Positions 1 to 34,143 of a stretch of 34,143 nt of DNA are shown here, in pieces (position 1 is the stretch's first letter; each line of letters opens with the position of its first letter). Source of the stretch: Bacilli bacterium (GTDB taxonomy: Bacteria; Bacillota; Bacilli; Bacillales; Amphibacillaceae); the NCBI GenBank assembly GCA_012838505.1, contig DUPD01000029.1, forward strand, positions 1 to 34,143, written 5' to 3'. The translations under genes and the position numbers were made by a program. Under the pieces are notes generated by a model that was given only the letters and a program-made list of their open reading frames with translations, did no database searches and was not told the DNA's origin.

Positions 1-122
1 CTCAAGATGAGACTTCCCATCATTAGAGTAAGATCCCTCAGAGACGATGAGGTAGATAGGTTCGAGGTAGAAGCATGGTGACATGTGAAGCTGACGAATA
101 CTAATCGATCGAGGACTTAACT
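1..122 (+). rRNA. 23S ribosomal RNA, 3' end (partial)
   Basis: This is the last ~120 nt of a 23S rRNA whose start lies outside the window. The sequence contains the highly conserved Bacillus 3' end, including GACGAATACTAATCGATCGA followed by GGACTTAA at 111-120. The exact mature end is uncertain by a few bases. It is followed in the same direction by a 5S gene, the usual 16S-23S-5S order, and no tRNA lies between them. Confidence 0.95.
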
Positions 123-203
123 AAAAAGATTAAAGGTAGATGTCACTTGTCAGGTGCAAAATTCTTATCTAGTTTTCAGGGTATAATCAATCTTTAAGAG
201 ATT

Positions 204-244
204 GTTCGATTTAAACCGTTCCCGTCCTGGGAACAACATCGAAC
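204..244 (+). other. Two-tier hairpin in the 23S-5S spacer
   Basis: GTTCGAT at 204-210 pairs with ATCGAAC at 238-244. Inside it GTTCCC at 218-223 pairs with GGGAAC at 229-234 around a 5-nt loop. The structure lies ~80 nt past the 23S end and 16 nt before 5S. It may be a processing or folding element of the rRNA precursor. That role is inferred; only the pairing is seen. Confidence 0.5.
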
Positions 245-259
245 GACCTATATCCATGG

Positions 260-374
260 TTTAGTGACAATAGCGAAGAGGTCACACCTGTTCCCATACC
301 GAACACAGAAGTTAAGCTCTTCAGCGCCGATGGTAGTTGGGTTTTCCCTGCGAGAGTAGGACGTCGCTAAGCAA
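260..374 (+). rRNA. 5S ribosomal RNA
   Basis: The sequence carries the canonical Bacillus 5S core, including GCGAAGAGGTCACACC, CCGAACACAGAAGTTAAGC and GAGAGTAGGACG. The ends TTAGTGAC and GTCGCTAA pair as helix I. Length is about 115 nt, as expected for the family. A strong terminator follows directly, so this is the last gene of the rRNA operon and no tRNA genes follow. Confidence 0.97.
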
Positions 375-378
375 ATAA

Positions 379-418
379 AAATCCTCAAGATTAGTGATTA
401 ATCTTGGGGATTTTTTGT
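379..418. terminator. Rho-independent terminator of the rRNA operon (probably bidirectional)
   Basis: A 15-bp stem pairs 379-393 with 399-413 (one T-G pair) around loop GTGAT, followed by six T residues. On the minus strand the arm is preceded by the end of the ABC permease at 424 and also leads into a T-rich stretch. It could therefore stop both the rRNA operon and the converging ABC operon. Confidence 0.9.
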
Positions 419-423
419 TGTCG

Positions 424-1137
424 TTAATGTTGTTTTGTAATCTGATCGACAGTACTCGATCGATGAACAATTAACCAATTAACTATTAAGCAACTCAATA
501 TGATGATCAAAAAAGATAATGGTGTATAGTTTTCGTGAAAAATTGCGAGGTAACTCAAAAGCTCAATAATTTTCGTACCCACTGATTTAATCAACATACT
601 TAATGGAAAAATTGCAATTAATATAACGCCATAGATCATCCCGAAACGGTAGAAGAATCCTCCTATAAGAGTAAACAATAGAAATAAACTTAAATGAACG
701 AGTAGGTCGAATAGATAGGCATTACCAGTTAAGATGTCAGCAAACTCACCCATATTCAATCCAATATAGTCAAACCCCTCGATTGAGAATACATTAACAA
801 GTAAATTAAAAAAGTATAAGTAGATATAATTGAGTACGACCATAAACAGACTTAACAGTAGACCATAAATATAAGTAGAAAGCATATAAGCCTTACGGCT
901 CACTCCAAGCTTAATCACAAATGGGAAAACATTTTTGAAAGTTAAAAGTGAGAAAAAAATTATAAAAATCATACTTGGGAAAGAAGTAGCTCCTGTTATT
1001 GAAAGAGCAATATCATCGTGTAATGAAAGTACAAGCATAAGTGTTAAAAAGAAAAAGTAGATTAACCAAAACATACCCACCGGTTTAAATGAATATCGAT
1101 AATAATACTGTAATGTCTGTTTAATTTGAGTAACCAA
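424..1137 (-). CDS. ABC-2 type permease subunit, unnamed
   Basis: A 237-residue hydrophobic protein with about six membrane segments (roughly 22-42, 50-66, 82-112, 142-165, 168-188 and 215-232) and no other domain. It is the third gene of a minus-strand operon after a GntR regulator and an ABC ATPase, so it is most likely the membrane half of that exporter. The start chosen is TTG at 1137, because the ribosome binding site GAGGAGG lies just upstream near 1146-1152; this overlaps the end of the ATPase gene by 17 bases and implies translational coupling. A longer reading frame from 1170 lacks a binding site. Substrate is unknown. By analogy with YtrA-controlled systems it may respond to cell-envelope stress, but that is inference. 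Confidence 0.8.
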   Translation of the reverse strand: MVTQIKQTLQYYYRYSFKPVGMFWLIYFFFLTLMLVLSLHDDIALSITGATSFPSMIFIIFFSLLTFKNVFPFVIKLGVSRKAYMLSTYIYGLLLSLFMVVLNYIYLYFFNLLVNVFSIEGFDYIGLNMGEFADILTGNAYLFDLLVHLSLFLLFTLIGGFFYRFGMIYGVILIAIFPLSMLIKSVGTKIIELLSYLAIFHENYTPLSFLIIILSCLIVNWLIVHRSSTVDQITKQH

Positions 1138-1990
1138 TTTGAGTAGCCTCCTCTTTAGTAAGATAAACAAATAATTCTTGCAAACTAGCGCGAGAAACGG
1201 TTAATTCTGGAGTGACTTCAACCTGATCATCAAAAATAATTGCAGATTTTTTGCCTAACAACTCAGATTGATAGATCACATTTTTCCCGGCAATTGCTTG
1301 ATCAACGGCTTGTTTTGAACCAGATACTAGTTGATGCTTTGCGGCGAGTTCATCTGCTTGCTCTTGAAGGAGCAGTTCACCCTTATGCAAGATCACAACT
1401 TCCTCGAACAATTTACTTACTTCATCAATTAAATGTGTTGATAAAATGATCATCCGCGGGTCTTCTTGATAGGATGCTAGTAATAAATCGTAAAAGGTCG
1501 AGCGTGCGGAAGCGTCAAGTCCGATATAAGGTTCATCAAAAATGGTTAGTGGAGCATGGCTAGCTATTCCGACAATAATTCCAAGTGCAGATAACATTCC
1601 TTTTGATAGTGCATGAACTTTCTGCTTCTTCTTTAATTTAAAAACTTCTAATAGCTGATTAGCTTCGTCAGCATTCCAATTTGGGTAGAAAATTGCGGAT
1701 AATTTTAAAATCTCGCCAACTTTGAATTTTTGGTAAAAGTTATTACTTTCTTGAATCAGACAAATATCTTTTGTGATCGTGTAGTTATCAAATACGGGTT
1801 GATCACTTATTTTAATCTCACCTGATGAAGGTAAAAAGTGACCAGCCAAGAGGCGTAACAATGTCGTTTTACCAGCTCCATTTTGTCCTAATAGGCCAAT
1901 GATTTTTTGATTAGATAATTCCAATGATAATTGTTTTAGTGCTGTTTCTTTGCCAAACGTTTTTGTTAAATGATTAACCTCAATCTTCAT
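1121..1990 (-). CDS. ABC transporter ATP-binding protein (YtrB-like)
   Basis: A 289-residue ABC ATPase. Walker A is GQNGAGKT at residues 35-42, the Q-loop glutamine is at about 80, Walker B LTIFDE at 148-153 ends in the catalytic glutamate, and the H-loop is in LSTHLIDEV near 185. The signature is LSKGM at 128-132 in place of the usual LSGGQ, a variation common in YtrB/BcrA-type exporters. The C-terminal ~70 residues are a separate tail that may contact the permease. The ATG at 1990 overlaps the regulator gene by 11 bases. It should energise the permease encoded next. Confidence 0.9.
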   Translation of the reverse strand: MKIEVNHLTKTFGKETALKQLSLELSNQKIIGLLGQNGAGKTTLLRLLAGHFLPSSGEIKISDQPVFDNYTITKDICLIQESNNFYQKFKVGEILKLSAIFYPNWNADEANQLLEVFKLKKKQKVHALSKGMLSALGIIVGIASHAPLTIFDEPYIGLDASARSTFYDLLLASYQEDPRMIILSTHLIDEVSKLFEEVVILHKGELLLQEQADELAAKHQLVSGSKQAVDQAIAGKNVIYQSELLGKKSAIIFDDQVEVTPELTVSRASLQELFVYLTKEEATQIGYSN

Positions 1991-2354
1991 CGTTTAATTC
2001 CTCCTCAATCCATTTAAATAGCTGTTCTTTTGGTAATTGAATCATTCTGGCTTCTTCAACCAGTGGCAAAACAAAATAATCGTAAAAGCGTTCTTGTCTT
2101 TTTTTCATAATAATTGTTTTCGCTTGATCGGTGACAAACATCCCAACCCCTCTTTTCTTATAAAGGATTCCTTGATCGACAAGGAGATTCGTACCCTTTG
2201 CCGCTGTGGCTGGGTTAATTTGATAATGCTTAGCAAACTCGTTTGTTGAAGGTACTTGATCGTGCGCAAGATAAGTTTCTTCGACAATACTTGTTTCAAT
2301 TAGCTCGGCAATCTGGATAAAAATTGGTTGATCTTCCTTTAACCTTTCAGTCAA
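1980..2354 (-). CDS. GntR-family transcriptional regulator, YtrA type
   Basis: A 124-residue protein with an N-terminal winged helix-turn-helix (residues ~10-75; core QVPSTNEFAKHYQINPATA) and a short helical C-terminus of about 45 residues. This is the layout of the YtrA subfamily of GntR regulators, which lack a large effector domain and usually control the ABC transporter beside them. Translation starts at a TTG at 2354 behind a GGTGGTGA binding site. It is first in the operon and overlaps the ATPase gene. A 24-bp near-perfect palindrome over its own promoter is the likely operator, so it probably represses its operon until an inducer arrives. Confidence 0.88.
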   Translation of the reverse strand: MTERLKEDQPIFIQIAELIETSIVEETYLAHDQVPSTNEFAKHYQINPATAAKGTNLLVDQGILYKKRGVGMFVTDQAKTIIMKKRQERFYDYFVLPLVEEARMIQLPKEQLFKWIEEELNDED

Positions 2355-2373
2355 TAGACTTCACCACCTAACT

Positions 2374-2397
2374 GGTTAGTTACTTATGTAATTAACC
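2374..2397. promoter_or_regulatory. Palindromic operator for the GntR-ABC operon
   Basis: GGTTAGTTAC at 2374-2383 and GTAATTAACC at 2388-2397 form a 10+10 inverted repeat around TTAT with one mismatched position. It overlaps the -10 hexamer and the start region of the minus-strand operon promoter, the classic position for autorepression. Binding by the GntR protein is inferred. Confidence 0.65.
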
Positions 2398-2423
2398 ATA
2401 CAACAATTAAAGATAAATAACAA
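2395..2423 (-). promoter_or_regulatory. Sigma-A promoter of the GntR-ABC operon
   Basis: Read on the minus strand, the -35 is TTGTTA (2418-2423) and the -10 is TATGGT (2395-2400), with a 17-bp spacer. It lies about 40 bp upstream of the TTG start and its -10 overlaps the palindrome at 2374-2397. Confidence 0.6.
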
Positions 2424-2473
2424 GCTTTTTTAAAAAAATTGCTTTAGATATTTAATTCGCCTATAATATCCAA

Positions 2474-2508
2474 ATAAAAAGGGAATTCAGTTGAGTTGAA
2501 TTCCCTTT
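2474..2508 (-). terminator. Terminator after the YtfP-like gene
   Basis: AAAGGGAATTCA (2478-2489) pairs perfectly with TGAATTCCCTTT (2497-2508) in a 12-bp stem with a 7-nt loop. On the minus strand the stem is followed by a T-rich run. It closes the gene ending at 2549 and insulates the GntR operon. Confidence 0.85.
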
Positions 2509-2548
2509 AATATCTTCAGTATTTAAGCACTAGAATTTTTTACGGTGT

Positions 2549-3805
2549 TTAAAAACTCTGCCAGGCAGCGTTTTGTCCAGCTAATCGGCCGGTAATTAAT
2601 GCTGCGGTAATGTTGTAACCACCTGTATAGCCATGGATATCTAAAATTTCACCACAGAAAAAGAGGCGCTCAATCATTTTAGATGCCATTGTTGTTGGAT
2701 TGATTTCTTTAATTGAAATGCCACCACCAGTAACAAATGCTTTTTCAAGTGGTAAACTACCATCAATTTTCACTTCAAACTCTTTTAAGTCGGAAATAAT
2801 TGCTCGAAGTTGTTCATTTGACAGATTTGCACATTTTAGCTCTGGATCAATCTGATTTCTTTCGAAAATAAACAGTAAATAGCGTTCTGGTACAACACCT
2901 TTAAACAAATTCTTAATCGATTTTTTTGCGGATTGTTCGATTTGTGTTCGATAAGTTTCATATAATTGTTCTTGGTTTTTGTCTGGGATCGTATCAATAA
3001 AAATACTTACTTGTTGGTGGTCTTTATTTAATAGTTTTACGACAAACTGTGAACATCTTAGGACGGCAGGACCTGATAGACCAAAGTGAGTAAAAATCAT
3101 ATCCATCCGATGTGAGATGATCGTTTTATTCGTTTGATCCTTGACCGTAAGCTCTGCATCTCGTAATGATAATCCTTGCAATGTTCTTTCTTTAATAAAT
3201 GGCTCACTTGATAATAGAGCAACCTCTGTTGGGTAAAGATCAGTAATCGTGTGGCCAGCTTTTTTTGCCCATGGGTAGCCGTCACCAGTACTTCCTGTGT
3301 GCGGTACTGCCTTGCCACCGACTGCGACAACGATTGATTTAACGGTAACTTTCGTTTGGTCGGCTAATATAACTGTGTGTGATGTTGCTCCGTAATCAAG
3401 GGCAGCTACAGTGCTGTTCGTCATGATTTTCACGTTTAATTGATCTAATTTAGTCAATAAAGCTTGAACAACGTCACGTGCAGAATCTGTAACAGGAAAC
3501 ATTCTGCCATGATCTTCTTCTTTCAACTGTACACCTAAATCTTCGAAAAAGTCGATAATATCTTCATTATCAAAGACGGAGAAGGCACTATATAAAAAAC
3601 GTCCATTACCAGGAATGTGTTCGATAATTTCTTCTTTAGGTAAACGACTGGTTACATTACAGCGACCGCCACCTGAGATCATTAACTTTGTCCCTAATCT
3701 CTTTCTTTTTTCGATTAAAATGGTTCGGGCACCTTGCTCGGCCGCTCCAATCGCTGCCATTAACCCAGACGGGCCACCACCAATGATTGCTACATCATAA
3801 TCCAT
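2549..3805 (-). CDS. ytfP: YtfP/HI0933-family flavoprotein (NAD(P)/FAD-dependent oxidoreductase)
   Basis: A 418-residue Rossmann-fold flavoprotein. The N-terminal FAD-binding motif GGGPSG is at residues 9-14, followed by the family block [12 protein letters not shown] near 41-52. The C-terminus carries [17 protein letters not shown], a hallmark of the HI0933 (BaiN-like) family that completes the FAD site. The substrate of this family is not established; some members act as flavin-linked reductases. The start is the ATG at 3805, which has an AAAGGA binding site; the frame extends upstream to 3862 without one. Length matches B. subtilis YtfP (about 420). It is divergently transcribed from murJ. 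Confidence 0.88.
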
Positions 3806-3878
3806 TATGTTCTTCCTTTCCACATTCAGCGAAAAATTGCGAGTAGATTGTTTAGTATTCAATTATACAGTAAAATAT

Positions 3879-3888
3879 ATGTTAGAAT
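3879..3888 (+). promoter_or_regulatory. Possible extended -10 promoter for murJ
   Basis: TG-T-TAGAAT at 3880-3888 is an extended -10 element about 80 bp before the murJ ATG. No good -35 is visible, which extended -10 promoters tolerate. A minus-strand TATAAT at 3862-3867 could serve the divergent ytfP-like gene. Confidence 0.4.
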
Positions 3889-3967
3889 GAATAGATTAGC
3901 AAATTAAATCATTTTGAATTGAAAAAATAAAAATTTAGTAAAGTAGATTATGGATAAAGGTGAATTT

Positions 3968-5599
3968 ATGAGTAAAAATACAATGATTCGCGGTACAATA
4001 TTATTAACTTCAGCAACATTTTTATCGAAATTTCTTGGTATGATTTATACGATTCCATTTGAAAGCTTAGTCGGTGCGACTGGGGGAAAACTATATGGTT
4101 TAGCATATGGCCCTTATACGATCTTTATTAGTTTATCGACGGTAGGTATTCCATTAGCGGTTTCAAAGTTTGTGGCAAAATACAATTCATTAGGTGACTA
4201 TCAAACGAGTCATCGGATGTACAAGCTTGCGTTACGATTAATGATGATAACTGGTGTTGTTTCATTTCTCGTGCTGTTCTTCGGTGCAGAATGGCTAGCG
4301 GGGATTTATATTCCTGCCAATTCTGAAGGGATTACGGTTGAAGATGTGACAATGGTGATTCGGATGGTGAGTTTTGCGTTAATCATTATTCCACCAATGA
4401 GTATTACGCGCGGATTCTTCCAAGGGCATCAATCGATGGGACCGACTGCTATTTCTCAAGTGATAGAACAAATTGTAAGAATTGCTTTTTTACTAGTGTC
4501 TGTCTATCTAGTGATTAATCTGTTTGATGGTTCAATTACGACTGCTGTTGGTTTTGCGACTTTTTCTGCATTTGTTGGGGCTGGTGCGTCGGCGCTAGTG
4601 TTAGTTTGGTATTGGCGGAAGAGACAACGTCATTTGAACCAATATACGAGCAACCAATATATTGAGCCTGCTTCAATGACGAATAAAGACTTATTTAAGG
4701 AATTATTAAGCTATGCGGGTCCATTTGTTTTTGTTGGTTTAGCCATTCCACTCTATCAACAAATAGATGCGATCACATTTATGAGAACATTAATTGATTT
4801 AGATTATTCACAAGCGGTAATTGATAATGGATTTTCAACGATTAACCTGTATGGTCATAAATTGATTATGATTCCAATTACGTTGGCGACAGGGATGTCA
4901 TTGTCGGCACTACCGACATTAACAAAATCATATGTTGATCGCAACCGAGATTTACTTTTCCGACAAATCAATCAATCACTCCAAATTATTATGTTATTGA
5001 TTTTGCCTGCTGTTGTTGGCATGTCTCTCTTGTCAACTGAAATTTGGGGGGCATTTTATTCGGTTAATGAACACACACCGCTAAATGCGACGTTATTGAG
5101 TTGGTATGCACCAGTTGCTTTATTTTTTGCGCTTTTTACAGTTAGTTCATCAATTTTGCAAGGGATTAATCAGCAGCGTTTTGCGATTTATAGTCTTGTG
5201 CTAGGTCTCGTTTTGAAAGCAATTCTTAACGTGCCATTGATGAAATGGTTTGGACCATCAGGAGCGGTTATTGCGACAGGTGTTGCTTCATTTGCTACTG
5301 TAGCAGCTAATTTATGGTGTATAAAAACAGCGATTAACTTCTCGTTAAAGCAACTGTTCAAACGTAGTCTCCTAATGGGGATTTTTAGTCTAATCATGGC
5401 GACTGCTGTTTTATTGGTTAAATTTATTTTAAGCTTTTTTGTTACCTACCAAGATGGTCGCTTAGCCAACATATTTATTTTACTCATTACGGTCACTGTA
5501 GGTGCTGGAATTTATTTATGGTTGAGTTATCAGTCGACATTAATGGAACGTGTTGTAGGTGGTCGGATTCGCTTTTTAGACCGAATATTTAATAGATAA
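3968..5599 (+). CDS. murJ: MurJ (YtgP) lipid II flippase, MVF/SpoVB-like
   Basis: A 543-residue integral membrane protein with about 14 predicted membrane segments and short loops, the layout of the MOP/MVF exporters (polysaccharide biosynthesis protein family). B. subtilis YtgP, of nearly the same length, is MurJ, which moves lipid II across the membrane for peptidoglycan synthesis. The N-terminus reads TMIRGTILLTSATFLSKFLG, typical of the family. Start ATG at 3968 has AAAGGTGA upstream; an in-frame ATG at 3950 has no binding site. The gene lies two steps from the RsuA-type gene, which begins 14 bases after its stop, so the two are probably cotranscribed. The main alternative is a SpoVB-type paralogue, but the synteny favours MurJ. 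Confidence 0.87.
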   Translation: MSKNTMIRGTILLTSATFLSKFLGMIYTIPFESLVGATGGKLYGLAYGPYTIFISLSTVGIPLAVSKFVAKYNSLGDYQTSHRMYKLALRLMMITGVVSFLVLFFGAEWLAGIYIPANSEGITVEDVTMVIRMVSFALIIIPPMSITRGFFQGHQSMGPTAISQVIEQIVRIAFLLVSVYLVINLFDGSITTAVGFATFSAFVGAGASALVLVWYWRKRQRHLNQYTSNQYIEPASMTNKDLFKELLSYAGPFVFVGLAIPLYQQIDAITFMRTLIDLDYSQAVIDNGFSTINLYGHKLIMIPITLATGMSLSALPTLTKSYVDRNRDLLFRQINQSLQIIMLLILPAVVGMSLLSTEIWGAFYSVNEHTPLNATLLSWYAPVALFFALFTVSSSILQGINQQRFAIYSLVLGLVLKAILNVPLMKWFGPSGAVIATGVASFATVAANLWCIKTAINFSLKQLFKRSLLMGIFSLIMATAVLLVKFILSFFVTYQDGRLANIFILLITVTVGAGIYLWLSYQSTLMERVVGGRIRFLDRIFNR

Positions 5600-5613
5600 G
5601 GATGAATGTTACA

Positions 5614-6327
5614 TTGCGTTTAGATAAATTGCTTGCTCATTCAGGTTATGGGAGTCGAAAAGATGTTAAACAACTGTTGAAGTCAGCAAGAGTTGTTGTC
5701 AATGATACAAAGGTCAGTTCAGGAAAGGTTCATGTTGATCCAGAACAAGATAAAATCTACGTTAACGACGAACGTGTTGAATACGAAGAATTTGTTTACT
5801 TTTTACTTCATAAGCCTGCGGGTGTGATTAGTGCAACTGAAGATATGCGCGATCAAACAGTAGTTGATTTACTGACTGAAGCTGATCAGTTAAGATCACC
5901 GTTTCCAGTCGGTAGGCTTGATAAAGATACTGAAGGTTTACTTTTATTAACGAATGACGGTAAGCTTGCCCATCAACTATTAACACCGAAAAACGATATA
6001 GGTAAGACATATTATGCAAAAATTAATCAACCCGTCACTGAAGCTGATCGAGTTGCTTTTAAAAAAGGTGTTGTACTTGATGATGGCTATCAAACAAAGC
6101 CAGCTGAATTAGTGATTTTGAAAAGTGATTCGATATCAGAAATTGAGTTGACGATTACTGAAGGAAAGTTTCATCAAGTGAAACGGATGTTTGAAGCTGT
6201 CGGAAAACGGGTGATTTATTTGAAGCGAATTGCGATGGAAGAATGGACGCTAGAACCAACTCTTGCAAAAGGGAAGTACCGTCGCCTAACTGAAGCAGAA
6301 ATTAATTATTTGCAACAATTGAAATAA
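5614..6327 (+). CDS. RsuA/RluB-family 16S rRNA pseudouridine synthase (YtzG-like)
   Basis: A 237-residue pseudouridine synthase with an N-terminal S4 RNA-binding domain (1-60) and a catalytic domain holding GRLDKDTEGLLLLTND at 100-115, where D103 is the expected catalytic aspartate. A conserved C-terminal block EGKFHQVKRMFEAVG follows. The family isomerises a uridine in rRNA, probably 16S by similarity to RsuA. The start chosen is TTG at 5614, giving the family's usual MRLDKLL N-terminus with an AAGGA-type site about nine bases before; the ATG at 5602 sits directly on that site and is unlikely. It follows murJ by 14 bases. Confidence 0.88.
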   Translation: MRLDKLLAHSGYGSRKDVKQLLKSARVVVNDTKVSSGKVHVDPEQDKIYVNDERVEYEEFVYFLLHKPAGVISATEDMRDQTVVDLLTEADQLRSPFPVGRLDKDTEGLLLLTNDGKLAHQLLTPKNDIGKTYYAKINQPVTEADRVAFKKGVVLDDGYQTKPAELVILKSDSISEIELTITEGKFHQVKRMFEAVGKRVIYLKRIAMEEWTLEPTLAKGKYRRLTEAEINYLQQLK

Positions 6328-6332
6328 GACCA

Positions 6333-6360
6333 AAAAAATAAGCTGACGACAAATGCCAGC
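6333..6360 (-). terminator. Weak terminator between convergent genes
   Basis: On the minus strand GCTGGC (6360-6355) pairs with GTCAGC (6347-6342), and TTATTTTTTT follows. The stem is only 6 bp with one wobble. It would serve the small HTH gene that ends at 6381. Confidence 0.55.
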
Positions 6361-6380
6361 GTTAGAATCAAAGTGTTGCG

Positions 6381-6599
6381 TTATGAGATTTTTACTTTCT
6401 TTTTCGTTATTGACCATACACCTCTACTAGGGCTTTTAACGAGATCGTTATAAGCGAGGATATTTAAGTCGCGTTGAGCAGTGCGCTCTGTAATATCAAA
6501 CTCATCGGCAATGACCGATGTTGATACAGGCCCCTCTTCACGAATAAATAAATAAACTGCTTTGATCCGGGTAAGCATCCTTGTTGTTGGCTGACTCAA
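6381..6599 (-). CDS. ytzE: Small DeoR-type HTH protein (YtzE-like)
   Basis: A 72-residue protein made almost wholly of a DeoR-type winged helix-turn-helix (residues ~8-60; motif SVIADEFDITERTAQRDLNI) with a lysine-rich tail. It lacks the sugar-phosphate-sensing domain of full DeoR regulators. This is the size and position of B. subtilis YtzE, whose targets are not known to me. Translation starts with TTG at 6599, seven bases after GAGGAG on the minus strand. It is convergent with the pseudouridine synthase gene and divergent from the YtlQ-like gene. Confidence 0.8.
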   Translation of the reverse strand: MSQPTTRMLTRIKAVYLFIREEGPVSTSVIADEFDITERTAQRDLNILAYNDLVKSPSRGVWSITKKKVKIS

Positions 6600-6760
6600 A
6601 GAACCACTCCTCAGTTATAAACTTTCGTAATGTGGTGTTGCTGAATCTCACTAACGCTATTTTACATCTTTTCAGCAGATATGGCTAGTTATTTAGCCTG
6701 TTTTTTACAAAAACTTAATGAAATTTAATATTAACGTCATAGATACAAGGAGTTGCATGT

Positions 6761-7657
6761 ATGGGACAACTAATAAAATTAGAAAACTATATTTCTCGCT
6801 ACCAAACTGATGTCTATCATTATCCAGGTCATTACATTCGACTCAAACAAGAAAGGTGGAAACATCTCTTTGATCTTTGGGAAACAAGATTAGCAGAACT
6901 TAAACTAGAAGTCCGAACTGAAGAAAAAACGTCATCATTTATTGATCGTTTGAATGACTTTTTTAAAAAAGAGGAGAATGTCGAGCTCGAATATGAAAGT
7001 GAACCGATACCTGAAACTGAGGAGCAGTTGAAACTCTTTTTCTTAGATTCAATTTTTCAGTTCCAATTAAATTGGGCTTCAACAACTTTGAGTCAAATGT
7101 CATTTTTAGACCGAGATTATTATAATGATCTAAAACTCAAATATTTTCTCCAACGCTTTCCTGATACGTATTTGTTTTTGTATCGGCCTGTTTTTAAGCT
7201 GAAAAATGCAACGGTAGATGCTGATTTAATTATGATTACACCTGTTGATATCCAGGTGATTAATTTGGTGGAAAGGCCATCCGATCAGACAATTATTGCT
7301 GGTGATGACCGTTCATGGTTATTTGAACACGATCGAGTCCAGTCGAAGTTTTTAAGTCCGATGATTTCGTTAAAAAGAACGGACAAAATTATTCGTTCGA
7401 TTTTAGATTATTATAATCTTGAGATGCCGATTAGAAAAATTGTCCTTTCAAGAACGAATCAAATTGATTTTTACTTAGAGCCCTTCCAAACAGAATACAT
7501 CGGTCGCGATCAACATGAACAGTGGTTACAAAAGCAACGAAAATTGAGTTCACCTTTGAAGCATCAACAATTAAAAGTGGCAGAAGTCTTGTTGAATCAT
7601 TCGGATACGGTTTCTATTCATCGTCCAGAATGGGAGCGTCCAGAAGAGCAATTGTGA
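6761..7657 (+). CDS. YtlQ-like conserved protein, possible NERD-like nuclease fold
   Basis: A 298-residue soluble, charged protein with no signal peptide. It resembles in size and neighbourhood B. subtilis YtlQ, a protein without a firm function. The middle part (about 135-170) has a beta-rich ATVDADLIMITPVDIQVINL block that recalls the aspartate-hydrophobic-strand pattern of NERD and other PD-(D/E)XK folds. The usual E-x-K that should follow appears as VERP, so catalytic activity is doubtful. Start ATG at 6761 has AAGGAG upstream. It is a single gene ahead of the YtmP-like gene. The fold assignment is tentative. Confidence 0.65.
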   Translation: MGQLIKLENYISRYQTDVYHYPGHYIRLKQERWKHLFDLWETRLAELKLEVRTEEKTSSFIDRLNDFFKKEENVELEYESEPIPETEEQLKLFFLDSIFQFQLNWASTTLSQMSFLDRDYYNDLKLKYFLQRFPDTYLFLYRPVFKLKNATVDADLIMITPVDIQVINLVERPSDQTIIAGDDRSWLFEHDRVQSKFLSPMISLKRTDKIIRSILDYYNLEMPIRKIVLSRTNQIDFYLEPFQTEYIGRDQHEQWLQKQRKLSSPLKHQQLKVAEVLLNHSDTVSIHRPEWERPEEQL

Positions 7658-7773
7658 ATTAAGAAAAATTCTTCTTGATCTTTGACTATAGAATAGGTTA
7701 ATCTAAAACTAGCTCTTTTTTTTGGACGTGATTTATTTGTTGAAAAATGTGGATTTTTGTGAGGTGAATTCCT

Positions 7774-8565
7774 GTGCAACATGTATTGGGTAATGATTGG
7801 GTGATTAAGTCTGCTGGTGGCTCTACTGGAGAAGCTTATTATGCTCAATCTAAGCAGAAACGTCTATTCTTGAAGAGAAATTCTTCACCATTTCTAGCAG
7901 TTCTTTCTGCACAAGGAATTGTTCCAAAGTTAATCTGGACAAAACGTTTAGAAAATGGCGATGTGATTACAGCGCAAGAATGGCTTGATGGTAGAGAAAT
8001 GCAACCAGAGGTGATCCATCACCCTAAAGTTGCTGAATTGTTAGGCAGAATTCACCATTCGGCTGAATTATTAGATATGCTAACTCGTATGGGTAAGAAA
8101 CCACTTAGCCCAATGACTTTATATAATGAAATTGCGCAACTAGCTTTAGAGAATGATCGAATTGATTCTGATCCAGTAATCAGTCAAGGACTTGCTTGGA
8201 TGAGAACACACTTATCTAAACTAGTCCATATCAAACCAGTCGTTTGTCATTGTGATTTAAATCATAATAATTGGCTTGTTACGAATAATGGGCAACTCTA
8301 TTTAATCGATTGGGATAATGCCGAGATTGCTGATCCCGCGCTTGATTTAGCGATGTTATTTTCAAGTTATATCGAGGATCAAGAATGGGAAGAGTGGCTA
8401 CATAATTATGGTGTAACAGGTAATCGATCACTCTATTTACGTATTCATTGGTATATGCTTTATGAAACTATTAGAGCACTAGATTGCTCTACAAGTTTAA
8501 GAGAATATGAAGAGAATAAACAAGCATTTGCAAATATATTAGCAAGAGCCAATACCTATCTTTAA
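7774..8565 (+). CDS. ytmP: YtmP-like phosphotransferase (APH/choline kinase fold)
   Basis: A 263-residue protein of the aminoglycoside phosphotransferase/choline kinase superfamily. The catalytic motif CHCDLNHNNW gives H159, D161 and N166, and the metal-binding LIDWDNAE gives D179 and D181. The N-terminal lobe is shortened relative to antibiotic kinases, as in B. subtilis YtmP, so it is unlikely to be a resistance gene. The substrate is not known; a small alcohol-bearing metabolite is plausible. It starts with GTG at 7774 after GAGGTG. In B. subtilis ytmP is followed by ytzH and trmB (ytmQ), which are absent here. Confidence 0.8.
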   Translation: MQHVLGNDWVIKSAGGSTGEAYYAQSKQKRLFLKRNSSPFLAVLSAQGIVPKLIWTKRLENGDVITAQEWLDGREMQPEVIHHPKVAELLGRIHHSAELLDMLTRMGKKPLSPMTLYNEIAQLALENDRIDSDPVISQGLAWMRTHLSKLVHIKPVVCHCDLNHNNWLVTNNGQLYLIDWDNAEIADPALDLAMLFSSYIEDQEWEEWLHNYGVTGNRSLYLRIHWYMLYETIRALDCSTSLREYEENKQAFANILARANTYL

Positions 8566-8572
8566 TAAAACA

Positions 8573-8615
8573 AAAAACGATTGATGATAATTATCTATTC
8601 ATCAATCGTTTTTGT
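8573..8615 (+). terminator. Terminator of the YtmP-like gene
   Basis: AAAACGATTGATGA (8574-8587) pairs with TCATCAATCGTTTT (8599-8612) and runs into a T-rich tail. The stem is 14 bp or longer and perfect. Confidence 0.88.
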
Positions 8616-8628
8616 GTGATGCATATGT

Positions 8629-8702
8629 CTAGTAATTGAAATATGCGAAACTCCTGCGGAAAGCAAGTATATTTCAATTACCGGTGGTGTCACTATCGAC
8701 TT
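8629..8702. repeat. Bacillaceae-type intergenic hairpin repeat element (single copy)
   Basis: GTAATTGAAATAT (8632-8644) and ATATTTCAATTAC (8669-8681) form a perfect 13-bp inverted repeat around a 24-nt loop containing ACTCCTGCGGAAAGC. It is flanked by GGTGTCACTATCGAC. The loop sequence resembles a dispersed intergenic repeat I recall from several Bacillaceae genomes. No second copy occurs in this window, so family membership needs a genome search. Confidence 0.55.
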
Positions 8703-8731
8703 TTATGGGTGTGATATCCCAATCTCATTCA

Positions 8732-9052
8732 CTAAATCATACTTTTTGTTTCTTCGGTTGAAATGATTGTGCCTGTGTAGGCGTCGACATAAAATTCATA
8801 TTGCTTATTTTCACCATCGATTGTGCGGGTAATTCCACCTCGATAGACTAAATACTCAAGGCCATGTAAAGTGATCGCTTCACTTTTCATATAAATCCAA
8901 GAGCCACTAACTGCTCCACCTTCTTTAAATTTATCTTTTGCTATTTTGAGTGCTCGTTCTGCTTGAATAGGCATATCACTAACTTTTGCTTTAATAAAGT
9001 AACCAATAGCAATACCGACTCCTAAAGTGCCTAGTGCCTTCTTCCAATTCAT
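8732..9052 (-). CDS. PepSY-domain small membrane-anchored protein
   Basis: A 106-residue protein with a short N-terminal hydrophobic segment (about 7-20, GTLGVGIAIGYFI) that may act as an uncleaved anchor, followed by a PepSY-like domain ending in YEFYVDAYTGTIISTEE. PepSY domains are usually extracytoplasmic and are linked to inhibition of peptidases or sensing. It sits head to head with the M42 aminopeptidase gene, and a similar arrangement is common in Bacillaceae. The start has a GAGGTGAAG site. A minus-strand -10 TATACT at 9084-9089 with TTTCTT 17 bp upstream is a possible promoter. Confidence 0.78.
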   Translation of the reverse strand: MNWKKALGTLGVGIAIGYFIKAKVSDMPIQAERALKIAKDKFKEGGAVSGSWIYMKSEAITLHGLEYLVYRGGITRTIDGENKQYEFYVDAYTGTIISTEETKSMI

Positions 9053-9203
9053 CTACTTCACCTCGAATATTAAAGTTAATGATAGTATACCTTATTTAAC
9101 TCTAATAAGAAAACAGCTTGTTTAAAATATTTTTAAAAGTGGAAAAGAAGTTGATCTTTCGTTACAATAAAATATGCAGATAAATATTGGGAGGTTGTAC
9201 ATA

Positions 9204-10271
9204 ATGAAGCAAGAAACATTAGCTATGTTTAAAACATTAACAGAATTGCAAGGTGCGCCTGGAAATGAACATCTTGTCCGTCAATATATGCGAACGGAAT
9301 TAGAAAAATATAGTGATGAGATTGTCCAAGATCGACTAGGGGGAATTTTTGGCGTTAAAAAGGGTGAAGGGCCTAAGGTTCTAGTTGCTGGGCATATGGA
9401 TGAAGTTGGCTTTATGGTGACGCAAATCACAAAAAACGGGATGATCAAATTTCAACCGTTAGGTGGTTGGTGGAACCAAGTCTTGTTAGCGCAGCGTGTG
9501 CAAGTGATGACGGATAATGGCCCTGTGATTGGGGTGATTGGTTCAATTCCTCCACACAACTTAACACCCGAGCAACGTGCAAAACCGATGGAATTAAAAA
9601 ATATGTTGATTGATATTGGGGCAGATGACGAGGAAGATGCAAAGGCAATTGGGATTAGACCGGGTCAATCGATCTTACCTGTCACACCATTCACACCAAT
9701 GAGTAATGATAAAAAAATCTTGGCTAAAGCATGGGATAACCGTTACGGTTGTGGTTTAGCGCTTGAATTGATGAAAGAATTAAAAGATGAAAAACTTCCG
9801 AACGAACTTTATTCTGGAGCAACTGTTCAGGAAGAGGTTGGTTTACGTGGGGCACAGGTTGCTGCTAATATGATTAAACCAGATATTTTTTATGCGCTTG
9901 ATGCATCTCAGGCTAATGATATGTCTGGTGATGATAAAGAGTTTGGTCAGATTGGTAAAGGGGCGTTGTTGCGTATTTTTGACCGCACAATGATTACTCA
10001 TAAAGGCATGCGTGAATTTGTTTTAGATACCGCAGAATCAAACAATATTCCGTATCAGTACTTTATTTCTCAAGGTGGAACGGATGCAGGTCGCGTACAT
10101 CTATCAAATGATGGTGTCCCTTCAGCAGTTGTCGGAATTGCATCACGTTACATTCATACACACGCTTCAATTATCCACGTTGATGACTATGCAGCTGCGA
10201 AAGAATTAATTATTAAGCTAGTGAAAAATACAGATGCGAATATGGTCGAGCAACTGAGGAATAATAGTTAA
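9204..10271 (+). CDS. ytoP: M42-family aminopeptidase (YtoP-like, glutamyl/leucyl specificity)
   Basis: A 355-residue cytosolic di-metal aminopeptidase of MEROPS family M42. Expected metal and catalytic residues are visible: H64 and D66 in GHMDEVG, D178 in AWDNRYG, E210-E211 in [10 protein letters not shown]233 in ALDAS, and a histidine in YIHTHAS (318 or 320). The family trims N-terminal residues from peptides in large tetrahedral oligomers. The start is the ATG at 9204 behind GGGAGG; the frame extends to 9174 without a binding site. Length matches B. subtilis YtoP. A terminator follows immediately. Confidence 0.92.
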
Positions 10272-10297
10272 AAAGTGGGCCCTCCCGCTTTTTTATT
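10271..10297 (+). terminator. Terminator after the M42 peptidase gene
   Basis: AAAAGTGGG (10271-10279) pairs with CCCGCTTTT (10284-10292), one T-G pair, loop CCCT, followed by further T residues. The stem begins at the stop codon itself. Confidence 0.87.
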
Positions 10298-10335
10298 TTT
10301 TAGGTATCTAATTTTAGGAGGTTCAATTTTTACGG

Positions 10336-10848
10336 ATGAAAATCATCGTTGGGTCACAAAATAAAACGAAAATATCTGCGGTTAAACGAGTATTTATTGA
10401 GAATGAGGTTGTTGGTCGGCAGGCACCATCAGGAGTTTCTGATCAGCCGATGAGTGATGAGGAAACGTTGACTGGAGCGATCACAAGAGCAAAGTATTGT
10501 CGAAACTCTGAACTCGGTGTGATCGGAATTGGTCTAGAAGGTGGGGTGATGAAGTTAAATAATCAATTGATGCTCTGTAATTGGGGGGCGTTAGTTGATC
10601 AGGCTGGTCGTGTGTACATTGCCAGTGGGGCAAGGATTCCATTACCTGATTCAATTTCGGATGCACTACTTGCTGGTCAAGAACTTGGAGATATTATTGA
10701 TCACTATGCAGAAAAGAAAAATGTTCGCCACGATCAAGGAACAATTGGGATTTTAACAAATAATGAGTTGAGTAGAAGTGAAATGTTTGAACACGTCGTC
10801 AAACAACTGAAAGGTCAATATACTTTAGCGAATAGAATGTTTCAATAA
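10336..10848 (+). CDS. DUF84 family NTPase (inosine/xanthosine triphosphatase-like)
   Basis: A 170-residue protein opening with MKIIVGSQNKTKISAVK, the substrate-binding N-terminus of the YjjX/DUF84 family within the ITPase-Maf fold. It continues with the conserved IGIGLEGGVM block near 60-70. Characterised relatives hydrolyse non-canonical purine triphosphates (ITP, XTP), keeping them out of nucleic acids. The AGGAGG site is at 10315-10321, about 14 bases from the ATG, which is longer than usual; no nearer in-frame start exists upstream. It lies between a peptidase and a lipoprotein gene and appears independent of both. Confidence 0.83.
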   Translation: MKIIVGSQNKTKISAVKRVFIENEVVGRQAPSGVSDQPMSDEETLTGAITRAKYCRNSELGVIGIGLEGGVMKLNNQLMLCNWGALVDQAGRVYIASGARIPLPDSISDALLAGQELGDIIDHYAEKKNVRHDQGTIGILTNNELSRSEMFEHVVKQLKGQYTLANRMFQ

Positions 10849-10881
10849 TGTGGAGAAAGTGTGAAAAATGATTTCATCTGC

Positions 10882-10909
10882 TTGTTATTCTGATTTTTTG
10901 TAGTATGAT
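10882..10909 (+). promoter_or_regulatory. Putative sigma-A promoter for the lipoprotein gene
   Basis: TTGTTA at 10882-10887 and TATGAT at 10904-10909 are separated by 16 bp, about 35 bp before the ATG at 10944. Confidence 0.5.
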
Positions 10910-10943
10910 TAGTGTGAATTATTTTTGTAGAAAGGAGTTAATT

Positions 10944-11459
10944 ATGGGTAAAAAAATGATTAGCCTGCTATTGATCGGTTTAACGATTTTAATTGTTAGT
11001 GGTTGTGGGCTATCTGAAGAAGAGGTCTTAGAAAATATTAGTGAAACAATTCAAACGTCTTTTAATCGTCAAAGCCCAGAACCAAATGTGGAATTTGACC
11101 ATTTTAATATATATTTCCCAGAAAATATTGAGATCATCGAAGAGTCAGATGGTAATTTGATTTTTAATGATCAAGATCAAACCTATATTTTGTTCTATAA
11201 TCAATTGGAGCCACCTACAAGTGATGCATTTTATTTAGCAGAAAAAAGAAGAGGAAACTATTTATTGCTAGAAAGCTATCAAGACGATGAACGCTTAATC
11301 TACGTCAAAGTTAGTGAAGTAGAGGAAGATTTTGAGCTCCAAGTTGGAGTGGGTGGGCTACGTCTTACAACACACGTCTCACTTAGAGAGTTAGAAGATA
11401 CATTTAATCAAATGGTCGATATGATTAATTCAATTGAAGTATCGACAATAGAAGAATAA
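10944..11459 (+). CDS. Lipoprotein of unknown function
   Basis: A 171-residue secreted lipoprotein. Residues 1-20 form a signal peptide (KK then a hydrophobic LLLIGLTILI run) ending in the lipobox IVSGC, with lipidated C21. The mature part is acidic and predicted to be a small globular domain anchored outside the membrane. I do not recognise a family. The ATG at 10944 follows AAAGGAG; an upstream in-frame start at 10905 would put charged residues in front of the signal and is rejected. The gene has its own promoter and terminator, so it is a single-gene unit between the DUF84 and PTS-like genes. Confidence 0.8.
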   Translation: MGKKMISLLLIGLTILIVSGCGLSEEEVLENISETIQTSFNRQSPEPNVEFDHFNIYFPENIEIIEESDGNLIFNDQDQTYILFYNQLEPPTSDAFYLAEKRRGNYLLLESYQDDERLIYVKVSEVEEDFELQVGVGGLRLTTHVSLRELEDTFNQMVDMINSIEVSTIEE

Positions 11460-11469
11460 AGGAATGAGT

Positions 11470-11502
11470 AATAAACCTCAGCTGAGCTGGGGTTTATTTT
11501 TA
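11470..11502 (+). terminator. Terminator after the lipoprotein gene
   Basis: AATAAACCTCAGC (11470-11482) pairs with GCTGGGGTTTATT (11486-11498), one T-G pair, loop TGA, then T residues. Confidence 0.9.
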
Positions 11503-11515
11503 ATGATTAACTGTC

Positions 11516-11544
11516 TTGTCAGGTGTAATAACTTGGTGTAGAAT
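11516..11544 (+). promoter_or_regulatory. Sigma-A promoter of the PTS-IIC-like gene
   Basis: TTGTCA at 11516-11521 and TAGAAT at 11539-11544 with a 17-bp spacer, 30 bp before the TTG start. It probably also drives the thioredoxin-like gene that follows. Confidence 0.65.
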
Positions 11545-11573
11545 AAATAACAATTGAAAAGGGGGAATCGACG

Positions 11574-12614
11574 TTGAAGAATTTTTTACAAAGAAAAAAC
11601 ATTGAATTATCAGCACACACATACTTGATTAATGCCTTGAGTTATATGGCGCTTGGGTTGTTCTCATCTCTGATTATCGGACTTATTATTAATACACTTG
11701 GAGAACAATTGACAAGATTTTTTGGAGATTCTGTTTTCAGTGAGTTTTTAATGGAAATGGGTACATTTGCGATGGATGGTAAAGTAGTTGGTGGGGCAAT
11801 TGGTATAGCTGTTGCTTACAGTTTAAAAGCACCACCACTCGTTTTATTTTCAACGCTTTTTGCAGGTGCCTTTGGTTATAGTTTGGGTGGGCCAGTTGGG
11901 GCATATGTCAGTGTTGTTTTCGCGACTGAAGCCGGGAAAGTCATATCTAAAGAAACAAGGGTGGACATAATCTTAACACCCTTATTCACGATTGTGGTAG
12001 GATATATGGTAGGGAAATTTATTGGTCCTCCAATTGGAGCGTTTATGACAGGCTTAGGTGAAGTGATCAACTGGTCAACCGCTCAACAACCGTTTGTGAT
12101 GGGCATTATTGTTGCAGTTTTAATGGGGTGGGCTTTAACCGCACCTATTTCTAGTGCAGCGATTGCGATTATGTTATCGCTTGATGGCTTAGCAGCAGGT
12201 GCAGCCGTGATTGGTTGTTCGGCGCAAATGGTCGGGTTCGCGGTGAGTAGTTATCGTGAAAATGGTGTTGGTGGATTACTTGCTCAAGGAATTGGGACGT
12301 CAATGCTTCAAGTAGCGAATATTCTGAGGCGACCACTGATTATGATTCCGCCGACGGTTGCATCAATCGTAATGGCACCAATTGGAACTGTTTGGCTTCA
12401 AATGACGAATAATCCTTCAGGCGCTGGGATGGGTACGTCGGGGTTTGTTGGTCAAGTGATGGCCTTTCAAACGATGGGCTTTACTTTCCCAGTATTTCTA
12501 CAAGTTTTACTCGTTCATATTATTGGTCCTGCTATTGTTAGTTTACTTGTCTCTGAGTGGATGCGTAAGAAAGGCTGGATTAAATATGGCGATCAAGAAC
12601 TTGTCTATGAATAA
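11574..12614 (+). CDS. PTS_EIIC_2-type membrane protein (orphan IIC-like transporter)
   Basis: A 346-residue integral membrane protein with about nine or ten hydrophobic segments rich in glycine and alanine, such as GGAIGIAVAYSLKAPPLVLF and GAFGYSLGGPVGAYVSV. It matches my recollection of the PTS_EIIC_2 family, which resembles the sugar-translocating IIC subunit of phosphotransferase systems but lacks IIA and IIB domains. No PTS components lie nearby, so phosphotransfer cannot be assumed and the substrate is unknown. Translation starts with TTG at 11574 behind AGGGGG. The thioredoxin-like gene follows after 21 bases and is probably cotranscribed. Confidence 0.78.
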   Translation: MKNFLQRKNIELSAHTYLINALSYMALGLFSSLIIGLIINTLGEQLTRFFGDSVFSEFLMEMGTFAMDGKVVGGAIGIAVAYSLKAPPLVLFSTLFAGAFGYSLGGPVGAYVSVVFATEAGKVISKETRVDIILTPLFTIVVGYMVGKFIGPPIGAFMTGLGEVINWSTAQQPFVMGIIVAVLMGWALTAPISSAAIAIMLSLDGLAAGAAVIGCSAQMVGFAVSSYRENGVGGLLAQGIGTSMLQVANILRRPLIMIPPTVASIVMAPIGTVWLQMTNNPSGAGMGTSGFVGQVMAFQTMGFTFPVFLQVLLVHIIGPAIVSLLVSEWMRKKGWIKYGDQELVYE

Positions 12615-12635
12615 AATCTAGGGGGGAACGTTAGA

Positions 12636-12956
12636 TTGGAAAACTTACAGACAGAAGCACAATTTTATCAACAGTTGGAACAAGGCAAAACCGTCTTTCT
12701 TTTTTCAGCTGATTGGTGTCCAGATTGCCGTGTAATTGAACCGATATTGCCTGAGTTAGAAGCAACATTTAGTGAACTGACATTTATCCTTGTCGATCGC
12801 GATCAATTTATTGATCTATGCATTAAATATGATATTTTTGGTATTCCAAGCTTTTTAGCATTTGATCAAGGTAAAGAAGTTGCTCGGTTTGTCAGTAAAG
12901 ATCGAAAAACACGTGCGGAAATTGAGGCGTTTTTAACAAAGGTAAGTGCAGCATAA
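12636..12956 (+). CDS. ytpP: Thioredoxin-like protein (YtpP-like)
   Basis: A 106-residue single-domain thioredoxin fold without a signal peptide, so cytoplasmic. The redox site is W27-C28-P29-D30-C31 (WCPDC, differing from WCGPC of housekeeping thioredoxin), and the cis-proline is in GIPSF. It may act as a dithiol reductase for specific partners. Translation starts at TTG 12636 behind a G-rich AGGGGGG site. B. subtilis YtpP has the same size and lies directly before ytpQ and ytpR, as here. Confidence 0.85.
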   Translation: MENLQTEAQFYQQLEQGKTVFLFSADWCPDCRVIEPILPELEATFSELTFILVDRDQFIDLCIKYDIFGIPSFLAFDQGKEVARFVSKDRKTRAEIEAFLTKVSAA

Positions 12957-12968
12957 AATTAACATAGA

Positions 12969-13015
12969 AGATGAAGATAAAAGTACCTAATGGTGCTTTT
13001 ATTTTCATCTCTTTT
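12969..13015 (+). terminator. Terminator after the thioredoxin-like gene
   Basis: A 15-bp stem pairs 12969-12983 with 12996-13010 (two G-T pairs) around a 12-nt loop, with CTTTT after it. It is AT-rich and moderately strong. Confidence 0.7.
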
Positions 13016-13070
13016 AAAGTCATGTTACAATGGACTATGGGATTATCAGACCTCGGAAGGGGGAGAAACA

Positions 13071-13898
13071 ATGGCTCTAACAACGATTCAATTAAAAAAG
13101 AAACTTGACCAGATGTTTTCCGGAACAGAATGGAGAACATCATTTAAACGTGATCAAGATCAATATCGGGTAGAGTGGAAAGATACGGGTAAAGGTGTCA
13201 ATATTACCTTGCCTAATCTAGTTGCTAAGTATGAACAAAATGGCGAACGTGCAATTGAGGAAATTGTTTCTCATGTTAAAAAGTCACTACAGATGATTGG
13301 TCAACAAGCCAAACTCGTTGGCAATGAAAAAAAGATTTTTCCTGTCATCCGAAGTACGTCTTTTCCAGTCGAGTCAAAGGCGGGGAAAAAATTAATCTAT
13401 CATAGTCACACGGCCGAGACCCGGATTTATTATGCACTTGATTTTGGTCAAACGTATCAATTAATTGATCATGCCTTACTTGAACAGGCGAATTGGACGG
13501 AGACGCATTTAAAAGAAATCGCATTATTTAATATGAAGTCACTACCAATTGAACTAAAAAAAGATACGGTTGCTGATAATGACTTTTATTTTATTTCAGC
13601 GAATGATGGCTATGATGCAAGTCGCATTTTAAATGAAGCCTGGTTAATCGAAATGAAAGATAAGGCTAAAGGGGAGCTTGCGATTGCTGTCCCACATCAA
13701 GACACGTTAATTATTGCTGATGTCCAAAATGATATGGGTTATGATATTTTAGCACAAATGGCGATGCAGTATTTTGCTGAAGGGCGTGTGCCAATTACGG
13801 CGTTGTCTTTTCTTTTTGAAAATAGAAAGCTCGAACCGATTTTTATTTTAGCAAAGAAAAAACCAATCGATCAGAAAAACAGAGAAAAGGATGAATGA
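13071..13898 (+). CDS. ytpQ: DUF1444 family protein (YtpQ)
   Basis: A 275-residue cytoplasmic protein of the DUF1444 family, close in length to B. subtilis YtpQ (about 269). Visible conserved blocks are [10 protein letters not shown] near 93-102 and [16 protein letters not shown] near 183-198. No catalytic motif is evident and its function is not known. The start is the ATG at 13071 following GGGGGAG; the frame runs upstream to 12990 but through a terminator and without a binding site. It is followed one base after its stop by the YtpR start. Confidence 0.87.
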
Positions 13899-13899
13899 G

Positions 13900-14502
13900 A
13901 TGGCGATTTATTATAATTCAGTTGGGATCGGTGATGTACTGCTTATCCCTTTAAAACAAGGGAATCGAGAAACAACTGACTTTCGTAAGTATGGTGATGT
14001 TATAGAGATTTATGACACGGAGTCAGAGCAAATCAATGGTTACAATATTTTTAATAGCTCGACATACCTCGAACTAACGAATGGTAAGCATGAATTAACT
14101 GAGGAATTGCAAGCTGAAATCAATCAAATTTTTGTGAAAAATGAGGCTCCAAATCTGTTAGATGTTGATTTATCACCAAAGTTTGTTGTTGGCTATGTGA
14201 AGTCAAAAGCGAAACATGAGAATGCAGACAAATTAAGTGTTTGTCAAGTTGATTTAGGTGATGAAACGGTGCAAATCGTTTGTGGTGCACCAAATGTTGA
14301 TGCAGGTCAGCATGTTGTCGTTGCAAAGGTCGGTGCAATTATGCCGAGTGGATTGGAAATTAAAGCTGCCAAATTACGTGACGTTGATTCGTTTGGAATG
14401 ATTTGTTCTCAGAAGGAATTAGGTTTACCTAATGCTCCTGAAGAAAGAGGGATTTATGTGTTAACGGGTGATGTTGAAGCGGGGCAACCTTTCAATTTTT
14501 AA
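13900..14502 (+). CDS. ytpR: YtpR, tRNA-binding (EMAP/Trbp111-type OB-fold) protein
   Basis: A 200-residue protein with an N-terminal DUF4479-like region (1-85) and a C-terminal tRNA-binding OB-fold (about 90-195; [16 protein letters not shown] and [11 protein letters not shown]). The same fold occurs in MetRS C-termini and PheRS beta N-termini, where it grips tRNA. Its role as a free protein is unclear; quality control or tRNA handling is possible. The ATG at 13900 is preferred because AAAAGG ends nine bases before; an ATG at 13891 touches that site. It is directly coupled to ytpQ. Confidence 0.88.
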
Positions 14503-14513
14503 TCGATAGCTTG

Positions 14514-14550
14514 AAGCGTAAAGGAGCAATCACTCTTTTACGCTTTTTCT
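14514..14550 (+). terminator. Terminator after ytpR
   Basis: AAGCGTAAAGGAG (14514-14526) pairs with CTCTTTTACGCTT (14533-14545), one G-T pair, followed by TTTCT. It separates ytpQR from sftA. Confidence 0.88.
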
Positions 14551-14604
14551 ACTAAAAGTCTGTTAAAATAAGAAGTAATGATTGCAATGGAAGAGTGAAA
14601 ACGA

Positions 14605-16719
14605 ATGAGAGATAGATTTATCAATAAATTTAAACAACTATTTGCTTCTGAATCAGAGCCTGAACACAATCACGACCTGATTAATCAGCAGCAAAATAAA
14701 GCTGGAATCGAAGCGAAAGTTTCTTTCCGATATCCAAAAAAAGATTCATTTCGTTTCCCAATGCCGATTGATCAGCCAACTGTTGGTGAGTTGCAACGTG
14801 AAGCTAAACGACGTAATCGAGATTTTCACAATGAAAAAGTTGAAGAAACAACTAAGAAACGTCCGTTTAAACCTTCAGATTTTGCATCTCCAATTCATGG
14901 GCTGCAACAGTTTGATTCGAGTAATCATCATGATCAGCCACTAGAAAAACCAGCATTTTTAAGGCGAGATCGCGAGATGCGTTTGAAGGATCGATCCGTT
15001 AAAACGCTTGATCAATCTGGGAAAGTCGAGAATGAGAGTGAAAAAGTTCAGGCTACAATTGAACATACTTCTTTAATAAAAGAACGACAAGAGAGTAGAT
15101 TAGCGAGAAGAAATCGTCGTCAGGTAGCCGACGAACAGATTAACGCTGCTGAGTTAGAGTCAAACCTTGATTTAAATGAAGCTAACGTTGAGGAAACAGT
15201 CAACGAGACAATAGTCGATCGTGAAATTAAAAAAGATTCTAAACCGTATAATGTGATCATGACACCGAGTGACAAACGTAGGTTAGAAGAAAAAAAGCGT
15301 CAGCAGAAACAGACTTCTAAGCAAGATATGCCTAGCTTACATTTGCTTAATGATCATTCAGATGGCTTGCATCAAGATCAAAATTGGATTCGGGAGCAAT
15401 CTGAGAAATTAACAGCAACCTTAGCTGAATTTAACGTAAATGCACATGTCGTCAATGTCATGCAGGGACCAACTGTAACCAGGTTTGAGATCAAACCTGA
15501 GACTGGCGTTAAGGTGAGCAAAGTTCGTAATTTAAGTGATGATATTAAGTTAAATATGGCTGCTAAAGATATTCGGATCGAAGCGCCGATTCCAGGGAAA
15601 AATGCGATCGGGATTGAGATTCCAAATCAAGTGGCTTCTCCTGTTAGTTTACATGAAATTTTTGCAACGGATCGGTTTAAAGAAGCTAAGTCACCATTAA
15701 CAATTGGTCTAGGCTTAGACATATCGGGAAGTCCAGTTGTGACTGATATTCATAAAATGCCACATGGCTTAATTGCTGGCGCAACAGGATCAGGGAAGAG
15801 TGTATGCATCAATACAATTTTGGTTTCATTAATTTTTAAGGCAACACCGAAAGATGTGCGCTTATTATTAATTGATCCAAAGATGGTGGAGCTTGCATCA
15901 TATAACGATATCCCTCATCTTGTTTCACCTGTAATTACTGATGTAAAGGCAGCAACACAGGCATTGAAGTGGGCCGTTGAAGAGATGGAAGAGCGCTATC
16001 AAAAATTTGTTCAGACGGGTGCTCGTGATATTGAACGCTATAATCAAAAAATGGTCGAGCAAGCTCGCGGTGAAGAAAAAATGCCTTATCTAGTGATCGT
16101 TATTGATGAGCTAGCCGATCTGATGATGATTGCACCGCAAGATGTCGAAGATTCTATTAGCCGAATTGCCCAGAAAGCTCGTGCTTGTGGGATTCACTTA
16201 TTGCTTGCGACACAGCGACCGTCAGTTGATGTGATCACCGGATTAATTAAAGCAAATATACCAACAAGAATTGCTTTCAGTGTCGCTTCCCAAATTGATT
16301 CACGAACAATTATTGATCAAGGTGGGGCTGAACGTTTATTAGGGAAAGGTGACATGTTATTCGTTGAAAACGGTGCGAGACATCCATTGCGGATTCAAGG
16401 TGCCTTTGTTTCTGATGAAGAAATTGATCGAATCACGGCTGACGCTAGAAAACGAGAGCAGGTTGAATACCTCTTTCAACAAGAAGACTTGTTAGAAAAA
16501 ATTGAGCAAGAAGAAAGTGAAGATGAACTTTATGATGAAGTTGTTGCATTCGTCATCGATCATAATAGTGCATCAACATCACTTTTACAGCGACGCTTTA
16601 AAATCGGTTACAACCGTGCTGCTAGATTGATTGACACATTAGAGTATAACGGGATCATATCTGGTCAAAATGGTAGTAAGCCACGAACCATCTTAGCAAC
16701 AAAAGAAGACTATAGTTGA
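14605..16719 (+). CDS. sftA: SftA-like septum-associated DNA translocase (FtsK/SpoIIIE family)
   Basis: A 704-residue FtsK/SpoIIIE motor. Residues 1-260 are hydrophilic, charged and low in complexity, with no membrane segments. The alpha/beta motor domain follows, with Walker A GATGSGKS near 392-399, Walker B LVIVIDELADLM near 496-507, and the C-terminal gamma winged helix (about 640-695) that reads DNA polarity. Lack of membrane spans identifies SftA, which is soluble and is brought to the division ring, in contrast to SpoIIIE. B. subtilis SftA is ~950 residues, so the linker here is shorter. It would help clear chromosome arms from the closing septum. Confidence 0.9.
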   Translation: MRDRFINKFKQLFASESEPEHNHDLINQQQNKAGIEAKVSFRYPKKDSFRFPMPIDQPTVGELQREAKRRNRDFHNEKVEETTKKRPFKPSDFASPIHGLQQFDSSNHHDQPLEKPAFLRRDREMRLKDRSVKTLDQSGKVENESEKVQATIEHTSLIKERQESRLARRNRRQVADEQINAAELESNLDLNEANVEETVNETIVDREIKKDSKPYNVIMTPSDKRRLEEKKRQQKQTSKQDMPSLHLLNDHSDGLHQDQNWIREQSEKLTATLAEFNVNAHVVNVMQGPTVTRFEIKPETGVKVSKVRNLSDDIKLNMAAKDIRIEAPIPGKNAIGIEIPNQVASPVSLHEIFATDRFKEAKSPLTIGLGLDISGSPVVTDIHKMPHGLIAGATGSGKSVCINTILVSLIFKATPKDVRLLLIDPKMVELASYNDIPHLVSPVITDVKAATQALKWAVEEMEERYQKFVQTGARDIERYNQKMVEQARGEEKMPYLVIVIDELADLMMIAPQDVEDSISRIAQKARACGIHLLLATQRPSVDVITGLIKANIPTRIAFSVASQIDSRTIIDQGGAERLLGKGDMLFVENGARHPLRIQGAFVSDEEIDRITADARKREQVEYLFQQEDLLEKIEQEESEDELYDEVVAFVIDHNSASTSLLQRRFKIGYNRAARLIDTLEYNGIISGQNGSKPRTILATKEDYS

Positions 16720-16746
16720 TCCAGAGTATCTAGGTAATAATTATGC

Positions 16747-16775
16747 TTGAGTAATCAACTGATTTCTTATATGAT
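16747..16775 (+). promoter_or_regulatory. Putative sigma-A promoter for the NAPRTase gene
   Basis: TTGAGT at 16747-16752 and TATGAT at 16770-16775 with a 17-bp spacer, 49 bp before the ATG at 16825. Confidence 0.6.
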
Positions 16776-16824
16776 AAACAAAATGAATCCAAACTCTAAG
16801 ATAAGTTAATGAGGTGTGATACCA

Positions 16825-17934
16825 ATGGAAAAAGAATTCGCAAGGAAACTAAATGGCGAAATTGATCGTTTAACAAATGAAACCTTTAAATTCGATCAAC
16901 GCCTTAAAGAAGGTTGGTTCTCGGCTGTTTACTTTCTAAAAACAAAAGAAATAGCTGAAAAAACAAAACCTAATAATGAAGTCGTCATGCAGTTTTTTCA
17001 AAAAGATGAAGCTGTTTTATGTGGAACGGATGAAGCGATTGCTTTACTACATACATTTGCAGACAATCCAGAAGAACTTGAAATTCACTCGTTAAAAGAT
17101 GGTGACAAAATTTCACCATTCGAAACAGTCCTGACAATTAAAGGATCATATCAATCGTTTGGTTATTTAGAAGGTGTCATCGACGGTATTTTAGCAAGAA
17201 GAACATCTGTTGCAACAAATGTGTATAATGTTGTAAAAGCGGGTAGAGCATCAGGGAAACAAAAACCAATTATCTTCATGGGTGATCGAGATGATCATTA
17301 TACGCAACAAGCTGGTGATGGTTACGCGGCCTTTATTGGAGGTTCTACAGCCCAAGCCACTCACGCAATGAATGAATGGTGGGGTAAAACAGGAATGGGA
17401 ACAATGCCACACGCATTAATCCAGCTCTTTGAAGGTGATACTGTCGCTGCGGCAAAAGCCTATCACGATGTCTATCCTGAAGATGACTTAACTGTCTTAA
17501 TTGATTATAATAATGATGTCATAACGGATGCTCTAAAAGTAGCCCGTGAATTTGGTGAGACTTTAAAATGTGTTCGCCTTGATACATCAGGAAATATGGT
17601 TGATAAATATTTCTTAAGAAATGCACATTTGCTTGGTAAATTTGATCCACGTGGAGTGAATCCGGAATTGATTTTTGCTTTACGTAAAGCATTAGACGAT
17701 GAAGGCTACCAGCACGTTAAAATCATGGCTAGCGGTGGTTTTACCGAAGAAAAAATTCGCATGTTTGAAAAGAGAAATGTCCCAGTTGATCTCTATGGAG
17801 TAGGCAGAAACTTATTAGATATTAATATTGGTTTCACAGGTGATAACGTTGTCCTTAATGGCAAGCCTGTATCAAAAGCAGGACGTCAACAACAACCAAA
17901 TCCAAGATTGGAAAAAGTAGATTATAAAAAATAA
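16825..17934 (+). CDS. Nicotinate phosphoribosyltransferase
   Basis: A 369-residue enzyme of the NAPRTase/NAMPT superfamily. It joins nicotinate to PRPP with ATP to make nicotinate mononucleotide, the first step of NAD salvage. Family blocks seen are RRTSVATNVYNVVKAG near 124-140, the GGSTAQATHAMNEWWGKTG block near 172-190, IDYNNDVITDAL near 226-237, and ASGGFTEEKIRMFE near 302-315 ending in GVGRNL, the phosphate-binding part of the barrel. The ATG at 16825 has GAGGTG eight bases upstream; a GTG at 16816 overlaps that site. This shorter Bacillaceae form differs in length from B. subtilis PncB (~490), so I leave the symbol blank. Confidence 0.87.
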   Translation: MEKEFARKLNGEIDRLTNETFKFDQRLKEGWFSAVYFLKTKEIAEKTKPNNEVVMQFFQKDEAVLCGTDEAIALLHTFADNPEELEIHSLKDGDKISPFETVLTIKGSYQSFGYLEGVIDGILARRTSVATNVYNVVKAGRASGKQKPIIFMGDRDDHYTQQAGDGYAAFIGGSTAQATHAMNEWWGKTGMGTMPHALIQLFEGDTVAAAKAYHDVYPEDDLTVLIDYNNDVITDALKVAREFGETLKCVRLDTSGNMVDKYFLRNAHLLGKFDPRGVNPELIFALRKALDDEGYQHVKIMASGGFTEEKIRMFEKRNVPVDLYGVGRNLLDINIGFTGDNVVLNGKPVSKAGRQQQPNPRLEKVDYKK

Positions 17935-18015
17935 TTGCTGTTCAATCTGTGATATGACTCAAATTATCGAAGTGCAACTGTCAGTGAGACCTTGACTGAT
18001 TGAAGTTTCACGTTA

Positions 18016-18024
18016 TGTTATAAT
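18016..18024 (+). promoter_or_regulatory. Extended -10 promoter for murC
   Basis: TG-T-TATAAT at 18016-18024 is a perfect extended -10 about 65 bp before the murC ATG. A TTGACT upstream near 17994 is too far (21 bp) for a standard -35. Confidence 0.6.
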
Positions 18025-18089
18025 AACTTATTGGGTAATAATTGTTAGTTTTAAATTTTGTTAGTAGAAAACCTTGGAGGTACACATTT

Positions 18090-19391
18090 ATGACGACTTA
18101 CCATTTTATTGGCATTAAAGGAACAGGTATGAGTGCACTCGCCCATATCTTGTATGACGCTGGTAAAAGTGTTCAAGGTTCAGATGTCAAAAAAACATTT
18201 TTCACAGATGCAGCATTAAATGAAAAAAATATTCCGATTTTACCATTTTCGAAAGAGAATATAAAAGAAGGCTATACGATTATTGCTGGTAACGCATTTA
18301 ACGATGACCATGAAGAAATTGTTGAGGCAAAAAAATTAGGTTTACCGATCTATCGTTACCATGATTTTCTCGGAGAATGGATGAAAAATTATAAAAGTGT
18401 TGCTGTCACAGGCTCACATGGTAAAACATCGACAACAGGTTTGTTAGCTCATGTTTTAAGTGAAACACATCCGATCTCTTATTTAATCGGTGATGGCACG
18501 GGCTTGGGTCACCAAGAAAGTGATTATTTTGTTTTTGAAGCATGTGAATATAAGCGCCACTTTTTGGCGTATGAACCTGACTACTTAATCATGACCAATA
18601 TTGATTTTGACCACCCAGATTATTTTTCGAGTATTGATGATGTTTTTTCGGCATTTCAAGAGATGGCTGAAAAAGCGAAACAAGGCATTATTGCATATGG
18701 TGATGATGACTATTTGCAAAAGATTCAAGCGAAAGTTCCCGTTGTTTATTATGGCTTCAGTGATACGAATGATTTTCAAGCAAAAAATGTGACTGAAGTA
18801 AAAGAGGGCACACAATTTGACGTTTATGTTCGGCACAACTTTTTTGACACTTTCACGATCCCAATGTATGGAAATCACAATATTTTGAATGCATTGGCAG
18901 TGATTGCACTCTGTCATTATGAAGGGATGACTGCAGAGGAAATGAAGCACCTCGCCACATTTGCCGGTGTGAAGCGTCGTTTTTCTGAGCAAAAACTAAA
19001 TGATCAAGTCATCATTGATGATTATGCACATCATCCGAAAGAGATTGAAGTTACAATTGAGTCTGCTCGGAAGAAGTATCCAGAGCGTAAAGTAACGGCC
19101 ATTTTTCAGCCACATACGTATACGAGAACAAAAATATTTCTCAATGAATTTGCAGAGGCTTTAAAACTAGCAGATGAAGTATTTTTATGTGATATTTTTG
19201 GTTCAGCACGTGAAGCAGATAAAAAATTATCGATTGAAGATTTACAAGTTTTAATTCCTAATAGTAAGATTTTGACCCTTGAAACGACTGAACAGTTAAA
19301 AGCTAATCGAGACGGTATCCTCGTTTTTATGGGCGCAGGCGATATTCAAAAATTCCAACAAGCATATAAAGGAATAGCGACAGATAGCTAA
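18090..19391 (+). CDS. murC: UDP-N-acetylmuramate--L-alanine ligase (MurC)
   Basis: A 433-residue Mur ligase that adds L-alanine to UDP-MurNAc using ATP in the cytoplasm, the first step of the peptidoglycan stem peptide. The N-terminal UDP-binding motif [11 protein letters not shown] is at 8-18, the ATP loop TGSHGKTST at 107-115, and the central-domain [10 protein letters not shown] near 170-180. The [12 protein letters not shown] and FQPHTYTRT blocks, typical of MurC, are in the C-terminal half. Length equals B. subtilis MurC (432). Start ATG 18090 has TTGGAGG upstream; a frame extension to 18042 lacks one. It has its own promoter and terminator. Confidence 0.97.
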
Positions 19392-19394
19392 AGT

Positions 19395-19446
19395 AAAACC
19401 GCTCAAGAACAAGTCATTAATTATTGGATCATTGAGCGGTTTTTTT
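19395..19446 (+). terminator. Terminator after murC
   Basis: AAAACCGCTCAA (19395-19406) pairs with TTGAGCGGTTTT (19432-19443), followed by more T residues. The stem is 12 bp and perfect. Confidence 0.92.
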
Positions 19447-19492
19447 CCATGTATAAACATGCTAAATTAAGATCATTTTATAATATGGGAAT

Positions 19493-19517
19493 GTTTATTA
19501 GTTATTTAAAAGGGTAA
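19493..19517 (+). promoter_or_regulatory. Putative sigma-B promoter of ytxGH
   Basis: GTTTAT at 19493-19498 and GGGTAA at 19512-19517 with a 13-bp spacer fit the general-stress sigma-B consensus (GTTTAA, 12-15 bp, GGGTAT) with one deviation in each hexamer. In B. subtilis ytxGHJ is known to be under sigma-B and sigma-H. A sigma-A-like TATAAT at 19479-19484 lies nearby without a good -35. Confidence 0.55.
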
Positions 19518-19569
19518 ATATCAGTAGATTAAAAATAAAAATTACATATAAAAGGAGTCGATCAATTCA

Positions 19570-19992
19570 ATGGAAAATTTATTGTACATTTCAGCAATAA
19601 TTTTCGCGCTAGCTTTCGTGGCGCTTGTTGTATACCTCATTAAAGTATTAAAAGAAACTGAGCGAACGATGGGAAGCGTCGCTAACACACTTGAAGGCCT
19701 TGAAAAACAAATGGAGGGTATCACAACAGAGACGACACTATTATTAAATCGAACAAATGCTTTAGCTGATGATATTAGTGACAAATCACAACGTTTAAAT
19801 GGTTTAGTCGATAGTGTTACTGGTTTGGGTACAACGATTACTGGCTTTAATCAATCACTGCAACAATTTTCAAATTCAGTGACTGGAATTGCATTAGATA
19901 ATAAAGAAGAAACTGCTCAACTCGTTAAATGGGGAACTGTTATTATGGAACTGATTAACAAACGTAGAAGTAAAAAGAATAATCAATTATAA
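19570..19992 (+). CDS. ytxG: YtxG-like DUF948 membrane-anchored coiled-coil protein
   Basis: A 140-residue protein with one N-terminal membrane segment (about 3-24), then a long heptad-like helix (30-115; TERTMGSVANTLEGLEKQM onward) and a basic tail KRRSKKNNQL. This is the DUF948 layout of general-stress protein YtxG. The helix probably mediates self-assembly on the cytoplasmic or outer face; topology is not certain. It is the first gene of a ytxGH operon, 34 bases before ytxH, and lies behind a possible sigma-B promoter. The AAGGAG site is about 14 bases from the ATG. ytxJ, third in the B. subtilis operon, is absent. Confidence 0.82.
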   Translation: MENLLYISAIIFALAFVALVVYLIKVLKETERTMGSVANTLEGLEKQMEGITTETTLLLNRTNALADDISDKSQRLNGLVDSVTGLGTTITGFNQSLQQFSNSVTGIALDNKEETAQLVKWGTVIMELINKRRSKKNNQL

Positions 19993-20026
19993 TGAATCAT
20001 AATGATAAAATAGGAGGAATTTAAAA

Positions 20027-20506
20027 ATGACAAACAAATCGAATGACAATATTAATGCAAAAGATTTCTTAATCGGATCATTAGTCGGTACACTAGTAGG
20101 TGCTTCATTAGCACTTTTATTTGCCCCTAAATCAGGGAAAGAATTACGAGGTGACATTAATAAAGGTGCACATGAATTGAAAGATAAAGCTGTTGAGTTA
20201 AAAGATGTCGCTTATGAGAAGACCGATGAATTTAAAAAATATGCTAAAGAACAATCAGCACACATACAAGATATCGTTACTGAGAAAAAACAAGAATTTG
20301 AAGAAAAGTATCAAGAGACAAAAAATATGATTAAAAATAAAGCAGAAGAAGCGAAAAAGAAAGCTAAAGATAATGTCGCTGAAGTTACAGATAAAGCTGA
20401 GGATGTTAAAGATCAAGCAACAAAAAAAGCTGAAGCAGCCGTAGAAGCTTCAGAGAAAGTAAAAGACGCGATCGAAGAAGCAGCAGAAGACATAAAAGAA
20501 AAGTAA
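20027..20506 (+). CDS. ytxH: YtxH-domain protein with LEA-like helical tail
   Basis: A 159-residue protein. Residues 11-40 form the YtxH domain, a glycine-rich hydrophobic segment FLIGSLVGTLVGASLALLFA followed by PKSGKELR. The remaining ~115 residues are almost entirely Lys, Glu, Ala and Asp with short repeats such as AEEAKKKAKDN and KAEDVKDQATKKAEA. They are predicted to be one long amphipathic helix like LEA-type desiccation proteins. In B. subtilis YtxH is a general-stress protein; a protective role against osmotic or drying stress is inference. The AGGAGG site is ideal. A very strong terminator follows. Confidence 0.83.
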   Translation: MTNKSNDNINAKDFLIGSLVGTLVGASLALLFAPKSGKELRGDINKGAHELKDKAVELKDVAYEKTDEFKKYAKEQSAHIQDIVTEKKQEFEEKYQETKNMIKNKAEEAKKKAKDNVAEVTDKAEDVKDQATKKAEAAVEASEKVKDAIEEAAEDIKEK

Positions 20507-20551
20507 TCAACAAAAAACGAATCTCAAAATGGGATTCGTTTTTTGTTGATT
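20505..20551 (+). terminator. Strong terminator after ytxH
   Basis: A perfect 19-bp stem pairs 20505-20523 with 20533-20551 around a 9-nt loop. A run of six T residues lies within the second arm. It begins inside the stop codon. Confidence 0.92.
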
Positions 20552-20651
20552 ATAAAATCTGTTAATTGTGGATGAACTTCGTGCTTGTCACATAGCTAAG
20601 GATCGCTTTATGAGCAATGTCTAACAGTTTATCGTATTAAAGCAATTATAA

Positions 20652-20932
20652 GTCAGATCCCCGACGAATAGCTCATAATCGTTAGAGATCGTCCTGATTC
20701 AGAGTGTGATCTCTGATGAATAGCTCATAATCGTTAGAGATCGTCCTGATTCAGAGTGTGATCTCTGACGAATAGCTCATAATCGTTAGAAATCGTCCTG
20801 ATTCAGAGTGTGATCTCTGACGAATAGCCCATAATCGTTAGAGATCGTCCTGATTTAGAGTGTGATCTCCGACGAATAGCTGATAATCGTTAGAGATCGT
20901 CCTGATTCAGAGTGTGATCTCTGATGAATAGC
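20652..20932. repeat. Tandem array of five 52-bp palindromic units
   Basis: Five complete units start at 20663, 20715, 20767, 20819 and 20871, exactly 52 bp apart, with partial copies at both ends (about 20652-20662 and 20923-20932). The copies differ at only a few positions (unit positions 3, 11, 12, 25, 38 and 52). Each junction carries a hairpin: GATCTCT pairs with AGAGATC, then G-T and ACGA/TCGT continue the stem, closing on a loop around GCTCA. A 17-bp linker with the small palindrome CTGATTCAG separates hairpins. As 52 is not a multiple of 3 the array does not encode a repeated peptide. It lies between the ends of convergent genes. Function unknown. Confidence 0.93.
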
Positions 20933-21124
20933 ACCTATTCGTTCCCCCTATAATGATTTTCCAACGAGACAGGGCATGATTAGCTCATATCACGATTTTT
21001 GTATCCTTTTCATAGGATTTATAGATATGAAAGAATTCCTCTTTATATTGAGATACTTTAATTAGGCTTAGATGTCTCAACATAGTGCGAAGACCTACCT
21101 TGTGATATGAAGTCATATTATTTG
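20933..21124. other. Gene-free stretch between the array and the FtsA-like gene
   Basis: I see no gene here. It opens with GAATAGCACCTATTC (20926-20940), a 6-bp hairpin that closes the array, and contains CATATCAC near 20983 and its complement GTGATATG near 21100, too far apart to pair convincingly. No terminator for the minus-strand FtsA-like gene is evident. Confidence 0.5.
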
Positions 21125-23260
21125 TTAAAAAGTAATTTCAATTTCATCGTTTTCATTTAGTGGGTCAAGGAATGTCGCTGGTTCGCCATTTCTTTGAATC
21201 GTAAGATTTCCTTTAACCTTGGAAAGATCGATTGAAACAAAGCGAAATAAATCTTGAAAAATAAATGATTGATCATCGACTTCACGCACTGTTAATTTTG
21301 CACCAGACTGAACTGGATCATTGTCGGACAGTGGTTGATTGTTTTGCTCGAGAACAGCCACAGTTTTATCAAGTGTAACGCGCTCACCATTGTAGACAAC
21401 ATTTAACTTGGCTTTAGTTTTTAGCTTAAATGCTGTGAGTATATCTCTAGCAGTTACCTTTTTACTCGGTGTATATGTGATATGATCATTTGGTTTCAAA
21501 CTTTGGTTTAGATCTGCACGTTTATTATTAATCCTAAGTTGTGCCGAGAATTGTTCGAGCTCGACATTTTGTTCATTGAGGAAGACTGTATACTTATCCA
21601 AATCAACTAAAACAAATTCTTTTCCAGCTGTTTTAAGCCAATCAAGTAATATTTTTGAATTTTTTATAGTAACGTCGTCATGATCTTGTAAAATATAGTC
21701 ACGAGACACTTTCGTTTGATTCACATAAAGACTCGGTTCAACTTGAAAGGTTTCGCCATTAAATCTGATTGGGAATTGATCAAAATCATCGACTACCTCT
21801 TTGATCGTGACAACTGGTTCTTCTCCATCCTCACCTTTCGTAACATGCAAAATATCACCGTGTTTGATTGGATGATCAACTTTTATTGGTTGACCGTTTA
21901 AATTAACTTTAGGTGGTTCTCCATATGTACCAGGTAAGGTAATCTGTTGATTATTAAATGTAATCATATAAGCCATCCCAGGGCGACCATACATTTTATC
22001 GATATGAATGCCTGCTGCTAATAAACAGTCGCCTACAGTGAGCTGTTTCATATCAAAAAGACGAACTGCCCGATCATTAACCGTCACACTAATATAATGG
22101 ACCGGATTTTGTTGAGCGGCTACTCCGATCCCAATAGGTGTAATAAACATTGGTCCGGGTGGGATTTCTATCAGTGATTCAAAGTTTTGAATCGCATCAA
22201 CACCACGAGTGGCGACCCGATTATTAGGTAAATTTAATGTTGTTGCGATCGCTTCTGTTATTTTTGGTGTTAAACTTCCACCACCAACGAGCATGACCGC
22301 CATTGGCGAGCGATTGTTTAATGAAAAAATCTTATCAGCAATCTCTTGCGCCAATTTTTCAATCGCAGGTTTAATATTCTTGGATAAAGAATCGATTGTA
22401 ACAGTTTGTTCAAACCCGAGGATATCAGTAACATTTGCTTCACCGCGATCCGTTAATTCACGTTTAATCCGTTCAGCTTCATTAAAATCTAATAAATAAT
22501 GATCACTGATTGCTTCGGTTATCTCATCACCAGCTTTAGAAACCATGCCATATGCTGTAATCGTACCCTCATCTGTTATTGCAATATCACTTGTACCTGC
22601 GCCGATATCAACTAGCGCTACATTTAAGCGACGCATTGATTCTGGTACTAACACATTAATCGCAGCAATCGGTTCTAATGTTAGTGCAGCCATTTCTAAA
22701 TCAGCACGTTGTAATGCTGATAATAAAGATTCAACAACGATCTTTGGTAAGAAAGTTGCAATGATTTCTACTTCAGCGAGTTCACCTTGTTGATCAATTA
22801 ATGATCCGATATTTGCTTGGTCGAGGCGGTATTGTAGCACAGAGTAGCCCACGCAATAATAAGGGATTTGATTATTTTTATTATTCTCTTCAATTGCAAG
22901 GTCATGCTGTGCTTGTTGAACGGCACTTAATTCTAAGAATAAAATGTCCTCTTTATTCATTAATGGATGTTGATCGATTGTTTTTGTTATCGATGTGCGT
23001 TTTGTTTTTAATGCTCGTCCTGCAGCTGCGACACTCACTTTTGTTAATTGAATTGAGTTTCTTTCTTCTAATTCAGTTTTAACTCGTCTGATCACTTCAG
23101 AAACAAGAACGACATCATGTATTTGCCCGTCTAGCATTGAGCGTTCCGCGTGTTCATGCATGACATAATCAATTAATTTGTATTTTTTTCCGTTAGCTTC
23201 TAGGAGCAATCCGATGACTGATCTCGTTCCAATATCGAGAGTAAAAATTATGTTTTCCAT
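21125..23260 (-). CDS. FtsA/PilM-type actin-fold ATPase with long C-terminal modular tail
   Basis: A 711-residue protein. Residues 1-~400 are an FtsA/PilM-like actin fold: first phosphate motif LDIGTRSVIG near 9-18, the SHS2/1C insert with VSVAAAGRAL near 82-91, second phosphate motif LVDIGAGTSDIAI near 217-229, and adenosine motif VMLVGGGSLTPKI near 322-335. FtsA itself is about 420-440 residues; here ~300 extra residues form small modules that each end in a pattern like HGDILHVT, DHDDVTI, NDHITYT and ENDEIEITF, suggesting tandem beta-grasp-like domains. The membrane-binding terminal helix of FtsA is not seen. Related large proteins occur beside aroA(G) in other Bacillaceae. It may be a cytoskeletal or assembly ATPase. 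Confidence 0.8.
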   Translation of the reverse strand: MENIIFTLDIGTRSVIGLLLEANGKKYKLIDYVMHEHAERSMLDGQIHDVVLVSEVIRRVKTELEERNSIQLTKVSVAAAGRALKTKRTSITKTIDQHPLMNKEDILFLELSAVQQAQHDLAIEENNKNNQIPYYCVGYSVLQYRLDQANIGSLIDQQGELAEVEIIATFLPKIVVESLLSALQRADLEMAALTLEPIAAINVLVPESMRRLNVALVDIGAGTSDIAITDEGTITAYGMVSKAGDEITEAISDHYLLDFNEAERIKRELTDRGEANVTDILGFEQTVTIDSLSKNIKPAIEKLAQEIADKIFSLNNRSPMAVMLVGGGSLTPKITEAIATTLNLPNNRVATRGVDAIQNFESLIEIPPGPMFITPIGIGVAAQQNPVHYISVTVNDRAVRLFDMKQLTVGDCLLAAGIHIDKMYGRPGMAYMITFNNQQITLPGTYGEPPKVNLNGQPIKVDHPIKHGDILHVTKGEDGEEPVVTIKEVVDDFDQFPIRFNGETFQVEPSLYVNQTKVSRDYILQDHDDVTIKNSKILLDWLKTAGKEFVLVDLDKYTVFLNEQNVELEQFSAQLRINNKRADLNQSLKPNDHITYTPSKKVTARDILTAFKLKTKAKLNVVYNGERVTLDKTVAVLEQNNQPLSDNDPVQSGAKLTVREVDDQSFIFQDLFRFVSIDLSKVKGNLTIQRNGEPATFLDPLNENDEIEITF

Positions 23261-23298
23261 TGCAATTTATCCTTTCTTCTCTGATACTTATCGATCTA

Positions 23299-23360
23299 AG
23301 TTTAACAGATTTAAAATGACATATAACCTAATTATAATGGAGTTTAACAGGTCTGTACAA
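23299..23360 (-). promoter_or_regulatory. Promoter of the FtsA-like gene with two spaced direct repeats
   Basis: On the minus strand -35 TTGTAC (23355-23360) and -10 TATAAT (23331-23336) are 18 bp apart. The 10-mer CTGTTAAACT occurs twice on this strand, at 23341-23350 inside the spacer and at 23299-23308 downstream of the start, exactly 42 bp (four helical turns) apart. Such spacing suggests a regulator binding two sites on the same DNA face; this is inference. Confidence 0.6.
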
Positions 23361-23433
23361 TAAGTATCGTCATGAACATCAGCTTGTTTATTCTGATTAA
23401 TTAAGAGAAAATACAAAATATTTAAACAATATA

Positions 23434-23462
23434 GTGACAAGTGCTGTTTTTTTAGCTATAAT
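23434..23462 (+). promoter_or_regulatory. Sigma-A promoter of aroA(G)
   Basis: GTGACA at 23434-23439 and TATAAT at 23457-23462, spacer 17 bp. It leaves a leader of about 100 nt before the GTG start. Confidence 0.65.
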
Positions 23463-23509
23463 GAATTTTAATTCTTATTTAATTGGTAAATCTATTATTA
23501 TTTTTACTG

Positions 23510-23523
23510 AATCAAATTTGATT
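23510..23523. promoter_or_regulatory. Perfect 14-bp palindrome in the aroA(G) leader
   Basis: AATCAAATTTGATT reads the same on both strands. It lies about 45 bp past the promoter and 50 bp before the start codon, a possible operator. With no loop it is more likely a protein site than an RNA hairpin. Confidence 0.4.
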
Positions 23524-23572
23524 TGGTTTATGAGTGTAAAACAAAAAACATTAAGGAATAGGGGGATTTTAA

Positions 23573-24640
23573 GTGAGTAAGACTGAGTTAGAGCAATTAA
23601 GAGAAGAGTTAGATGGTGTTAACCTAGAAATACTAGAGTTGATTAACAAACGAGGTGAGCTTGTTAAGCAAACTGCACAAGCAAAAGAAAACCATGGTGC
23701 TGACAAAAAGTATGACCCTGTTCGAGAGCGTGACATGTTGGAGCGAATTAAGAAAAATAACGAAGGTCCATTTAAGGATGCAACTATTATTCATTTGTTT
23801 AAAGAAATTTTTAAGGCTGGTTTAGAGTTACAAGAAAAAGATCATAGTAATGATTTACTTGTTTCTCGAAAAAGGAAAACTGAAAACACGATTATTGATG
23901 TCAATGGTGCTAAATTTGGCAATGGTGAACCACATTACATCTTTGGTCCATGTGCAGTTGAAAGTTACGACCAAGTAGCTCAAGTTGCAGAGCAGATTAA
24001 AAATAAGGGCCTGAAGATTATTCGTGGTGGTGCGTTTAAACCTAGAACGTCACCATATGATTTCCAAGGACTCGGGTTTGATGGGCTAAAAATATTGAAG
24101 GAAATTGCTGATGAGTATGATTTAGCTGTTGTTAGTGAAATTGTTAGTCCTTCAGATGTAGAAAAAGCTGCTGAGTACTTAGATATGATTCAAATTGGTG
24201 CACGTAATATGCAAAACTTTGAATTACTAAAAGCAGCAGGAGAAGTGAACAAACCGATCGTGCTTAAGCGAGGCATGTCAGCGACTGTTTCTGATTTTAT
24301 CAATGCAGCAGAGTATATTCACTCACGTGGTAATGGTGAGATTATCTTATGTGAGCGCGGAATTAGAACATATGAGACATCAACTAGAAATACATTAGAT
24401 ATTACTGCTGTTCCAATTTTAAAACAAGAAACGCATTTACCAGTCATTGTAGATGTTACTCACTCTACAGGACGTCGGGATTTACTTATCCCTGCGGCTA
24501 AGGCAGCCTTGGCAATTGGTGCAGATGGTGTGATGGCAGAAGTGCACCCTGATCCAGCTGTTGCTCTATCAGATGCACAACAGCAAATGGACTTTGATCA
24601 ATTTGATCAATTTTACTCAGAAGTAGTTAATAAAAAATAA
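23573..24640 (+). CDS. aroA: Bifunctional 3-deoxy-7-phosphoheptulonate synthase/chorismate mutase
   Basis: A 355-residue fusion called AroA(G) in B. subtilis. Residues 1-~85 are an AroQ-type chorismate mutase helix bundle ([20 protein letters not shown]), which also serves as the feedback sensor for prephenate/chorismate. Residues ~105-350 are a DAHP synthase barrel joining PEP and erythrose-4-phosphate, with [18 protein letters not shown], the [11 protein letters not shown] metal and phosphate site and [13 protein letters not shown]. It opens the shikimate pathway. The start is GTG at 23573 behind AGGGGGA. Length matches the B. subtilis enzyme (358). It is a single-gene unit ahead of ccpA. 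Confidence 0.95.
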
Positions 24641-24645
24641 GAGCT

Positions 24646-24694
24646 AAGACCTAATTATTCACCTTTTAAAGGGGTTAATTAGGTCTTTTCTTTT
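24646..24694 (+). terminator. Terminator after aroA(G)
   Basis: AAGACCTAATTA (24646-24657) pairs with TAATTAGGTCTT (24676-24687); T-rich sequence TTCTTTT follows. The loop of 18 nt contains a short internal stem. Confidence 0.85.
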
Positions 24695-24732
24695 GCTTTG
24701 AAAAATATTAACAGACTTGTGACAATTAATTT

Positions 24733-24740
24733 GCTATACT
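24733..24740 (+). promoter_or_regulatory. Upstream extended -10 promoter of ccpA (P1)
   Basis: TG-C-TATACT at 24732-24740 is an extended -10 element. It would give a leader of about 190 nt. Confidence 0.5.
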
Positions 24741-24790
24741 GTTAAATAGATAATATGGGAATAAACTGTCGAATAAAAATTTTATTATCT

Positions 24791-24812
24791 CGGAAATGAG
24801 CGATCATTCCCG
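24791..24812 (+). other. Leader hairpin with GNRA-type loop
   Basis: CGGAAATGA and TCATTCCCG form a 9-bp stem with one A-C mismatch, closed by GCGA, a GNRA tetraloop. It lies between the two possible ccpA promoters, so it is present only in transcripts from the upstream one. Confidence 0.4.
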
Positions 24813-24887
24813 GAGAAAAGTTAGTTTCTTATATTGCTATTATGTAATTAAAACCATACTGAACAAGTATGGAAAGAGCTTATCTAT

Positions 24888-24895
24888 GCTATACT
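24888..24895 (+). promoter_or_regulatory. Downstream extended -10 promoter of ccpA (P2)
   Basis: TG-C-TATACT at 24887-24895 repeats the same element 155 bp downstream of P1, about 43 bp before the ccpA ATG. Confidence 0.55.
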
Positions 24896-24937
24896 GTAAC
24901 TACCAAATAAGCTAATAAATTAATGGAGGTTGATGAG

Positions 24938-25933
24938 ATGAACGTAACAATATACGACGTTGCACGAGAGGCAAATGTATCAATGGCTACCGTTTCAAGA
25001 GTTGTTAACGGAAACCCAAATGTTAAGCCGGCAACACGTAAAAAAGTTTTGAAAACAATTGAAGAATTAGGGTATCGTCCGAATGCTGTAGCAAGAGGTT
25101 TAGCTAGTAAGAGAACAACGACTGTAGGTGTGATTATTCCCGATATTTCAAATATGTTTTTCTCTGAATTAGCACGTGGAATTGATGATATTGCAAACAT
25201 GTATAAATACAACATTATTTTGAGTAACTCTGATCAAAATATTGACAAAGAAATCAAACTAATTAATACGATGCTTGAAAAACAAGTGGATGGCATCGTC
25301 TATATGGGAAGCCGATTGACAGATGAGCATTTGAAAGAGTTTAAAACATCTCCTGTGCCAATCGTTCTAGCTGCAACGATTGAACCAACGAATGCCATTC
25401 CATCTGTTAATATTGATTATGAAGAAGCGGGTTATGAAGCAACGAAACTATTGATTGATAATGGTCACACAAAGCTTGCGTTTGTAACAGGACTTGATGA
25501 AACAACGGCTAACAAAGCTAAACATCAAGGCTTTGTACAAGCGCTTGAAGAAATTGAGCAAACGGTTGATCAGACTAATGTATTTCGTGGTGATTTAAGT
25601 TATCAATCTGGACTTAAAGCTGTTGAATCATTATTTGATCAAACAGAAAAACCGACAGCAATATTTGCTGCTTCTGATGAAATTGCTTTGGGCGTGATCC
25701 ATGGTATTCAAGATCTCGGCTTAAATGTACCAGCGGATGTTGAAGTAATTGGCTTTGATAATACACGCTTGGCAATGATGATTCGTCCAACACTATCGAC
25801 TGTTGTTCAACCTGTTTATGACATTGGAGCGGTTGCAATGCGCTTATTAACAAAATATATGAACAAAGAAGAAGTAGAAGAATCGAACGTGATTTTGCCA
25901 CATCAAATTATTAAAAGAAGCTCAACAAAATAA
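24938..25933 (+). CDS. ccpA: Catabolite control protein A (CcpA)
   Basis: A 331-residue LacI-family regulator (B. subtilis CcpA 334). The N-terminal helix-turn-helix reads [20 protein letters not shown] at 4-23 with the hinge helix [11 protein letters not shown] near 50-60. The periplasmic-binding-type sensor domain spans 61-331. With HPr-Ser-P as corepressor it binds cre sites and controls carbon catabolite repression and overflow metabolism. The ATG at 24938 follows GGAGG; an ATG at 24923 overlaps that site. Position between aroA(G) and motPS is the same as in B. subtilis, and the gap to motP is only 85 bases, so the three may share transcripts. Confidence 0.96.
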
Positions 25934-25935
25934 AA

Positions 25936-25988
25936 AAATTTCCGATAATACAAGTATTAGTCATTCAATTTTGATGACATTAGGAAAT
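25936..25988 (+). other. Three-way-junction-like fold in the ccpA-motP gap
   Basis: ATTTCC (25938-25943) can pair with GGAAAT (25983-25988), enclosing TAATAC/GTATTA (25946-25959) and GTCAT/ATGAC (25960-25978). Almost the whole gap before the motP binding site is used. There is no T-run, so it does not look like a terminator. It might be a leader element or an RNA stability structure. Confidence 0.35.
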
Positions 25989-26018
25989 AGATAAGTATTT
26001 ATGTTGGGGAGAGAGTAT

Positions 26019-26843
26019 ATGAAACGTAGAGATATTTTAACATCATTGGGTATAGTGTTTGGACTTCTAATGATTTCTTACGGAATATTTTCAAGTGCTG
26101 GGTTATTTGGATTTTTAAGCTTTGTTGACGTACCATCATTTATTATTGTTTTCGGTGGTGTTATCGCAGGAATCCTAATTAACTTTAATTTCAGTCAAGT
26201 TAAATTAATGGGTAGGGTTGTTAGGGAATCATTTAAGAAAAATCATTATGATTTACCTGAGTTAATTTCACTGTTTGAACGATTATCTGAAAGAGCACGA
26301 CGAGAAGGTTTGCTATCATTAGAGAATGAATTAGAAGAAGTAGAAGATCCTTTTATTAAGAAAGGCGTTTTACTTGCAATTGATGGGATTGAGCCCGAAG
26401 TGATTCAAGACATTATGAATGCAGAAATTATCGCAATGGAAGATCGCCATACCAATGGCCGTAAAATATTAGAAAAAGCGGGAGAGTATGCTCCGGCTTG
26501 GGGAATGGTTGGAACATTAATCGGACTCGTATTAATGCTCAAGGACTTAAATGACCCGTCGATGTTAGGCCCGCAGATGGCCGTTGCATTGATTACAACG
26601 TTTTATGGGGTTGTTTTAGCTAACCTTATCTTCTTACCGATGGCAGGTAAGCTTGAATTAAAGTCGGAAGAGGAAGTTTTTATGAAGCAAGTTATTATCG
26701 AGGGTGTTATTGGTGTTCAATCTGGACAAAATCCACGTATACTTAAAGAGAAACTAAGTGCATTTTTATCGAGCGATATGAGAAAACGAAGTAAAAATGC
26801 AAATGACGACTCCTTGGAGGAATTTAACAATGAAACGTCGTGA
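26019..26843 (+). CDS. motP: MotP flagellar stator subunit (sodium type)
   Basis: A 274-residue MotA/TolQ/ExbB-family membrane protein with four membrane segments (about 7-27, 34-52, 150-170, 185-205) and a large cytoplasmic loop with charged residues (ELISLFERLSERARREG) that would touch the rotor. B. subtilis MotP (272) forms the Na+-driven stator with MotS beside ccpA, and the same gene order is kept here. The start ATG 26019 follows GGGGAGAG; an ATG at 26001 lies too far upstream. The conserved block PAWGMVGTLIGLVLMLKDL lies near 148-167. It overlaps motS by 14 bases. Confidence 0.92.
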   Translation: MKRRDILTSLGIVFGLLMISYGIFSSAGLFGFLSFVDVPSFIIVFGGVIAGILINFNFSQVKLMGRVVRESFKKNHYDLPELISLFERLSERARREGLLSLENELEEVEDPFIKKGVLLAIDGIEPEVIQDIMNAEIIAMEDRHTNGRKILEKAGEYAPAWGMVGTLIGLVLMLKDLNDPSMLGPQMAVALITTFYGVVLANLIFLPMAGKLELKSEEEVFMKQVIIEGVIGVQSGQNPRILKEKLSAFLSSDMRKRSKNANDDSLEEFNNETS

Positions 26844-27588
26844 AAAAAAATCTCCTAAGGGTAGTCCAGCTTGGATGACTACATACTCAGACATGGTTAC
26901 TCTCATTTTAGTTTTCTTTGTCTTGTTGTTTTCTATGTCACAAATTGATGTTGCTAGGTTTGAAGCATTAGTGGAATCGTTTCGGAATCGTAATATTATC
27001 TTTGATAACAATTCATCAGCAATTGATTTCGAAAATACAACGGAAAGTGCTACAACCCGTGAGCAAACTACAGATTTAGAGAAGGATAATTTTTTAGGGT
27101 CAGAAGGATTAACACAAAACCAAAAGTCCTTAGAGCAACTATTAAGTGAAGTCGAAGGTTTTCTTGAGGAAAATCAACTACAAGATGTGATCACAGCAAA
27201 TCGAACAGATCAAGGTGTTGTTCTAATTTTACAAGAACGCCTTCTATTTGATACTTCTAAAGCTATAATCAAATCAGAGGCTAGACCATTTTTAGATAAA
27301 GTGGCATTGTTACTTAGTAATATACCTAATAATATTCGTGTTGAAGGCCATACAGATAATAGGCAAATTTCTACAGTTCAATACCCGTCGAACTGGGAGT
27401 TATCTGGTGCTAGAGCTAGTAGTGCAATCCGTTATTTAGTGGATACAGGAAAAGTTGATCAAGAGCGATTTGTGTCAATAGGTTATGGAGAAACTCGACC
27501 TATTGTGCCTAATGATTCCCCTGAAAACTGGCAAAAAAATCGACGAGTGGAAATTGTAATCCTAGAAGTAACAGAAGATCAAAACTAA
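26830..27588 (+). CDS. motS: MotS flagellar stator subunit (MotB family)
   Basis: A 252-residue MotB-type protein. It has a short basic N-terminus, one membrane helix (about 18-38) with the ion-binding aspartate D21 in TYSDMVTLIL, a linker of ~75 residues, and an OmpA/MotB peptidoglycan-binding domain (about 130-250; VEGHTDNRQISTVQYPSNWE and the RRVEIVIL end). It anchors the stator to the cell wall while the helix forms the ion channel with MotP. The AGGAGG site and ATG lie inside the end of motP, so translation is coupled. Sodium specificity is inferred from family and synteny, not from a residue I can prove. Confidence 0.92.
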   Translation: MKRREKKSPKGSPAWMTTYSDMVTLILVFFVLLFSMSQIDVARFEALVESFRNRNIIFDNNSSAIDFENTTESATTREQTTDLEKDNFLGSEGLTQNQKSLEQLLSEVEGFLEENQLQDVITANRTDQGVVLILQERLLFDTSKAIIKSEARPFLDKVALLLSNIPNNIRVEGHTDNRQISTVQYPSNWELSGARASSAIRYLVDTGKVDQERFVSIGYGETRPIVPNDSPENWQKNRRVEIVILEVTEDQN

Positions 27589-27597
27589 ACAACTATA

Positions 27598-27648
27598 AAA
27601 AAGCACCTAGTGATTGGTTTATCTCCATCCACTAGGTGCTTTTTCGTT
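27598..27648. terminator. Bidirectional terminator between motS and the PBP gene
   Basis: AAAAAGCACCTAGTG (27598-27612) pairs with CACTAGGTGCTTTTT (27630-27644) in a perfect 15-bp stem with A and T runs on the two sides. It serves the convergent motS and PBP genes. Confidence 0.93.
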
Positions 27649-27653
27649 GTTAA

Positions 27654-30611
27654 TTAATCATCCTCATCTGAGCTGGGAGGATTTCCATTATTGTTGTCTG
27701 CACCACTTTGACCATCAGTATCATTGTTGCCGTTATTACCACTAGAGGTGTTCCCATTATTACCTTCATTACCAGCGTTAGCGTTGTTATCATCTTCATC
27801 GGATTCCTCTTCAAAGTCACCGTCAATATAAACGGCGCTTGGTTCAGATTCTCTTCCGAAGTAATCAACTGCGACAACCAAATATACAGCATTGCGATTG
27901 CCGACATTCAGTTCAGTTTCTGTTGATGAATCAATAAGTTTGAATTCATTGTCATCAGGATTTGGTGATCGATAGATACGATAGCCGACAATATTTTTAC
28001 TTGATGGCGCATTCCAACTTAGTGTATTCCCTGATTTAGCTAATGATCGAGGTGCACTTGGTGCTGTACCTGTATCTTCAATATCACTTGCTTCTAATTC
28101 AGGAAATTCAATCCCTTCCCAAGCGGAATTATTAAAAGGAATAAGTTGACTGATATCATTAAGTTGATCATAATTCATGTCACTTAACCATTCTGGATTG
28201 AATATGATTCCATCACCTTGAATGAATTCATTTGGTGTTTGATCACCTGGTATAACAGCTTTACCGTCGACCATAACATAGTTTCCCTCGATTACACTAT
28301 AGTCATTAGCAGTAGGAGCATAACTTGCGTTGAATAGATCGGATCCTACTAAACCAAGAGATCGGGTAATCTCCGAAGGTTGTAATCCTGAGACTAACGA
28401 GAATGACCGAGAAACAAGGCCACTAGGTTGCTGGAATCGCTTAGTTGGTGCCATTAGCTCTGGATCAATATCAGTAGCAGCATTAACTAACTCTGCCCAA
28501 TAGACTTGATTACGGGTACTAAAACTGGAATCTAATGTTTGGCGATAACCATAGCCCATCCAAGTTCCAAGAGTGACGTTTGGATTAGTTGCAACAAACC
28601 AAATATCAACAAAGCTATCTGAAGTTCCTGTTTTTCCTGCCCAATCAACATTAGGATATCTTAAGTTTGCACGTGCTGTTCGTCCTGTTCCATTTGTCAA
28701 AACATCGCGCATCACGTCAATCATAAGATAACTTGTTTGAGGACTAAATACTTCAACTGGTTCACTGCTGTGTTGATAAATAAGTTCACCATCAATCGTT
28801 TCAATTTTTTCAATCATATAACCTTCAGTAAAGGATCCGTTGTTGGAAAATGTTGAAAACGCACTTGTATTTTCTTCCACTGTAGCTTCAAATGTGCCAA
28901 GAGAATTTGATGCATACGAATATCTGTTTTCTGGGAAATGATCAAAGCCCATTTTGACTAAGTAATCAGGCACAGGATTATGATTTGCTAACAAGTCAAT
29001 ATAGCCATAAGCAGTTGAAACATTATAAGATTGAACTAAGGCTGTTCTGGCTGTTACGAGTCCATAAAATCGATGACTTAAAAAGTTTGTTGGACTCCAA
29101 GGGTCTGCGCTCCCTTCAAAAGTAAAAGAAACATCTGGAAGAATTGAACCAGGTTGAAGGGTTCCTTCTTCAAATGCTGGACCATAAACAAGAATTGGTT
29201 TTGCCGTACTCCCAACTTGTCGTCTGGCTGTTCCAACCGCAAAGTTCACATTATCTCGTTCGAAATCTCGTCCTGCAACGAATGCCAAAATAGCACCAGT
29301 ATCATTTTTTCTTAAAACAGCCCCTACTTGTTGTTGTTGTACAAGTGGTACGAGTTCTTCCGTTTCAGGATCTTCAGTCATAATTGTTCTCGTTTCATTG
29401 CCTTCACGAACAATCGCTATTTTATCGCGTCCAAAATTATTAAAATTTGCAGTCACTTCTTGAAATTTATCGTAAATTTCTTTATTAATAGTTGTGTGAA
29501 TTTTGTAGCCACCTTGTGACAATTCACGTGCAGCGTAAATCTGGTATTGCTCATTTAATTCTGCGCTTGACTCTAATTCTTCAAGTGTATAGCCATCTTC
29601 TAATGCAAGCTTTTCTTTAAAAATTCTTTCAACACGGCGACGAACTTCTTCAGATAAATAAGGGTACTCATCGTATGTTGTTGGTAATCGCTCTGCTAGG
29701 CTACCAATTAGATCAAATTCAAGTGCTTCTTGGTACTGTGCTTCAGTAATGTAGCCAGCGGAAAGCATCCTTGAAAGCACTGTTTCCATTCGACTTAACC
29801 CAGCCTCAAGTCCTTCTTCAGATTTAACTGTACCAACGTTTGTAAAAGGACTATAACCAATCGGACTTTGTGGTAAGCCTGCTAAAAATGCGGCTTGAGC
29901 AAGATTAACTTCATCTGCATCAACGCCAAAGATTCCTTGTGCGGCAGTTTGAATCCCAGCAATATTGCGTCCGTTCGAATTACGCCCAAATGGGGAAATA
30001 TTTAAATAAGCCTCAAGAATTTCGTCTTTTTCCATAAAATTTTCTAACCGCATCGCTAATACAATTTCTTTTGCTTTTCGATCAAATGACACTTCGTTCG
30101 TTAAAATTTGATTTTTAATAATTTGCTGTGTCAATGTACTTCCACCTGTTTGAACATTAGATCCAGTTACTTCTTGAAACACAGCTCTTAAAATCGCTTT
30201 TGGAACAATCCCTTCATGTGTTTCAAAATATTCATCCTCGGTCGCAATTAATCCATTGATGATGTCTTGAGAAACTTTGTCTAATGTTGTCACGTCTCTG
30301 TGGAGGTCAGAACTAACTTCGCCTAAAAAGACATTATTAGCGAAGTAAATTTCTGATGTTTCTTCATAATTATAGATTGCACTAACCATTTCTTCACTTG
30401 AGCGCAACGGTTCGTCTTTAATGAGTGAGGCAAAATAACCCGCTCCAATTCCTCCGATAAAGAAGAAGAATAGCAATCCAATTACAAGAAAGAAGAGGAT
30501 GATATTCCAAATCACATCATAGGAAACACGAAAGAATCTTTGAATCATTCCTTTATCGATAAAAGTCTTAATTCCTTGTCCAATTTGTTTTAATTTATCT
30601 TGAAAGTTCAT
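27654..30611 (-). CDS. Class A penicillin-binding protein (PBP1A-type) with FN3 and acidic Asn/Gly tail
   Basis: A 985-residue bifunctional peptidoglycan synthase. A short cytoplasmic region and one membrane anchor (about 33-60) lead to a GT51 glycosyltransferase with TEDEYFETHEG (catalytic E125), GGSTLTQQ near 157-164 and RKAKEIVLAMRLE. The transpeptidase follows with SxxK in GSTAKPI near 467, SYN near 527 and KTG in GKTGTSD near 659. Residues ~885-955 form a fibronectin type III domain. The last ~50 residues are Asp, Glu, Asn and Gly repeats. It polymerises and crosslinks lipid II outside the membrane. The start has AGGAGG. It occupies the place of the acuABC/acsA genes of B. subtilis. Confidence 0.95.
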   Translation of the reverse strand: MNFQDKLKQIGQGIKTFIDKGMIQRFFRVSYDVIWNIILFFLVIGLLFFFFIGGIGAGYFASLIKDEPLRSSEEMVSAIYNYEETSEIYFANNVFLGEVSSDLHRDVTTLDKVSQDIINGLIATEDEYFETHEGIVPKAILRAVFQEVTGSNVQTGGSTLTQQIIKNQILTNEVSFDRKAKEIVLAMRLENFMEKDEILEAYLNISPFGRNSNGRNIAGIQTAAQGIFGVDADEVNLAQAAFLAGLPQSPIGYSPFTNVGTVKSEEGLEAGLSRMETVLSRMLSAGYITEAQYQEALEFDLIGSLAERLPTTYDEYPYLSEEVRRRVERIFKEKLALEDGYTLEELESSAELNEQYQIYAARELSQGGYKIHTTINKEIYDKFQEVTANFNNFGRDKIAIVREGNETRTIMTEDPETEELVPLVQQQQVGAVLRKNDTGAILAFVAGRDFERDNVNFAVGTARRQVGSTAKPILVYGPAFEEGTLQPGSILPDVSFTFEGSADPWSPTNFLSHRFYGLVTARTALVQSYNVSTAYGYIDLLANHNPVPDYLVKMGFDHFPENRYSYASNSLGTFEATVEENTSAFSTFSNNGSFTEGYMIEKIETIDGELIYQHSSEPVEVFSPQTSYLMIDVMRDVLTNGTGRTARANLRYPNVDWAGKTGTSDSFVDIWFVATNPNVTLGTWMGYGYRQTLDSSFSTRNQVYWAELVNAATDIDPELMAPTKRFQQPSGLVSRSFSLVSGLQPSEITRSLGLVGSDLFNASYAPTANDYSVIEGNYVMVDGKAVIPGDQTPNEFIQGDGIIFNPEWLSDMNYDQLNDISQLIPFNNSAWEGIEFPELEASDIEDTGTAPSAPRSLAKSGNTLSWNAPSSKNIVGYRIYRSPNPDDNEFKLIDSSTETELNVGNRNAVYLVVAVDYFGRESEPSAVYIDGDFEEESDEDDNNANAGNEGNNGNTSSGNNGNNDTDGQSGADNNNGNPPSSDEDD

Positions 30612-30639
30612 ATAATAACCTCCTAAATTTCCACCTCAT

Positions 30640-30648
30640 ATTATAACA
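30640..30648 (-). promoter_or_regulatory. Extended -10 promoter of the PBP gene
   Basis: On the minus strand TG-T-TATAAT occupies 30648-30640, about 30 bp upstream of the ATG. No standard -35 at ideal spacing is seen (ATGACA lies 15 bp upstream). Confidence 0.55.
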
Positions 30649-30697
30649 TATTTACTAGTTTGTCATTCCCTTTTTATTAATAAATTTAAATAACCCC

Positions 30698-30726
30698 TTG
30701 CCTTTGTCAGCAAAATGTGATAATAA
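30698..30726 (+). promoter_or_regulatory. Sigma-A promoter of tyrS
   Basis: TTGCCT at 30698-30703 and TAATAA at 30721-30726 with a 17-bp spacer. A TG-T-GATAAT version of the -10, starting two bases earlier, is also possible. It leads into the T-box leader. Confidence 0.55.
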
Positions 30727-30744
30727 TAGTTAAAATATATAAAT

Positions 30745-30985
30745 TTAAGTGATGAAAGAATCGAGTAGTTTTATTACCGCTACGGATAGAGAGCTGATGG
30801 TCGGTGTAAATCAGTGTAAGTAATAAAGCGAATTACAATTCTTGAGCTTTTCCTTTATGTAATGGATAAGGGACGGTACGTGATGTATCGTTATCAAAAT
30901 GAAGTGGCAATTTTTAATTGCAACGAGGGTGGTACCGCGAGTAGATCTCGTCCCTTTTTCGGGATTTGATCTACTTTTTTTGTTT
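30745..30985 (+). promoter_or_regulatory. Tyrosine T-box riboswitch upstream of tyrS
   Basis: Stem I carries the distal AGAGAGC and GGTCGGTGTAAA elements (30787-30810). The specifier loop holds TAC (30834-30836, a tyrosine codon) followed by the conserved purine. The T-box proper AGGGTGGTACCGCG is at 30926-30939; its TGGT bulge fits an acceptor end with A at the discriminator, as in tRNA-Tyr. The terminator is AGTAGATC (30940-30947) with GATCTACT (30968-30975) plus T run. Uncharged tRNA-Tyr should favour the antiterminator and raise TyrS synthesis. Confidence 0.95.
30940..30982 (+). terminator. Conditional terminator of the tyrS T-box
   Basis: AGTAGATC and GATCTACT pair, extended inside by TCCC/GGGA, followed by seven T residues at 30975-30981. 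Its 5' arm overlaps the antiterminator. Confidence 0.92.
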
Positions 30986-31011
30986 GGATTTTTAATGACA
31001 AAGGAGAATGA

Positions 31012-32277
<1,266 letters not shown>

Positions 32278-32324
32278 AATTGAATCACTTTAATGATCAC
32301 GAAAAGGAACATTTTGATTAGTGA

Positions 32325-32353
32325 AACAGCATCTCATAGAGGTGCTGTTTTTG
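32325..32353 (+). terminator. Terminator after tyrS
   Basis: AACAGCATCTC (32325-32335) pairs with GAGGTGCTGTT (32339-32349), one T-G pair, 3-nt loop, then T residues. Confidence 0.9.
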
Positions 32354-32432
32354 TTAAATATTGTGATCACAATAAATTTGAAAGTTAGCATTCATGTAAG
32401 ATCCGAAAAATTAGTTATTTTCTGAAAATTTA

Positions 32433-32461
32433 TTACTTTATCTAATTAGATTTGATATAAT
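32433..32461 (+). promoter_or_regulatory. Sigma-A promoter of the second lipoprotein gene
   Basis: TTACTT at 32433-32438, 17-bp spacer, and TATAAT at 32456-32461 with an extending TG at 32453-32454. It lies 35 bp before the TTG start. Confidence 0.65.
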
Positions 32462-32495
32462 TGTGATTAATCATATTAAAAGGGGGACAATTTTT

Positions 32496-33050
32496 TTGAA
32501 AAAGATCTTAAAAGTGTTAATTGTTTTATTAGTGGCTGGATTTATGACAGCTTGTAGCGGGGGAACAACTTCTGATCATGTTGAAGTAACGTTACCAGTA
32601 TCATTCGTTGGTGAAGGGGTAGATGTAACAATACTAGAAGCTGAAGCAGAGGAAATGGGGATTGAAGAAGTTACGCTTAATGATGACGGTTCAATCACAT
32701 ATGAAATGACTAAAGAAGTCCACAATGAATGGATGGAAGAAATCAAAACAGAGATTAACAACTCGATTACTGAAATGGTTGAGAGTGGAGATTTTGTATC
32801 AATCAAAGACATTACTGCAAATGATGATTACACAACATTTACGATGACGGTTGATCAAGAAGCTTTCGAAAATAGCTTTGATGGTTTTGCCGCATTTGGG
32901 CTCGGTATATCTAGCTCATTTTATCAATTACTAGATGGAAAAGATCCTGAAAGTTATAGTGTGACGATTGATGTTGTCGATGAAGCAAGTGGAGAAGTCA
33001 TCGATACGACGGTTTTCCCGGATGATTTAGATAATCTAGGGGAAGAGTAA
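32496..33050 (+). CDS. Lipoprotein of unknown function
   Basis: A 184-residue acidic lipoprotein. From the TTG at 32496 it reads as a basic KKILK start, a hydrophobic run VLIVLLVAGFM and the lipobox FMTAC with lipidated C20. The mature domain of ~160 residues has a central helical MTKEVHNEWMEEIKTEINNS stretch and many Asp/Glu. I do not recognise a family. The AGGGGGA site at 32481-32487 fits the TTG; a GTG at 32463 would come before this site and is rejected. It is a single gene with its own promoter, between tyrS and rpsD. Confidence 0.78.
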   Translation: MKKILKVLIVLLVAGFMTACSGGTTSDHVEVTLPVSFVGEGVDVTILEAEAEEMGIEEVTLNDDGSITYEMTKEVHNEWMEEIKTEINNSITEMVESGDFVSIKDITANDDYTTFTMTVDQEAFENSFDGFAAFGLGISSSFYQLLDGKDPESYSVTIDVVDEASGEVIDTTVFPDDLDNLGEE

Positions 33051-33083
33051 GCTGTTTGATAGTATAATGTCGATTTAATCGAA

Positions 33084-33122
33084 AAAAACCTTGAACATCG
33101 TCTGAAGATGTTCAAGGTTTTT
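33084..33122. terminator. Bidirectional terminator between the lipoprotein and rpsD
   Basis: AAAAACCTTGAACATC (33084-33099) pairs with GATGTTCAAGGTTTTT (33107-33122) in a perfect 16-bp stem with A and T runs on the two sides. Confidence 0.93.
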
Positions 33123-33135
33123 AAGTTGGAAGTGA

Positions 33136-33738
33136 TTATCTTGAGTACCACTCAACAATAAGTGCTTCATTAATTTCTGCTGGTAATTCAGCACGCTCTG
33201 GGTAACGTGAGTATGTGCCTTCTAAGTTATCAGCGTTGAAAGTTAAATACTCAGGTACAAAAGCGTTAGCTTCCAGTGATTCTTCGATAATTGCAAGCTT
33301 ACGTGACTTTTCACGAACGCTTATCGTTTGTCCTGGTTCAACAAGGTAAGATGGAATGTCAACACGACTACCATCTACAAGGATATGTCCGTGGTTCACT
33401 AATTGACGAGCTTGGCGACGTGTGCGTGCTAAGCCTAAGCGATAAACGATATTATCCAAACGTGACTCTAATAGGATCATAAAGTTTTCACCGTGAACCC
33501 CTTTAACTTTAGCAGACTTGTTGAAAAGTGTTCTAAACTGACGCTCATTTAAACCGTACATGAAGCGTAATTTTTGCTTTTCTTGAAGCTGTAAACCATA
33601 TTCAGTAAGCTTTTTACGTTGGTTTGGACCATGTTGTCCTGGTGCGTAAGGACGCTTATCTAATTCCTTACCTGTACCTGTTAACGAAATTCCGAGACGA
33701 CGAGACTTTTTCCATACAGGACCTGTATAGCGAGCCAT
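33136..33738 (-). CDS. rpsD: 30S ribosomal protein S4
   Basis: A 200-residue primary 16S rRNA-binding protein of the small subunit, essential for assembly. The N-terminus [19 protein letters not shown] is that of Bacillus S4. The S4 RNA-binding domain covers about 90-155 ([20 protein letters not shown] and [18 protein letters not shown]). Length equals that of B. subtilis RpsD. The start has AAAGGAG on the minus strand. It is a monocistronic gene far from the main ribosomal protein clusters, as in Bacillus, and S4 represses its own translation through the leader. Confidence 0.98.
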
Positions 33739-33965
33739 AGTGCATTCTCTCCTTTATAATTAAATTTTGCATAATCAAGATATTGTGTTCCATTATCGCT
33801 TGACATTTTATTTTCATGTATCATCGCTCCAGCAGCATAGAGTTACTCGATACACCTTACAATTTAAATCATCTTCAATGTTATAATCATGCGGCAATAA
33901 TTGAAGTTGATGATAAGGAATAAAATGACCAATCGGTGGTTCACATAGGCTACCTTTTTTACACA
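33739..33965 (-). promoter_or_regulatory. Probable S4 autoregulatory leader of rpsD
   Basis: The untranslated leader is about 225 nt. On the minus strand it contains a hairpin of CTTCAAT with ATTGAAG plus TCAT/ATGA (33869-33913, 20-nt loop) and a second one with TGTATC/GATACA (33817-33854), followed by the AAAGGAG site. Long structured leaders bound by S4 are established for rpsD in Bacillus. The individual structure here is my own pairing, not a model match. Nothing coding is visible. Confidence 0.6.
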
Positions 33966-33971
33966 AAGTCT

Positions 33972-34000
33972 ATTATATGATGTTCTAACTGTGAAGTCAA
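33972..34000 (-). promoter_or_regulatory. Strong sigma-A promoter of rpsD
   Basis: On the minus strand -35 TTGACT (33995-34000) and -10 TATAAT (33972-33977) are 17 bp apart, nearly consensus, as expected for a ribosomal protein gene. Confidence 0.85.
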
Positions 34001-34067
34001 CTCTTTACTCAAATTCGACTGAGTCAAGTTTTTGTGGGAGATATTTTTGTTTTTTTATTTCTCTCTT

Positions 34068-34078
34068 TATTTGGTATA
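34068..34078 (+). promoter_or_regulatory. Possible outward extended -10 promoter at the right edge
   Basis: TG-G-TATAAT at about 34072-34080 points right, out of the window. Its gene would lie beyond 34143; no start codon with a binding site is seen before the end. In B. subtilis the neighbour on this side is ytsP, but that cannot be checked here. Confidence 0.35.
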
Positions 34079-34143
34079 ATTTCAACGCGCCCTCAGTATC
34101 GCTTCATAAAATAAATTAGATAAAATCAAGTTATGTGATCAGC

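What the first reader, a model, noticed from the sequence alone, without database searches (positions are those of the whole stretch)
20652..20932. Exact 52-bp tandem array of palindromes between convergent genes
Five complete copies start at 20663, 20715, 20767, 20819 and 20871, always 52 bp apart, with partial copies at each end. Every junction makes a hairpin (GATCTCT with AGAGATC, continued by ACGA with TCGT). A linker of constant length and sequence separates hairpins, so this is not a CRISPR array with variable spacers. 52 bp is close to five turns of DNA, putting every palindrome on the same face. The unit is not a multiple of 3, which excludes a repeated peptide. Near identity suggests recent expansion or maintenance by selection or recombination. 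Possible roles are a binding array for a DNA-organising protein, a boundary between convergent transcripts, or a structured RNA made by read-through. All roles are inference.
Basis: partly seen in the sequence, partly recalled or inferred. Interest (0 to 1): 0.75.

Follow-up and report, generated by a model that had tools for sequence, protein, structure and literature searches.

The report
Five-turn palindrome arrays across Bacillales
One bacterium carries at least thirty gene-free arrays of a 52-letter palindromic DNA unit, and mostly unrelated arrays in its relatives keep almost the same unit length, close to five turns of the helix, so a DNA-binding protein likely sets the spacing.

Summary
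The array is real: 5.5 copies of a 52-bp unit at 20656-20943, copies about 92% alike. It is not unique. It is the expandable middle of a modular interspersed element (leader, n x 52 bp, tail) built like pneumococcal BOX. I found 30 arrays and 174 units in the home genome; 138 of 144 spacings are 52 bp. All 12 elements with an intact left end start just after a terminator-like hairpin. Palindrome arms are shared between arrays; linkers differ in sequence but hardly in length. No REP-type (Y1) transposase or reverse transcriptase was found. Beyond the genome, the period is conserved where the sequence mostly is not: in 2.83 Mb from 180 stretches of relatives, 15 of 18 non-coding tandem arrays have period 50-53 or 104 bp (13 of 15 without stretches chosen with knowledge), and 6 of 105 unit pairs look related. 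Best reading: a BOX-like repeat whose unit is likely held at five helical turns by a DNA-level constraint, probably a protein bound on one face. The protein is unknown. Shared descent without function is a close rival.

The parts
20027..20506 (+). ytxH-like gene, upstream neighbour
   Evidence: Pfam YtxH 1.6e-24
20516..20544 (+). rho-independent terminator-like site behind ytxH: hairpin AACGAATCTC-AAAAT-GGGATTCGTT, then T-run; the element begins right after it
   Evidence: sequence; -11.9 kcal/mol hairpin + T-run
20545..20655 (+). leader (5' module) of the element
   Evidence: window 20561-20689 matches the leader query from C103 at 72%; alignment A1
20656..20950 (+). tandem array: 35-bp palindrome units at 20656, 20708, 20760, 20812, 20864, 20916, with 17-bp linkers between them
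   Evidence: TRF; PWM scan
20916..20950 (+). 3'-terminal hybrid unit: type-1 left arm, different (type-2) right arm TTCCCCCTA
   Evidence: same kind of switch in other arrays
20951..20995 (+). tail (3' module), a degenerate type-2 unit
   Evidence: 20934-20986 matches the tail of the C88 element at 81%
21007..21124 (+). right-hand module shared with the element at C99
   Evidence: window 21007-21129 matches C99:23458-23581 at 84%; its first part also stands next to the arrays in L113, L117, L119
21125..23260 (-). FtsA/PilM-like gene, convergent neighbour
   Evidence: NCBIfam and Pfam FtsA, PilM, MreB matches

Best explanation
The array is the expandable middle of a BOX-like modular interspersed repeat, and its palindromes sit exactly 52 bp apart, which likely lines them up on one face of the DNA for a still unknown DNA-binding protein. 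Shown by the sequence: leader + n x 52-bp unit + tail, n from none to about ten in this assembly, at 30 array loci; intact left ends just after a terminator-like hairpin; palindrome arms shared between arrays, linkers homogenised within each array and different between arrays, unit length almost unchanged; period 50-53 or 104 bp in 15 of 18 non-coding arrays sampled in the order although most unit sequences look unrelated. Inferred: copies spread by an unidentified machinery acting in trans; arrays grow and shrink by unequal recombination or slippage; units keep about five helical turns (5 x 10.4 bp) because a protein that bridges, wraps or relaxes DNA binds successive palindromes from the same side, much as tandem BIME-2 arrays are reported to bind gyrase.
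For: Dispersed family: 58 matches of the array in the own genome, 30 arrays and 174 units, one orientation per array, 18 tail matches, two minimal elements with no internal repeat (L144, L147). Left end: 12 of 12 intact leaders follow a hairpin + T-run of -10 kcal/mol or better, against 19 of 300 random intergenic positions. Length held: spacings 52 in 138, 51 in 5, 104 in 1 of 144; linker identity 0.86 within and 0.48 between arrays, arms 0.85-0.86 between; on minimum spanning trees of the 52-bp units 218 substitutions and no length change against 194 substitutions and 12 indels in leaders (p = 1.5e-4; 0.0012 if the 51-bp end steps count as one event). Wider class: 9 of 397 genomes match the G210 array, 8 of the 9 with TRF periods 52, 53 or 104; TRF survey without a sequence query 15 of 18 non-coding arrays at 50-53 or 104 bp against 1 of 22 coding arrays, p = 2.9e-7. 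DNA rather than RNA: no covariation in the stem (1 pair changed on both sides, shuffles 3.8), and outside positions 8, 13 and 16 A.C mismatches (106 cells) are as common as G.U (95).
Against: No protein is identified, and there are no binding, strain or expression data. The length test is fragile: units were kept only if the next one lay exactly 52 bp on, five arrays end in a 51-bp step, and on linkers alone p is 0.010, 0.068 or 0.80 with none, one or five such events counted (whole unit with five: 0.08). Position 8 is G.U in 141 of 174 units and never A.C, which fits a single-stranded (+) form, though it may be one inherited state. In all 13 listed leader-bearing arrays the first unit's right arm fits the next unit's left arm better than its own; elsewhere own 17, next 14, tie 13. 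The (+) strand folds better than the (-). Palindromes are not universal in the wider class: 8 of 15 surveyed arrays and 4 of 10 units found by homology pass p < 0.05. Periods 50, 51 and 53 also occur. Conserved length could be descent plus homogenisation.
Confidence: 0.42

Rival explanations
1. A selfish or neutral BOX-like repeat with no host function. All such arrays descend from old 52-bp arrays; sequence drifts while homogenisation purges units of odd length, so the period is a relic.
For: BOX repeats are judged parasitic in PMC3049150 (abstract; sections 5-7 and passages read); post-terminator and convergent places tolerate insertions; the family was not detected in the other 60 relatives by DNA or the other 149 by model (the model search scored few candidates per genome); related units exist in 9 other genomes; 51-bp end steps show that length can change.
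Against: Leaders of the same elements carry 12 indel events where the whole unit has none or one; only 6 of 105 pairs of surveyed units look related although the period is the same.
Confidence: 0.35
2. RNA-level element: the transcribed (+) strand forms serial hairpins that slow, stabilise or attenuate transcripts read through the terminator.
For: Strong (+) fold, z -5.9; G.U at position 8 on the (+) strand; element between a T-box and the ileS start, where it would be co-transcribed (L125); upstream gene points into the array in 18 of 24 cases; first-unit pairing.
Against: No covariation; A.C as frequent as G.U elsewhere; the leader proper has no consensus fold, the only 5 pairs lie in the first unit; an RNA would not obviously need a near-constant linker length; no Rfam family over the element.
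Confidence: 0.15
3. Transcription boundary between convergent genes (bidirectional roadblock).
For: Convergent places enriched: 7 of 18 against 265 of 1,718 gene pairs of relatives, p = 0.014 (ORF thresholds differ between the two counts).
Against: 10 of 18 lie between co-directional genes and one precedes ileS; a terminator-like site is already there in all 12 cases tested.
Confidence: 0.05

Closest known systems
BOX elements of Streptococcus pneumoniae and S. suis (boxA/boxB(n)/boxC; boxE/boxB/boxF)
   Same: Conserved 5' and 3' modules around a variable number of tandem middle modules, intergenic, dispersed, enriched between convergent genes, hairpin-rich, one copy beside T-boxes (PMC3049150: abstract, sections 5-7, passages).
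   Different: Found here in Bacillales; no TIR or TSD shown; intact left ends tied to terminators; near-strict 52-bp unit. Sequences were not compared with BOX.
REP/BIME-2 arrays of enterobacteria
   Same: Palindromes in alternating orientation, in tandem; BIME-2 reported to bind DNA gyrase strongly (PMC2817692, passages).
   Different: No Y1 (RAYT-type) transposase found in the assembly; linker homogenised per locus.
bcr repeats of the Bacillus cereus group; Bhal and Bant families
   Same: Bacillales intergenic stem-loop families (PMC2267715, passages: Bcr1, Bant-1, Bhal-1).
   Different: The passages give sizes of 72-167 bp and the word tandem does not occur in the text; sequences not compared.
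Group IIC introns
   Same: Insertion just after terminators (recalled).
   Different: No reverse transcriptase match in the assembly, no Rfam intron match.

Membership tests
BOX element | 5' module, 0-n tandem middle modules, 3' module | tested here: met
   Leader, units, tail; minimal copies L144 and L147. Only 10 of 30 arrays show an intact leader start
BOX element | Multicopy, dispersed, intergenic | tested here: met
   30 arrays, no ORF of 70 aa or more kept over them
BOX element | Terminal inverted repeats and target-site duplication | tested here: inconclusive
   Left end follows a T-run, right end often a T-run; no same-genus empty site (ytxH not found within 1.5 kb of the gene in G001, G002)
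BOX element | Sequence homology to boxA/B/C | not tested
   No streptococcal copy was compared
REP/BIME | Alternating palindromes in tandem | tested here: met
   Arms alternate; two dyads per unit, 26 bp apart, read from the unit
REP/BIME | Cognate Y1 tyrosine transposase (RAYT) | tested here: not met
   PF01797: none in G000, which is 86% complete
REP/BIME | Binding of gyrase or IHF | not testable with these tools
   needs binding assays
CRISPR array | Unique spacers between repeats | tested here: not met
   Linkers repeat within arrays, identity 0.86
Group IIC intron or retron relic | Reverse transcriptase in the genome | tested here: not met
   PF00078: none in G000, 86% complete
Known Rfam RNA | Match at the gathering score | tested here: not met
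   None over the element in the window or in 12 fetched loci; only T-box and tRNA nearby

The most novel reading that the evidence does not exclude
Bacillales chromosomes carry a general class of bacterial satellite DNA whose unit length, five helical turns, is conserved while its sequence is replaced: a chromosomal protein acts as a ruler that selects 52-bp periodicity, the bacterial counterpart of nucleosome-length satellites in eukaryotes.
Probability: 0.33. Interest if true: 0.88.

Novelty: new variant of a known kind. Interest (0 to 1): 0.7.

Why it matters
Bacterial tandem repeats are usually treated as sequence families. A class that keeps its period but not its sequence points to a physical ruler on the chromosome and gives a direct assay for it: arrays in and out of helical phase. 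If the ruler is gyrase, an HU-like or a bridging protein, the arrays would mark where Gram-positive chromosomes handle supercoiling behind transcription units. If it is only descent, it is still a BOX-like repeat with a strong tie to terminators, outside streptococci.

Tried and rejected
CRISPR array: rejected, linkers repeat. Coding repeat: rejected for the home family, no ORF of 70 aa or more kept over any array. REP/RAYT and retroelement mobility: no PF01797 and no PF00078 match in an assembly that is 86% complete, so a missing gene is possible. Plasmid or phage origin: no match in the plasmid or phage collections for the window array or the G210 array; one exact pattern each for type 1 and type 2 gave none in viral contigs. 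Covariation of the stem: rejected. Cross-linker pairing: 13 of 13 leader-bearing first units, but next 14, own 17, tie 13 elsewhere. Leader shared across genera: an 11-mer recurs in L064, but an HMM of the leader finds nothing significant in 56 array flanks. DnaA-box-like TGTGGATAA in the leader consensus: intact in 1 of 13 aligned copies, not followed. Promoter in the element: one weak site, fewer than in shuffles. Target-site duplication: not settled. E. coli control: one 50-kb stretch had no non-coding array at all, too little to say whether the period is special to Bacillales. Literature: ten searches listed no paper on a 52-bp tandem class in Bacillales; only open-licence PMC text is searched, so this is weak. 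Seen: PMC3049150 abstract, sections 5-7 and passages; PMC4666352, PMC2267715, PMC1590033, PMC12306157 and PMC2817692 in passages only; PMC3733652 and PMC8122249 (nucleosome-length satellites) only in search listings.

Full report
Observation. TRF reports 20656-20943, period 52, 5.5 copies, 92% matches, no indels; six palindrome units start at 20656 and every 52 bp after. It lies between ytxH (+) and an FtsA/PilM-like gene (-). Both strands of the element fold better than shuffles, the (+) strand more so.

Family in the genome. The window is contig C9 of a 2.33-Mb, 111-contig assembly, 86% complete. The array sequence has 58 matches there. I fetched stretches around the places hit and scanned these and the window, not the whole genome, with a weight matrix: 30 arrays, 174 units, one orientation per array, 2 to 10 units each. 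Twelve of the 30 lie within about 400 bp of a contig end (contig coordinates), so array lengths and counts are lower bounds.

Modular element. Flanks are conserved too. A leader of 95-124 bp precedes the first unit (10 arrays measured) and a tail of about 75 bp follows the last. Of the 30 arrays, 10 have an intact leader start, 2 (C88, C89) have a leader cut by the contig end, and the two arrays on L120 have only its 3' part; the other 16 have another or truncated left flank. Two further loci carry leader and tail with no internal repeat (L144 at C69, L147 at C103). The window element runs from the T-run of the ytxH terminator to the stop codon of the convergent gene and includes a further right module shared with C99. 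In relatives with the same convergent pair the gap can be short: 86 bp in G009 and 96 and 123 bp in two Halolactibacillus genomes, measured between tblastn match ends; but the 36 of 80 named loci where both genes were found range from 96 to 1,944 bp, so a long gap alone proves nothing. In the two same-genus genomes ytxH was not found within 1.5 kb of this gene, so there is no clean empty site.

Place. All 12 intact leaders (10 arrays and the 2 minimal elements) start 2-24 bp after the beginning of a T-run that follows a hairpin of -11.9 to -22.6 kcal/mol; 19 of 300 random intergenic positions pass -10 (25 pass -8, 47 pass -6). The start of the window leader was set by alignment and lies inside the T-run. 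The hairpins differ from locus to locus, so they most likely belong to the host genes. One element sits between a T-box (149.5 bits) and the ileS start. By a simple ORF caller, of 24 arrays with the upstream neighbour in view the gene points into the array in 18; of 18 with both neighbours 7 are convergent, 10 co-directional, 1 divergent.

Anatomy of the unit. Consensus: GATCTCTGACGATTAG CTC CTATTCGTTAGAGATC plus a 17-bp linker. Arms X and X' alternate, so each unit has two dyads, at positions 18 and 44, 26 bp apart. Arms are 0.85-0.86 identical between arrays and linkers 0.48, yet linkers within an array are 0.86 identical: each array is homogenised by itself. Length hardly drifts: 138 of 144 spacings are 52, one is 104 (a skipped unit), and five are 51, each of these the last step before the terminal unit of an array. 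On minimum spanning trees of the 30 array consensuses, built from the 138 steps of exactly 52 bp, there are 218 substitutions (104 in linkers) and no length change; leaders show 194 substitutions and 12 indels (p = 1.5e-4 for the unit, 0.010 for linkers). Counting the 51-bp end steps as one inherited event gives 0.0012 and 0.068, as five events 0.08 and 0.80. The test is therefore suggestive, not decisive.

RNA or DNA. The stem shows fewer compensatory pairs than shuffles. Outside positions 8, 13 and 16, A.C mismatches (106 cells) match G.U (95), so (+)-strand pairing is not protected in general; position 8 is the exception (G.U in 141 of 174, A.C in none). In 13 of 13 listed leader-bearing arrays the right arm of the first unit fits the next unit's left arm better than its own; elsewhere there is no preference. 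Terminal units switch to another right arm. The evidence leans to DNA but does not close the RNA door.

Relatives. By DNA the array is found in 1 of 61 and by covariance model in 1 of 150 genomes, the own one each time (the model search scored 39 of about a thousand candidates per genome and listed 59 units even at home); none of 80 named murC loci match the model. A full element, however, hits 2 of 397 genomes of the order, the own one and G210, which has an array of 54.6 copies of a 52-bp unit with the same core ACGATTAG...CTATTCGTTA. With that array as query 9 of 397 genomes match, G210 included; TRF gives 52 or 104 in seven of the nine, 53 in G467 and in a second array of G372, and only a 47-bp pair in G149.

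Period survey. To avoid searching by sequence I ran TRF on 80 named loci of 7.6-13.4 kb fetched for murC, 60 unnamed stretches, 20 interior stretches, and 10 each from G046 and G006: 180 stretches, 2.83 Mb. Non-coding arrays with period 30 or more and at least 2.8 copies: 18, with periods 52 (10), 53 (2), 51, 50, 104, 41, 63 and 66. Coding arrays: 22, of which 19 are multiples of 3, one is 53. Some stretches were chosen with knowledge: the G046 and G006 series and first stretches of genomes that had matched G210. Leaving out the three arrays found there (41, 52 and 53 bp), 13 of 15 remain in the class. Three of the 15 arrays in the class lie right behind murC, the gene used to fetch the loci, and two overlap short ORFs (L267:1-226, L274). 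Named hosts are Alkalibacillus aidingensis (two arrays), Bacillus sp. DNRA2, Metabacillus idriensis, B. marasmi (50) and a Bacillales MAG (104). Of 105 unit pairs 6 reach the 99% level of shuffles, where about 1 is expected; the three strongest are two same-genome pairs and DNRA2/marasmi. Inverted repeats are significant in 8 of the 15, in 0 of the 3 arrays of other period, and in 4 of 10 units found by homology, besides the window's own. Of 12 surveyed arrays with both neighbours 7 are between co-directional, 4 between convergent and 1 between divergent genes. The leader of the home family is not found beside these arrays.

Interpretation. Architecture, dispersal and place are those of a BOX-like element (PMC3049150, sections 5-7). 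The new part is the period. Either all arrays descend from one 52-bp ancestor and homogenisation purges length variants, or length is selected. I lean to selection by helical phase (52 / 5 = 10.4 bp per turn) because length is kept where sequence is free, both among arrays of one genome and across genera. The closest functional parallel is BIME-2, reported to bind gyrase (PMC2817692, passage). No protein has been identified. Outside this order only one 50-kb E. coli stretch was looked at, with no non-coding array in it.

Noticed in passing
L125:145-535 (C80): An element lies between a T-box leader and the ileS start, so it would be part of the ileS mRNA; a BOX element between T-boxes is reported in S. 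pneumoniae (PMC3049150).
   Followed up: partly
L118 end (C109), L125 start (C80), L128 end (C97): Three elements are followed by an ileS-like 5' end (named from the reading frame by eye); in L128 the fragment is cut short and followed by a polA-like start. This suggests recombination between elements or an assembly branch.
   Followed up: no
L132:3250-3480 (C8:20949-21179): A second array type next to a type-1 array: arms AGGGTACGATTAG / TAATCGTTCCCT, like the units of G210 and G282.
   Followed up: partly
L064:7481-7816, L073:4488-4865, L082:7459-7630: In three named genomes an array of about 52 bp sits right behind murC, between murC and a convergent M29 peptidase gene, with an apparently unrelated unit in Alkalibacillus; 26 of 80 loci share the gene pair, with gaps from 45 to 2,117 bp.
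   Followed up: partly
L263:4825-7660 (G210:C3): A 2.8-kb array of 54.6 copies of a 52-bp unit, the largest seen; a second array of about 22 copies is at G210:C1, around 936135-937282.
   Followed up: partly
G002:C1 (2,569,486 bp): The length of this same-genus genome fits, from memory, Amphibacillus xylanus; the window's genus may be Amphibacillus. Not tested.
   Followed up: no
alignment A1, leader: The leader consensus contains TGTGGATAA, a DnaA-box-like 9-mer (label recalled), intact in 1 of 13 aligned copies.
   Followed up: partly
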